Positions 1 to 55,721 of a stretch of DNA of 55,721 bases are shown here, one piece after another. The position numbers were made by a program, and so were the translations under genes. Positions within the stretch are counted from its first letter, which is position 1. The number at the start of each line of letters is the position of its first letter. Below the pieces are notes generated by a model, which saw nothing but the letters and a program-made list of their open reading frames with translations, ran no database searches and had not been told where the DNA came from. Origin of the DNA: Deltaproteobacteria bacterium (GTDB lineage: Bacteria; JAMCPX01); NCBI GenBank assembly GCA_023382265.1, contig JAMCPX010000034.1, forward strand, positions 1 through 55,721, in the 5' to 3' direction.

Positions 1-1
1 T

Positions 2-94
2 GCAACATCTAAAAAAATAAAGTATATAAGGGAAGGAAAAATTAAAAAAAATACTATAGAAAGGTTTTTACATGACAGAGATAAAAGCATTTAA
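2..94 (+). CDS. 3' end of an upstream gene (partial)
   Basis: One frame stays open from the window edge to a TAA at 92-94 and reads as a lysine-rich C-terminal tail ending HDRDKSI. It overlaps the DUF1015 start by 23 bases. The other two forward frames stop within the first 20 bases, so if a gene runs into the window this is its likeliest frame. About 30 residues are too few to name a family, and the tail could be chance. Confidence 0.35.
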   Translation, partial: ATSKKIKYIREGKIKKNTIERFLHDRDKSI

Positions 95-1358
95 TGGAAC
101 ACGGTACAATAACATTATAATAGATATAGCAAAAGTTGTTGCACCGCCTTACGATGTAATAAACGAAACGCAACAGGACGAGTTTTATAAAATGCATCCA
201 TATAATGTTATAAGATTAATACTCGGTAAACAGCATGAAGATGATAATGAAAACAATAACAGGTACACAAGAGCTAAAAGGTTTATAGATGAATGGAAAG
301 AAAAAGGAATTCTTATAAGGGACGATGAACCTGCCATTTACCTCTATGTGCAGAAATATAAGATTGGCAATAAAAACTATGAGAGGCGCGGATTTATAGC
401 CCTTATGAGGCTTGATAGTGATATATATAAGCATGAAAAAACTCTGTCGAAGCCAAAGGAAGACAGATTTGAATTGATGAAGGCATGCAATAGCAATCTC
501 TCGCCCATCTTTGTTTTATATGATGACAAAAAAAAATGCGTGGAATGTATAACAATAAATCCTAAAATTCATATACCTATTGCACATTTAAAAGATGGAG
601 AAGTTGAGCATTTCTTCTACAAGGTTCCGGATAAAAAAATCATTTCAATTATAACGGATATGATTGGGAAACAACGGGTATACATTGCGGACGGGCATCA
701 TAGGTATGAAACCGCCTTAAAGTATAGGGATTATATGTTTTCAAAGTACGGTAAAGATGATGATGCCGACTACAACTATGTTATGTCATACTTCACGAAT
801 ATGAGTGATGATGGACTTGTTATTCTGCCAACACACAGGGTTGTTCATAATATTAAATACAGAGATGAAGAACTTCTAGATAAATTAAAGGCGGGTTTTA
901 GTATTAAACAATTTTTAGCAGCACCCGATAAAAATAAAATAGAACAATGGCTTTCTGAGATAGGTAAAAACAATAAAGGATTTGGCGTAAAGTTTTATGA
1001 CAGCGATAAGCTCTACATACTTTATGATTACAAGCCCTTCAACCTAAAAAAAGATAACTCATCGGATGTTTTAAAATCACTTGATGTTTATATCCTTAAC
1101 AAAGAGATTCTTGAGCACATATTTGACATTGGGGAGGTTGACCTTTCAAGAGGAGAAAAACTATCATACTTCCATAACATAAATGAGGCACTTAATTCCA
1201 TGATAAATGGAGATGTTATTTTTGTCCTCAATCCTCCATCTGCAATGGATGTAAAATCCGTAGCACTTGCCTCTCTAACGATGCCTCAGAAAACCACATT
1301 CTTTTATCCGAAATTGCTCTCCGGGCTGGTTTTTAATTTTTTTAATATAAAACAATAA
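72..1358 (+). CDS. DUF1015 family protein
   Basis: This 428-residue soluble protein belongs to the DUF1015 family, whose biochemical function is not established. The N-terminus has the family pattern (VAPPYDVI near residue 24), and the signature ADGHHRYETA lies near residues 205-214. Length is usual for the family. A GAAAGG ribosome site precedes the ATG. It is followed at 6 bases by yggS and then proC, so the three genes probably form one operon. DUF1015 genes are often near amino-acid genes in deltaproteobacteria, but that does not define a role here. Confidence 0.85.
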   Translation: MTEIKAFNGTRYNNIIIDIAKVVAPPYDVINETQQDEFYKMHPYNVIRLILGKQHEDDNENNNRYTRAKRFIDEWKEKGILIRDDEPAIYLYVQKYKIGNKNYERRGFIALMRLDSDIYKHEKTLSKPKEDRFELMKACNSNLSPIFVLYDDKKKCVECITINPKIHIPIAHLKDGEVEHFFYKVPDKKIISIITDMIGKQRVYIADGHHRYETALKYRDYMFSKYGKDDDADYNYVMSYFTNMSDDGLVILPTHRVVHNIKYRDEELLDKLKAGFSIKQFLAAPDKNKIEQWLSEIGKNNKGFGVKFYDSDKLYILYDYKPFNLKKDNSSDVLKSLDVYILNKEILEHIFDIGEVDLSRGEKLSYFHNINEALNSMINGDVIFVLNPPSAMDVKSVALASLTMPQKTTFFYPKLLSGLVFNFFNIKQ

Positions 1359-1364
1359 GAACCG

Positions 1365-2060
1365 ATGTCTTTACAGGATATAAAAGAACGCGTTGAAAGG
1401 GTTAAAGAAGAGATCAAAATGGCATGCCGGAATAGCGGCAGGAATACATCCGATGTAAAGCTTGTTGCAGTTACGAAAACGGTTGGTATTGATGTAATAA
1501 GACAGGCGATAGATGCAGGGCTTGATACTTTCGGGGAAAACTATGTAAAGGAAGCTATTGAGAAAGCTCAGGGATTACCGCCGCACATACATTGGCATTT
1601 TATCGGGAATATTCAGAAAAATAAGGTAAAACATATGGTAAGCCATTTCGAGCTTATTCATTCTATAGGCACCAAGGAGATAATTTCCGAGATTGACGGA
1701 AGGGCTATGCAGACAGGTATTATTCAACCGGTATTGTTTGAGATAAACCTTGCACAGGAGGCCACTAAATCGGGATTTACAAAGGATGATTTTTATGAAG
1801 CAATACCTTTTATAAAATCATTGAAACACATAATACCTTCCGGTTTGATGACCATACCGCCTCCGGTAAATGATGAACCGCGGTTATCGGGATATTTTTC
1901 AGCGCTGCGGGAGATGAGAGATAAATTTTCAGCTGATAATTGGTTGGGAAGCACCTTTAAAGAACTCTCGATGGGGATGTCTTCTGATTTTAAAATTGCT
2001 ATAAAGGAAGGTGCAACTATGATAAGGATTGGTACAATGATTTTTGGACCAAGGGGGTAA
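1365..2060 (+). CDS. yggS: YggS/PROSC family PLP-binding protein
   Basis: This 231-residue protein is a member of the YggS/PLPBP family, cytosolic single-domain alanine-racemase-fold proteins that bind pyridoxal phosphate and buffer its level. They have no known catalytic reaction. The PLP lysine is K38 in LVAVTK. The family motifs HWHFIGNIQKNK (about 78-89) and LSMGMSSDF near the C-terminus are present. Length matches the family. It lies between DUF1015 and proC; yggS-proC pairing is common in bacteria and fits a role in proline/PLP homeostasis. Confidence 0.93.
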   Translation: MSLQDIKERVERVKEEIKMACRNSGRNTSDVKLVAVTKTVGIDVIRQAIDAGLDTFGENYVKEAIEKAQGLPPHIHWHFIGNIQKNKVKHMVSHFELIHSIGTKEIISEIDGRAMQTGIIQPVLFEINLAQEATKSGFTKDDFYEAIPFIKSLKHIIPSGLMTIPPPVNDEPRLSGYFSALREMRDKFSADNWLGSTFKELSMGMSSDFKIAIKEGATMIRIGTMIFGPRG

Positions 2061-2065
2061 TAATA

Positions 2066-2884
2066 ATGGATAAAAAAATAAGTTTTGTTGGTACAGGGAA
2101 GATGGCGGGTGCAATAATAGAGGGTTTGCTTGCCAAAAAAAGGGCAAGCAATAAGGATATCATAATAAGCGATAAGTATGATCTCAGACGCTTGGAGGTT
2201 GAAAAAACGTACAACGTAAAAAGTGAAGCGAGCAATAAAACATGCATTCGGAATGGAGAGATCATATTTTTCTCAGTAAAGCCTCAGGACATGGGCGCAG
2301 TGCTGACCGAATGCCGTGATGAAATAAAAAATAAACTTGTTGTTTCTATAGCAGCGGGGATTGACATCAGTTTTATAGAAAATATTATAGGTACGGGAAT
2401 ACACATCATAAGAGTTATGCCAAACATAGCAGTTACAGTAGCAGAAGGTATGAGCGTAATCATAAAAAACAACAGTGCAGATGCGACAGACATAAACTAT
2501 GTAAAAGAACTGCTCTCGAGTGTTGGCGATGTCATAGAGTTAAAAAAAGAATCCCTATTACACGCTGTAACAGCACTTAGCGGTTCCGGTCCTGCTTATG
2601 TGTTTATGATGCTTGAAGCCTTATCAGATGCCGGAGTGAGAATGGGACTAAATGACGAAGACTCAAAAAGGCTTGCGATACAGACATTTGCAGGGGCCTC
2701 CAAAATGGCAAAAGAATCAAATCTTGCTTTTGCCGCATTAAAAAATGCTGTTACTTCCCCCGCAGGAACAACGGCCGAAGCTCTGGCGGTGCTCGAGCAT
2801 TACGGCATAAGGTCTGCAATTATAGAGGCTGTAAAATCAGCAACCAACAGGTCAATGGAGATCGCATCTGAATCAAAAAATTAA
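2066..2884 (+). CDS. proC: pyrroline-5-carboxylate reductase
   Basis: It catalyses the last step of proline synthesis, reduction of pyrroline-5-carboxylate with NAD(P)H in the cytosol. The 272-residue protein starts with a Rossmann nucleotide site (FVGTGKMAGAI, residues 7-17) and carries the P5CR signature LSGSGPAYVFMMLEAL around residues 171-186. Five bases separate it from yggS, and a G-rich site precedes the ATG. Its TAA stop overlaps the stop of the convergent barrel gene inside a shared TTAA, so the two genes meet with no intergenic space. Confidence 0.95.
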   Translation: MDKKISFVGTGKMAGAIIEGLLAKKRASNKDIIISDKYDLRRLEVEKTYNVKSEASNKTCIRNGEIIFFSVKPQDMGAVLTECRDEIKNKLVVSIAAGIDISFIENIIGTGIHIIRVMPNIAVTVAEGMSVIIKNNSADATDINYVKELLSSVGDVIELKKESLLHAVTALSGSGPAYVFMMLEALSDAGVRMGLNDEDSKRLAIQTFAGASKMAKESNLAFAALKNAVTSPAGTTAEALAVLEHYGIRSAIIEAVKSATNRSMEIASESKN

Positions 2885-4218
2885 AACGTATAGCTTACTT
2901 TGATAAATGCCTCTGAATTATCCTTTACACTGCCAAGATGGGTCGAACTATTTCCGGTAAAAATGTAAGCACCTATTGACGTTATAAGATTATCATACGG
3001 CATCCAGTCGATTTGCGGTATAAACATATAGCCTGTTTTATTTTGATGAGCAAGTTCAAACATGCCCGCCAATTGGACCTTCAGCTTGTCATAAAAGAAA
3101 TTTCTGTATGTATCAAAAAGTAAATAGTCCTCAAGCATATAGCCTTCAAGTTGATCGCCTATCTCATAAGATTGGCCATGCAGATATTGAACATTTAAAT
3201 ATATACCGTTTTCAAAGCTGTAATCCGTACCAATTATATATTTGACAAATGGTTTTGTTGCTATATCCATTGTTTCCGATTGAACATGGTTACCAAGGAT
3301 ATAAGCATTAAACTGCAATGGCTGCTGCGGTATGTTTAAAGCAACCTCACCCCATATACCGTGATCCCCTATTGAACCTGCGAAATCACCTCCTATTATG
3401 GAAAATCTCGGGAAATCCAATCCTATATTGGCAATAATATTATTGGCAGATGTGGTTATATTTGCAGAGCTAAGAACTGGAAAACTGTATAACCCGTTAT
3501 AATAGCTTAAAGAAAAATCGTATCCCAATAATGCCTTCTTAGCAATTCTAACAGCATAGCTAATACTGTCAGGAAATGATTGCTTCGGCATAGACAGATC
3601 AAGATTAATCTTACCGATTGGTAACCATGAAGGTATTGGAATACTCGGCTGGAATGCACTAACCCATCTGTCTGAAGGCAGCACCGAAGGAACGAATATG
3701 GGTTCTATCACGCCAGTTACCGATATTTCATGCGGCAGATAATACTCTGCGACAAGCATTGGGACCGGCAGCCTGTTGTTTACTTTAAATGGGTCTTCAA
3801 AATCATAAGGATTTATATTATTTGTTGGATTTACACCATCAGCGGTACCCCAGGAGAGCAGCTGTTTACCTATTTTAAGATCAAGATTTTCTGTAAGAAA
3901 TTGATAAAACTCTACATAGACCTGCCTTACATCAAGGTATGTTGGAGGTGCGGAACTGTATTGCTGCAATTGCGGAAGATATGTGGCGGATTGTGTAACG
4001 CCAAAACCTCTCAGCCATACTTCACCATAGGCGTATATGTCGTGCGTTCGTTTCGAAGCTTTCAATGTAAGTCTGTATTCTTCTCTTGTTACATCTCCAT
4101 TGTTTGTTTGAGCCCTTGTATCTAATAAAATACTGCCGGATACAGGGCTATCTGCCATAGCTTTTGTATAAAGTCCCAGAACTGCAATAAAAGAAAAAAT
4201 AACTAATTTTTTTATCAT
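2881..4218 (-). CDS. outer-membrane beta-barrel protein (DUF1302-like)
   Basis: The 445-residue protein has an N-terminal signal peptide ending near MADSP and then alternating short beta-strand-like segments to a C-terminal aromatic residue (SYTF), as expected of an outer-membrane barrel. The stretch LKIGKQLLSWGTADGVNPTN (about residues 115-134) resembles the conserved N-terminal part of DUF1302-type porin-like proteins. Substrate is unknown. A GAGGGAGTG ribosome site precedes the ATG. It stands alone downstream of radC with its own 119-base intergenic region, and meets proC tail to tail. Confidence 0.7.
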   Translation of the reverse strand: MIKKLVIFSFIAVLGLYTKAMADSPVSGSILLDTRAQTNNGDVTREEYRLTLKASKRTHDIYAYGEVWLRGFGVTQSATYLPQLQQYSSAPPTYLDVRQVYVEFYQFLTENLDLKIGKQLLSWGTADGVNPTNNINPYDFEDPFKVNNRLPVPMLVAEYYLPHEISVTGVIEPIFVPSVLPSDRWVSAFQPSIPIPSWLPIGKINLDLSMPKQSFPDSISYAVRIAKKALLGYDFSLSYYNGLYSFPVLSSANITTSANNIIANIGLDFPRFSIIGGDFAGSIGDHGIWGEVALNIPQQPLQFNAYILGNHVQSETMDIATKPFVKYIIGTDYSFENGIYLNVQYLHGQSYEIGDQLEGYMLEDYLLFDTYRNFFYDKLKVQLAGMFELAHQNKTGYMFIPQIDWMPYDNLITSIGAYIFTGNSSTHLGSVKDNSEAFIKVSYTF

Positions 4219-4337
4219 TTCACTCCCTCATATATAATTGGATAGGATTTGATAACATACTAATAAGTATTTTTCATTCTTTTAAACTAAGGCGTGATCA
4301 ACTCACAAATACAATATTTTTTATCGCACTTGTTTGT

Positions 4338-5054
4338 TTAAGAGAGCATCATACCGGTTAATTGCTGTTTCATAGACAAAAGCATACCTCCATCTGCAAA
4401 GCTAAAAAACCCATCATTCCCGATTATTATGTGATCATGAAAGGCAATACCCGATAATTCACATACTACAAACATGTTCATTGTGAGCCTTTTATCTTCA
4501 GGGCTTGGGTTTATATTTCCTGATGGATGGTTATGAGAAAGTATTATGCCTGTTGCGGTTGATCTTATGACAAGCTCTATAATCTCCCTTGGATAAACGG
4601 ATGCTGCATTTACGGTACCATTCCCTACCCGCTTGATATCAATAACATCATTTCGGCTGTTTAATAAAATGACCATAAAACTTTCCTTCGAAAGCCCTTT
4701 TAAAATAGGTTCTAACAATGTATAGGCGTTTTTAGAATTTGTAATTTTGTTATTAACCCGTCTTGTAGAGTACAATACCCTTCTACCGATCTCTATAGAA
4801 GCTTTAAGTTTTGATATTTTTGCCTTGTTTAGTCCGGAAACCTTCCATAATTCATCAATGCCCGCTTTTTCAATACCACTTATTCCATTGAATGTGTTTA
4901 TAAGCTCTACAGCAAGCTCGTATACGTCCTTACCTTTTGTCCCGGTCTGAAGTATTATCGCGACAAGCTCTGCATCACTAAGTACATTGGCTCCAGACAA
5001 AAGCAATTTTTCTCTTGGCATTTCTGACAAAGGTCTTTTTCTAAAATTATTCAT
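4338..5054 (-). CDS. radC: RadC/JAB-domain protein
   Basis: This 238-residue RadC family protein has an N-terminal helix-hairpin-helix-like part and a C-terminal JAB/MPN domain. The JAMM metal site is intact: H174 and H176 in SHNHPSG and D187 in PSPED. Despite its name the family's role in DNA repair is unproven. It is transcribed divergently from comM with only 43 bases between the start codons, so the two share a promoter region. Length is typical (about 225-240 residues). Confidence 0.93.
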
Positions 5055-5097
5055 AAATAATTTGCGTTTTATTATATATTATACTAAACATATTGTT

Positions 5098-6645
5098 ATG
5101 AACAATGTCAATTATTCCAAAGTATTGAGTGCGGCTCTTTATGGAGTGGATGCATCGGTAATCGATGTAGAAACTGATATAGCAAACGGGCTTCCGTCTT
5201 TTACAATAGTTGGTTTGCCAGATGGAGCTATAAAAGAGAGTAAAGACAGAATTAAAAGTGCAATGCACAACACGGGTTACAGTATACCGTCAAAAAGGGT
5301 TACAATAAACCTCGCTCCTGCTCATATAAAGAAGGAAGGTTCTGCCTATGATCTGCCCATTTGCATCGGTATACTGACGGCAATTGGAATAATTGAGCCT
5401 CAGGCACTTGAAGGCATTGTTATGCTTGGCGAGCTTGCACTTGACGGCGTCGTAAAACCGGTGAAAGGCAGCTTATCGACGGCAATCATGGCAAAGGATC
5501 TGAATCTCAGAGGTATAATTTTACCAAAAGGAAACGGACTGGAGGCTGCAATTGTTGAGGGATTAAGGATCTTCGAGGTAAGCCATTTATCAGAAGTGGT
5601 AAGCATGTTTAGAGGAGAGTTAACGCTAAAACCTGTTAGTACGGATATCAATAATCTTTTTAATAGCCTGTCAACGTACGATATAGATTTTAGCGAGGTA
5701 AAAGGACAGGAACACGCAAAGCGTGCACTTGAGATTGCAGCAGCAGGCGGCCATAATGTACTTATGATAGGTCCGCCCGGAACAGGTAAAACAATGCTTG
5801 CAATGCGTATTCCAACAATATTACCACGCATGAGTTTAAAGGAGGCAATAGAAACAACAAAGATCCATAGTGCTACCGGCATCCTGTCACTCGCTGCCCC
5901 GCTTGTAACTAAGAGGCCGTTCCGTTCACCGCATCATACCATATCGGATGTGGGGCTTGTAGGCGGTACTCAACAACCAAAGCCTGGAGAGGTAAGCCTT
6001 TCCCATAACGGAGTTCTGTTTCTTGATGAACTGCCTGAATTTAAAAGAAATGCACTCGAAGCTTTAAGACAACCTCTCGAAGATGGATATGTTACAATAT
6101 CCCGGGCACAACAAACGATTACATTTCCATCAAGATTCATGCTTGTTGCCGCCATGAACCCGTGCCCCTGCGGTTATTATGGAGATCCGCATCATCAATG
6201 TTCATGTCCTGTAAGATCAATAATAAAATACCGTTCAAGGATTTCTGGACCGCTCCTTGATAGATTTGATATACAGATAGATGTTCCTGCTGTTAGGTTT
6301 AAAGAAATCATAAGGGATGATGCCAACGAATCTTCCCGGGATATACTTAAAAGGGTTGAAAAAGCGCGAAAGATTCAAGGAGAAAGATTCAACGGATTAA
6401 AGATTTTTTCAAATGCCCAGATGTTACCGAGACATACAAAGAAATTCTGTAAACTTAATGAACAATCGATCATCCTCCTTGCCAATGCTATTGAGAGACT
6501 TGGTTTATCGGCACGAGCATATTCAAGGATAATAAAAGTGGCAAGAACAATTGCAGATCTTGATAATACATTAGAAATTCAATCTCAGCATATAGCAGAA
6601 GCAATTCAATACCGCAGTCTTGACAGAACCTTCGAGAATATTTGA
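5098..6645 (+). CDS. comM: YifB/ComM Mg-chelatase-like AAA+ ATPase
   Basis: In competent bacteria ComM is a hexameric helicase that drives branch migration during natural transformation. This protein has the N-terminal ChlI domain, the AAA+ core with Walker A GPPGTGKT (225-232), a cysteine-rich [10 protein letters not shown] segment and the C-terminal Mg-chelatase domain. I start at the ATG at 5098 (515 residues, normal for the family); the frame is open to 4987, but that extension would run through the radC coding region. No ribosome site is visible, and a TATACT box lies 12 bases upstream, so the mRNA may be leaderless. Confidence 0.92.
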
Positions 6646-6866
6646 ATTAGAGGAATACGTTGAAAAAAATAGGAAGGGCTGTTCAAAGCGAATAAAACTG
6701 CTTAAACCGTTTTAATATTTAAGCCGGTAGAGACATCGGGTTGGAGTGAAATGATCAATCCATGTTCGACATATACTGGGTACGTGTAAAGTAAAATTTC
6801 TTTCCTTGACTGAATCGGATTTATTCTATATGAACATAATGTGATAAAAATAATTTTGGAGGGTAT
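6646..6866. other. intergenic region before the OmpA-like gene
   Basis: This 221-base gap has no convincing gene. It contains a 7-bp inverted repeat (GCTTAAA / TTTAAGC, about 6700-6724) without a clear T-run, and a promoter-like pair TTGACT and TATATG about 15 bases apart (near 6806-6832) ahead of the OmpA-like gene, which has a good GGAGG site. Confidence 0.3.
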
Positions 6867-8843
6867 ATGAAAAAATTGTTATTAGCGATTGGAGTATTTG
6901 CATTAATAGCGGCTAAGCCTTTATATGCTGCATCTCCAATAGGTCCTGCAATGGATGGAGAAACAGGCATAATGAGGGTTATATCCGCCCGAAGTTTACC
7001 TGCCACAGGTTTGATGATGGGCATAAATGGACTATACTTCTGGTCAAACGATCTATTAAACACCGAAAACGATGTAAATCAAAGACTCGAAGAAAGAACA
7101 AACCTAACGTACGGAGCAACAGACTGGTTGGAGCTCTTTATTAATGCTACAAGTGCAGCACAGACTATAAAATATACTTCTGCAAATGCTACAATGCTTT
7201 TTCAAACACTTGGTGATCTTACAGGTGGTTTTAAACTAAGCTATCTTGTAACACCTGGATTTGCTTTTGGGTTTGATGCATTCGGCCAACTTTTAACCGA
7301 TGCAAATCAGCTTGGTTATAAATTGAGTGCATCAAACTATGGCGCCAGATTATTATGGACCATTGATCTCGATGCTGCTGAGAACATTCCCTTTAGATTC
7401 CATGTAAACTTGGGTTATAAAGTGGATAATTCTCGCTACCTTTTACCCGCACCAAATTATACGTGGACGGGTGCATCTGTTGATAGTATATATGCTACCG
7501 GACTCACAAGAACAGAAGAAGAGTATGCACTAGGAATATACCATGACAATCAAATACTGGGTGCGATTGGTGTAGAATTCCCTGGAACATACCTTACCCC
7601 ATTCATTGAATACTACACAAACCAGCTTATAAACAACCATTCAATTACCGGTCATAGCCTGAGTTTGAAGTATGATCAATCCCCTCAATATATAACACCT
7701 GGTTTTAGATTTACACCAGAAAAGGGTGTTGCTGTTGACATCGCGGCAGATATAGGACTAACAAAACAAGAAAGCGTTCAGACGTCCAATGGTCCCGTTA
7801 ATGTAAGGGCAGTACCGCTATGGTCGGTTATAGTTGGTGCCAGCTATACAATACTACCCGGTGCTATGGTTATAATCCAGAGGGTACAAGCTCCCCCGCC
7901 TCAACAGAATGGTGTAGTAGGCGGTGTTGTCCTTGATGAACAAACAAGGCAACCAATAAGTCATGCTATTCTAAGCTTCCCGGGAACAAACCTGTCGGAC
8001 ATAATTACAAATAGAACAAACGGAGCTTTTACAAGCTGTCAAATAAATCCTGGTACTGTTAAGTTAGAAGTTTCTAAAGATGGTTACCAGCCAAAGGTAC
8101 TTGAGGCCCAGGTGTTAACCGGACAGACAACGAATGTAGACATATTAATGAAAAAGCTTGTTGAGATAGGTGCAATAGCCGGTATGGTGACAGACACAAC
8201 AGGTAAACCGCTTGCTGCCGTTCTAACATTTAACAACACAACCTTGCCTCCTGGTGCAACTGATCCAAGAACCGGTTTCTATTTTGTAAAATTACCACCG
8301 GGTATATACAGCGTTACCGCTGCTGCACAGGGATATATCAGCAGAACATTCACCGTTCCAATTAAAAATAACGTAAAAACTGTTGTAAATATTATGCTTG
8401 AACAACACAAGGCTGCAGCAGCACCGCCGCCTCCGGCCCCTATCACTGCTCCCGTAATAATCCAGAAGAAACCGAGGGTTATACTTGAAAAGGCAAAGAA
8501 AAAGATTGTAATAACAGAGGCAGTTCATTTTCAGACAGGCCGTGCAACGATATTACCCGAATCGTATTCACTGCTGGATGAGATTGTGCAGGTACTTAAA
8601 GATAATCCGGACATATCAATAAGGATAGAAGGCTACACCGATAATGTCGGTTCCCCTTCATATAACCTCAGGCTGTCTCAGGCAAGAGCAGAGTCTGTGA
8701 TGAAGTATTTTATCCAGGAGGGTTTATCTCCTGATAGGGTACAGGCCAAAGGTTATGGAGATATGTTACCCATAGCGTCTAATAGAACAGCACAAGGGAG
8801 AGCTAAAAATAGAAGGGTAGAATTTACAATAATAAAGGAATAA
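6867..8843 (+). CDS. OmpA-family protein with carboxypeptidase-regulatory-like repeats
   Basis: This 658-residue envelope protein has a signal peptide (cleavage near YAAS), a beta-rich region to about residue 340 that is probably an outer-membrane barrel, two carboxypeptidase-regulatory-like domains (about 350-425 and 435-505), a proline-rich linker and a C-terminal OmpA peptidoglycan-binding domain (about 545-655; motifs EGYTDNVG, LSQARAESV, GRAKNRRVEF). The likely role is tethering the outer membrane to peptidoglycan. A strong GGAGG site precedes the ATG. It is monocistronic: its stop codon lies against a perfect 19-bp stem terminator. Confidence 0.85.
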   Translation: MKKLLLAIGVFALIAAKPLYAASPIGPAMDGETGIMRVISARSLPATGLMMGINGLYFWSNDLLNTENDVNQRLEERTNLTYGATDWLELFINATSAAQTIKYTSANATMLFQTLGDLTGGFKLSYLVTPGFAFGFDAFGQLLTDANQLGYKLSASNYGARLLWTIDLDAAENIPFRFHVNLGYKVDNSRYLLPAPNYTWTGASVDSIYATGLTRTEEEYALGIYHDNQILGAIGVEFPGTYLTPFIEYYTNQLINNHSITGHSLSLKYDQSPQYITPGFRFTPEKGVAVDIAADIGLTKQESVQTSNGPVNVRAVPLWSVIVGASYTILPGAMVIIQRVQAPPPQQNGVVGGVVLDEQTRQPISHAILSFPGTNLSDIITNRTNGAFTSCQINPGTVKLEVSKDGYQPKVLEAQVLTGQTTNVDILMKKLVEIGAIAGMVTDTTGKPLAAVLTFNNTTLPPGATDPRTGFYFVKLPPGIYSVTAAAQGYISRTFTVPIKNNVKTVVNIMLEQHKAAAAPPPPAPITAPVIIQKKPRVILEKAKKKIVITEAVHFQTGRATILPESYSLLDEIVQVLKDNPDISIRIEGYTDNVGSPSYNLRLSQARAESVMKYFIQEGLSPDRVQAKGYGDMLPIASNRTAQGRAKNRRVEFTIIKE

Positions 8844-8881
8844 AATGAAAGCCTGCAGCGGTCGCTGCAGGCTTTCATTTT
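8842..8881 (+). terminator. strong intrinsic terminator
   Basis: A perfect 19-bp inverted repeat (left arm 8842-8860, right arm 8863-8881) with a GC-rich core (GCCTGCAGCG) flanked by A-run and T-run. The symmetry means it can stop transcription from either strand. It begins right after the TAA of the OmpA-like gene. Confidence 0.88.
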
Positions 8882-8887
8882 CTAAAG

Positions 8888-9094
8888 ATGAAGTTAAATG
8901 GGGATCCAGAAGGTATAGAGGAACTAAAACGGATAAAAGAAGAAAACTTTTTCTATCTTAAATTTATAATTAAAGAGGCAAAAAGTAATACGGACAATAA
9001 AACAACCTTTAAAGACAAAACGGGTAAACAAAAATATGATTTTATTTATGATCCTATTACAGATTCTTTTACAGTCTCAAAGATTAAATCTTGA
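8888..9094 (+). CDS. small hypothetical protein (doubtful)
   Basis: A 68-codon frame encodes a charged protein with a plausible beta-rich C-terminus (KQKYDFIYDPITDSFTV). It starts 7 bases after a strong terminator, has no visible ribosome site or promoter, and its end overlaps the convergent gene by 11 bases. The amino-acid composition looks protein-like, which is the main support. I recognise no family. Confidence 0.35.
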   Translation: MKLNGDPEGIEELKRIKEENFFYLKFIIKEAKSNTDNKTTFKDKTGKQKYDFIYDPITDSFTVSKIKS

Positions 9095-9977
9095 TCTTTG
9101 ATCTGTAAAGCCCCCAATCTACATCAAAATCATATTTTTTCATTGTATTGGTAACAATGTTTTGATACTCTCCCGAATAAAAATACCTGACCATAACACT
9201 GGATAAAGGTAATATCAGCTCTTCAGCCTTCCATTCAAAATTCGTACCATCCTTTAAATCCTTTATACAGCCCATAGACATTGCATTGGAAACCTGATCA
9301 AGAGGATATCTTGAGAGTGAATGCTCAAGTGCCTTTAAAATGCCATGCATGTATGGATTATAAAATTTAAAAAACTCCGAATAAATCACTGCATTATGAT
9401 AGTACTGGGGAAAGTTCAAAATACCATCTTTTTTAAGATACTTTGCCACGCTTATGAGTAATTTGTTAACATTCCTTGCCATTCCAAGACCCGGGTATTG
9501 TTGCCCAGGTAATTTCGTTTTTTCTGGTAAAAATTGTTTGAGTGGATTCTGCAATACAAGCCACTCGATCATCAGCATATTATACTTATTACTTTTATAG
9601 GAAGGTAGGTACTGAACTCTTGGTTTAAAAATACCTTCCGAGAGTATTATCTCTACAAGCAAATGTTCTTTGTTTATCTCGTTAAAATATATCCTGAGGC
9701 TATGCCTATGTGGATCATCAGTATTAATGTCTAAAATGGTGTCGGTAAATCCTCTTGTTTTAAGCTCTTGAAAGATGTGAAACCTGTATAATGTATCCAT
9801 TACCTCTTCTTTTGTAAAAACGCCGAGATACAACAGAGAGCCTTTTTTTTCTTCTAACTGCCTGATTATTTCAGATTCGGAAAGCTTAAAATCGGTATTT
9901 TTTAATGAGAACTCCCGAAGTCCTCTGATTATCTTTTGTTTTTGATCCGGCTTTTGCATAATTTTATGTAAGGACAA
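9084..9977 (-). CDS. conserved hypothetical protein
   Basis: The 297-residue protein has no signal peptide or membrane segment. The region LQNPLKQFLPEKTKLPGQQ to YYHNAVIYSEFF (about residues 133-200) resembles a protein seen across deltaproteobacteria whose function I do not know. No catalytic motif is recognised. The start has no strong ribosome site. It ends against a small forward ORF and lies downstream of two small membrane or secreted genes on the same strand (21 bases away), which may be co-transcribed. Confidence 0.7.
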   Translation of the reverse strand: MSLHKIMQKPDQKQKIIRGLREFSLKNTDFKLSESEIIRQLEEKKGSLLYLGVFTKEEVMDTLYRFHIFQELKTRGFTDTILDINTDDPHRHSLRIYFNEINKEHLLVEIILSEGIFKPRVQYLPSYKSNKYNMLMIEWLVLQNPLKQFLPEKTKLPGQQYPGLGMARNVNKLLISVAKYLKKDGILNFPQYYHNAVIYSEFFKFYNPYMHGILKALEHSLSRYPLDQVSNAMSMGCIKDLKDGTNFEWKAEELILPLSSVMVRYFYSGEYQNIVTNTMKKYDFDVDWGLYRSKIKI

Positions 9978-9998
9978 ATAAAGTATACCAGAGCGGTT

Positions 9999-10418
9999 TT
10001 ATTTGCCTGTATCTACTATAGAGGATGTTTTTATAAACCACTTATTGCCCTCCTCAAACCAGCGTGTATAAATGGTGGTTCTCTTTTTAAAGAATAATGC
10101 TCCGTTTCCCTTTATGAGAATTGTTGCATCAGCATTAGAACTACCTATCCTTATATCTTTTACTTTACAATCAATCACAACAGGCCTTATAAATCCTGCT
10201 TTTCGCATTTTAATATTGGAGTAAACTATGAAATTGGAAAGTGAGTCCTGCGTAGTAAAAAAATCCTTCAATGCATTCCTTGTGTATATGCTGGAGATAT
10301 CCTTATCCAATAATGCATTACATAAATCGTTAATTCTATTATTCAACGCCTCTGCGTAAGCATTTGATGCGGTAATTATAATAAAAAGTGTTATAACAAA
10401 AAACATTTTCTTAAGCAT
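9999..10418 (-). CDS. small exported protein, possibly NTF2-like
   Basis: I place the start at the ATG whose codon is at 10416-10418 (139 residues). A GGTGG site precedes it, and the protein then opens with a clean signal peptide (MLKKMFFVITLF, cleavage near NAYA). The frame is open a further 11 codons upstream, but that extension has no ribosome site. The mature part (LCNALLDKDISSIYT, then beta-strands ending RWFEEGNKWFI) resembles the NTF2-like fold by pattern only. Its start overlaps the stop of the upstream 79-residue gene by 8 bases, implying coupled translation. Confidence 0.6.
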   Translation of the reverse strand: MLKKMFFVITLFIIITASNAYAEALNNRINDLCNALLDKDISSIYTRNALKDFFTTQDSLSNFIVYSNIKMRKAGFIRPVVIDCKVKDIRIGSSNADATILIKGNGALFFKKRTTIYTRWFEEGNKWFIKTSSIVDTGK

Positions 10419-10650
10419 TAAAACCACCGTATACGTATATAATGTAAACAAGGTACAGCATAATACTTATAATAAAAGACAACAATGGCATTTTGTAAAG
10501 TTTTTCGCCCTGGTTTTTTAAATAAAAAGGAAACGTGATTAACATAATAACAAAAATAAACATCAAAACCTGTAGGATATGGTGAGAATTGTTGCTATTG
10601 AGAGCAGCCATAACCTTATAATTAAAATCATATGCTATTTTTCCAAACAT
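10411..10650 (-). CDS. small two-helix membrane protein
   Basis: The 79-residue protein has two predicted membrane spans (about residues 27-43 and 54-74) joined by a short charged loop, LKNQGEKLYK. No family is recognised. Its stop codon overlaps the start of the downstream exported protein, so both are probably made from one transcript that starts in the 10651-10786 region, divergent from the ntrY-like gene. Confidence 0.55.
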   Translation of the reverse strand: MFGKIAYDFNYKVMAALNSNNSHHILQVLMFIFVIMLITFPFYLKNQGEKLYKMPLLSFIISIMLYLVYIIYVYGGFNA

Positions 10651-10683
10651 GCTGCTGTCATATCATACTGTTATCGTTAGGAA

Positions 10684-10733
10684 AACAATTTTCATTGTTT
10701 AAAAACTCAAGACTCAAAACAATGAAAAATTTT
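10684..10733. promoter_or_regulatory. long imperfect dyad between divergent genes
   Basis: Two arms, AACAATTTTCATTGTTT (10684-10700) and AAACAATGAAAAATTTT (10717-10733), form a 12-bp perfect core stem (TTTTCATTGTTT / AAACAATGAAAA) with a 16-base spacer. It lies between divergent transcripts where no terminator is needed, so an operator is more likely. A promoter-like TTTACA (10752-10757) and TATAAC (10773-10778) sit between it and the ntrY-like start. Confidence 0.4.
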
Positions 10734-10786
10734 ACACTAAATATTATATCGTTTACAATCTTTGGTGTATAGTATAACATATCGCT

Positions 10787-12997
10787 ATGGATCCTGAAAA
10801 GCGTAAAAGACGCATAGAATTTATAATAATAATTGCTGTTCTGCTGTTTATTATAGGTCTGACATCCTTTGAGTCAAATATCTATCATGTAACATTAAAA
10901 GTACCCATATCAAAAAATGCACTCGTTTTCAGTTTTATAAACCTGAACATAGTTTTGATAACGTTATTTCTGTTCCTTGTGATAAGAAATACTGCAAAAT
11001 TTGTATTCGGTGAAAAACAGGTATTCGGCAGGCTGAAAGTAAGAGCAAAACTCGCCATGGCGTTTATATTTTTTTCTATCATACCGATCATAATCATGTT
11101 TATTATTTCAGCAGGCTTTATAACTCATACAATCAATAGCTGGTTCAGCATAGAAGTGGAGAATTCCCTTACCCAGTCACTCGATATTGCGAAAACATAT
11201 TATGAGAATACAGCAAAGAATACAATATCTTTCGCCTCTACTATAGGAAACGATCTTATCAAAAGGGGCATACTGTCAGAAGAAACAAAGCCGGAGCTTA
11301 CCGAATTCATTACAAAAAAATTGAATGAGTATAATCTAACAGCTATCGAGGTGTATGATGAAAACGGCAAACTGCTTGGTATAAGCAAAACCAAATCCGG
11401 AATACCAATAAATCTAACAAAAACATCAATGATCCATGATGCATTAGCCGGTGATATTAAAACATACATAGAAAGTATCGGCAGCAGTGACATCATTAAA
11501 GGCTTTGCTCCAATATATATATATGGCATTAAACAACCCATCGGTCTTGTAGTATGCAATTATTTTGTAAAAAACAGCCTTGTTGAGAAAATGGCAGATA
11601 TACAACAGGGTTATAAAGAATACCGTCAGCAGCAAATACTTAAACCGCATTTAAAAACAAGCTATATCCTGTTTCTTGTCCTTATATCGCTGCTCATGAT
11701 CTTTTCTTCAATATGGCTTAGTGTGTATATAGCAAAAAACATATCCGTACAGCTTGATGGAATTGTATTAGCTACAAAGAGGATTATGACCAATGACTTT
11801 GATGTTCAAATAGAGAAGAAAAGTCAAGATGAGGTAGGGGATCTTGTTGATGCATTCAATATAATGGCAAAGGAACTGAAACAGAGCAGGGCTTATCTTG
11901 ATCACTCTTATACCGAGCAGACACAAAGAAAAGCATACATCGAAGCAATATTAAACAGTATCTCCTCGGGAGTTATTGCCATAGACGGAACTGGATATAT
12001 AACAATGATCAATACCACAGCAATAAAACTACTCAACATTACTTCTTCCATTATCGACAAATACTACCGCGATGTGATGCCCTACAATTTCATATCTCCG
12101 GTTACAGAACTTTTAAGGGAAATGAGATCCAGTAAATCTCCTACAGCCACAAAAGAAATAAGTATAGACCTTCAGGGTCAGATAAGGATCTTTATTCTCA
12201 GGTTAACGGCCCTCAAGGCTTATGCTCCGGAGCTGAGTGGGTACATCGCTGTGTTTGAAGATGTTACCGATCTAATAAAAATGCAAAGGATCGCAACGTG
12301 GCAGGAGGTAGCAAAAAGAATGGCACATGAGATAAAGAATCCGCTTACCCCTATAAGGTTAGCTGCCGAGAGATTAAGAAGAAAATATATGGACAGGATA
12401 GACTCCGACAGAGATATTTTTGACGAATCAACAAAAACAATTATTAAAGAGGTTGATGAACTAAAAAGGCTTGTGGACGAGTTTTATACCTTTGCCAGGC
12501 TACCAACCAGCCAACCCAAGATGAACTCCATAAATGCCCTTATTACAGAAGTGTACACACTCTACAGTGAAGCACACAAGAATGTTACATTTATAATTGA
12601 AAAGGATGAAGACATACCATTATTCAAATTTGACATAGCCCAGATGAGAAGGGTATTGATAAATCTTATAGAAAATGCACTATGGTCAATTCAAGGAACA
12701 GGCGGCATCACACTTGTTTCAAAGTATGATAAGGAACATGGTATTGCAAAGATAGAGGTTATTGATACCGGTATGGGGATTGAGGATACAGACAAATCAA
12801 AAATATTTGATCTATACTATTCCAAAAAAAAAGGCGGATCGGGACTTGGACTTGCTATAGTTCAGAGAATCATAACAGAACACAATGCAAGGATAAGGGT
12901 TGAAGACAACAAACCGAGGGGCGCAAAATTTACGATAGAACTGTCAACCGCTGATGAAAAAGAATTGTTTGATATTAATGGAGGTAAAATAGCTTGA
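10787..12997 (+). CDS. NtrY-like membrane sensor histidine kinase
   Basis: The 736-residue kinase has three N-terminal membrane spans (about 11-105), an extracytoplasmic sensor region, another span (about 292-315), a HAMP domain (about 312-370), a PAS domain (about 385-495) and a HisKA/HATPase core. The phosphoacceptor is H514 in MAHEIKNPLTP, and the ATP lid motifs GMGI and GGSGLGLAI are intact. The architecture matches NtrY. Nitrogen sensing is not shown by sequence. No ribosome site precedes the ATG. It overlaps the response regulator by 4 bases. Confidence 0.88.
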   Translation: MDPEKRKRRIEFIIIIAVLLFIIGLTSFESNIYHVTLKVPISKNALVFSFINLNIVLITLFLFLVIRNTAKFVFGEKQVFGRLKVRAKLAMAFIFFSIIPIIIMFIISAGFITHTINSWFSIEVENSLTQSLDIAKTYYENTAKNTISFASTIGNDLIKRGILSEETKPELTEFITKKLNEYNLTAIEVYDENGKLLGISKTKSGIPINLTKTSMIHDALAGDIKTYIESIGSSDIIKGFAPIYIYGIKQPIGLVVCNYFVKNSLVEKMADIQQGYKEYRQQQILKPHLKTSYILFLVLISLLMIFSSIWLSVYIAKNISVQLDGIVLATKRIMTNDFDVQIEKKSQDEVGDLVDAFNIMAKELKQSRAYLDHSYTEQTQRKAYIEAILNSISSGVIAIDGTGYITMINTTAIKLLNITSSIIDKYYRDVMPYNFISPVTELLREMRSSKSPTATKEISIDLQGQIRIFILRLTALKAYAPELSGYIAVFEDVTDLIKMQRIATWQEVAKRMAHEIKNPLTPIRLAAERLRRKYMDRIDSDRDIFDESTKTIIKEVDELKRLVDEFYTFARLPTSQPKMNSINALITEVYTLYSEAHKNVTFIIEKDEDIPLFKFDIAQMRRVLINLIENALWSIQGTGGITLVSKYDKEHGIAKIEVIDTGMGIEDTDKSKIFDLYYSKKKGGSGLGLAIVQRIITEHNARIRVEDNKPRGAKFTIELSTADEKELFDINGGKIA

Positions 12998-14343
12998 TTC
13001 ATAAAGGAATAATACTTGTTGTAGATGATGAGGATTATATTCGTTCTACCATTGCAGGCATCCTAACAGATGAACATTATGATGTCAAACTTGCAAAAGA
13101 CGGCTATGAAGCAATGGAGGTAATAAAAAACTATGAGCCTCAGATCGTTTTACTTGATATCTGGATGCCCGGTATTGATGGAGTAGAGATGCTAAAAAAA
13201 ATAAAAGAACAAACTCCGGATACAATTGTTATAATGATCTCAGGGCATGGGACAATAGATACGGCAGTAAAAACCATTAAAATCGGAGCGTTTGATTTCA
13301 TAGAAAAGCCTTTATCCGCGGATAAACTTCTTATAACAATAGAAAATGGATTAAAGTTTTATAATCTCGAAAGAGAGAATAGACAGCTTAGAGGGAAGGT
13401 AGAAAAAAAATACGAACTCATAGGTGTTTCAAAATCAATTAAAGACTTGAGAAGGAAGATTGCAATAGTTGCACAAACTGACAGCTGGGTTTTAATAACA
13501 GGAGAGAATGGAACGGGCAAAGAGCTTGTAGCAAGATCAATACACAGAATGAGTAAACGGACCGACATGCCTTTTGTTGACGTAAACTGCGCTGCAATAC
13601 CCGATGAACTCCTTGAAAGCGAACTATTCGGATATGAAAAAGGCTCATTTACTGGTGCGGATAGGCGGAGAATAGGTAAGATAGAGCTTGCGGATAAAGG
13701 GACTATTTTCCTTGACGAAGTTGGGGATATGAGTTTAAAAATGCAGGCAAAACTGCTTCGCACGCTCGAAGAAGGCAGGTTTGAGAGAATAGGAGGGAAC
13801 GATAGTATAAATGTAGATATAAGAGTTATCACGGCAACAAATAAAACTTTGCAAAATGAGATTGAAGAAGGGCGATTCAGAGAGGATCTCTACTACAGAT
13901 TAAATGTTATACCCATTCATGTCTCTCCCTTGAGGGAAAGAAAAGATGATATACCAGTACTCATAAATTATTTCTTAAAAGATTTATGCGACATAAGCAG
14001 AAATGAAAAAACCATTACGGATGAAGCAATGGACGTATTAACCCAATACAGATGGAACGGAAATGTAAGAGAGCTTAAGAACCTGTTGGAACGATTATTT
14101 GTACTCACAGAAGCCGATACAATAGATGTCGATGACATACCCGCCGAGATAAAAAACAATAAAGAAGAGAATACAGCTGCCGCTAATCTGCAGTCAGCCA
14201 GAACTTCTTTTGAAAGGGAATACATAATCCGAATGCTTAAAGAACATAACTGGAATATCACAAAAACTGCAGCCAAGATAGGTATATCCAGAGAGAATCT
14301 TTCAAGAAAAATAAAGTATCTTGGTATTGCAAAGGAGGATTAA
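12994..14343 (+). CDS. NtrX-like sigma-54 response regulator
   Basis: The 449-residue regulator has a receiver domain (phospho-site D55 in LLDIW), a sigma-54 AAA+ domain (Walker A GENGTGKE; sigma-54-contact loop GSFTGA rather than the commoner GAFTGA) and a C-terminal Fis-type helix-turn-helix. The start is TTG at 12994, chosen because GGAGG (12980-12984) is 9 bases upstream and the TTGA overlaps the kinase stop. A sigma-54 promoter exists in this window upstream of fimT at about 48.9 kb; whether this regulator acts there is unknown. Confidence 0.88.
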   Translation: MIHKGIILVVDDEDYIRSTIAGILTDEHYDVKLAKDGYEAMEVIKNYEPQIVLLDIWMPGIDGVEMLKKIKEQTPDTIVIMISGHGTIDTAVKTIKIGAFDFIEKPLSADKLLITIENGLKFYNLERENRQLRGKVEKKYELIGVSKSIKDLRRKIAIVAQTDSWVLITGENGTGKELVARSIHRMSKRTDMPFVDVNCAAIPDELLESELFGYEKGSFTGADRRRIGKIELADKGTIFLDEVGDMSLKMQAKLLRTLEEGRFERIGGNDSINVDIRVITATNKTLQNEIEEGRFREDLYYRLNVIPIHVSPLRERKDDIPVLINYFLKDLCDISRNEKTITDEAMDVLTQYRWNGNVRELKNLLERLFVLTEADTIDVDDIPAEIKNNKEENTAAANLQSARTSFEREYIIRMLKEHNWNITKTAAKIGISRENLSRKIKYLGIAKED

Positions 14344-14975
14344 TGTTCTGGTACGTAAGCGGTTACAGTTTGTCAAAAGGCGTTAATGCGAATCCGGATA
14401 TTATCAAACACGCAAAAAAGTATAATCATAAGTCGGGTACACAGGTGCAATTTAATATAAATACCGATACAGGTTATATAATATTGTCGGGTGAAATAGT
14501 ATGTAATTTTAATACAAAGACAGGGCAGTCTCTTGGACTTATATCCCTATCTTCCGGTGAGTGTTACGGCGGTTCTGCAGAGAATAAAGAGGAGGATGTT
14601 GTGCTGATTTTTTCAAAGGATGCAATCATTGCAGAGCTATCTTTTGAAGAACTGCACACCATATCGAAGGCTTCTGAACCGCTGCATCTAAGTTTTTCAA
14701 AGGGCATACTTTCAAAGAGGGTTGTTATAACATCAAGGCCTGAGCATCTTATTTTCAAATCACCGGATGTAAGACTTCAAGAAGCCATTACAATCCTGTC
14801 AGTTAAAATAGGAAAGCATTCCAAAAATGCCGTAATCATAAAGCTGCGGGCTACCTCTGAAAGGTTACATAGAATGGTCGGTCTTGGCAGTTTGCACACG
14901 ATTTTATCTCTTGCTTCGCTTTACAACAAACATCTTGTAATACCATCCATCAAAACTCTATATATCCCGGTATAA
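14343..14975 (+). CDS. Crp-like protein of unknown function
   Basis: The 210-residue protein follows the NtrX-like gene with a one-base overlap (TAATG) and a perfect AAGGAGG site. Residues about 45-105 (GYIILSGEIVCNFNTKTGQS ending in a beta-rich stretch) resemble a cyclic-nucleotide-binding-like beta roll. The C-terminal 40 residues could be a degenerate winged helix. The typical Crp phosphate-binding cassette is not visible, so ligand binding is doubtful. Position suggests it works with the two-component pair. The family call is inference from pattern. Confidence 0.5.
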   Translation: MFWYVSGYSLSKGVNANPDIIKHAKKYNHKSGTQVQFNINTDTGYIILSGEIVCNFNTKTGQSLGLISLSSGECYGGSAENKEEDVVLIFSKDAIIAELSFEELHTISKASEPLHLSFSKGILSKRVVITSRPEHLIFKSPDVRLQEAITILSVKIGKHSKNAVIIKLRATSERLHRMVGLGSLHTILSLASLYNKHLVIPSIKTLYIPV

Positions 14976-15140
14976 AACAGCTTCTTGCTCTTTATAATAC
15001 ATTTAATTGAACAATGCACAAGCTCAAACTGTCATTTTATTCTTAATTCATCTATTCAATATGCTGCGTGATCTCTGGTTATGTACATAACTTATTATTG
15101 TTTTTTATTTAAATTTTTGATAATTTGAAAAAAAACTTTT
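14976..15140. other. intergenic region, nothing recognised
   Basis: This 165-base AT-rich stretch has no small gene, clear terminator or recognised site. The following start codon at 15141 is preceded by an A/T run with no Shine-Dalgarno sequence. Confidence 0.3.
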
Positions 15141-17477
15141 ATGAATAAAACCCTTTTACTTGATATCGCAAAAGTGCTTGGAATTGATGAAAAAGAACTC
15201 AACTCCAGAAAAGATTTTATTACAATAACACAAGAAGATATAACAGTACTTGGCAACTTTTATAATACCAATCCCCAGATGTTTGATAAACTTGCAGAGA
15301 ATTTTTATAAACATCTTCTCTCGTTTGAAGGAACAAAAGAGAAATTAAGTCCTGATCAGCTTCCGGAATTAAAGATAAGATTGAAGGAATATTTAAGACA
15401 GATGTTCTGTGGTAAATATGATTACGAATATTTTTTAAACAGATTGTTTATGGGTTATGTCCATAAAGAAGCAGGGATTGAACTTAAGCAGTACATAGGT
15501 GCTTATGGAAGACTCATAAGCGATATGGAAAATATAATAGGGAAATTAACCCATAAAAACAGAGAGTCCTTCCCGAAAATCATGTCTGCCATTTTTAAGA
15601 TCATTCTGCTTGATATAATATCAGGAACGGATGTTTATTCTTATGAATACCTCGCGGATTCAAGAAGGCTTTCAAGGCTATATGCCGTGCTGAGCAATAT
15701 CAATAGGTTTATAATAAGGGTGCATGATATAAATGAACTGTTTCAAGAGGTGTGTCCTATTCTAATTAACAACGGCGGCTTCAAGTTTGCATGGATCGGT
15801 ATTGTTGATGGAGAGACAAAAGAGATAAAGCCTGTCTCAATGTGGGGAGATGGAGAGGCATTCCTCCAGAATATAAAGTTGTCAACAAACAAGGATATCC
15901 CGGAAGGAAATGGACCAACAGGAACTGCAATAAGAGAATCAAGAATTGTCATGAGTAATGATATAGAACATGATGCAAAAATGCTGCCCTGGATGAAAAG
16001 CGCTTTTAGTGTCGGTTTTCGATCATCCGCCTCAGCCCCTTTGTTCATGGATGATAAGGCAATAGGTGCACTGAATATCTACGCAGATAAGCCCTTTCAA
16101 TTCGGTAAAGAAGAAACAAAACTATTTGAAGAGATTACATCCGACATATCGTTTGCAATAAATAATATAGGAAAGATGCAAAAAATAAAATACATATCGC
16201 TGTTTGATCCGTTAACCGATCTTCCAAACAGGGAGCATGTTCTTCAGGAGCTTAACAGGTTCATAGAAAGCAGCGGTAAAAATAAAAAGGTCTCATTGAT
16301 ATTATTTGATATTGATAAATTTAAGTTTATAAATGAATCTCTCGGCTATACAAAAGGGGATGAATTGCTTAAAGAGATATCAAAGAGGCTTATCACAATT
16401 ACAGACCCACAAACCTTGCTTGGAAGAATAGGTGCTGATGAATTTGCGATCGTATATTTTGATATGAAGAGTGAAGATAAGTTATTCAGGATTATAGAAA
16501 AAACAGCGAACACATTTTTAAATCCTATTACCATAAATGAAAAAGATTTTAATATAACATTCTGCAAAGGCATATCCATCTACCCAAATGACGGAAAAGA
16601 TGCAGAGGAATTGATAAAAATCGCAGAAGCATCGCTTGTGCAGGCTAAAAAACTTGGTCCAAACAGTGTTACAACATATTCTCCGGAGATAAATCAGAAA
16701 TTATCATACATATTAAAAATGAAAAAAAAGCTTATAAACGCGGTAGAAAAAAGAGAGTTTATCCAGTACTATCAGCCAAAAATAGATTTAAAAACATTAA
16801 AAATCTCGGGTGCAGAAGCACTTTTGAGATGGAATGATCAGGAAAATGGTATGGTGCTGTCGAGAGAGTTTATTCCGTTACTGGAAGAAACGGGTCTGAT
16901 ATTGAACATATCTAAATTGTCTTTTGAAGAGGTATTAAACCAGCAGAAACGTTGGGTAAAGCAAGGGTATCATATACCGGTAGCAATCAATGCATCTGCT
17001 GTTCAATTGGATCGTGATGATTTCCCGGAACAGATAATTAGCGCAATGAATAATGCCGGCATTGATCCTGATATCATCGAACTTGAGATAACGGAAAGTA
17101 TTATAATGAAGGATATCGATATCGCTATTAAAAAACTAAAGACTCTCAAAGATTATGGTATTAAAATAGCAATAGATGATTTTGGAACCGGATACTCTTC
17201 ACTTGCATATCTTAAAAAATTGCCTATAAACTCTCTAAAAATAGATATATCCTTTGTAAGAGACGTTGTGGATAACAAAGAGAGTAATCAAATAATCAAG
17301 GCTATTTTATCCCTCGCGAATATTTTGAACCTTAAAACAATAGCAGAAGGAGTAGAAACAAGAAAACAAATTGAGCTTTTAAAAACACTCGGCTGCGATG
17401 AGGCCCAGGGTTTTTATTTTTCAAAGCCTTTGTCTGCGGCAGCCTTCGAAAAATTCATAATAGGATTTTCTAAATAA
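15141..17477 (+). CDS. globin-coupled GGDEF-EAL c-di-GMP enzyme
   Basis: The 778-residue protein has four modules. A protoglobin-type globin sensor comes first (1-175; likely proximal heme ligand H108 in YVHKEAGIELKQYIGAY), then GAF (about 185-340), GGDEF (about 350-515) and EAL (about 525-775). The cyclase signature reads GADEF (431-435), so cyclase activity is uncertain. The EAL side keeps EALLR (559-563), the DDFGTGYSSL metal loop and the EGVET motif, so phosphodiesterase activity is likely. I infer an oxygen- or NO-responsive enzyme that mainly degrades c-di-GMP. Confidence 0.88.
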   Translation: MNKTLLLDIAKVLGIDEKELNSRKDFITITQEDITVLGNFYNTNPQMFDKLAENFYKHLLSFEGTKEKLSPDQLPELKIRLKEYLRQMFCGKYDYEYFLNRLFMGYVHKEAGIELKQYIGAYGRLISDMENIIGKLTHKNRESFPKIMSAIFKIILLDIISGTDVYSYEYLADSRRLSRLYAVLSNINRFIIRVHDINELFQEVCPILINNGGFKFAWIGIVDGETKEIKPVSMWGDGEAFLQNIKLSTNKDIPEGNGPTGTAIRESRIVMSNDIEHDAKMLPWMKSAFSVGFRSSASAPLFMDDKAIGALNIYADKPFQFGKEETKLFEEITSDISFAINNIGKMQKIKYISLFDPLTDLPNREHVLQELNRFIESSGKNKKVSLILFDIDKFKFINESLGYTKGDELLKEISKRLITITDPQTLLGRIGADEFAIVYFDMKSEDKLFRIIEKTANTFLNPITINEKDFNITFCKGISIYPNDGKDAEELIKIAEASLVQAKKLGPNSVTTYSPEINQKLSYILKMKKKLINAVEKREFIQYYQPKIDLKTLKISGAEALLRWNDQENGMVLSREFIPLLEETGLILNISKLSFEEVLNQQKRWVKQGYHIPVAINASAVQLDRDDFPEQIISAMNNAGIDPDIIELEITESIIMKDIDIAIKKLKTLKDYGIKIAIDDFGTGYSSLAYLKKLPINSLKIDISFVRDVVDNKESNQIIKAILSLANILNLKTIAEGVETRKQIELLKTLGCDEAQGFYFSKPLSAAAFEKFIIGFSK

Positions 17478-17515
17478 CAGATACTCTAAATAGCAATAAA
17501 ACGTAAAAATTAACT

Positions 17516-17986
17516 ATGAATAAATGGTATAAATATGTTGTTCTTTTTTTTGCGTCAGGGTCATTTGTTGGCTACATCCCCTTTGTATCCGGCACATTCG
17601 GGAGCCTGTTAGGACTTATTCTGTACATCGTACTGCACAATTATTTAACAACGCTCTGGCTCATAATCATTTCTATAATATTTTTCTTTATGGGAGTTTA
17701 CGCTTCGCACAAAGCGGAGCAAATACTCAATGAGCAGGATAGTTCAAAGATTGTTATTGATGAAATTGTAGGCATGATTGTTACCATGCTTTTCTTAAAA
17801 CCCAATCTAACAAACCTTGCGGCAGGTTTTATTACATTTCGTGCATTTGATATAATAAAGCCGCCGCCAATATCTTACGTTGACAAAAATATTCGCGGTG
17901 GGTTTGGTGTTATGTTTGACGATCTTATAGCGGGTGTGTTTGCAAATATCGTTATACATGCCGGGATATTGCTATACCATTTATGA
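17516..17986 (+). CDS. pgpA: phosphatidylglycerophosphatase A
   Basis: PgpA removes the phosphate of phosphatidylglycerophosphate to give phosphatidylglycerol at the inner membrane. The 156-residue protein has the family opening (PFVSGTFGSLLGL) and the acidic motif VIDEIVGM, with several hydrophobic spans. It overlaps thpR by 4 bases (ATGA) and leads the tight run pgpA-thpR-recA. No strong ribosome site is seen at its ATG. Confidence 0.9.
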   Translation: MNKWYKYVVLFFASGSFVGYIPFVSGTFGSLLGLILYIVLHNYLTTLWLIIISIIFFFMGVYASHKAEQILNEQDSSKIVIDEIVGMIVTMLFLKPNLTNLAAGFITFRAFDIIKPPPISYVDKNIRGGFGVMFDDLIAGVFANIVIHAGILLYHL

Positions 17987-18543
17987 TAAGAGCTTTTATC
18001 GCAATACCTCTTGAGAAAAAGACAAAAGAAAAGGTTTCAAATATTATAGAAACCTTAGCGCCTCTATCAAATAATATAAAATGGGCAAAAGATGCACAAA
18101 TGCATATTACAGTTAAATTCCTCGGTAATATAGATGATGATACTATAAACAGGACAAAACTGGCAATGGATACTTTAAAAGAATTACCGGTCTTTAAAAT
18201 GGAGTTGTTCGGTATAGGTGGTTTTCCCTCCATATCAAATCCGAGAGTATTATGGATTGGCATAACAAGACCCGGGCATTTTAATAGTATTCTTGAACAA
18301 TTAGCGTTTCATCTACATGATATAAACTATGAAAAACGGGCATTTGCTGCACATCTAACCATAGGAAGGGTAAACGGCATAATCGATAAGCAAGTTCTTG
18401 CAAAGGCAAAAGAGTTATGTGATAGTAAAACCATTGCATATTCTATAGTAGATAGGGTTATACTGTTCCGGAGTACGTTAAAACCGACAGGAGCTATTCA
18501 TACACAGCTATATGCTGTAAACCTTAATAAGGAGGCATTATGA
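17983..18543 (+). CDS. thpR: RNA 2',3'-cyclic phosphodiesterase (2H family)
   Basis: ThpR opens 2',3'-cyclic phosphate ends of RNA and was first described as a 2'-5' RNA ligase. The 186-residue protein carries both histidine motifs of the 2H superfamily: H41-x-T43 in HITVKFLG and H124-x-T126 in HLTIGRV. It overlaps pgpA upstream and recA downstream by 4 bases each, and thpR next to recA is a common arrangement in deltaproteobacteria. Confidence 0.92.
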
Positions 18544-19571
18544 CAGGGCTTGATATACAAAACAAGAAAAAAGCAATCGAAATGGCGCTTGCGAACATAG
18601 AAAAACAATTTGGCAAAGGCAGCATAATGAAACTCGGCGTCACGGGTGCGGTTGTAGAAACACCCGTTATCCCGACGGGATCCATAGGACTCGATATCGC
18701 CCTTGGAGTTGGAGGTATACCAAGAGGCAGAATCGTAGAGATCTTTGGTCCCGAATCCTCAGGCAAAACAACACTTACATTACATATCATTGCACAGGCT
18801 CAAAAAGCTGGAGGCGTTGCTGCGTTCATCGATGCAGAACATGCGATCGATGTTAATTATGCAAAAAAGCTCGGGGTAAATATAGATGAACTGCTTGTAT
18901 CCCAGCCTGATTCAGGAGAACAGGCACTTGAGATAACGGATACACTTGTCAGAAGCGGTGCAATAGATGTTATTGTTATAGATTCGGTCGCAGCACTTGT
19001 TCCAAAAGCAGAGCTTGAGGGTGAAATGGGGGATGCTCAGATGGGTGCCCAGGCAAGGCTTATGTCACAGGCATTGAGAAAGCTTACCGCGAACATAAAT
19101 AAATCTCAAACATCTGTAGTTTTTACAAATCAGATCAGAATGAAGATAGGTGTCTTCTTCGGTAATCCTGAAACAACTACAGGCGGTAATGCCTTAAAGT
19201 TTTATTCGTCGGTAAGAATGGACATAAGGAGGATTAGCAATTTAAAAGAGGGTGAGTCGGTGGTTGGAAGCAGGACAAAGGTAAAGATCGTTAAAAATAA
19301 GGTGGCACCTCCTTTCCATGAAGCCGAATTTGACATATTATATGGAGAAGGCATATCAAAACTCGGTGAATTAATTGATATTGCAACCGAGATTAAAATT
19401 GTGGATAAAAGCGGTGCATGGTACAATTTTAACAATGACCGCATTGGACAGGGAAGAGATAATGCAAGGTTGTTTTTACATGAGCATCCAGATATAGCAG
19501 TCAAGATTGAAGAAAAAATTAAACAACATTTTGGTATAATAAAATCGGAAAAAGAACATAAAAAAGAATAG
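18540..19571 (+). CDS. recA: RecA recombinase
   Basis: RecA forms filaments on single-stranded DNA for homologous recombination and triggers the SOS response. The 343-residue protein has Walker [10 protein letters not shown] (70-78) and the characteristic central region [13 protein letters not shown] through [22 protein letters not shown] split over residues about 150-225. No intein is present. An AAGGAG site overlaps the end of thpR. Since recA is translationally coupled to thpR, its main promoter must be upstream; I saw no obvious SOS box before it. Confidence 0.97.
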
Positions 19572-19586
19572 GGTACGGAGGCATAA

Positions 19587-20744
19587 ATGGAGCTAAATGA
19601 TATCCTGAAGGTTGCAATCAAAGCAAACTCTTCAGACATACATCTAAAAGCAGGGCTACCGCCTATCTTCAGGATAAACGGCTCTTTAGTACCTTATAAG
19701 GAAGCACCGAGATTAACCCCGGAAGATCTTGGAAAGATGACGTTTGGCATAATGACACCTATCCAGAGGGAGAAGTTTAAGACAACCTATGAACTTGATA
19801 TGGCTTACGGCGTGCCGGGACTTGGACGGTTCAGGGTAAATGTGTTTCAACAGAGAGGCACAATAGGTACAGTACTCAGAGTAATACCATTCGGCGTTGC
19901 ATCCTTTGATCAGCTCCATTTGCCAAAGGTGATGGAAAAAATAGCCACAGAACAAAGAGGACTGGTTCTCGTAACCGGTACAACAGGCAGCGGCAAATCA
20001 ACAACCCTTGCATCCATGATAGATTACATAAACGGGAGCAGAACATGCCATATTATAACTATAGAAGACCCTATTGAGTATCTGTTGAGGGATAAAAAAA
20101 GTATCGTAAATCAAAGGGAGCTTGGAGTTGATACACAGAGTTTTGCAGCAGCTTTGAGGAGCGCATTGAGAGAGGACCCTGATGTGATACTTGTAGGAGA
20201 GATGAGAGACTTTGAAACAATAGAAACGGCTCTACTTGCGGCAGAGACAGGACACCTTGTTTTAAGTACATTACATACACTCGATGCAAAAGAAACTATT
20301 AGCAGAATCGTCTCAATCTTTCCTCCGTATCAGCAAAAGTCCGTACGGTTGCAGCTTGCAGCCATACTTAAGGCTGTTATCTCTCAAAGGCTTGTTCCAA
20401 AGGCTGATAATAAAGGGAGGGTACCTGCTATCGAAGTTATGATTGCAACCGCAAGGATACGTGAACTCATTGAGTCGGAAGAACGGGTAAAAGAGATACC
20501 GGACACCATTGCAAAGGGATTTACAACTTATGGCATGCAGACATTTGATCAATCGCTGCTTCAATTGTACAGACAGAATTTGATTACTTATGAAGAATCC
20601 CTGAGACAGGCAAGTAACCCGGATGATTTTGCTCTCAGGGTAAAGGGTATTATTGCATCTTCCGATCTGTCATGGGAAGATTTTGACAAGAAACAAAATC
20701 CGGAAACGAATAAAGACGAAGACTTTAAAATAGAGAAATTTTAA
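19587..20744 (+). CDS. pilT: PilT twitching-motility ATPase
   Basis: PilT is the hexameric ATPase that retracts type IV pili. The 385-residue protein has Walker A GTTGSGKST (131-139), the acidic EDPIEYL motif and the Walker B segment DPDVILVGEMRD, followed by the PilT-type RDTI-like tail (IPDTIAKGFTTYGMQTFDQS). A GGAGG site precedes the ATG 15 bases after recA. It fits with the minor-pilin operon further along the window. Confidence 0.95.
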   Translation: MELNDILKVAIKANSSDIHLKAGLPPIFRINGSLVPYKEAPRLTPEDLGKMTFGIMTPIQREKFKTTYELDMAYGVPGLGRFRVNVFQQRGTIGTVLRVIPFGVASFDQLHLPKVMEKIATEQRGLVLVTGTTGSGKSTTLASMIDYINGSRTCHIITIEDPIEYLLRDKKSIVNQRELGVDTQSFAAALRSALREDPDVILVGEMRDFETIETALLAAETGHLVLSTLHTLDAKETISRIVSIFPPYQQKSVRLQLAAILKAVISQRLVPKADNKGRVPAIEVMIATARIRELIESEERVKEIPDTIAKGFTTYGMQTFDQSLLQLYRQNLITYEESLRQASNPDDFALRVKGIIASSDLSWEDFDKKQNPETNKDEDFKIEKF

Positions 20745-20747
20745 ACC

Positions 20748-23393
20748 GTGAACACAAAAGACTGCAGAGAGACATTCCTTAATTTCTTTTCAAAGTTGGA
20801 GCACAAGGTGATACAAAGCTATCCACTTGTACCGCAGAACGATCCAACCCTTTTATTTACAAATGCCGGCATGGTCCCTTTTAAAAAGATATTTACCGGT
20901 GAAGAAAAAGCTGGATTCAAAAGAGCAGCGAGTTCTCAGAAATGCGTGAGAGCAGGCGGCAAGCACAATGACCTTGAAAATGTTGGTTATACCGCAAGGC
21001 ATCATACCTTTTTTGAAATGCTCGGTAATTTTTCTTTCGGGGATTACTTTAAGAAACAGGCAATAGAATTTGCATGGGAACTTCTTATAAAGGAATTCAA
21101 GCTTAATGAGGAACGGCTCTGGGTCACGGTTTATAAAGATGACGATGAAGCATATGAGCTATGGAATAAACATATAAAAATCCCCGGCTCCAGAATCGTA
21201 AGGCTCGGTGAAAAAACAAACTTCTGGTCAATGGGTGATACCGGTCCGTGCGGGCCATGCTCTGAAATCATATTTGATCAGGGTGACAGCATAAAATGTG
21301 ATGATCCTGGTGATGTGGTTGATCTTGAATGCGACAGATACCTCGAAATATGGAACCTCGTTTTTATGCAGTATAACAGGCTTGATGATGGTAACCTTGT
21401 TCCCCTCCCTTCCCCAAGTATAGATACGGGAATGGGGCTTGAAAGGATCAGTGCTGTTTTGGCAGGAGTGTACTCTAATTATGATATTGATCTATTCAAG
21501 ACAATAATAAGTGCGCTTGAAGACATCCTTCATGTTACATACAAGCCCGATACATTCAATGGGGTAGCGTTAAGGGTAATAGCGGATCATATGAGAGCTG
21601 CTACATTCCTTATAGGTGACGGAGTTTACCCGTCAAACGAGCAGCGCAGCTATGTGTTGAGAAGGATCATAAGACGTGCCTTGAGATACGCTTTTATGAT
21701 TGGTATGAGAAGCCCTTTACTTTACACATCGGTGGATACGGTTATTTCGATTTACCGCGGTGTTTATGATGATCTTGCCTCACACTCCAAGATTATAAAG
21801 TCTACAATAAAGGATGAGGAAAACAGGTTTTTGACAACGTTTGAAAGAGGTCTTACATTGATCGATGAGCATATAAAAACCATGAGTAGTTCAAATATAA
21901 AAAATATTGATGGGACATTTGCATTCAGGCTTAACGATACATTCGGATTCCCCATTGACATACTATCGGATATAGCAAAGGAAAATGGATTTAACATAGA
22001 TTATGAAACATTTAACATGCTGATGGATGCGCAAAAACAAAAGGCAAGAGAATCAAGCAACATGAGCAAAGGCATTGATGTGAAGGATGTATCCGTTTAC
22101 AATAAGATACTTGAGACAACGGGTATTACAGAGTTTCTCGGCTACAGAAGACTATCATTGAAAAGCAGGATTATACACATAGTAAAGGATAAACAGTTAT
22201 TGAGTGAATTAAACGAAGGAGAAGAAGGCATACTTATTTTTCAAGAAACACCTTTTTATCCGCAAGCAGGCGGCCAGGTTGGGGATACGGGTATTATATC
22301 ATTGAGTTCAAACGAGTTTAAAGTAACAGATACTTTTAAGCCTGTTGAAGGCTTGATTGCGCATGCAGGTAAGCTTGAACACGGGAGACTTACGGTTGGA
22401 CAGGAAGTAGAGCTCCTTGTAGATAAGGAAAATCGTAAGGCGATTTCTATTCATCACACATCAACCCATCTTTTGCAGTCAGCACTTAGAAATGTCATAG
22501 GCTCGCACGTAAAACAGGCGGGTTCTTTTGTTGATCAAGGCAGGCTAAGATTTGATTTTACCATTAACAAAGGGCTTACCGATAATGAGATTTTACATGT
22601 AGAGTCAATGGTCAATCAATGGATCCGTGAAAATCAAGCGGTAAATATAACTTTTTCCTCTCTTGAAGATGCTGTAAAAGAGGGTGCAATGGCACTTTTT
22701 GATGAGAAATATAAAGATGTTGTCAGGGTTATAACAATCGATAAGATTAGCAAAGAACTCTGCGGCGGGACCCATCTAAAAAGGACTGGGGATATAGGAC
22801 TATTTATTATACTAAAGGAATCATCGGTAGCTTCAGGGGTTAGAAGAATAGAGGCTGTTTCCGGTGATGCAGCTTACAGGTATGTAAAAGAAAAGCTTTT
22901 AGCTTTAAAGGAAGCCGCATCCCTCTTAAAAACTCCTGAGGATGATGTAAACAATAGTATAAAAAAATTACAACAAAGGATAAAAGAGCTTGAAGCAAAA
23001 CAAAAAAACGACTTTTCAAAACCGCTATCTAAAATAACGGATGAGCTGATGAAAAAGGCAGTTGATATAAAAGGTATTAAGGTTATAAGTGGTATAGTTG
23101 AGGATGTAACAATAGAAGATGCAAGAACATTATCTGATATGCTAAAAGGAAAACTTCAAACGGGTGTTGGTGCATTGGGTTTAAGTATAAACAACAAAGC
23201 CAATATTATTGTTTTTGTTACAAAGACACTTACAGAAAGATTCAAAGCATCAGACATTGCCAAACAGCTTGCTATAATGATAGGTGGTAATGGTGGAGGC
23301 AGGGAAGACTTTGCGCAAGCAGGCGGCACTTCTGTAAATAAATTAAAAGATGCAATAGAGAGTTTACCCGGATTGATTGAGCAAAAAGTATGA
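20748..23393 (+). CDS. alaS: alanyl-tRNA synthetase
   Basis: It charges tRNA-Ala and edits misacylated Ser or Gly. The 881-residue protein has the class II core, the editing-domain zinc motifs (HHTSTHLL and CGGTHL) and the C-terminal C-Ala domain with [15 protein letters not shown]. The start is GTG at 20748, three bases after pilT's stop, which places the usual N-terminal CRETFLNFF at the start of the protein. No strong ribosome site is visible, suggesting coupling to pilT. Confidence 0.96.
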
Positions 23394-23412
23394 TATTAAA
23401 ATGGAGGAATAT

Positions 23413-23604
23413 ATGTCAAAAGTATGTGCGATATGCGGCAAAGGCCCATCTTTTGGGCACAAAGTAAGTCATGCAAACAATAAAACAAACAGGCGTTGGG
23501 AAGCAAATCTACAAAAGATAAAAGTCGTTTTGAAAGGTGAAACACAAAGAGTCTACGTCTGTACAACATGCATTAAATCCGGCAAAATACAAAAAGTTGC
23601 CTAA
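23413..23604 (+). CDS. rpmB: 50S ribosomal protein L28
   Basis: This 63-residue ribosomal protein is of the zinc-binding type, with two CxxC pairs (CAICG and CTTC). I start at the ATG at 23413 because GGAGG (23403-23407) is six bases upstream and the protein then begins [12 protein letters not shown] as in other L28 proteins. The upstream extension would overlap alaS. It is transcribed 19 bases after alaS. Confidence 0.95.
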
Positions 23605-23613
23605 TGGAGTAAA

Positions 23614-23733
23614 ATGATGAGAGAAAAGGATCGCGATTTACGCAGAAAACAAAGAAGAAAATTAAAAATGCTGAAACTAAGAAAAAAACAAAATATAGAC
23701 CAAAAGGCAGAAAGCAAACACGAGCAAGAATGA
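23614..23733 (+). CDS. 39-residue basic microprotein after rpmB
   Basis: A 39-codon frame starts at ATGATG nine bases after rpmB with a GGAG site at 23605-23608 and ends at TGA 23731-23733. The product opens MMREKDRDLRRKQRRKLK and stays highly basic with alternating R/K and Q/E, like small ribosome-associated proteins. The tight spacing and ribosome site support translation. I recall similar short basic ORFs after rpmB in deltaproteobacteria, but cannot verify that here. Confidence 0.55.
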   Translation: MMREKDRDLRRKQRRKLKMLKLRKKQNIDQKAESKHEQE

Positions 23734-23811
23734 TTTAACTAAAATAGTGCATTGAAAAACAGATAAATCTGCCCTGAAGCAAAGATGAGGCAGTTCTTTA
23801 TTCTCTTTAGG

Positions 23812-23831
23812 TTCCAAAGTAAAGTTTGGAA
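23812..23831. terminator. hairpin between rpmB operon and msrB remnant
   Basis: A 7-bp inverted repeat (TTCCAAA / TTTGGAA, 6-base loop) with flanking T-rich sequence lies between convergent units. It could end the rpmB transcript, although the following T-run is poor. A weaker CTGCC/GGCAG pair lies just before it (about 23770-23793). Confidence 0.35.
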
Positions 23832-23837
23832 TTGTGT

Positions 23838-24110
23838 TTATTTTCTCTCGAATAGTTTCTTGTATTGTCCGTAGCCTTCCTTATCGAGTTTTTCCTTTGA
23901 AATGAATCTGATTAAGGCAGAGTTTATGCAATAACGCAATCCCATGGGTTTAGGCATATCATCAAAAATATGCCTAAGATGCGAACCGGCACTTAATAAC
24001 AGCTCACTATATACAATATCCTTATATATACCTTCTCTGTAGTTGTTCCAGCATGCATTGTCAAAAGGCCTTTCTGTACCGCGTTCTTGAGTACTTCGAA
24101 AACATGATGA
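23838..24110 (-). pseudogene. msrB: msrB remnant with internal deletion
   Basis: The minus strand reads as MsrB (methionine-R-sulfoxide reductase) pieces in a single frame. First comes [20 protein letters not shown] leading to [14 protein letters not shown], then directly [20 protein letters not shown], the catalytic RYCINSA context and a normal C-terminus KKLFERK. About 45 residues between GEPLF-like and DSHLGH-like blocks, including the GWPSF motif, are missing at about 23990. There is no start codon: the frame opens after a stop at 24111. The remnant lies 60 bases from the island edge. Confidence 0.8.
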
Positions 24111-24170
24111 TTACCCTATATGATTAAATATCCGCGGCCAAACACTTAGAATACTGTTTCATCGTTAGAA

Positions 24171-24222
24171 AAAAACAAGATAGCGGGGGAAGGATTTGAA
24201 CCTTCGACCTTCGGGTTATGGG
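24171..24222. repeat. attachment site, displaced tRNA 3' half (left)
   Basis: This 52-base segment is identical to 31350-31401. It covers the tRNA from the anticodon loop to the 3' end, plus 10 bases past the discriminator, and then diverges at 24223. It has no 5' half and cannot make a tRNA. Confidence 0.9.
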
Positions 24223-24419
24223 TTCTAAAAAGGGCAAAAACATAAGGTGTTAAATTATATGGCAAATCCTACGCAACCCCTTTATTTATCAGCACTAACA
24301 GATTGTTATGACTTGTTACATGTTGTTATCTGTTTACACCATTTTTATATAGGGGGTGATCACAAAAGGGATCACAGTGTTGTATACAATTATCCTGAAT
24401 AGGATGAGTATTGCCTAAG
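24223..24419. promoter_or_regulatory. left-end region with integrase-arm-like sites
   Basis: No gene is seen in these 197 bases. They hold three TTGTTA repeats at 24303, 24313 and 24323, spaced exactly 10 bases (one helical turn), and a dyad (24354-24379) that reads GGGTGATCAC then GGATCACAGTG and recurs almost unchanged at 31286-31312 near the other end. Phased repeats beside an attachment core are typical of integrase or excisionase binding sites; that role is inferred. Confidence 0.5.
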
Positions 24420-24989
24420 CTATTTGTCAATGCCGAGAATTAAGACTGGTATATCTATGTTAGAAATGCCACGCTTTTGAAGATCCCACAGAAATTGTTC
24501 AAAGTAAGAAACACCGCTCGACATCTCATTTGCAAAATTTTTGACGGGAACTATTTCTATACCAACATCAATATATCCGAGATTATGAAAAATAGTCATT
24601 TTGGCTGCCACGTTGTAAACCATAAAAGCGTATTTGCCAAACTGAACTTCTACTCCGAGCCTTTCCTTCAAGAAGTCCATTTCTCTAAAAGCACCAGCGT
24701 GCAATTTTGATGGGTTGTAGCCATCAACATAGTATTCTGTTGGATACTCACACTGTACTCTTTTGGCTTCCCAATTATATTTTTTAAACTCTTTTTTGAA
24801 AGCTTTATTTAATCTCTTTGGACTATATAGTATTGTTCCACGCATGGTTTTTTCTTTACTTCGTTTAGTCTTATACTTACTTGCATCAACTGACATGATA
24901 ATTCTTTTAATTTCATTAAATAATTGTGAATATTGGCTATCAACAGCTTCTTTGCCATTATTGAATGAGTAAATACCGACAATTTTCAT
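24420..24989 (-). CDS. BstYI-like type II restriction endonuclease
   Basis: The 189-residue protein resembles BstYI of the BglII/BstYI family from memory: the opening KIVGIYSFNNG, the SKEKTxxGxILYSP block (residues 44-56) and the core VEVQFGKYAF. Catalytic residues D105, E114 and Q116 keep the D-x8-E-x-Q spacing. The C-terminal EMSSGVSYFEQ block is also BstYI-like. BstYI cuts RGATCY, so that is the likeliest specificity. The stop of the methyltransferase gene lies 4 bases upstream, so both are on one transcript, methylase first. Confidence 0.82.
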   Translation of the reverse strand: MKIVGIYSFNNGKEAVDSQYSQLFNEIKRIIMSVDASKYKTKRSKEKTMRGTILYSPKRLNKAFKKEFKKYNWEAKRVQCEYPTEYYVDGYNPSKLHAGAFREMDFLKERLGVEVQFGKYAFMVYNVAAKMTIFHNLGYIDVGIEIVPVKNFANEMSSGVSYFEQFLWDLQKRGISNIDIPVLILGIDK

Positions 24990-24993
24990 TATG

Positions 24994-25938
24994 TTACTTC
25001 TGATTATTTAGCCAACTGAGTGGGATTTGTGATACTTTTTCTTTTCCTGTTGGTTGATAAACAGGTTTGCCAAGTGGACGAATCTTTAAAGTACCATCAA
25101 AAAATTGTCCTATTCTTTCTCTGGCAATTTTAATATATTGTGGCTCTTTATCTACTCCCACAACCCTTCGTGAATTTTTAATACCAGCAATTAAAGAAGA
25201 GCCTACACCGCAATATGGGTCAAGTACCCAATCGGCCTCATTTGTAAGTGCAAGAATACACCTTTCAACAAGCTCTATAGGGAATTGGCAAGGGTGAATT
25301 GTTTTCTCTGGATGATTTGCTTTAACATTAGGAATCTCCCAAATTTCCTTGTCCCAATCTTCATTAATTATTCTCCATAAATCTGAAGGATTTTTACCTA
25401 ACGGATTCCCTGAGGGTAGCCCTATTTTATTACCTTTAAAATGTGTTTTACCCGGGTACTTTGATGGAATACGGACAGCATCTAAGTTAAATAAATAGTC
25501 GTCTGTTTTTGTAAACCAAAGAATCACTTCGTATCTACCTGAAAATCTTTTTGAAGCATGTAATCCATGTTCAAAATGCCAAATAATTCTATTCCGTAGT
25601 TTAAGGTTATGTTTTTTAAAGATATTATAATAAAAAATATCTAATGGAAATACCTCTACGTCCTTTACAAAATTTCCAACCTGCCAACAAAGGCTTCCTT
25701 TATTATTAAGAGTACGTATCAATTCATTTATGACTTCTTCTTGAGTTTCAAAATAGTTTTCCATGGCAGTTCGTTTCTCATATTCTTTACCCAAATTGTA
25801 AGGTGGAGAAGTTATAATTAATTGAAACCATTCATCGGGAAGGGTATGAAGAAATTTTAACGTGTCACCATCATGCAAAACAATTTCTGCATCCTTTGAA
25901 AAATTTGTATAAATGTCAGACGGTTTAAATATGTTCAT
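24994..25938 (-). CDS. DNA methyltransferase (beta class, likely N4-cytosine)
   Basis: The 314-residue enzyme has motif IV TSPPYNLG (about residues 43-50) before motif I DPYCGVGSS (about 243-251), the beta-class order. The TSPPY form is most often found in N4-cytosine methylases. The variable region between the motifs (about 150-225) should read the target site. It would protect host DNA from the adjacent BstYI-like enzyme. Its promoter must lie just above 25938 in AT-rich sequence. Confidence 0.88.
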   Translation of the reverse strand: MNIFKPSDIYTNFSKDAEIVLHDGDTLKFLHTLPDEWFQLIITSPPYNLGKEYEKRTAMENYFETQEEVINELIRTLNNKGSLCWQVGNFVKDVEVFPLDIFYYNIFKKHNLKLRNRIIWHFEHGLHASKRFSGRYEVILWFTKTDDYLFNLDAVRIPSKYPGKTHFKGNKIGLPSGNPLGKNPSDLWRIINEDWDKEIWEIPNVKANHPEKTIHPCQFPIELVERCILALTNEADWVLDPYCGVGSSLIAGIKNSRRVVGVDKEPQYIKIARERIGQFFDGTLKIRPLGKPVYQPTGKEKVSQIPLSWLNNQK

Positions 25939-25999
25939 ATTAATCTATTCCTAATTTATTGTATAAATACTTTTTTTGCAAGCTTTTAGTGTCCTGTTC

Positions 26000-26143
26000 G
26001 GGGATAGTTGAAACCCCTTGCCTTCAGGCGAAGCTACTTACGGCGAAATGGGCTAAGCCTATGAGCTAATATTTTTTTGTTTCTTGTTTTACAGCCGACT
26101 TCAAGTCGGCAGACTTATGAACCCATCGGCTTATAGCCGATGG
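26000..26143. repeat. hairpin cluster resembling an IS200/IS605-type end
   Basis: Four short hairpins occur in 144 bases: GGGG/CCCC (26000-26017), GCCT/AGGC (26020-26029), a GCCGAC/GTCGGC stem (26094-26110) and a 9-bp stem CCATCGGCT/AGCCGATGG with a TAT loop (26123-26143). Tandem small hairpins of this sort mark the ends of IS200/IS605 elements and the RNAs of their TnpB proteins. No tnpA or tnpB gene is present, so at most this is a relic. The identification is tentative. Confidence 0.35.
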
Positions 26144-26182
26144 TCATTGAGTTGATGAGTAATTTATTTAAAGCAAGCATGT

Positions 26183-26209
26183 AGAAGACAGGGTAAAAAC
26201 CTGCCTTCT
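26183..26209 (-). terminator. probable bidirectional terminator
   Basis: A 10-position stem with one mismatch (AGAAGACAGG / CCTGCCTTCT, 7-base loop) has a T-rich flank on the plus side and T residues in the loop on the minus side. It lies between the 407-residue gene and the methylase gene, both on the minus strand, so it would end a long transcript that includes the 26210-26733 tract. Confidence 0.55.
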
Positions 26210-26733
26210 TTATTGCTCAATATCATAGCAGACCTTTTATCTTATAACTCAATAATAATGGATCGAATAATGGTGTTATCGAATATCGTAATTGCATTAT
26301 AGAATAGAATTCCATGTAAGGAATATTCGATATTTACGTATCGGGTATCGATGAGATACCAAAGGACTGACCGGAAGATACTGGTGGACTACTGATTCAT
26401 CAATTGATGATATTGTAAGTATTTGATATTTCGTATAGCAGAATGTGTAACTTATTGTTTTTCCGTAGGCAGGTAGACGCCGGATAACATGGAGCGTATA
26501 CTGTAAGCTACAAAAGCATAACACTTCATCGTAAATGAATCGAACAATATCATAGAATATAGCAAGTGAATCAGAGAACATCCGATACAAATCGATTTAA
26601 GATCGGTATTTCGGTGTGAGCTACGGAACGTAAATCGATTAAAGACCGGTTATTCGGATTTAATTTCTATGTAAGGAATGTTTGAAATCGTTTTGCTATA
26701 TGAATGCATCGGCATAAGTAGACGGATACTATT
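26210..26733. repeat. gene-free tract with diverged repeats
   Basis: I see no credible gene in these 524 bases. Two diverged 26-base direct repeats begin AAATCGATT (26589-26614 and 26633-26658, 22 of 26 identical). Two 24-base near-copies contain ATGTAAGGAAT (26310-26333 and 26665-26688). TATCGA/TCGATA-type words recur throughout. It could be an origin with iteron-like repeats, a structured RNA or decayed DNA; sequence reading cannot decide. Confidence 0.45.
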
Positions 26734-27957
26734 TTAGGGATGATAGTAACCTGATTTAGTCATCAAGTCTAATTCTTTTTTAAATTCCTGTGCGGATTCA
26801 ATTTTAACATAGTATTTAGTTTTTATTGTGCCTTGCCTATATAATAGATCGAGCTTCCATTCTCTAAATGCATTATGAAACAAAATAAAATATTTATTGA
26901 TAGTGTTGTCAGATACGCTCTGAAGAAATATTTTATTATAATTTTTTCTAACAGGTTTTTTTCTTTCATTTTTAAACTTATCAAATTGCTTTCTTATAGT
27001 ATTTTCTGTAATGGAATAGCCACTCATTTTACTAAAATGTGTCACTATTGCTATTAAGAGGTCTAACCATTTATTTATCTTGTCTGTACAATATTGGACG
27101 GCATACGTATATAAACTACCTGCGAAGTATTCTATATTTAAAGGCAAGCTTTGATTGTTTTTTATGCGTTCTTTTTCTTTGTCTATTTTTTTTACCCATC
27201 GTGTTAAGGTGCATAAGGTAAAGGGAGATTCATAAATTTCTACATATGGGATTAATCTATTTTCTAATATGTTTTGCAATGTCTTATGAGGGGTTGCTAT
27301 AGTATAATTTTTTCCCTTTGTTCCTTCTTGCTCAAAAGGTATCGGTTGTTTATTTATGAATTTTTCTACAACAAGGTTAGATATTGATAAGTGATCCGAT
27401 GAAGCTATCTTCAAAGTGCCGTCTGGTAGATGTAATGCTTTTGAGAGACCTTCTTTGATTGTCAAAGTATTCTCTATTTTTATATAAGGGTTTTCCTTTA
27501 CCCGCTCTTTTATTTTCTCTACTTCATAATATGCCTTAAAAGCATCTATTTTCTGTTTTATATCATCTTTAAATTTTGAATCCATATTTTTATCTGTCCA
27601 CTTATTAAACAAACATATAAATAAAAAGCCTGCATAATCTGCAAGATGTTTATAGTCTAAATCTGATTGCGTAGTTTTATGATTTGAATTTTGGGAAGTA
27701 TTTTTTTGAATTTGTAATTGCAGAAACGGCTGGCTTCCTACAAACGTACTAAGCCAGACTGCATAATTTGTGATCCGCTTATCGTTTGATATATTAGCGA
27801 TGTAATCCTGCCAGTTGATCGCCGGTTGTAAAGGATTGGGATAGGTCGGAGCTATTTTCTCAATAACCCTTTTATTCTCTTTAGAAAGCGAGGTCTCTAA
27901 CATCGTGTATGAAACCGTCTTTGCTTCACTCAATAAATGTAATTTACTTGTTTTCAT
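26734..27957 (-). CDS. unknown island protein, 407 residues
   Basis: I do not recognise this protein. It is lysine-rich and soluble, with no signal peptide or membrane span, and its helix-rich middle (about 130-160 and 255-275) is strongly charged. There is no Walker, nuclease or HTH motif I can point to. Its start region diverges from the excisionase-like HTH. It is preceded on its own strand by a 150-base region and followed by the repeat tract and a terminator. Island position suggests a replication, maintenance or defence role, but nothing in the sequence proves one. Confidence 0.7.
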   Translation of the reverse strand: MKTSKLHLLSEAKTVSYTMLETSLSKENKRVIEKIAPTYPNPLQPAINWQDYIANISNDKRITNYAVWLSTFVGSQPFLQLQIQKNTSQNSNHKTTQSDLDYKHLADYAGFLFICLFNKWTDKNMDSKFKDDIKQKIDAFKAYYEVEKIKERVKENPYIKIENTLTIKEGLSKALHLPDGTLKIASSDHLSISNLVVEKFINKQPIPFEQEGTKGKNYTIATPHKTLQNILENRLIPYVEIYESPFTLCTLTRWVKKIDKEKERIKNNQSLPLNIEYFAGSLYTYAVQYCTDKINKWLDLLIAIVTHFSKMSGYSITENTIRKQFDKFKNERKKPVRKNYNKIFLQSVSDNTINKYFILFHNAFREWKLDLLYRQGTIKTKYYVKIESAQEFKKELDLMTKSGYYHP

Positions 27958-28111
27958 GCAAAGTAACTGCCTTTTTTAAATACCCTATTTTTTGCCTATT
28001 TTCCCCGCAAACCAGCATGGACAAACATTTGAACATCTGCAAAGGTAGTTTACCACATTCCGATGAAATAGTGAATGGACTTAGATTATGGGTGAAAGGA
28101 GAATTAAAAAT

Positions 28112-28324
28112 ATGCTTATAGATATAAAAACAGCAGCATCGGAATTGGGCATAAAGACCGGAACTTTATATGGCTATTGTTCACGATCTCTCGTGCCCTA
28201 TGTCAAGGTCGGGCGGGTTATCCGCTTCGATTTAAATGAACTTGTGTCTTGGTTTAAAAACGGCTCATTTCAAAAGGCAAAAGATGAGGTTTTTAATAGA
28301 TCAAAATGTCATGAGCATCCCTAA
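28112..28324 (+). CDS. excisionase-like helix-turn-helix protein
   Basis: This 70-residue MerR/Xis-type DNA-binding protein has the HTH_17 pattern: IKTAASELGIKTGTLYGYC, then VPYVKVGRVIRFD and ELVSWF. I choose the ATG at 28112 because AAAGGAGA lies about 10 bases upstream. It is the first plus-strand gene of the island and the natural candidate for a recombination directionality factor for the integrase, or for a copy-control repressor. Confidence 0.75.
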   Translation: MLIDIKTAASELGIKTGTLYGYCSRSLVPYVKVGRVIRFDLNELVSWFKNGSFQKAKDEVFNRSKCHEHP

Positions 28325-28409
28325 CCAACTGTTATGGTTTTTAAAAGAAAATATAAAAAAATGAAAACATTCTTTAGTTATTTTTTAGTCTTATTCAGTA
28401 TCACGCCGA

Positions 28410-28491
28410 GGAACACTTTTTACGCTAAAATAGAACATTCGGTGAATATGGTTGTTCCACTCCATAGAACATTAGTTCTTCACGGTAGAAC
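28410..28491. promoter_or_regulatory. cluster of RGAAC/GTTCY motifs
   Basis: Six RGAAC or inverse GTTCY words lie in 82 bases just before the winged-HTH gene (28410, 28432, 28454, 28466, 28475, 28487). One pair forms an AGAAC-ATTA-GTTCT dyad (28466-28479). The arrangement suits an autoregulatory operator; chance is possible because the motif is short. Confidence 0.35.
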
Positions 28492-28502
28492 AAGGAAAAT
28501 TT

Positions 28503-29015
28503 ATGTCATATACGAAAATTTCTAACGACATTCTCCTGAACCTTAAAGAGCTTAGACTTACGCCCTACGATCTGACTGTTTACATGATTCTACGGCTTCA
28601 CGACTACGACAAAGGTTATTCATATCCATCGGTACGAACCATTGCAAAAATTACCGGATTATCACTTGGGGCTATCGTGAATTGCACCAAAAAATTACAA
28701 AACTCTGGGATTATATCTATAAAGAGAGAAAAAAATCATAATGTTTACACATTCCTCGACATTCGCAAGGAAAGTATGGATGCCTCAAAGCAGGAATACA
28801 ATAAACTTGATGTCGATGTAATTCCAAAGCAGTACCCAAAAATGGAAAACAGACTGTTAACATGCAGGGACAACCAAACTGGAGAAGAGTACGAAGGTTC
28901 AGAAAGCAATGGGATAGTGACCTTGACTCAATCCGAGCCGGTTTCTTCTCCAGACAAGAGGAATTTTTTAAGCCTTTCAGTCGTTAATTTGTTAATCCAT
29001 TTTTCAGAAATATAA
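28503..29015 (+). CDS. winged-helix DNA-binding protein
   Basis: The 170-residue protein has an N-terminal winged helix-turn-helix of the HTH_36 type seen in plasmid and phage replication proteins (YPSVRTIAKITGLSLGAIVN, about residues 41-60, then a KLQNSGII wing). The C-terminal half has low complexity and no known domain. An AAGGA site precedes the ATG. Initiation or regulation of element replication is possible; the sequence shows only DNA binding. Confidence 0.7.
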   Translation: MSYTKISNDILLNLKELRLTPYDLTVYMILRLHDYDKGYSYPSVRTIAKITGLSLGAIVNCTKKLQNSGIISIKREKNHNVYTFLDIRKESMDASKQEYNKLDVDVIPKQYPKMENRLLTCRDNQTGEEYEGSESNGIVTLTQSEPVSSPDKRNFLSLSVVNLLIHFSEI

Positions 29016-29042
29016 AAAATAAGGAAAGGAGGTGAAAAGGTC

Positions 29043-29201
29043 ATGGCAAAGTCTAAAGACTTAGTAGAAGTAACGGTAAAAATTCCAAAGGGTACTTACG
29101 GCAAACTGCTGGTAACTTCAGAAGATGAGGGCATACCGGTTGACGATCTGGTAACGGAAGCAGTCGAAGATCATCTTGAACCAGAGGAAAACCCTGAATG
29201 A
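29043..29201 (+). CDS. 52-residue ribbon-helix-helix-like protein
   Basis: This short gene has the best ribosome site of the island (GGAGGTGA at 29028-29035, 7 bases before ATG). The product has a beta-strand-like VEVTVKIPKGTYG followed by two short acidic helices (VDDLVTEAVEDHL), the pattern of ribbon-helix-helix proteins such as plasmid copy-control or antitoxin factors. Its stop overlaps the next start as ATGA. Confidence 0.65.
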   Translation: MAKSKDLVEVTVKIPKGTYGKLLVTSEDEGIPVDDLVTEAVEDHLEPEENPE

Positions 29202-29311
29202 AAGGGGTTAAATTTATGGGGTGGGCATTTATTGCCTGCCCCCTTCTTGTGATACGGGAGTTTTACAAAAGTAGGTATTTTGTAAAGCAAACAGGCATTT
29301 TTAAGAGGTAA
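29198..29311 (+). CDS. 37-residue membrane peptide
   Basis: The start overlaps the stop of the preceding gene (ATGA), implying coupled translation. The product is MKGVKFMGWAFIACPLLVIR followed by a basic tail, so one short membrane span. No family is recognised. A further 21-codon frame (29316-29381) runs into the recombinase start and is too short to judge. Confidence 0.4.
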   Translation: MKGVKFMGWAFIACPLLVIREFYKSRYFVKQTGIFKR

Positions 29312-29373
29312 AAGCATGAATTTGAACATGCTAAAAGACGTAAAATTTAACAAAAGGTATAGGAATTGTAAAC

Positions 29374-29964
29374 ATGAATAACCTGCCTGTTGTTCAAAAA
29401 CTTTCAATGGCACGGTATGAAAGCAAGGACATACCTGTCTACCTGTCCGCTCCAGAGGTCAACGCAATGCTGGAAGCCTGCAAGAATAATAAGCGGGATC
29501 ATTTGCTTATAAATGTTCTTTGGCAATCAGGGTGTCGGATCACGGAAGGCCTGAAGATAACACGCAATGATGTTGATCTATACAATTTATCTATTAAGGT
29601 TCTGACCGAAAAAAAGCGATCGAAAAAAGGAAAGCCTATTTACAGGGTGATCCCTATAACGGCAGAGCTATCAAACGAGCTTGCCAGTTACGCTTTAACA
29701 CAGAACATAACGGAAAGGTTTTTTGATATTACAAGGCAAAGGGCTTTCCAAATTATCAGGTCTATTGCACACAAAGCTGGTATCACAAAGCCCGTCCATC
29801 CGCACACATTAAGGCATAGTTTTGCCGTCAACTGCATAGGTCAAGGCGTACCTTTGCCGGTAGTAAAAGACCTTTTAGGACATTCAAGCGTACTTACAAC
29901 AATGGTGTATTTGCGGATCGTCCAGCTGGATACACGGCAGTTTTTATCAGGGATTAAGTTTTAA
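29374..29964 (+). CDS. short tyrosine recombinase
   Basis: The 196-residue protein is little more than a catalytic domain: R in GCRITEGL, H and R in HPHTLRHSF, GHSS, and the nucleophile Y in TTMVYLRI. The N-terminal core-binding domain of normal integrases is missing. Such compact recombinases act as resolvases or invertases on plasmids. It is distinct from the full integrase 300 bases downstream. The start lacks a strong ribosome site and may be coupled to the small ORFs upstream. Confidence 0.85.
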   Translation: MNNLPVVQKLSMARYESKDIPVYLSAPEVNAMLEACKNNKRDHLLINVLWQSGCRITEGLKITRNDVDLYNLSIKVLTEKKRSKKGKPIYRVIPITAELSNELASYALTQNITERFFDITRQRAFQIIRSIAHKAGITKPVHPHTLRHSFAVNCIGQGVPLPVVKDLLGHSSVLTTMVYLRIVQLDTRQFLSGIKF

Positions 29965-29965
29965 C

Positions 29966-30289
29966 ATGAAAAAACCGATCACGGACTACTTAAACACATA
30001 CCTTTATATAGGCTATTTTGTTACGCATAGGCACGTAGAAACGACGATCTTCCCGCTATTCATATCTGACTACCAGTCAAGTACCGGAAGGGCTTTTAAA
30101 GCCCCTAAACACATATTTTTGCATTCTAAGCAGAAAACAATAAACCGTATCACTACATCTAAACATATAAAAGAAGGTCTTAATTGTTGCAATTCCTATG
30201 TCGATAAAGTATATTTATCAGGGCGTAGGGTTGCCATATTTTTTACCGCCTTAAATACAAACAAAGGGGGTGAAAGACATTGTATTTAA
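29966..30289 (+). CDS. hypothetical island protein
   Basis: A 107-codon frame begins one base after the short recombinase and overlaps the integrase start by 10 bases. The product is basic with no recognised domain or clear ribosome site. Tight packing is the main support; coding status is uncertain. Confidence 0.4.
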   Translation: MKKPITDYLNTYLYIGYFVTHRHVETTIFPLFISDYQSSTGRAFKAPKHIFLHSKQKTINRITTSKHIKEGLNCCNSYVDKVYLSGRRVAIFFTALNTNKGGERHCI

Positions 30290-31326
30290 GAGGAGAAATA
30301 TGGTGGACGCAATTCAAACGCAACGGTAAGCTTATACGCCTTTCGACTAAGGAAAGGGATAAAGGCATAGCAAAGAAAAAAGAAGCCGAGCTTATAGTAG
30401 ATTTCGACAAACATGGATTAAAAAACGAAGGTAAAAAAAAGAGATTCAAGGATATGGCGGATCGGTACATGACAGAGTATGCAATTACAAAAGCACCCAA
30501 AAGTCAGGTAAGAGATTCAATCTCTTTAAAACACCTGCTCCCCGTGTTCGGAAATATGCCGCTTATTCAGATCACACCCGATCAAATAGCACGGTACAAA
30601 ACGAAACGTAGGAACGAAGGTGCTGCACCCAAAACCATAAACCATGAATTGGGCTTCTGCAAACATGCCTTTAACATTGCAATCCGTGAATGGGACTGGA
30701 TTTCGGTCAATCCCTTCTATCGTGTAGCAATGGAAAAGTTACCACAGCCCCGTGTGCGTTACCTAACAAGGGAAGAATTTGAAAGATTGTATCAGACAGC
30801 TAACGACAGGCTAAAGCCGATCATCGTGATCGCTGTACACACAGGAATGCGCCTTGGCAATATCTTGGGTCTCACATGGCAGGACATAGACCTTACCAGA
30901 GGTATGATTACACTCGAACACACGAAAAACGGAGAGCGTCTTGGTCTGCCCATGAACGGAACAGTCAAGAATCTGCTGGTACAGCTCAACAAAGTAAGGC
31001 ATATCAAAAGCCCCTATGTGTTCCCTACTTCGACAGGCACAAAGTTTGACAACTCAAAGATCGGTAAATGGTTCAGGGACGCATGTAAAAAAACAGGGAT
31101 ACGGGATTTCAGGTTTCACGATCTCCGGCACACCTTCGCAAGCTGGTTGGTGCAAGCGGATGTTAATCTTTACAATGTGCAAAAACTTTTAGGTCATAAA
31201 GATTTTAAGATGACACAGCGGTATGCGCACCTTGCACCTGACAATCTGAAAAATTCTGTAGCTGTTTTGGATCAAATTCAAGGCAGGGTGATCACAATAG
31301 GGGATCACAGTGGTGAAATTCAATGA
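30280..31326 (+). CDS. int: island integrase, tyrosine recombinase
   Basis: The 348-residue integrase has an N-terminal arm-binding segment (YLRGEIWWTQF), a SAM-like core-binding domain (about 60-150) and a catalytic domain with R in HTGMRLGNILGL, H and R in HDLRHTFASWL, the GHKD box and Y in MTQRYAHL. The start is TTG at 30280: AAAGGGGGTGA lies 7 bases upstream, and this start preserves the usual xYxRGxxWW opening. It ends 23 bases from the attachment core in the tRNA gene, the standard position for an element's own integrase. Confidence 0.93.
   Translation: MYLRGEIWWTQFKRNGKLIRLSTKERDKGIAKKKEAELIVDFDKHGLKNEGKKKRFKDMADRYMTEYAITKAPKSQVRDSISLKHLLPVFGNMPLIQITPDQIARYKTKRRNEGAAPKTINHELGFCKHAFNIAIREWDWISVNPFYRVAMEKLPQPRVRYLTREEFERLYQTANDRLKPIIVIAVHTGMRLGNILGLTWQDIDLTRGMITLEHTKNGERLGLPMNGTVKNLLVQLNKVRHIKSPYVFPTSTGTKFDNSKIGKWFRDACKKTGIRDFRFHDLRHTFASWLVQADVNLYNVQKLLGHKDFKMTQRYAHLAPDNLKNSVAVLDQIQGRVITIGDHSGEIQ
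31286..31312. repeat. dyad repeat shared with the left end
   Basis: This 27-base dyad inside the 3' end of the integrase gene is nearly identical to 24354-24379, differing by one substitution and one insertion. It lies 38 bases from the attachment core. It probably binds integrase or an accessory factor at both ends. Confidence 0.5.
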
Positions 31327-31349
31327 CGAAAAGAACCCCTAACCTATTG

Positions 31350-31433
<84 letters not shown>

Positions 31434-31447
31434 TCAAATAATGTCTA

Positions 31448-31476
31448 TATAAATAGAAGTTATTGCGTCTTGTCAA
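31448..31476 (-). promoter_or_regulatory. sigma-70-type promoter of the tRNA gene
   Basis: The minus strand reads TTGACA (31471-31476), a 17-base spacer and TTTATA (31448-31453), placing the start of transcription about 8 bases before the tRNA 5' end. The consensus -35 box and ideal spacing support an active gene. Confidence 0.7.
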
Positions 31477-31545
31477 GGTATATGTCTAACTTGCCGAAAT
31501 CTCAAATATCTTAAATGGATCAAAGTGTTCAGACAAACTACCCTA

Positions 31546-31573
31546 TTGCATTTTTTTGTTAATTAATTATAGT
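31546..31573 (+). promoter_or_regulatory. putative promoter of the LVIVD lipoprotein gene
   Basis: TTGCAT (31546-31551), a 16-base spacer and TATAGT (31568-31573) stand 23 bases before the chosen start codon. There is no other strong candidate in the gap. Confidence 0.4.
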
Positions 31574-31595
31574 ATAGATCCAGGTGGGAGGTAGT

Positions 31596-34481
31596 ATGGG
31601 AGTTTCATTAAATATATATCATAAGGTTCGCTGGCTCACTATAATCCTATTTATAGGTTATTCATTATTTAACCTTTCTGGTTGTACTTCATGCAGTAAA
31701 CGATCTTCATCCTCCACTCCTCCTCCGCCTGTTTACATTGATTCATTCACTACAACAAGCGGAGGCCGGGTTACCGACACCGGATATACGCCTGCAACGT
31801 TCACATTCACTGTAACTGCCCACTCTAAAGCATCCATCGTATCATACAAATGGAGTTTTATAGATGATCAATACGGCAATCCACAGTTTATAGCGACCAC
31901 AACATCACCAACAGCAGTTTATACTTATACACAGCCAACCCCTAACGGTACATATAATATTATAACAGTAAGGGTAACGAACAATAAGGGTGTTTATAAA
32001 GACGCCAATGCCTCGATCACGGTGAATCAATGGACACCGCCAACCCTTGCCCTTATGCCATCAACATTATTGAACCAGCAAATACCATTTTCAATAATTA
32101 TTCAGGCTGATGCGTATCCTTCATCGGGCGCTACGATCACGGAATGCGAATGGGATTTTGGTAATGGGCAGGGATTCTCGGTTACACAGACCACCTCTCT
32201 TTTACCGGGTCATTTCCACCAGCTTGGGGAGTTTACCTATTTCACTGTCGGCACATATCCTATTATTGCAAAGGTTATTGACTCTGCTGGGTTCACCGCA
32301 ACCGCATACCTGACTGCAACTGCTGAGGTTAGTATTAATCCTACTTCTATGTATCAATTAAACAGTCAGGGTAATTATATTAATTTTGGAGATATCGGCG
32401 GCACCCCTTATGCATTCCTGTCAGATGGACAAGCAGGTATAAAGGTATTTGACATGTCAAATCCACAATCACCTGTAATGGTAAGCAGGTGGTATGATCC
32501 TCATTCTATGCCTGCTGAGGCATGCTCATTACTTGGGAATTATCTTTATTGTGCATTCCAGCAGACGGTGTACATATTTGATGTTTCAAATCCGTCTTCA
32601 CTTCAATGGATAAAAGCAGTATTGCCTCCAGCAAATATTACTTACAAGATTTTATCAAGGGCACTCGCAACAACCATAAGCGGAACAAATTATCTTTTTG
32701 TCGCAGATGCCCAGGCGGGTACAATTGATATCTTCAGCCTTGCCAATTTTACACAGGCGGCATTCATAACACAGGTAACCGCCCCCTATATTTCCGGAAC
32801 CGGTTATCCCGCACCCATCAATGACATATTTATAACATCAACCACAGGCACGAGCCCAACATACTATGCTTATGTTGCGGCAGATACAGGCGGATTTGCC
32901 ATCTACAATGTAACAAATCCAACAGATACAACACTGCTTGGTGTAGCATCTAACTCCTCTAATCCGTACTTGAGCATTAATAACGCAGTTGGTGTATGGA
33001 TGACCGATACAAATTACGCGTATGTAGCAGATTCAAGCAATGGAGCTGTACTTGTCGATATAAAAGCTCCATCACACCCTGTTGCAATAGCATCTTACCC
33101 TGCTTCAGCAACCGGCATATGGGTTACAGGAACAACAGTGTACCTTGCCGCAACATCGGGTTTGTACCTGTGTCCTGTCAGCTTTGGATTAATTCCATCA
33201 ATCTCCTGCGGTTCGCCGATTCAGCTTACCTTCAGTAGTTTTAGTCCCATCCAGGCAAGTAATGTGTACGGCGGCATGATCAGCGGTAGTTTATATGCAT
33301 TTGTACCTCAACTCTACGGATTTGATACATTCACAACAACAAACTCTTCTTTGCCAAGTCATACGTCGTTCTATCAAACTTATGGGCATGGAAATAGTGT
33401 GATTGCAACCGATACCGGCAGCATGTACCCGGGACTCGCAGGGCTGGGCTTTAGTTATATCGCATTTATTACCAATAGTTTTCAACAGGGTTTTTCATTC
33501 TCGGGTGGCGGCATTGATATTGTCGGCTATAATCAAGGTTTTACACAACCGGACTTTTTAAGCCGTATAACTACGAATACAAATCCTTACGGCGTTGCCA
33601 TAACCTCTACCTCATTTACAGGGACATCTTACACCGTGTCTACAATTGCAGCAGGCTCGGTTGTTGATCTAGCGGACATGTCAAATCCTGCATCACCATA
33701 CTGGCTTCCCGGAAGCTGGGATGATGCTGTTAATGTGAGTTCTAATCAGTGCGCATCACCATTCTACGACAAGATATATTTAACAGACCCGCAGCATTTC
33801 ATTGTTGGAGATAATTCTGAATGCGGCGGGTATTATGTCACCATGCCAGCGGCATTTATTACACCGACTACTACTTATTATAATATTTATGGAATCCCTA
33901 ATACAAAAGGTGATACAGGACAGGATATGTGTTTATTAAACAATACGGTTTTTATTGCAGGTAACCTCTACGGCACAAACGAAACTGTTCTAAATGCATA
34001 TCCGCTTACAGCCAATATGGTGATTTCACAATTCAACTTTGGGAGCACCGGAAGTGCACCTTCACTTTTCTGTGAGGACAGTGGACGGATCTTTATTGCC
34101 ATGGGTGCATCCGTTACATCCATCAATTACAGTAACCTCAATGCACCACAGATCATCTCTACATTTACGCCCTCGTCAAATACAATTCTCACTTCATTTA
34201 CGGTTGTTGATAATATTGGCTTTGCAGGTTATTCCAATGTTGTAAATTCACCTGCAGAAGGTGGATTTTATGTGTTGGATTTACGGAACCCTTCAAACAT
34301 GTTACTCATCGGCAGTATGGATTACAATATCCTGAGCCTCGATCCGGATTACAGCTTTATTAGTGATGATTATCTTATACCAAACAGTATTTACGCAATA
34401 AAAGGGACGGATGGGTATTATTATGTATTGCTCCTTACCCCAAACCGTGTGATTACATTCCAGATTTACGGCGCGCCATAA
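31596..34481 (+). CDS. PKD/LVIVD-repeat lipoprotein
   Basis: The 961-residue exported lipoprotein has a signal peptide ending in the lipobox LSGC. A serine/proline linker follows, then one or two PKD-like domains (about 45-245) and a long C-terminal part with LVIVD-type propeller repeats (recurring forms such as GIKVFDMSNPQSPV and VYIFDVSNPSS). This implies a surface beta-propeller for binding or adhesion. The ATG at 31596 is preferred over an in-frame GTG 12 bases earlier because GGAGG stands 4 bases before it. It is monocistronic, with a CTGCTC/GAGCAG hairpin after the stop. Confidence 0.82.
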   Translation: MGVSLNIYHKVRWLTIILFIGYSLFNLSGCTSCSKRSSSSTPPPPVYIDSFTTTSGGRVTDTGYTPATFTFTVTAHSKASIVSYKWSFIDDQYGNPQFIATTTSPTAVYTYTQPTPNGTYNIITVRVTNNKGVYKDANASITVNQWTPPTLALMPSTLLNQQIPFSIIIQADAYPSSGATITECEWDFGNGQGFSVTQTTSLLPGHFHQLGEFTYFTVGTYPIIAKVIDSAGFTATAYLTATAEVSINPTSMYQLNSQGNYINFGDIGGTPYAFLSDGQAGIKVFDMSNPQSPVMVSRWYDPHSMPAEACSLLGNYLYCAFQQTVYIFDVSNPSSLQWIKAVLPPANITYKILSRALATTISGTNYLFVADAQAGTIDIFSLANFTQAAFITQVTAPYISGTGYPAPINDIFITSTTGTSPTYYAYVAADTGGFAIYNVTNPTDTTLLGVASNSSNPYLSINNAVGVWMTDTNYAYVADSSNGAVLVDIKAPSHPVAIASYPASATGIWVTGTTVYLAATSGLYLCPVSFGLIPSISCGSPIQLTFSSFSPIQASNVYGGMISGSLYAFVPQLYGFDTFTTTNSSLPSHTSFYQTYGHGNSVIATDTGSMYPGLAGLGFSYIAFITNSFQQGFSFSGGGIDIVGYNQGFTQPDFLSRITTNTNPYGVAITSTSFTGTSYTVSTIAAGSVVDLADMSNPASPYWLPGSWDDAVNVSSNQCASPFYDKIYLTDPQHFIVGDNSECGGYYVTMPAAFITPTTTYYNIYGIPNTKGDTGQDMCLLNNTVFIAGNLYGTNETVLNAYPLTANMVISQFNFGSTGSAPSLFCEDSGRIFIAMGASVTSINYSNLNAPQIISTFTPSSNTILTSFTVVDNIGFAGYSNVVNSPAEGGFYVLDLRNPSNMLLIGSMDYNILSLDPDYSFISDDYLIPNSIYAIKGTDGYYYVLLLTPNRVITFQIYGAP

Positions 34482-34488
34482 AGCACAG

Positions 34489-34505
34489 CTGCTCAAAAAG
34501 AGCAG
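34489..34505 (+). terminator. weak hairpin after the lipoprotein gene
   Basis: A 6-bp stem (CTGCTC / GAGCAG) with a 5-base A loop, 8 bases past the stop. It lacks a T-run, so it may be only a transcript end stabiliser. Confidence 0.35.
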
Positions 34506-34559
34506 GTAAATGAACTTCTGTATCATGCAAAAATTTATATATAGTATTATATTCATTCT

Positions 34560-35318
34560 ATGAAAATAGAAAACATACCCTTTCCAAAAGAGTATGGCTC
34601 ATGGGGCATACTCCTAACATCCTGTATAATAGGACTTGCAATATCTGGACATATAATGCGGCAATCTTATTTAGCGTTTATGGGCATTGCCATAATCTTT
34701 ATGTCAAAGGCATCGATTGGTATCTTCATAAGAAGGCATGATAAAAATTCACTCATCTTTACGGTTGTTTATCTTGCAATAGGACTATTACTTATCCTGC
34801 CTGCACTTCTGCTGATAGATATGAGCATAATTATGGTTTTACTCATAATCCCATTGGCTGCTATTATCGTATATGCATTATCAGCCTACCTGCATAAAGA
34901 ACGCTCATCAATTGTCGAGTTTTTCGCAATGGCAGCACTTACACTACCTGCTGCCTTTTTCCAACTTCTGCCTGTCAACAGAATAAACATGACGATCCTT
35001 GTTATATGGCTAATGGTGTTTCTTTACTTTTCTGCGAGCATATTCAGGGTTAAGATGCTTATATTCAAAAATAAGACGTACAGGCTGGCTAACATGATCT
35101 ATCTCATAATAATTGTAATATTTATTTATGCAGCCATTCATGAGCATGTGATGCCATGGCTAGTAGGTATAGCGTTCTTACCACTCATTGAAAATCTTGT
35201 TGACACTTTCAGGTATATTAACAAACGCAGCCTAAAGGTCGTCGGAGTAACAGAGCTTATCAAAGGAACCATATTCGCTGTAATTCTTATCCTGATAGCA
35301 AAGAATGCGTTTTTATAA
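34560..35318 (+). CDS. YwiC-like family membrane protein
   Basis: The 252-residue polytopic protein has about seven hydrophobic spans and the family opening PKEYGSWGILL at residues 9-19. The YwiC-like family has no established function. The gene is preceded by a 78-base gap and faces cdsA tail to tail. Confidence 0.75.
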   Translation: MKIENIPFPKEYGSWGILLTSCIIGLAISGHIMRQSYLAFMGIAIIFMSKASIGIFIRRHDKNSLIFTVVYLAIGLLLILPALLLIDMSIIMVLLIIPLAAIIVYALSAYLHKERSSIVEFFAMAALTLPAAFFQLLPVNRINMTILVIWLMVFLYFSASIFRVKMLIFKNKTYRLANMIYLIIIVIFIYAAIHEHVMPWLVGIAFLPLIENLVDTFRYINKRSLKVVGVTELIKGTIFAVILILIAKNAFL

Positions 35319-35424
35319 AAAATTATTAACCCGAAAAATGCAATTGAGAAAAATCTACCTCTATCACGAACAAATGAAACGGTACCGGGCAATTACATAA
35401 AAATAAAAGCAAAACAATTAGATG

Positions 35425-36318
35425 TCATCTTATAAAAAGACTTCTGTAATAAAGCATAAAGTAAACATAAGAAACAGGTAAGCCAAATAATAAAGCATCT
35501 ATTCTATCCATTACACCGCCATGACCCGGAAAGATTGTGCCCGAATCTTTGATACCGGCATCTCTTTTAATCTTTGATTCAATAAGATCCCCGATAAGGG
35601 CGGCTATGCTTAGCAATACCGATAGTATAAGTGCATGTTTAAGCGGTAAGAAATCGGGAACTATGTACCATATAACGGCACCGGTAAAAAGGCTTGAAAC
35701 AATACCGCCGATAACCCCTTCCCATGATTTTTTAGGACTTATATTTGGGGCAACCCTGTTTTTCCCATAATTTTTTCCTACGAAATAAGCACCCGTATCA
35801 TTCATAAATACAACAGCCACGACAAAGAATAACCCGTACACGCCTGTCTTTTCACTTATATGTATGGAACTTAAAAATGTACCGCCGATATTTTTATATC
35901 TATCCAAAAGAAACAAACCGAGGTTCCTTATGAGTAAAGAGAAGCTTAATAAACCGGGTATATATAGAACTGCAAAGATCGTTCCGCTTATTCCAGATAT
36001 TGCAGCCTGATTATCCTTTTCGAACAAACCCATAAATGAGATAAGAAGGAGTGCACAGAAAATCACTATAAAATAGTATGATGGATTCTTAAAGAAGTAA
36101 AAAGAAAAAACAATAAACAGCCCTGAGACATAGCCTGCAATCTTAACGGGCTTGTATTTCTTTAACTCCATAATGCTGAAAAATTCCCATAATCCCACAA
36201 ACATTACAAACACTACAAGGGTGAGTAAAAAATAACCGCCGTACAAAAACGCATATATGAGAACCGGTACGCCGATTGCTGCTGTTAAAACTCTTTTTGC
36301 AAGTTCACCAAACTTCAT
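35425..36318 (-). CDS. cdsA: phosphatidate cytidylyltransferase
   Basis: CdsA makes CDP-diacylglycerol from phosphatidate and CTP at the inner membrane, the precursor of all bacterial phospholipids. The 297-residue protein has about eight spans and the C-terminal signature, with KKSWEGVIGG and then KRDAGIKDSGTIFPGHGG and MDRIDALLF. It overlaps the upstream kinase by 4 bases. Confidence 0.93.
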   Translation of the reverse strand: MKFGELAKRVLTAAIGVPVLIYAFLYGGYFLLTLVVFVMFVGLWEFFSIMELKKYKPVKIAGYVSGLFIVFSFYFFKNPSYYFIVIFCALLLISFMGLFEKDNQAAISGISGTIFAVLYIPGLLSFSLLIRNLGLFLLDRYKNIGGTFLSSIHISEKTGVYGLFFVVAVVFMNDTGAYFVGKNYGKNRVAPNISPKKSWEGVIGGIVSSLFTGAVIWYIVPDFLPLKHALILSVLLSIAALIGDLIESKIKRDAGIKDSGTIFPGHGGVMDRIDALLFGLPVSYVYFMLYYRSLFIR

Positions 36319-37679
36319 GTCTCACTCTTATGCGTGTTCAAGACTTCAAGCATCGCTGCTGCAGTTTGATACCGTTTAACCTTATCTTTCTCAATACCTT
36401 TCATTATAAAACCATCAAGCCATTCAGGGATTTTTGTAACCGTCGATGGGACCGGAGGGAACATCCTTATCTGTTTTGCCATTACCTCAGAAGTACTGCC
36501 TGTAAATGCGGGTTTTCCAGTTACAAGTTCATAGATAATCATTGAGAACGAATATATATCACTGCGTTCATCAACGTCTTCACCCATCGCCTGTTCCGGC
36601 GACATATACCTTGGTGAACCCATGATTGTTCCTGCCATTGTAAAAGAGGCAGAACCTAGTATCTTTGCAAGTCCAAAATCCGCAATCTTGAGAATGCCAT
36701 CCCGTCTTAAAAGGATGTTCATCGGTTTTAGGTCCCTGTGTATGATTTTCATACCATGTGCATACTCTATGCCCATCAGTATCTGTTCCGCGTAATCTAG
36801 TATTGATTTTAACTGTAGCTTAGAGTTTTTTGATGCCATATCGAGTGAATCTCCATCCACTAATTCCATTGTATAATACAGGCCTTTTGTATCTTCTATT
36901 ATATCATAAATCTGCACTATGTTTGGATGTGTAAGTTTTGCAAGCAGTTTTGCTTCTCTCAAAAATCTGTTCTTGAATTCCCTATCATTAGAAAATTGTA
37001 TCGGCAGTTCTTTTACGGCAACCTGCCTTTCAAGGACTTTATCTTCAGCAAGCCATACAACACCCATGCCTCCGCGGCCAAGTTCGCTGATCTTTTTATA
37101 TCTGTTCAGGATGATGCCTGCTTCTATGGATGGCTGTTTTACGACTGTTCTTTCACCGGCATTTTCAGGGATTTCGCTCACAATAGTCATTGTCGGATTT
37201 CTTACAGAACCTAAGATACTTTTCAGTTTATCTATTTTATTTTCTATGTCTGAAATGATCTGAGGATCCGTAACAAGAGATAATGCTGTTTTTAAGTTAT
37301 ATATTGCAGATGATAAATCCCGCTGCTTTTCCGCGCGTTCTGCCTTTTCAAAAGACTCCTTTACCAACCCCTCAGCCTCACTTAATGTTGACTTTAATAA
37401 GAGTAAAGCCCACGGTACCGCTGCGCCAATAGTCAGCAGATAAAGATAAAAAGACCATTCATCATATTCTACGAGCCATTTTTTAGAATGTTGTTCTGTT
37501 TCTATAAGTCCCAGAAATCTCTTTTCCTTTTTTACAGGCGGGTATTTATGTTGCAAATATACTGGGAGCTCATGCTTAATACCTATAACCGCTATTACCA
37601 AAAAGATATACAGGGGTATTAATTTTCTAGCTAACAACCGCCATATCGCAGGTTTTTTTATTGCTTTAAATATTCCCAT
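36315..37679 (-). CDS. membrane Ser/Thr protein kinase (Hanks type)
   Basis: The 454-residue protein has two N-terminal membrane spans (about 17-35 and 80-98), an amphipathic linker (about 105-150) and a complete C-terminal kinase domain (about 195-450) with glycine loop GRGGMGVVW, catalytic K in VAVKELP, HRDLKPMNILL and DFGLAK. Unlike common PknB proteins the membrane part precedes the kinase. The start is inside the end of ymdB (14-base overlap) and the stop overlaps cdsA, so lipid synthesis and signalling genes are co-transcribed. Substrates are unknown. Confidence 0.88.
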   Translation of the reverse strand: MGIFKAIKKPAIWRLLARKLIPLYIFLVIAVIGIKHELPVYLQHKYPPVKKEKRFLGLIETEQHSKKWLVEYDEWSFYLYLLTIGAAVPWALLLLKSTLSEAEGLVKESFEKAERAEKQRDLSSAIYNLKTALSLVTDPQIISDIENKIDKLKSILGSVRNPTMTIVSEIPENAGERTVVKQPSIEAGIILNRYKKISELGRGGMGVVWLAEDKVLERQVAVKELPIQFSNDREFKNRFLREAKLLAKLTHPNIVQIYDIIEDTKGLYYTMELVDGDSLDMASKNSKLQLKSILDYAEQILMGIEYAHGMKIIHRDLKPMNILLRRDGILKIADFGLAKILGSASFTMAGTIMGSPRYMSPEQAMGEDVDERSDIYSFSMIIYELVTGKPAFTGSTSEVMAKQIRMFPPVPSTVTKIPEWLDGFIMKGIEKDKVKRYQTAAAMLEVLNTHKSET

Positions 37680-38460
37680 ATCTTTTTTTTACTCTCACAA
37701 TATTCTTAGACGCACCGGTATCATCAGATGTAACAACAACCCCTTGAAGTTCTCCATGTCCTTTTGCAGGCTCAAAGTGCCTTTGTATGGAAGTTAAAAA
37801 CCGAGATATAACCTGTTCCCTATCCATACCTATGACCCCGTCTACAACACCAGTCATACCGGCATCTGTAATACAGGATGTTCCTGAAGGTAAGATGGTT
37901 TCATCAGAGGTTTGTACGTGCGTATGAGTACCTATGACCGTGGTGACCTTTCCATCAAGATACCATGCAAGCGCTTGTTTTTCGGATGTTGCCTCTGCAT
38001 GAAAGTCTACCACAATATGTTTCAAATCAGGGTATTGTGATTTTATCTCCCGTATTACCGTATCCGATGTGTGAAATGGACATTCTGCAGGCGGCATGAA
38101 TACCCTGCCGATAAGGTTTACAACAGCAATGGACTGACGGTCTTGTTTTGTCATTATCGTCCACCCCCTGCCAGGCGCTGATAGAGAGATGTTCATGGGT
38201 CTTATAATGGTATCATCGGTTGATAGATAAGGGATGATCTCTTTATGTTCCCAGATATGATTGCCTGTTGTTATAATGTCTATACCCATATCATGAAGCT
38301 CTTGAACAAGTGCAGGTGTAATTCCAAATCCGCCTGCCGCATTCTCACCATTGGCTATCACGTAATCGATGCTGTATTGATCTTTTAAATCCTTTAACAA
38401 GGCTGCTATAATATTTCTTCCTTGTTTAGCAACGATATCTCCTATAAACAGGATGTTCAT
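37666..38460 (-). CDS. ymdB: YmdB-family metallophosphoesterase
   Basis: The 264-residue enzyme belongs to the TIGR00282/YmdB calcineurin-like family, whose Bacillus member hydrolyses cyclic nucleotides. Metal-site motifs are intact: FIGDIVAKQGR at the N-terminus, ANGENAAGGFG, TTGNHIWEHKE and VDFHAEATSEK, then GTHTHVQTSD. ymdB next to rny is conserved in many bacteria. Here 203 bases with a dispersed repeat separate them. Confidence 0.9.
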   Translation of the reverse strand: MNILFIGDIVAKQGRNIIAALLKDLKDQYSIDYVIANGENAAGGFGITPALVQELHDMGIDIITTGNHIWEHKEIIPYLSTDDTIIRPMNISLSAPGRGWTIMTKQDRQSIAVVNLIGRVFMPPAECPFHTSDTVIREIKSQYPDLKHIVVDFHAEATSEKQALAWYLDGKVTTVIGTHTHVQTSDETILPSGTSCITDAGMTGVVDGVIGMDREQVISRFLTSIQRHFEPAKGHGELQGVVVTSDDTGASKNIVRVKKRYGNI

Positions 38461-38536
38461 TTTTTATCTCCGTTCTTTATTCTATTTTTACCACTTCTGA
38501 GACCCTAACCAATAAAAACACATTAAGAAAAAAAGT

Positions 38537-38636
38537 GTCATTGCGAGAAACGGCACTTTGTTCCATAACGAAGCAATCCCTCGATACCGGTAGATTGCTC
38601 GACCCAGCTTAGCTGTGTGCCCATGCTTTCAATGAC
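38537..38636. repeat. dispersed GTCATTGCGAG-type repeat
   Basis: A 100-base element begins GTCATTGCGAGAAA and ends CAATGAC, so the ends are inverted 7-bp repeats. Inside are GAAGCAATC and AGATTGCTC. Repeats with this signature are common in intergenic regions of diverse bacteria, especially deltaproteobacteria. It fills the space between rny and ymdB. Only one copy is in the window. Confidence 0.6.
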
Positions 38637-38663
38637 AATGCAAAAATATTTATTGCGTTTGTA

Positions 38664-40220
38664 TTATTTTGCAAATACAGATGACCTTGTTTCTCTAATA
38701 ACAGTTACCTTTATTGTCCCCGGGTAGCTCATTTCTTTCTCTATCCTGTCCGCGATCTGTTTACTCATTATTGTTATATCATCATCTGAAACCTTGTCAG
38801 CAGCTACAATAACCCTGATTTCTCTTCCTGCCTGGATTGCATAAGCTTTTTCTATGCCATCAAAAGATTTAGACAGTCTTTCAAGATCATCAAGCCTTTT
38901 AACGTAAGCCTCATACATCTCTCTCCTGGCCCCCGGCCTTGCCGCAGATAGTGCATCAGCAGCCTGCACCAGAATACCAAGTATGCTTACAGGGTTATCA
39001 TTATGATGCTGCTCGATTGCTTCAACAACCCTTGGAGCCTCACCATATTTCCTGGCAAGATTTCCGCCTATAACAGCGTGCGAGCCTTCGACCTCATGAT
39101 CAACTGCTTTACCTATATCATGCAAAAGCCCTGCTCTTTTTGCCTGTTTTATGTTTAACCCGAGTTCTGCTGCCATTATACCCACTATAAACGCAACCTC
39201 TATTGAATGCTGATAAACATTCTGTGCATAACTTGTTCTATACTTTAGCCTTCCTACCAGCTTGATCAGTTCGGTATGGATACCGTGTAACCCGAGATCA
39301 AACACAGCACGATCACCTGCATCCTTCATACTCTTTTCCACTGTCTGAGATGTTTTGTTTGCTATTTCCTCTATTCTGCCGGGGTGAATGCGGCCGTCCG
39401 ATATAAGCTTTTCGAGTGAAAGCCTTGCTATCTCTCTTTTTACCGGATCATGCCCGGATATGGTTATAGATTGAGGGGTATCGTCAATTACAATATCAAC
39501 ACCCGTTGCTGCTTCTATTGCTCTTATATTCCTTCCCTCCCTTCCTATGATCCTGCCCTTAATCTCATCGCTTGGTATACTCAGCTTTGTTACCATAATG
39601 TCCTGTGCATATTCACCGGAGTATCGTTGTATCGCTACTGCAATGATCTCCCTTGCTTTATCCTCTGCAGTTTGTTTTGCCGCATCCTCAAGTTGTTTAA
39701 GCATTTTTGCGATATCGTGTTTTGCTTTTTCTTTAGTGCTTTCTATCAACAATTGTTTTGCGTCTTCGAATGAAAGCTCTGAAATCCGCTGGAGTTCCCT
39801 GTTGATATCTTCTATTTTTCTCTTATACTCTTCTTCCCTCTTCTGAAGGGATTGTTCCGTGTTCCCGATATTTCTTTCTTTTTTCCCCACTTCAAAGTCT
39901 CTTTTATTAAGTATATCTTCTTTCTTCTCAAGATACTCCTCCTTCTGGAGGATCCTTTTTTCAAGCATTACTAATTCTTCTCTGCGTTCTTTTGTCTCTT
40001 TTTCAAATCCAGCCCTTAATTCAAGGAGATTATTTTTTGCATGCAGCGCGGATTCTTTTTTAATATGATCCGCCTGTATCTTTGCCTCCTCAAGTATTGT
40101 TTTTGCCCTTTGTTCAAGCTGGTTGATCTTTGTTCTGGCTATTTTTTTATTCAAGAAACTGGACAGCAGATAGCCTATTACAAGACTACCCAGACCCAGA
40201 CCGATACATGTTATTAACAT
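38664..40220 (-). CDS. rny: ribonuclease Y
   Basis: RNase Y is a membrane-anchored endoribonuclease that starts mRNA decay. The 518-residue protein has an N-terminal membrane span (1-22), a long coiled coil (about 25-190), a KH domain (GRIIGREGRNIRAIEAATGV, about 212-231) and an HD domain (metal motif LLHDIGKAVDHE). Length is usual. It starts 5 bases after the fau stop and is part of the sodB-to-cdsA run. Confidence 0.95.
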   Translation of the reverse strand: MLITCIGLGLGSLVIGYLLSSFLNKKIARTKINQLEQRAKTILEEAKIQADHIKKESALHAKNNLLELRAGFEKETKERREELVMLEKRILQKEEYLEKKEDILNKRDFEVGKKERNIGNTEQSLQKREEEYKRKIEDINRELQRISELSFEDAKQLLIESTKEKAKHDIAKMLKQLEDAAKQTAEDKAREIIAVAIQRYSGEYAQDIMVTKLSIPSDEIKGRIIGREGRNIRAIEAATGVDIVIDDTPQSITISGHDPVKREIARLSLEKLISDGRIHPGRIEEIANKTSQTVEKSMKDAGDRAVFDLGLHGIHTELIKLVGRLKYRTSYAQNVYQHSIEVAFIVGIMAAELGLNIKQAKRAGLLHDIGKAVDHEVEGSHAVIGGNLARKYGEAPRVVEAIEQHHNDNPVSILGILVQAADALSAARPGARREMYEAYVKRLDDLERLSKSFDGIEKAYAIQAGREIRVIVAADKVSDDDITIMSKQIADRIEKEMSYPGTIKVTVIRETRSSVFAK

Positions 40221-40225
40221 AAAGT

Positions 40226-40792
40226 TTACTCCTTTTTCCTATGTTTAATTCCTATCTCCGTAAAGATCATATCAACAGGGATATCAAACTCCTCGCATGT
40301 TATCTCATCGATAATACACCTATTAAAAGTTAAGCCAACCTTAATGGTATGTTTATTTAAGGTTGATAAAAATCTATCGTAATACCCTTTACCATAACCT
40401 ATTCTATTACAGTTAATGTCAAATGTTATGCCCGGCACAATAACTACATCTATACCCGATTCCGGATACGGATCATTACACACAGGCTCTTTCGTTTTGT
40501 ATATGCCTTTTTTGAGAGCCGTGTTTATTGTATAGACAACAGCCCGTATATCCTTATTTTTTATAACTGGTAATAAAATGGTTTTCTTGTCTTTAAATGC
40601 ATTTTCTATGATAATAGATGTATCGGGCTCATTATCTATAGGTATGTAAAGCATTATTGAATGTGCATTTTTATAAACAGATGATTTTATAAAATGTGTT
40701 TGAAGCCTTATACTTAACTGCCTGTAGTGATCATCAGGAATCATTTTCCTGCATTCAAGCATGCGGCTTCTCACAACCGTTTTCTCGATCAT
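40226..40792 (-). CDS. fau: 5-formyltetrahydrofolate cyclo-ligase
   Basis: The enzyme converts 5-formyl-THF to 5,10-methenyl-THF using ATP. The 188-residue protein has the family signature GYGKGYYDRFL near residue 132 and the opening RSRMLECRK. It is the ygfA homologue: as in E. coli, it follows a 6S RNA gene on the same strand. Confidence 0.9.
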   Translation of the reverse strand: MIEKTVVRSRMLECRKMIPDDHYRQLSIRLQTHFIKSSVYKNAHSIMLYIPIDNEPDTSIIIENAFKDKKTILLPVIKNKDIRAVVYTINTALKKGIYKTKEPVCNDPYPESGIDVVIVPGITFDINCNRIGYGKGYYDRFLSTLNKHTIKVGLTFNRCIIDEITCEEFDIPVDMIFTEIGIKHRKKE

Positions 40793-40836
40793 ACCTTATT
40801 AAGTGAAAGGTAAATGAAAAATCTTACACTAAAAAA

Positions 40837-41012
40837 ATCCCCGCAAACATGCCGTGTGAACCTATTTAAAAGACCTCGAATACCAGGTGGAAGCCATTTT
40901 ACTGCTTCGTGCTTCCCCGTAAAAGGGCTTGCCGTCCACAGTGAGGGACAGCCTCCATTCTTTAATAGTTACGGGTCTTAAAATCAGCTCATTCACGCGC
41001 AAGAGCAGGGAT
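40837..41012 (-). ncRNA. ssrS: 6S RNA
   Basis: A 176-base structured RNA lies exactly between zapA and fau, the known home of 6S RNA, which binds sigma-70 RNA polymerase and restrains transcription in stationary phase. The ends pair: ATCCCTGC (5') with GCGGGGAT (3'), followed inward by CGTGAAT with GTTCACACG. Inside, CCCGTAA pairs with TTACGGG, and two hairpins follow (GGCTGTCC/GGACGGC and GGAAGC/GCTTCC). A T-run right after the 3' arm gives termination. No coding frame fits. Confidence 0.85.
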
Positions 41013-41016
41013 AAAT

Positions 41017-41301
41017 TCATATTGAAACCTTTGTCTCTATCATCTTTATAAGCTCTTCTATTTTTGTTTCAAGATACATTATTCTCTCTTTATATTCTTT
41101 TTCATTTTTAAAAAATTCATCGGCAATGTTCAGTGCGGTAAGCACTGAGAGAATTGATGTATCCGAAACAGCTGCGCTGCTCATGTTACTTTTTATTTTT
41201 TCCTCAACATATTTCGCAACCTTTTCAACATACTCCGGTTCATCCTCACTCATTACGGTCAACTCAATACCGAGTATGTTAATAGTGTAAGGCTTCTTCA
41301 A
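41017..41301 (-). CDS. zapA: cell division protein ZapA
   Basis: ZapA cross-links FtsZ filaments at the division ring. The 94-residue protein has the N-terminal beta-rich globular part (YTINILGIELTVMSED), a central helix with ALNIADEFF and a C-terminal coiled coil. It ends 5 bases before the 6S RNA 5' arm, so the RNA is probably processed from or initiated inside this transcript. Confidence 0.9.
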   Translation of the reverse strand: MKKPYTINILGIELTVMSEDEPEYVEKVAKYVEEKIKSNMSSAAVSDTSILSVLTALNIADEFFKNEKEYKERIMYLETKIEELIKMIETKVSI

Positions 41302-41314
41302 TAACCGCTACCTC

Positions 41315-41518
41315 TCACAGATTTACCTCGTTAATACTGTTTATTATTTTATCTATCCTTTCTACCGCATCTTTCTTGAATTGGGCCAGCTCATCTATTT
41401 CTCTTTGCATATCTTCAATCTTTTTTATGAGCGAGTTCTTTTCATCTTTCAATGCAAGGTATTTTTCTATCAAGATATTTATTTTTGCTTCAAGTTCATG
41501 AACATTTTCCGTTTCCAT
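41315..41518 (-). CDS. ZapB-like coiled-coil protein
   Basis: The 67-residue protein is one continuous coiled coil (heptad pattern from HELEAKINILIEKY to FKKDAVERIDKI), as in ZapB/YiiU proteins found next to zapA. I prefer the ATG at 41518 over a GTG 12 bases upstream: GGAG touches the GTG but is 13 bases before the ATG, so the choice is not firm. Low sequence conservation limits the call. Confidence 0.75.
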   Translation of the reverse strand: METENVHELEAKINILIEKYLALKDEKNSLIKKIEDMQREIDELAQFKKDAVERIDKIINSINEVNL

Positions 41519-41542
41519 TCTTCTTCTCACTCTCCGTATGAT

Positions 41543-42151
41543 TTATTTTTTAAGTTTTTGTGCATTTTTTAATCTTGCCTCTGAAATAGACCAGTTTACA
41601 TTATTAAAGAAGCTGTCTATGTATGGGGGCCTTTTTGGTCCCTGATCAGTATAATAAGCATGCTCATACACGTCCATTACCAATATGGGAATTGTGTTCA
41701 AAAATCCATAAATGTTGTGCGCATCAAGCCCATTGACCATAAGTCTGCCTGATGTAATGTCATAAACGAGCACTGCCCATCCCCTGAGTGCAATCCCGCA
41801 TGCCTTAAAATCTTCTTTAAATTTATCAAAACTTCCAAAATTTTCGCTGATCTTTGTTTTTAGTTCTGCACCAGGTTCTCCACCTTTACCATCTTTCAGG
41901 TTCTCAAAATAAAGTTCATGCAGAACAGCACCCATATAGTTAAAGCTCTCTTCTACCTTTAAGGCACGATAATCACTAAAGTTTTGATTTGCCTTTGTCC
42001 TGTCTACAGTATCAAGTTTTTCTGATACCTCGTTATATTTATTTACATATCCTTTATAATGAGTTTCAAAATGATACTCGATTTGCTGATCCGAAATACC
42101 TTTTAAACCTTTTGGTTTCAAAGCATCTTTTGCACTTATCTTATATGCCAT
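41543..42151 (-). CDS. sodB: superoxide dismutase (Fe/Mn)
   Basis: The enzyme dismutates superoxide. The 202-residue protein follows the Fe/Mn SOD fold: HFETHYKGYVNKY supplies the first histidine, MGAVLHELYF the second, and MDVYEHAYYTDQG the Asp and last His. It belongs to a somewhat divergent branch (no classical WNHTFYW). A good AAAGGAGG site lies before the ATG, and TTGCAA and TATAAT boxes are upstream, so it heads the run towards cdsA. Confidence 0.88.
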   Translation of the reverse strand: MAYKISAKDALKPKGLKGISDQQIEYHFETHYKGYVNKYNEVSEKLDTVDRTKANQNFSDYRALKVEESFNYMGAVLHELYFENLKDGKGGEPGAELKTKISENFGSFDKFKEDFKACGIALRGWAVLVYDITSGRLMVNGLDAHNIYGFLNTIPILVMDVYEHAYYTDQGPKRPPYIDSFFNNVNWSISEARLKNAQKLKK

Positions 42152-42294
42152 TTTTATCCTCCTTTTAAATTAATGTTTTTATATTATTATAATCCTATTA
42201 TTTTAAAAAAATTGCAAGGATAAAATATATAGCTTGAATTCATTTACTAATTCTACACTTTATGAACCAAAAAATACATTTAAAAAAATCGGGG

Positions 42295-42427
42295 AGCGAA
42301 CACACAGGTTTCCCTCTGCGAACAGAGGATATACATATTTACGTCGGCTCGTCGGGTCGCTTCTGCAGGTGGATCACGGGTTTGAGACAGGGGGCAGATT
42401 TAAAACCCTACTGTCTCAAATGATTCC
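42295..42427. other. structured intergenic sequence between pilY1 and sodB
   Basis: Two clear hairpins are present: CCTCTG-CGAA-CAGAGG (42313-42328; loop UUCG on the minus strand) and a long one whose arms TTTGAGACAG (42381-42390) and CTGTCTCAAA (42411-42420) are extended by GGATCA/TGATTCC outside and GGG/CCC inside. AGCGA near 42296 can also pair with TCGCT near 42357. The long hairpin begins 8 bases past the pilY1 stop and may end that mRNA. I match it to no known RNA family. Confidence 0.45.
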
Positions 42428-42434
42428 TATGGCT

Positions 42435-45400
42435 TCACCATGGCTGCTGCTGCAATATGTCATATAGATACTCCGGCAGCTCAAGAAGATACAATGTTTT
42501 TAGTTTGTAGTTGGTCGTAGGACTGCCACCTATAGATGTTACTGAAAATTCTGAGCCCCCTACAATCATTGATTGAACATAGCCGCCTGGTATAAGCTGC
42601 ATAAATGTCGTAGGTGCTGCCGGGACACCGGAGCCGAGTGATTGATATGTATACTGGCCCGCGCCTATCGAACCTGTGTATGAAAGCCCTACCAACACAC
42701 CGCTGCCGCCTGCTGACCGGCATGAGAATTGGGTTGTGCTTGCTGGAACACATGCAGACTGTTTAGGTGTAAACAATGTGAAAAATATCATATTATCAAA
42801 GAATAGAGCAGGTGCAAGGTTCTTTGATCCGGATCCGGTACCTGTAAAAGATGATACAGTTATATACCATCCATTACTTTGAAGTGATGCATTAGAACCG
42901 GGTAATATTTGCGTAAGATTTGCCTCTGTCAGGGGTATTGACCCGCCATAAGTTGTTTGTGTCGCATAAAGCTGAGGCGATATGAATGAGTAGAATCTAT
43001 TATTATCAGGCGGGCTGCACAATAATGGATTCATTCTATCACCTGCACCAACGCCCAATCTTACATCGTATGGCGGGAATGGCATAAATGTTATACTTGG
43101 TATGTAAAAGAACTTCTGTGGGAATGAAGGTGATGGGTATTGAGGGGCTTGAAAGATCAGTTGAGTTGACCAGCAATTTGTATTAATTGACGGTACAAGG
43201 CATGTTCGAACCTCGCCAGTTGACGAATACGCACCAGGTGTTCCATTTGATCCAAGGTTATACCTCCACACATCCCCGCCAAGGTCGGGTAAAAATATCT
43301 CATCGAACCCGTTCAATGTGCTCTGAACACCTCCAGGCGTTGCAGGTGTCGGATATGCCATACTATGGTCTTCCCAGATCTTTTGACCCGTTTTGAGATC
43401 AATTATGTAGAAGCCTCTGCCCCGCCAGTTATATATCGGGGTAGACTCGCTAAGGTCATCACCTGCACTCAGCCATGCGACCCATCGTGTTGTTGTGGTA
43501 ATCTGGCTTGGGTTGTCAAAATTGTATCCAAGCCACACAGGACCCATTGGCGCTGAATGCCCGAATACCTGAGAATATGTGAATCCCATATCCTGATCAG
43601 TAAACTCCCACATAAACTTTGGATGCAGTCTGTCCGTTATATCAAGTGCAATATAGTATACGCCTCCAAGCCTTTCTCCGATGATCATTACGGTGTGCCA
43701 GTAAGCCGCATCATCTGACAATCCAAGTCCATTATCATCACCCGGCAAGTAAACATCCCTTATCAGGGGCGCGCCATCAACATAAAACACATGTGATGTA
43801 TTTGTAGTAATGTATGTGCCTTCTGCTGTCCAGTAAGCACCTGTTGTAGTTGTAGGCAAAAGCCCCGTGTTCCACATATACTGTAGCTTTGGTAACAGGT
43901 CATTCGGTATAAATGCCCATAGTTCTCTGCCTGTGCCTGCGGAATAATATGCTGAAAACGGCTCATAATTCCCTTCCTGGACGGTTGCTGATGTAAGTGA
44001 GCCTGCATCAAATGCATGGATCATCCCGTCATCGGCACCTGCTATAACGATCCTTGGCTGGTTGTAGATTGCATTAAGGAACTCCTGATAGTATTGACGC
44101 GGGGGCAAAAGGGGCGGTCCTCCATTAAGATAAGCCAGCGTATCTGTATTATCAACATCTACAGTAGTCGGATCAGAATGGTCTATATCCCCGAGAACAT
44201 GCCCTTTTGCGTCTTTTGGACCAAGCACATAATCGATAATGCTGTCCATATCGGTGAAATCATCAGCTGCTAATCCAAAATCAGATGGAATGAGGTTTGT
44301 ATTGGTTGTTGTAAACAGGTTCGCGGAGCCAAGAGTAACAGGAGGAATAGGTCCTTGAAGTATTGTAGCACCATTATCAGGGACAGCGGTAAATCCGGGG
44401 TTTGTTAGTCTGGTAATTGTATAAACGGTTCTGCATGAACCTGGCGTATTGCATGATGGCGATGCACCGCATGAACTCGGGGTTATCAGACAGGCTGCTG
44501 CATCCCATAAAGGAGGAGGTACAGTTCCTAAGCTACATTGCCCTGTTCCTGATTCACCTGTAAAAGGGGCACCTGTTGCATCAAACAGGGTAAAAACAGG
44601 ACCCGTAGGCCCCGATATAACCGCGCCCGTATAAGCCCTTAAATCACCCTGCCAGAAGTTATTGACACTTGGTATAAACGATGCCAAATACACATTTGTC
44701 TGATTCGATGTTCTTATAGTGGGCACGCTTGGCGCTCCGTAAGAATGATTCTTTTGATTAATATCTGCAAAGAACTTGTACAGAGCTGCTTCAAGCGTTT
44801 GCCAGCTACTTGCTGGCGCAAACATGCCTCCACCATTATTCGCTGCTAGTTGTAAGGCATACGTATTAAGTGCTATGCCATTTGCTGCTGTGCCAGCGAA
44901 ACCAATTGTGTATGTGTCTATGTTTGTTGTGCATTGAGGTGGTAATTCAGTAGCAGGTCTTATACTTTTTGCATTCAAAAATCCAGCAACCTCATCTATG
45001 TTGCATGAGTCACCTGGTGCATTTGAACATGCTGATTCATTAACAGTAGACAGGTCGTAACTCCCTATGGGCCAATTGGGTAAACCTGATGGGCCTGCAT
45101 TCTCATTACCATCCGTCATAACAATAACAAAGTTCTTCTCACAAGAATAATTGGTATTGTAGCATCCGCACCATGAGTCATTTGCAGAACACGCAGCTCC
45201 GAGACTTGCGCCGGAAAGCCCAGAGCAATAGCTACTGCCATTGCAACCAAGGTTGTTATAAAACGTTGCATTTGAGTTATTATTGGCAAAATACCCGCCT
45301 ACCTGAACAAGTGCGCCTGCAAGCGGTGTGCTATGATCCCACTTTAGGCTATACAGGGTATTCAAATAGTTGCCTGGTGTTGGGTTACTTCCAAGCTGTG

Positions 45401-46193
45401 AACATGGCGGATAGATCTTTATATCTGCTTCAGCGCCATAGCTGCTCGAATTAAACGAGAAAACACCAATCCTTACGCCCTTACCGTTTGTATATAAATT
45501 AGAATTATATGTTATAAGGTCGCTCATAACCTTTCTTGTTATAACAAACTTTGGGGGATAGAATTCAAGCAGATTGCCGGAAAAATATGCTTCATCATTA
45601 CCTTCATAATCAGCTCCTGCATATTGATAGCCATATTGGGTAAGATTGTTTATGCATTGTCCTGCCGGGATTCCCAATACAGATTCATTATTGCAAAAAT
45701 AATTGATCGTTCCGCAATCATACCAGCGAGAACCATACGGCTCTCCCGAGTTTGCCTGTGGTATTTGGTTACATACGTTGTCTACTGTATTATATGCAAA
45801 ATAGCCGTTTATATATACGTGCGCTTGATTAGGATCAGTTCCGCCATAGAAGCATCCTGCCTGACCCGGGCTTACGTTACTGTCAAAGCATGTTGTGTTG
45901 TTTGAATCATAGCCATAGTCTGTATTAGGATGGTAGCCCCATTGAGTTATAAAGTAAGAACTACCGTCATCTGTGAGCCCGCAGGAATCTTCCATATCGG
46001 GTACTGCACATGGCAGGGATGACATAGAACCTGATGTATCCAGCAATATTGCAACAGCAGGCGGCGGGGGACTTGTTACGGGTTGCAGAAACAGGACAGT
46101 ATCATCTGCAATACCTGACGGGATGAATACAATACCTATAAACAGCACTGCCAAACCGATTAAAAATGATTTTATCTTAAATGTTGTTCTCAT
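42435..46193 (-). CDS. pilY1: PilY1-like type IV pilus tip/biogenesis protein
   Basis: PilY1 sits at the pilus tip, controls retraction and mediates adhesion. The 1252-residue exported protein has a signal peptide, a von Willebrand A domain with MIDAS DTSGSMS near residue 52, a cysteine-rich middle, and a C-terminal PilC/PilY1 beta-propeller (about 720-1200; RIVIAGADDGMIHAFDAG). An acidic stretch, PTTVDVDNTDTLAY, lies between. It is the last gene of the minor-pilin operon. Confidence 0.92.
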   Translation of the reverse strand: MRTTFKIKSFLIGLAVLFIGIVFIPSGIADDTVLFLQPVTSPPPPAVAILLDTSGSMSSLPCAVPDMEDSCGLTDDGSSYFITQWGYHPNTDYGYDSNNTTCFDSNVSPGQAGCFYGGTDPNQAHVYINGYFAYNTVDNVCNQIPQANSGEPYGSRWYDCGTINYFCNNESVLGIPAGQCINNLTQYGYQYAGADYEGNDEAYFSGNLLEFYPPKFVITRKVMSDLITYNSNLYTNGKGVRIGVFSFNSSSYGAEADIKIYPPCSQLGSNPTPGNYLNTLYSLKWDHSTPLAGALVQVGGYFANNNSNATFYNNLGCNGSSYCSGLSGASLGAACSANDSWCGCYNTNYSCEKNFVIVMTDGNENAGPSGLPNWPIGSYDLSTVNESACSNAPGDSCNIDEVAGFLNAKSIRPATELPPQCTTNIDTYTIGFAGTAANGIALNTYALQLAANNGGGMFAPASSWQTLEAALYKFFADINQKNHSYGAPSVPTIRTSNQTNVYLASFIPSVNNFWQGDLRAYTGAVISGPTGPVFTLFDATGAPFTGESGTGQCSLGTVPPPLWDAAACLITPSSCGASPSCNTPGSCRTVYTITRLTNPGFTAVPDNGATILQGPIPPVTLGSANLFTTTNTNLIPSDFGLAADDFTDMDSIIDYVLGPKDAKGHVLGDIDHSDPTTVDVDNTDTLAYLNGGPPLLPPRQYYQEFLNAIYNQPRIVIAGADDGMIHAFDAGSLTSATVQEGNYEPFSAYYSAGTGRELWAFIPNDLLPKLQYMWNTGLLPTTTTGAYWTAEGTYITTNTSHVFYVDGAPLIRDVYLPGDDNGLGLSDDAAYWHTVMIIGERLGGVYYIALDITDRLHPKFMWEFTDQDMGFTYSQVFGHSAPMGPVWLGYNFDNPSQITTTTRWVAWLSAGDDLSESTPIYNWRGRGFYIIDLKTGQKIWEDHSMAYPTPATPGGVQSTLNGFDEIFLPDLGGDVWRYNLGSNGTPGAYSSTGEVRTCLVPSINTNCWSTQLIFQAPQYPSPSFPQKFFYIPSITFMPFPPYDVRLGVGAGDRMNPLLCSPPDNNRFYSFISPQLYATQTTYGGSIPLTEANLTQILPGSNASLQSNGWYITVSSFTGTGSGSKNLAPALFFDNMIFFTLFTPKQSACVPASTTQFSCRSAGGSGVLVGLSYTGSIGAGQYTYQSLGSGVPAAPTTFMQLIPGGYVQSMIVGGSEFSVTSIGGSPTTNYKLKTLYLLELPEYLYDILQQQPW

Positions 46194-46269
46194 AAAAAAG
46201 TCTCCTTTTTTGTCATTCCACCAGTATTAAGAGGGAATCCATTTTACAAACCATGTGGAAACATCCATT

Positions 46270-46746
46270 CTATTTCCCATAGTAAAAGCCCCTCTCAACC
46301 CCCATCTCCTCACCGGTTGGTCCAAAGCCTATTACAAGTGCGCTGTTTACGCTGTTCTTGCTCCCCCCTGCAAACTCGTTTGTTATATCCTGACCTGCAA
46401 TCAGGGCTTTGCCTGACACGCTTCCCACGGTTGTACTGCTGATTTGATTGAGATCTGGATTCGTATATGAGTTTGTATAATCTCCTTTATACCATCCATA
46501 TCCATTACCAAGCTCCTGCCTTACCTGGTTTGCTGAATACTGAAAAGGCTGCACAGAATAACTATTAAGCACTCCACTAAGAACATTTGTACCTGTAATA
46601 CCAGCCTGTATCGTTGTCTGATTGAACATTTGAATGCCTGCTTGCCTTACATCAGAAGAGGCGATCAACATTGCACCCAATCCCGCAACTGTAAGCGCAA
46701 CAAGCATCAGTAATGTTAATACCATTATATATCCTTTTTGATTCAT
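46270..46746 (-). CDS. pilX: PilX-like minor pilin assembly protein
   Basis: The 158-residue protein has a PilX-type N-terminus (MNQKGYIMVLTLLMLVALTV) with a single hydrophobic helix and no classical GFxxxE site, then a small globular domain. Its ATG shares one base with the pilW stop (TAATG). Its place between pilW and pilY1 matches pilX in Pseudomonas-type clusters. Confidence 0.8.
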   Translation of the reverse strand: MNQKGYIMVLTLLMLVALTVAGLGAMLIASSDVRQAGIQMFNQTTIQAGITGTNVLSGVLNSYSVQPFQYSANQVRQELGNGYGWYKGDYTNSYTNPDLNQISSTTVGSVSGKALIAGQDITNEFAGGSKNSVNSALVIGFGPTGEEMGVERGFYYGK

Positions 46747-47771
46747 TACATGCCTCCTTTAAATGCTTGTGAGTTGTATAAAATATTTTTCCACGGTATA
46801 AGGTTGGGAAGATTAACCGTAAGTGTATATTCTCTGGTTACTGTTGTTGCCGTAGCAGAGACACCCATAAATTGATTGGTCTGTGCCGTTAGTCCCAATA
46901 ATATTGCTATTATATTTGCAGGGTTTATGGTTGTCGGGTCGGTTACATATTGTGTTGGATCAGGCCAGGGATATGGCGGGGTAATTAGTGGATTGCTGTA
47001 CTGAAACGAGACCTGCAAATTAGAAATACCCTGTGCAAGCGGAATCGTAGTAAAGCCGTTAATCTGCATCATCAGTGCCGGATTGGAAGGATCGGTATTG
47101 TCGATATATACCTTATATATATTTACAGGCATTATAGTGCCTGTTGAGAGACTTGCCTGATTAGTAGTGGTTGCAGTTATTTCATTATAAAATGAGGGTG
47201 TCGAACTAAAGTTCATATTTACTGTTACTTGAGACCCTGTAGTTGAAGTTACCGGAGTGCCCTGAACCGTAAGAATAGCATGATATGTGTTTTGTTGATC
47301 AAGTAAAAACACGGCAGATCCCTTTGAAAGTGTAAATGGCGGCACATTGGGTACGGAAACATACGTAAACGTTAATGATTTTGTGTTTAGATTAATATTC
47401 TTTACCCAACCTAATTGAGATGGATCCCTTTCTGCAAATATAAGCTCTGCACTGCCGTTAGGACCACATGCCTGACACGAGTCATTAAAATCAAATGCAG
47501 CCTGCCCCGCCGTCGTATTGGGTAAAACGGGTGTAGCTGATGTAATGCCTAAACCTGCCTGTGCTAATAACTGGCTAAGCGTATCAAGTGTTGTACGCGC
47601 GTTCTGCTGCATCTGCTGAATCTCTCTTGTTGATTGATAAGCCCTGCTCTGTATAATGAATGTGCCTATGAGTGCTATTGCCATGATGGATGCAATAACA
47701 ATTGCAACCATCATCTCTACAAGAGTAAACCCGACTTGCGCTGCCCATTTATTTTCCCTGGATCTGTTCAT
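46746..47771 (-). CDS. pilW: PilW-like minor pilin
   Basis: The 341-residue prepilin has a type III signal (VGFTLVEMMVAIVIASIMAI, cleavage after G near residue 14) and a large beta-rich C-terminal domain. PilW helps prime pilus assembly with PilV, PilX, FimT and PilY1. It starts 16 bases after pilV's stop. Confidence 0.85.
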   Translation of the reverse strand: MNRSRENKWAAQVGFTLVEMMVAIVIASIMAIALIGTFIIQSRAYQSTREIQQMQQNARTTLDTLSQLLAQAGLGITSATPVLPNTTAGQAAFDFNDSCQACGPNGSAELIFAERDPSQLGWVKNINLNTKSLTFTYVSVPNVPPFTLSKGSAVFLLDQQNTYHAILTVQGTPVTSTTGSQVTVNMNFSSTPSFYNEITATTTNQASLSTGTIMPVNIYKVYIDNTDPSNPALMMQINGFTTIPLAQGISNLQVSFQYSNPLITPPYPWPDPTQYVTDPTTINPANIIAILLGLTAQTNQFMGVSATATTVTREYTLTVNLPNLIPWKNILYNSQAFKGGM

Positions 47772-47787
47772 AAGAGTCCTCCATATC

Positions 47788-48255
47788 CTATAAAGGCAGT
47801 TTACTCGTGTACATTGTGACCGACCTATTCAATACCCCGTCCGTCCATGACACTGTTAATGTTATGCCATAAACATTGTTACTGACTAAACCGCTGCCGA
47901 GTGTTTGAGGTGTAACGGTCCATGATATACTATAACTATTCCCGCAAAGACCAATGGGACTTACATTACAGCTGGTTGGACATTGAAGGCATCCTTCACC
48001 GCTTGCGGGATGGGAGCCTTCGCTAAATTCGCCGGGGTTAGATGCGTTATATGGGGTTGCCTGTATTTCATTTATCATGCTGTTCGCAAGTTCAACCGCC
48101 TCTGTTGTTCTCTCACCAAGATAGGCGCCTTTGATGGCAAACACCTGTAAAGCCATCAAACCAAGTATACCGATGACAAATATTACTATTGATACAAGCA
48201 CTTCAAGCAATGTAAAGCCTGATTCTTTATTTTCAGCCTTTATTCCCATATTCAT
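47788..48255 (-). CDS. pilV: PilV-like minor pilin
   Basis: The 155-residue prepilin carries the signal GFTLLEVLVSIVIFVIGI and four cysteines in the globular part (GCLQCPTSC). It overlaps fimT by 4 bases (ATGA). Confidence 0.85.
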   Translation of the reverse strand: MNMGIKAENKESGFTLLEVLVSIVIFVIGILGLMALQVFAIKGAYLGERTTEAVELANSMINEIQATPYNASNPGEFSEGSHPASGEGCLQCPTSCNVSPIGLCGNSYSISWTVTPQTLGSGLVSNNVYGITLTVSWTDGVLNRSVTMYTSKLPL

Positions 48256-48878
48256 TCTCCAAATTTAACAACAGCACCTGTCATGCTGACAAAGCCTATG
48301 ATAATCTGTCTTGATGAATTATTATTTATGAGATCACTATCGGGGATAAGTACTATTGCACCGCCAATGCCGTTAGAAGAGGCCGGATCAGGACTAAACA
48401 TGTTTATAGCCTTACCAGATGCATTAAATTCTATTGCCCCGATGTTACCCTTACAGAATAATGCACACGCAGTTGTAGTTGCTGTTGGGAAGATTGCAGA
48501 ATAGGCTTGAGGCACCGGATTTGCTACCTGCACATAACCGAACTGGATTGTCGGGGGCAGTGTATACGTCCGGCCCAGATCTCCCGACTGCACGCATGAC
48601 CCGCTTGTAACATCGCTCAAATTAGTGCAGTCCCTGTTAGCGTCATTGATCACATAATAGCTGTTATTTGAAAGATTAAAAACTACAATCTGATTTGAAT
48701 TGGTGTTTATTGCTGTTAAACGCGCGGCTGCCAATGTGTTCATAATATTGTCCGCAGAACTTTTCAATTGAAAGCCTGTATACCAATTTCTTATGCCTGG
48801 GCTTGCTATAATAAGCATAATACCTATTATAACAATAACAACCATTAACTCAATCAGTGTAAACCCTCTATCTTTCAT
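48252..48878 (-). CDS. fimT: FimT/GspH-like minor pilin
   Basis: The 208-residue prepilin has the signal GFTLIELMVVIVIIGIMLI and a GspH/FimT domain with the helix AARLTAINTNSNQIV. It is the first gene of the operon, with GGGAGG just before the ATG and a sigma-54 promoter immediately upstream. Confidence 0.87.
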   Translation of the reverse strand: MKDRGFTLIELMVVIVIIGIMLIIASPGIRNWYTGFQLKSSADNIMNTLAAARLTAINTNSNQIVVFNLSNNSYYVINDANRDCTNLSDVTSGSCVQSGDLGRTYTLPPTIQFGYVQVANPVPQAYSAIFPTATTTACALFCKGNIGAIEFNASGKAINMFSPDPASSNGIGGAIVLIPDSDLINNNSSRQIIIGFVSMTGAVVKFGE

Positions 48879-48897
48879 AAAAGCCTCCCTTAAATAT

Positions 48898-48914
48898 ATG
48901 CAAGGCGTATGCCA
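48898..48914 (-). promoter_or_regulatory. sigma-54 promoter of the minor-pilin operon
   Basis: The minus strand reads TGGCATACGCCTTGCAT, matching the -24/-12 consensus TGGCAY-R-N4-TTGCW at every defined position. Transcription would start near 48888, only about 10 bases before the fimT ATG, with the GGAGG site at the very 5' end of the mRNA. Type IV pilin genes are commonly sigma-54-dependent through PilR-type activators. Confidence 0.75.
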
Positions 48915-49011
48915 GAATAAATGTTATATATCTTAATATGTTACTGAAATAACATATAAATGGATGTATGTAAAGATGTATAGACAATGCAAAAAATGCA
49001 TGTTTTTTTTA

Positions 49012-49269
49012 TTAGCCCAGAAAATCTCTAACCATTGGGGATATGAACATATGCGAAAGGTCATAAGCATTTAATACGGATTTTAATAGTATGAGCTTTG
49101 AATCTATATCCATATCTATCTCAAGAAGGAGACACCTTTTACCTTTGTAAGTGCACAATCCGCTGCTTGCATCAACAAGATGCTCATACCTCAATTCTAT
49201 ATCAAGCCTTGCAATAAGCTGTTCAAGCTCTTGCAAGAGATAAACCTTTTCTTGTAAATTCATAGTCAT
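49012..49269 (-). CDS. small conserved hypothetical protein
   Basis: The 85-residue soluble protein begins with a helix (LQEKVYLLQELEQLIARLDI) and continues with SGLCTYKGKRCLLLEIDMD and a C-terminal YDLSHMFISPMVRDFL. I recall similar proteins in deltaproteobacteria without known function. It diverges from the malic enzyme gene and lies upstream of the minor-pilin operon on the same strand, separated by the sigma-54 promoter. Confidence 0.65.
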   Translation of the reverse strand: MTMNLQEKVYLLQELEQLIARLDIELRYEHLVDASSGLCTYKGKRCLLLEIDMDIDSKLILLKSVLNAYDLSHMFISPMVRDFLG

Positions 49270-49317
49270 ACTTAATAAGTTGTGTTACATATCAGCCAAA
49301 AAACAAAGGAGACTTAC

Positions 49318-50742
49318 ATGTCAGGAATTCCTTCAGTAAGTTATAGCATAACAGTAAGGCTTGAGATACATAATGTGCCGGGCATGCTTGGAAGGGTGAC
49401 AACGGTCATCGGCAAGGCAGGAGGGGATATAGGAGCGGTTGACCTTGTAGGTTTTACAAAAGACAAAATCGTCAGAGATATAACTGTAAAGGCAAAGGAT
49501 GAAGAACATTCTCACGAAATCATAACGGCATTGAAAAAGTTAAAAGGTGTTGATGTTGTAAGTGTCTCTGACAGGGTATTTTTGTATCATCTTGGAGGAA
49601 AGATCAGTGTAGTTGCCAAGAATCCTGTAAAAACAAGAGATGATCTTTCTCTTGCTTATACCCCCGGAGTTGCAAGGATTGTAAGGGCCATAGAGGAGGA
49701 CAAGAGTAAATCTTTTACACTTACTATAAGGAAGAATACGGTCGCAGTTGTGTCCGACGGCACTGCTGTTTTAGGGCTTGGAGATGTTGGACCGGAGGCA
49801 GCACTGCCTGTTATGGAAGGCAAGGCACTGCTGTTTAAAGAATTCGCAAATGTCGATGCGTTCCCTATTGTGCTCAATACAAAGGATCCAGAAGAAATCA
49901 TAGCAGCAGTTAAGCACATATCCAGCGGGTTCGGCGGAATAAACCTTGAGGACATCTCAGCACCGAGATGCTTTTACATTGAAGATGAGTTAAAAAAATC
50001 ACTTGATATACCTGTTTTTCATGATGATCAGCATGGTACTGCAATAGTGGTGCTTGCAGCATTGACCAACGCTTTAAAGGTTGTGAAGAAGCATTTTGAA
50101 GATATAAAGGTTGTTATGTCGGGTGCGGGTGCAGCGGGCATGTCTATCGCAAAGCTGCTAATCATGAAGCATGTAAAGGATCTCATTGTGTGTGATAAGG
50201 ATGGACTGATCTGCAGAGGAAGAACAAAGTCTATGAACCCATACCTTGAGTGGCTTGCACATTATTCAAATAAGCAAAACCTCAGTACGAATTTTTCGGA
50301 TGCATTTAATGATGCAGATGTGTTCATAGGTGTTTCAACATCAAATATCGTAAAGCCTTCCGACCTTAAACGAATGGCAAAATCACCGATAGTCTTTGCA
50401 ATGGCAAATCCGGATCCCGAGATTGAGCCGGAGATTGCAAAAAAGCATGCACGGATTGTAGCAACAGGCAGATCGGATTACCCGAATCAGATAAACAATG
50501 TTTTGTGTTTTCCGGGTATGTTTAGAGGTTTACTGGATGCAAGGGCAAGAACCGTTAACGGTCAGATGAAATTGGCAGCAGCCAATGCAATCGCATCTCT
50601 AATAAAACCTGCGGAACTGAGTGAGGATTATATTGTGCCGAGCGTGTTTGATAAAAGTGTTGTAAAAGCCGTTGCAGATGCCGTCAGTGCAGCAGCTTAT
50701 AAAACAGAAGTAGCAAGAAAAAAGCATAAAACCTTTTTATAG
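49318..50742 (+). CDS. ACT-domain malic enzyme
   Basis: The enzyme decarboxylates malate to pyruvate with NAD(P). The 474-residue protein has an N-terminal ACT domain (about 8-80), absent from most malic enzymes and suggesting allosteric control by a small ligand. The catalytic part follows with YTPGVARI, FHDDQHGTAIV and the nucleotide site GAGAAGMSIAKLL. I start at 49318 because AAAGGAG is 8 bases upstream; an in-frame ATG at 49282 lacks a site. Confidence 0.9.
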   Translation: MSGIPSVSYSITVRLEIHNVPGMLGRVTTVIGKAGGDIGAVDLVGFTKDKIVRDITVKAKDEEHSHEIITALKKLKGVDVVSVSDRVFLYHLGGKISVVAKNPVKTRDDLSLAYTPGVARIVRAIEEDKSKSFTLTIRKNTVAVVSDGTAVLGLGDVGPEAALPVMEGKALLFKEFANVDAFPIVLNTKDPEEIIAAVKHISSGFGGINLEDISAPRCFYIEDELKKSLDIPVFHDDQHGTAIVVLAALTNALKVVKKHFEDIKVVMSGAGAAGMSIAKLLIMKHVKDLIVCDKDGLICRGRTKSMNPYLEWLAHYSNKQNLSTNFSDAFNDADVFIGVSTSNIVKPSDLKRMAKSPIVFAMANPDPEIEPEIAKKHARIVATGRSDYPNQINNVLCFPGMFRGLLDARARTVNGQMKLAAANAIASLIKPAELSEDYIVPSVFDKSVVKAVADAVSAAAYKTEVARKKHKTFL

Positions 50743-50853
50743 GCTGACCCGAAAAATGCAATAGAAAAACCTCTGAAGCAGGAGAGATACAGAGCCATTC
50801 ACTGTGTACAGGATTAAACGTCCTACAAGGATAAAACCGGGTGTAGGCAGGTA

Positions 50854-51000
50854 TTAATGACCACTTGATGCTGTTCCGTTAGTACGATATATATAGGCAG
50901 AAACCTTTTTGCTTATGGCAGTATAATATGTACCCACTACATAATGTATCAACTCGTATATCACACCAATTACTATAAATGTAAACTTCAAAAGCCACAT
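50854..51000 (-). CDS. 48-residue membrane miniprotein
   Basis: A minus-strand frame starts at ATG 50998-51000 with a GGAGG site 8 bases upstream. The product MWLLKFTFIVIGVIYELIHY is one membrane helix followed by a short polar tail, with no close family known to me. The strong ribosome site and position next to the Tad locus make it more than chance. Confidence 0.5.
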   Translation of the reverse strand: MWLLKFTFIVIGVIYELIHYVVGTYYTAISKKVSAYIYRTNGTASSGH

Positions 51001-51158
51001 AATTTTAGCCTCCGTTTATATAATAAGCAAATTTTATGCCAGTAAAAAAGTCCTGTGATTTCAAGTTATTACATTTATTGATTGTGATTCAGCAGTTATA
51101 CAATGTTACAAAAATATCACACAGTATAAAAAAGTGTACAACGGATCAATACTTTTAC

Positions 51159-51187
51159 TTGACACAAAAAAAACTTAAGCTTATCTA
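51159..51187 (+). promoter_or_regulatory. sigma-70-type promoter of the Tad locus
   Basis: TTGACA (51159-51164), a 17-base spacer and TATCTA (51182-51187) stand 31 bases before the Flp pilin ATG. An A-rich spacer may add strength. It is the best promoter for the cluster that follows. Confidence 0.65.
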
Positions 51188-51218
51188 AACGCATAAAATG
51201 CGTATAAGGAGAAATAAT

Positions 51219-51431
51219 ATGAACATCGACCTGCTTTCGGAACCATACACTAACAAAAAAGAAAAGGGACAGGGCATGACAGAGTACATCCTGATCGTAA
51301 TGCTGATTGCAATAGGCCTGATTACCGTGTTTATGGTTTTCAGGAATAAACTGGGTTCAGGCGTTGATACTGCCGCGAAACAAATAGATACGATCAGCAA
51401 GGACAAAGGTTACAGTCCGAGTACCCAATAA
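51219..51431 (+). CDS. Flp-family type IVb pilin
   Basis: Flp is the subunit of Tad pili. The 70-residue prepilin has the class-specific site KGQGMTEYILIVMLIAIGLI, cut after the glycine by a TadV-type peptidase. I start at 51219, where AAGGAGA lies 6 bases upstream; the in-frame ATG at 51198 would add seven basic residues and has no site. Confidence 0.88.
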   Translation: MNIDLLSEPYTNKKEKGQGMTEYILIVMLIAIGLITVFMVFRNKLGSGVDTAAKQIDTISKDKGYSPSTQ

Positions 51432-51451
51432 CAAGAATGAAGGCAGTTATT

Positions 51452-52222
51452 ATGAAAGACGATCATGGACAGTCCATGCTTGAGTTTATAATTTCCTTTC
51501 CACTTGTTCTGATTATTGTGCTTGCAGTTATACAGCTTTCTCTGCTTGCACAAACAAGGCTTTTTTTGGAGTACGCTGCGTTTAATTCCGCGAGGGCAGC
51601 GATTGTCCAGCCTGATAATATGGAAGCTGTTACAGATGCGGCAAGGCTGTCAATGACGCCTATTTCACCTGCACTTGATAAAGTTATCGGACTTGGAGTG
51701 CTAACCGATACAATTAACAGCGTTAGCAATGCCATAGCAGGTATCAGTTCATTACCTTTTAGGTATGCTTATGCATGGCAGTTTACAAATACAAAGTTCG
51801 CCGCAAACACCCTACAGAATGATGATGATATTACTGTTCATGTTGATTATCTTGCATACCTTTACATCCCTTTAGTTAACAGGCTAATGGGTCAGAAAGG
51901 CTCTGCCCTATTAAAGATATTATCAGATTATTCAAATAATACCGATAATGGATGGTTAAGTACAATAGCCTCTGTAATCGGCAATGACTATTTCTACCCT
52001 TTATCAACAGAGATGACCTTGTCGATTGAACGAACCGATGGGTCAGAAGCTGCTGATCCGTCAAAATGTACATACTCATATACAGACAACAAAGGTCTAA
52101 AACATAACTATACATATGATGAGGTTTACAAATCAGGGACATACAAGAACGGCAGGCCACAATATCATACCGACAAAAGCAGGACAGGCATAAGCAGGAT
52201 CGTTAAACAGGAGTGCCCATGA
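51452..52222 (+). CDS. TadE-like pseudopilin
   Basis: The 256-residue protein has the TadE-type N-terminus HGQSMLEFIISFPLVLIIVL followed by a long exported domain. The ATG at 51452 is chosen because GAAGG lies about 8 bases upstream; an ATG at 51437 is the alternative. The stop overlaps the next start as ATGA. TadE/F-type pseudopilins are needed for Tad pilus assembly. Confidence 0.78.
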   Translation: MKDDHGQSMLEFIISFPLVLIIVLAVIQLSLLAQTRLFLEYAAFNSARAAIVQPDNMEAVTDAARLSMTPISPALDKVIGLGVLTDTINSVSNAIAGISSLPFRYAYAWQFTNTKFAANTLQNDDDITVHVDYLAYLYIPLVNRLMGQKGSALLKILSDYSNNTDNGWLSTIASVIGNDYFYPLSTEMTLSIERTDGSEAADPSKCTYSYTDNKGLKHNYTYDEVYKSGTYKNGRPQYHTDKSRTGISRIVKQECP

Positions 52223-53658
52223 GTATAGCAAGATTAAGATACGATGAGCATGGCCAGGCAATGGTATTTGTTGTTATAACATTGATTACGTTAATCATAT
52301 TTATCTCTGCTGTTGCGAATGTCGGCAGAGAGCTATCATACAAGATAGAGCTGCAGAATACATCAGATAATGCATCTGTTGCAGGTGCAGTATGGGAGTC
52401 AAGGGGCTTGAATCTAATAGCAGGACTTAATCAGGGGATCGTATTATCGGTTGAGCTGATTATCTTAACCATAACAGCCATTGCAGTTCTAAGTGTTTGC
52501 TCTGCTACATTATGGTGGGCCGGTATTGGAGAGGCATGCGCTTCAGCATTACCACTTATGGTAAATTTTGCAAGAAAGGCAATTCCAAGACTCTGGAATA
52601 CTGCTAAAGAATTATCAAAGCTTGAAAAAAAGATCGCAGAGGTCTTCCCTTACATAGTGCCTGCAGCAGTTGAGTTAGCATCTGGTGCGGACACATACAG
52701 CCCTTTATCAATTACCTATCCTTATAGACCTTCTGGTGATGTGCCTCCGCCCCTCACACCTGAAGCAATATCATTAAATGTAGATAAAGGCACATTCTCT
52801 GATCTGATCAAGGCAATTATGAGTGATATAGAGAACAAGATTGAATCCATTTCACCGCTTTTAGCAAAGGCATTTAGTAAGTTAGATAAATCTATAGATT
52901 TAAGTGCGCTTGCTCCAAACGGCTCTGTAAAGACATCGTATAATGATAATCATAGCTATGGTGACTATACAGATGCAGTTAATGCTTATAATAAAGCAAA
53001 AGAATCTCCATCTTCCTACCCTGATGTATCAACTACAAAAAAGGTAGATGCAAACTGGCATTACATAACAACAACCTTTTCAAACCCTGATCCATGTGCT
53101 GATTGCACCCAAAAGGTTGTATCAAAAACAGGCTGTACGGATATATCATGGATTAAGAACACTGCACCGGATGAAAAATTTTTAGATGATTTTGTAAGCT
53201 GCGTACCGGAGGACTGCAGCAATAATCCGCCTATACAAAAAGGTGGGGTGCTTAACATGCCGCTTAATGAGAAGGTTTTTTGTAAACTTGATATGTCCAT
53301 AGAAACAACCACTAAAAGTAAGTCACCTTCAGAGCTTCCATTCCCCATGAAACTCCATGAAAGGGCTAATGAGTTTTTATACATAGCTGTTGCTACAACT
53401 GACCTTGGTAAAAAAAGGCAGCCTGTTTTTATAAGTAATAAAGCATTACTGCCGGAGGATAAAAACCCCTGGGGATTTCTTGCTTTTTCGCAATCAAAGC
53501 CGCAGAGCAAAAGCACGGGTCCCGGAGATGTTTTACTTGAAATGGATTGGGATGCCCATCTTACAAAATTCACAGCATTACGATCTGTTTCACAGCAGTT
53601 AAAGCTAAAATCTTCTAACTTTATTAATTGGATAGATGAAAAACTTATACTTCATTAA
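52219..53658 (+). CDS. TadG-like (TadE/G-type) protein
   Basis: The 479-residue protein opens with HGQAMVFVVITLITLIIFIS, like the pilus-assembly TadG N-terminal family, and has a large exported domain with several cysteines (CADCTQKV). The ATG at 52219 has AGGAG about 6 bases upstream and overlaps the tadE stop. A possible second span lies near residue 80-100. Confidence 0.75.
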   Translation: MSIARLRYDEHGQAMVFVVITLITLIIFISAVANVGRELSYKIELQNTSDNASVAGAVWESRGLNLIAGLNQGIVLSVELIILTITAIAVLSVCSATLWWAGIGEACASALPLMVNFARKAIPRLWNTAKELSKLEKKIAEVFPYIVPAAVELASGADTYSPLSITYPYRPSGDVPPPLTPEAISLNVDKGTFSDLIKAIMSDIENKIESISPLLAKAFSKLDKSIDLSALAPNGSVKTSYNDNHSYGDYTDAVNAYNKAKESPSSYPDVSTTKKVDANWHYITTTFSNPDPCADCTQKVVSKTGCTDISWIKNTAPDEKFLDDFVSCVPEDCSNNPPIQKGGVLNMPLNEKVFCKLDMSIETTTKSKSPSELPFPMKLHERANEFLYIAVATTDLGKKRQPVFISNKALLPEDKNPWGFLAFSQSKPQSKSTGPGDVLLEMDWDAHLTKFTALRSVSQQLKLKSSNFINWIDEKLILH

Positions 53659-54172
53659 ATCGAAAACCGGTCAGGCAATGACTGAGTTCCTAATAGTATT
53701 CCCCGCACTTTTATTGAGTATCGCAATTGTTGTATTCTTTGCAAGGTGGCTCGTTTTAAAACAGCGTACGGTTACAGCCGTAAGATACGCATCATGGTAT
53801 GCCGGCAGGCATGGAGATACATTGCCAGATGAGAAGCAGATTAAAGCCTTATTTTTTGCGACAGATACAGAGATCAAGTTTACAATGCCCGATGCATCCG
53901 TTGGATTTGCCGGTAACCAGCTTGGAGACCTCGGGGATATTTTAGGTAGTATAGCCGGACTCAAAGGCACAGGCATACAAGTACGAGCAGATGATATCCC
54001 ATTTACTGGCACAAAGTCTTATGCAAGTGCTGTTAACTTTGTATTCATGGATACGTGGAATGATAGCAGTATTACAGGAAATGTATTAAAGTACGGTTTA
54101 TGGGCCATTGCGGTAGCTAAGGCATTCAAAGGCAGTAGTGTTAATATTGATCTTGAGAAACCACATCTATAA
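53636..54172 (+). CDS. second TadE-like pseudopilin
   Basis: The 178-residue protein carries the pseudopilin signal TGQAMTEFLIVFPALLLSIA followed by TAVRYASWYAGRHGD, as in TadE/F proteins. It overlaps the TadG-like gene by 23 bases. Two such proteins in one locus parallel the TadE and TadF pair. Confidence 0.78.
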   Translation: MKNLYFIKSKTGQAMTEFLIVFPALLLSIAIVVFFARWLVLKQRTVTAVRYASWYAGRHGDTLPDEKQIKALFFATDTEIKFTMPDASVGFAGNQLGDLGDILGSIAGLKGTGIQVRADDIPFTGTKSYASAVNFVFMDTWNDSSITGNVLKYGLWAIAVAKAFKGSSVNIDLEKPHL

Positions 54173-54183
54173 GGATTGAACTG

Positions 54184-54888
54184 TTGAAGCAGAATACTTT
54201 ACTCATTATATCTTTTATCGCAGCCTTCATCTTCATTATATCTGTATCTCTTAGTAAAAGCACTATTTATGATATGGTGAATTTGCCAACAAAATCTTTA
54301 AATCAAAAAATAATTCACTTTAAGATCAATGGTCAATCAGTGGATATGTTTATAGCAAAAAATAATGATAATGGTGCATTACTGAGTAAGGAAAGGGGAA
54401 GCTATCCATTACCGTTCTATAGAGATAGAAATGGAGGGCTTTGTGTACATTTTAAAGGTATTGATAAAAACCACATAAATAAAAACGGATCGCTGTTTGC
54501 ATTGATAGAACCGGTAATAGGTTTTAACAACCTTAAAAGCGGCTCAACGCAGTATGTATCTATAAGATCCGGTAACGATTTTGATCCCGTTGCATTTCTT
54601 AACGATGATCAGCCTGACAATAATATTATCCCGAGATATCCGGGCTCACAAAAGGTAAATGTAATAGAAACTAAAAATATGTCTATCGGACATTATAATG
54701 TCTTTGTAACAAACATAAATGCAATAATGCTTTTTTTTAATATGAAGTTCCGCTCAATGGGTTATAACAGGCTCAGAGCTGAAGGGAATTTTATCATGTA
54801 TCAGGGAAATAGTATGTATCTTACCGTTTATGCAAAAGAGGAGGAAGGACATGTGTCAATTGTTACATACGCCGTTAAAGAGAAATAA
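54184..54888 (+). CDS. unknown secreted protein in the Tad locus
   Basis: The 234-residue protein has an N-terminal hydrophobic anchor or signal (about 5-24) and an exported domain with PGSQKVNVIE and IGHYNVFVTN motifs and no known family. The start is TTG at 54184, with AAGGA about 8 bases upstream. The C-terminal 38 bases overlap the start of the next pilin in another frame, suggesting coupled translation. Confidence 0.6.
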   Translation: MKQNTLLIISFIAAFIFIISVSLSKSTIYDMVNLPTKSLNQKIIHFKINGQSVDMFIAKNNDNGALLSKERGSYPLPFYRDRNGGLCVHFKGIDKNHINKNGSLFALIEPVIGFNNLKSGSTQYVSIRSGNDFDPVAFLNDDQPDNNIIPRYPGSQKVNVIETKNMSIGHYNVFVTNINAIMLFFNMKFRSMGYNRLRAEGNFIMYQGNSMYLTVYAKEEEGHVSIVTYAVKEK

Positions 54889-55027
54889 AGGTCAGGCTAT
54901 GATCGAGTATCTGATTGTTACTGCAGTGCTTGTTATTTTTGCAGGTATTGCAGTGGACAAACTTGCTATTGCAATGAGCAGTTATTTTGGTTTTATCATA
55001 TCGTTTATATCGCTTCCTATACCATAA
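54851..55027 (+). CDS. second Flp-like pilin
   Basis: The 58-residue protein has the Flp-type site KGQAMIEYLIVTAVLVIFAG and a short C-terminus. I start at the ATG at 54851, with GAGGAAGG just upstream, inside the end of the preceding gene. It differs from the first Flp pilin and could be a minor subunit. Confidence 0.72.
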   Translation: MCQLLHTPLKRNKGQAMIEYLIVTAVLVIFAGIAVDKLAIAMSSYFGFIISFISLPIP

Positions 55028-55036
55028 GGGTTTACC

Positions 55037-55721
55037 GTGAAACTTGATAAAAATAAAAAACTTATCATCGGCATTGGTAGCGGTATCATTGCAATCATTT
55101 TTTTACAGCTTTATCTTATAGCCTTTAGGCACAGCATTTATAACGAGCTTGGAACAATAGGTGTGCTTGTCTCAAGGGTAGATATAAAGCCGGGTACCAT
55201 AATAACAAAGGAACATATAACCATAACACAGGTACCCAAAAGATACATATCAAAAAACACCATCCTTGAGAGGGATATTGGTGCTGTTTTAGGTCACCGC
55301 AGCGTAATGCGGGTAGAAAAAAATGAGCCGCTGCAATGGACAATGCTTGGTGCTTCAAAAGGTTCAGGTTTTACCTCACTTATAAAAGAGGGTGAAAGGG
55401 CAATATCAATACCCGTTGATAGTCAAACAAGCGTCTCAGGACTCATCAGACCTGGGGATCATATTGATATACTCGGAACGTTCTCATTCCCTTCGGCAGG
55501 CGGTTCCACAAAGCTTGCAACAATAACCCTATTACAGAATGTAACAGTGCTTGCGACAGGTGGTATCTGGGGTGCCGGTTCATCCGAGCCGGAGGCATAC
55601 AACTATTCATCCTTAACACTTGCTGTTTCACCTGTTGAGGGAGAGATTCTCACATTTGCATCGGAGAGAGCGAGATTGAACTTTGTTTTAAGGAATGTAG
55701 ATAACATAAGAACAGAAGAAA
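55037..55721 (+). CDS. cpaB: CpaB/RcpC Tad pilus assembly protein (partial)
   Basis: The gene begins at GTG 55037 with AAGGG 7 bases upstream and runs off the window. The visible 228 residues show an N-terminal membrane span, a SAF-type domain (VDIKPGTIITKEHI, NEPLQWTML) and the CpaB motif SGLIRPGDHIDIL. CpaB is a periplasmic partner of the Tad secretin. Downstream Tad genes presumably follow. Confidence 0.88.
   Translation, partial: MKLDKNKKLIIGIGSGIIAIIFLQLYLIAFRHSIYNELGTIGVLVSRVDIKPGTIITKEHITITQVPKRYISKNTILERDIGAVLGHRSVMRVEKNEPLQWTMLGASKGSGFTSLIKEGERAISIPVDSQTSVSGLIRPGDHIDILGTFSFPSAGGSTKLATITLLQNVTVLATGGIWGAGSSEPEAYNYSSLTLAVSPVEGEILTFASERARLNFVLRNVDNIRTEE

What the first reader, a model, noticed from the sequence alone, without database searches (positions are those of the whole stretch)
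26734..27957. Unknown 407-residue island protein
It is the largest island gene, stands alone between a restriction-modification pair and integration genes, and matches no family I know. In defence-rich islands such a gene is a candidate for a new anti-phage or maintenance function.
Basis: inference. Interest (0 to 1): 0.6.

Follow-up and report, generated by a model that had tools for sequence, protein, structure and literature searches.

The report
Swappable orphan gene in mobile island
The 407-residue gene is real and belongs to no known protein family; it sits as a one-gene cassette in an interchangeable slot of a small mobile DNA element, where sister elements carry quite different unknown proteins, so it is probably accessory cargo (perhaps phage defence), though its activity is not shown.

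Summary
The ORF 26734-27957 (-) is real. Its only detectable relative (51% identity, dN/dS about 0.22) lies in another genus of the same small phylum; no family, fold or wider homologue was found. The gene sits inside a 7.2-kb integrative element bounded by perfect 52-bp repeats (24171-24222 and 31350-31401) at tRNA-Met. Sister elements at tmRNA, tRNA-Cys and tRNA-Ser carry the same repeat motif and a small winged-helix gene. Beside it each has one large unknown protein, but a different, unrelated one. In the G003 element the homologue is cleanly swapped: conserved DNA stops 1 bp before its stop codon and resumes just before the next gene. The gene also keeps a private 20-bp upstream box. It is therefore a mobile one-gene cassette in a turnover slot, as in P4/P2 hotspots. 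I judge an anti-phage or inter-element competition protein most likely (about 0.45), and an exchangeable replication or maintenance factor next. It does not track the BglII-like restriction pair. It does co-occur with the repeat tract, which also accompanies unrelated slot proteins. Ordinary in kind, new as a family.

The parts
24171..24222 (.). attL-type copy of the 52-bp direct repeat
   Evidence: perfect repeat of 31350-31401
31350..31401 (.). attR-type copy, inside the 3' part of tRNA-Met
   Evidence: tRNA-Met 31360-31433 (-)
24420..24989 (-). BglII-like type II restriction endonuclease (cargo at the far end of the element)
   Evidence: PF09195 3.8e-23; PADLOC REase_II 2e-40
24994..25938 (-). 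N6/N4 DNA methyltransferase of the same R-M pair
   Evidence: PF01555 4.1e-48
26281..26694 (.). conserved non-coding repeat tract of the element family (ATGTAAGGAATATTCGATA at 26314 and a variant at 26669; AAATCGATT-AAGA-CGG units)
   Evidence: 85% identical over 26438-26694 to the sister element L015, 97% over 74 bp to L025, 79% over 52 bp to L014; no unusual RNA fold
26734..27957 (-). the 407-aa orphan protein: one-gene cassette in the swap slot
28033..28052 (-). upstream box TAAACTACCTTTGCAGATGT shared only with the G003 homologue (probable promoter or operator)
   Evidence: local alignment score 34, no shuffle of 2000 reached it
28088..28324 (+). HTH_17 (AlpA/excisionase-like) gene, divergent from the 407-aa gene
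   Evidence: PF12728 3.3e-7
28503..29015 (+). DnaD / phage-O-like replication protein (HTH_36)
   Evidence: PF13730 2.3e-11; PHROG O-like 7.3e-9
29043..29201 (+). small 52-aa ORF, resembles part of the 133-aa protein in L026 (by eye)
   Evidence: translation
29374..29964 (+). short XerA/XerD-like tyrosine recombinase, 84% identical in L015
30280..31326 (+). tyrosine integrase at tRNA-Met
   Evidence: PF00589 1.2e-38

Best explanation
The 407-aa gene is an accessory one-gene cassette in the turnover slot of a small, probably satellite-like integrative element at tRNA-Met. The slot lies between the element's HTH_17 gene and its repeat/winged-helix control region. SHOWN: the element's boundaries, the homologue under purifying selection, the replacement of this gene by unrelated genes in sister elements, and its own conserved upstream box. 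INFERRED: it is a soluble, mainly helical cytosolic protein expressed from its own promoter. It most likely protects the element's host against competing phages or related elements, as hotspot cargo of P4-like satellites and P2-like phages does. It probably acts as a stand-alone interference protein, since no partner gene travels with it. The target is unknown.
For: 52-bp att repeats and tRNA-Met. Sister element L015 is bounded by 31-bp repeats at tmRNA. Window and L015 share the short recombinase (84% aa), flanking DNA (80%) and the repeat tract (85%), but their slot proteins (407 and 365 aa) show no similarity by blastp or hhalign. L003 and L014 share the methyltransferase (74% aa) and winged-helix gene (77% aa), with nucleotide identity of 76-83% that ends at L003:1253 (404-aa stop codon at 1254) and resumes at 2601, while their slot proteins (404 and 341 aa) are unrelated. 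The G003 element is a different backbone (serine recombinase, tRNA-Ser) yet carries the 407 homologue. The upstream box is private to this gene pair. The far-end slot also varies: an R-M pair here, a GT87 glycosyltransferase in L015, both of kinds that can affect phage sensitivity. Precedent: P4/P2 hotspots of anti-phage systems, small loci with high turnover between conserved genes (PMC9122126).
Against: No defence domain or PADLOC match. No catalytic motif was recognised by eye. All the slot proteins examined are orphans, whereas known hotspots usually include some recognised systems. Only two members of this family are known, so co-occurrence statistics are impossible. A constant count of one large protein per slot would also fit an exchangeable core function.
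Confidence: 0.45

Rival explanations
1. It is an exchangeable core factor of the element (replication initiator, copy-control or excision/partition protein) that has been replaced by non-homologous analogues in sister elements.
For: In the elements compared (window, L003, L014, L015, L026), exactly one large protein sits in this place beside an origin-like repeat tract or winged-helix gene. The 365-aa and 662-aa slot proteins contain weak HTH-like stretches (BrkDBD 0.024; SpoIIID 0.026). The 407-aa protein is basic (63 K+R against 44 D+E) and its C-terminal model is helical.
Against: The repeat tract stays 85% identical between elements whose slot proteins are unrelated, so the slot protein is unlikely to be what recognises it. 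Replication-type genes are already present elsewhere in window and L015: a DnaD/O-like gene and an AAA_25 helicase-like gene. In L003 and L014 the slot protein is swapped while methyltransferase and winged helix stay. The G003 homologue is near charge-neutral (51 against 51).
Confidence: 0.3
2. It is a superinfection-immunity or regulatory protein (repressor-like) whose specificity differs between elements.
For: It is transcribed divergently from the HTH_17/replication genes, as repressors often are, and the upstream box lies in the divergent promoter region. The C-terminal helices could include an HTH-like turn.
Against: 407 aa is large for a repressor and no HTH profile hits it. The upstream box is kept in G003, where the divergent neighbour is a methyltransferase instead.
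Confidence: 0.13
3. It is part of a modification-dependent system with the neighbouring DNA methyltransferase genes (an unrecognised nuclease or specificity subunit).
For: Both known members lie close to an N6/N4 methyltransferase.
Against: The two methyltransferases are of different types. In the window the methyltransferase already has its BglII-like partner. L014 has the same methyltransferase as L003 (74%) without this protein. No nuclease profile hits it.
Confidence: 0.07

Closest known systems
Anti-phage hotspots of P4-like satellites and P2-like phages (Rousset et al. 2022, PMC9122126)
   Same: small integrative element, one locus of 1-5 kb between conserved genes with high turnover of unrelated, often unannotated genes; restriction systems among the cargo
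   Different: no P4 genes or helper were identified here; no cargo protein of this slot matches a known defence system; host is an unnamed, little-sampled bacterial phylum
Phage-inducible chromosomal islands and similar minimal satellites (PICI, PICMI)
   Same: integrase, AlpA/Xis-like HTH, replication-protein-like gene, 7-9 kb, insertion at tRNA or tmRNA (general features from own knowledge)
   Different: no packaging, capsid-remodelling or terminase gene seen in the ORFs examined; helper unknown
BglII-type type II restriction-modification
   Same: the neighbouring pair 24420-25938
   Different: the 407-aa protein is not part of it: its homologue lives without it

Membership tests
Integrative mobile element (tyrosine-integrase island) | integrase next to a tRNA with direct repeats at both ends | tested here: met
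   52-bp perfect repeats, tRNA-Met, integrase
P4/P2-type cargo hotspot (as a kind of locus) | unrelated genes exchanged between the same conserved flanks in sister elements | tested here: met
   window against L015, and L003 against L014
P4/P2-type cargo hotspot (as a kind of locus) | cargo gives phage resistance | not testable with these tools
   needs a phage challenge
Phage satellite (PICI/P4/PICMI) | recognisable packaging-interference, capsid-remodelling or terminase gene, or a known helper | tested here: not met
   none recognised among the window-island genes examined; a helper was not sought
Known anti-phage protein families (PADLOC-DB) | significant profile match | tested here: not met
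   best E 0.042, 11 bits
   no profile or PDB sequence hit; full-length model unusable (pLDDT 33); C-terminal model (pLDDT 64) has no significant Foldseek match

The most novel reading that the evidence does not exclude
The family of elements carries a dedicated slot that recruits stand-alone orphan proteins, each an unrecognised single-gene anti-phage or anti-element effector, the 407-aa family being the first one shown to move as a cassette between two different element backbones.
Probability: 0.3. Interest if true: 0.65.

Novelty: new member of a known kind. Interest (0 to 1): 0.42.

Why it matters
If it is defence cargo, this slot in a little-studied bacterial phylum is a small source of single-gene systems that no family library knows. 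The members found (407, 365, 341 and 662 aa) can be tested directly, because position, not sequence, marks them. If it is instead an exchangeable core factor, it would be a striking case of non-homologous replacement in an otherwise conserved element.

Tried and rejected
Profile searches (Pfam, NCBIfam, PHROGs, PADLOC), PDB sequence search by single sequence and profile, tblastn in phages and plasmids, and pattern scans of IMG/VR gave no relative. One GTDB scan gave only the G003 contig, JAJYLN010000031.1. AlphaFold2 of the full protein with two sequences failed (pLDDT 33). The C-terminal 139 residues gave a helical model (pLDDT 64, pTM 0.63) without significant fold match; weak hits such as the ColE2 Rep DNA-binding domain at E 5.8 were discarded. 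A structured RNA in the repeat tract was rejected (z -0.8 and -1.2; Rfam only the tRNA). Common descent of the slot proteins followed by fast divergence was rejected: neighbouring genes are 74-84% identical while slot proteins show none, and the 407 family evolves at dN/dS about 0.22. A remnant of the winged-helix gene in the window was sought and not found. An empty tRNA-Met site in relatives was sought through rpmB (L28) synteny, but the three relatives examined have no tRNA there.

Full report
OBSERVATION. The ORF at 26734-27957 (-) is as described: 407 codons, ATG start, uninterrupted. It is the largest ORF of the island. It has no match in Pfam, NCBIfam, PHROGs, PADLOC (best 11 bits, E 0.042) or the PDB by sequence. 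It is not quite alone: between it and the two recombinases lie an HTH_17 gene, a DnaD/O-like gene and a small 52-aa ORF.

THE ISLAND. Two perfect 52-bp direct repeats, 24171-24222 and 31350-31401, bound the island. The right copy lies in tRNA-Met 31360-31433 (-), next to a tyrosine integrase. The element is thus about 7.2 kb. Order: repeat, BglII-like R-M pair, repeat tract, 407-aa gene, HTH_17, DnaD/O-like, small ORF, short recombinase, integrase, tRNA.

RELATIVES OF THE PROTEIN. Among nine genomes held for the phylum, one other (G003, another genus) has a homologue: 51% identity over nearly the full length. A sample of 386 genomes over the domain gave no others. A pattern scan of GTDB species genomes found only the same G003 contig (JAJYLN010000031.1). 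Phage, plasmid and IMG/VR searches found none. These searches are not equally sensitive; distant relatives could be missed. Codon comparison gives dN 0.38, dS 1.71 (near saturation), so the protein is under purifying selection. The hydrophobicity scan gives no obvious transmembrane segment; the window protein is basic, its homologue near neutral.

SISTER ELEMENTS. Following the repeat motif ATGTAAGGAATATTCGATA (26314; variant at 26669) through the genome led to further elements. L014 (G000:C61) has a tyrosine integrase beside tRNA-Cys, a methyltransferase, HTH_17, a 341-aa unknown, a winged-helix gene and repeats. L015 (G000:C68) lies between 31-bp repeats, one at the tmRNA 3' end, and has an integrase, the same short recombinase, an AAA_25 helicase-like gene, HTH_17, a 365-aa unknown, the winged-helix gene, repeats and a GT87 glycosyltransferase. 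L003 (G003) has a serine recombinase at tRNA-Ser, a methyltransferase, the 404-aa homologue, the winged-helix gene and three 104-bp tandem repeats carrying the same motif. L026 (G002:C48) has an integrase next to tRNA-Cys, an AAA-type protein, a 662-aa unknown and a degenerate winged-helix gene.

THE SWAP SLOT. Window and L015 are 80% identical over 29184-30120 and 85% over 26438-26694, but the block between is replaced: 407 aa here, 365 aa there, with no similarity. L003 and L014 are conserved over the winged-helix gene and its leader up to L003:1253, one base from the stop codon of the 404-aa gene, and again from L003:2601 through the methyltransferase. Between these, each has its own unrelated slot protein; L014 also has HTH_17 and further small ORFs there. 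Neighbours at 74-84% protein identity beside slot proteins with none mean replacement, not divergence. The same 407 family appears in two different backbones. Upstream of both members, and nowhere else in the compared loci at this match quality, lies TAAACTAC(C)TTTGCAGATGT about 75-95 bases before the start codon (score 34; 0 of 2000 shuffles reach it). So the gene appears to move with its own upstream region, as a cassette.

STRUCTURE. The full-length two-sequence model is unusable (pLDDT 33). The C-terminal 139 residues model as a helical domain with a 39-residue first helix (pLDDT 64, pTM 0.63), with no significant match to PDB or viral predictions. This neither supports nor excludes DNA binding.

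INTERPRETATION. The place, turnover and mosaic spread are those of accessory cargo. The published parallel is the P4/P2 hotspot, small high-turnover loci rich in anti-phage systems (PMC9122126). The far end of these elements also carries variable cargo of kinds that can affect phage sensitivity (R-M here, GT87 in L015; the effect is an inference). Defence or inter-element competition is therefore the leading explanation, at about 0.45. The chief rival is an exchangeable core factor. It is weakened because the repeat tract is conserved across unrelated slot proteins and replication-type genes lie elsewhere in window and L015. It is kept alive by the constant presence of one large protein per slot and by weak HTH-like stretches in two of them.

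Co-occurrence with the BglII-like pair: no (absent from the G003 contig examined, which begins inside the element, so its far end is not seen). Co-occurrence with the repeat tract: yes for both members, but the tract belongs to the element family and also accompanies other slot proteins. A confident match to a replication or transposition protein, the stated refutation, was not found.

Noticed in passing
window 26281-26694; L015 6760-7222; L025 8564-8637; L014 9330-9740; L003 595-923: A non-coding repeat tract shared by the element family, 74 bp of it 97% identical between genera, usually placed upstream of a conserved 75-99-aa winged-helix gene; probably its operator array or an origin.
   Followed up: partly
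L015 7826-8439 and L025 8928-9542: 94% nucleotide identity of a GT87 glycosyltransferase segment between two genera, a sign of recent transfer of these elements.
   Followed up: partly
window 23800-24130 (-): A stretch that reads as part of methionine sulfoxide reductase B without a recognised full gene, just outside the left repeat; recognised by eye only.
   Followed up: no
L014 9921-11975: 684-aa protein with an NgoFVII-type PLD nuclease N-terminus (PF09565), divergent from the repeat tract and followed by type I R-M-like genes.
   Followed up: no
L026 977-2965: 662-aa orphan slot protein with a weak C-terminal HTH-like stretch, next to an AAA-type protein; no plasmid match.
   Followed up: partly
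L003 84-368: Fragment of an IS200/REP-associated Y1 transposase near the tandem repeats of the G003 element.
   Followed up: no
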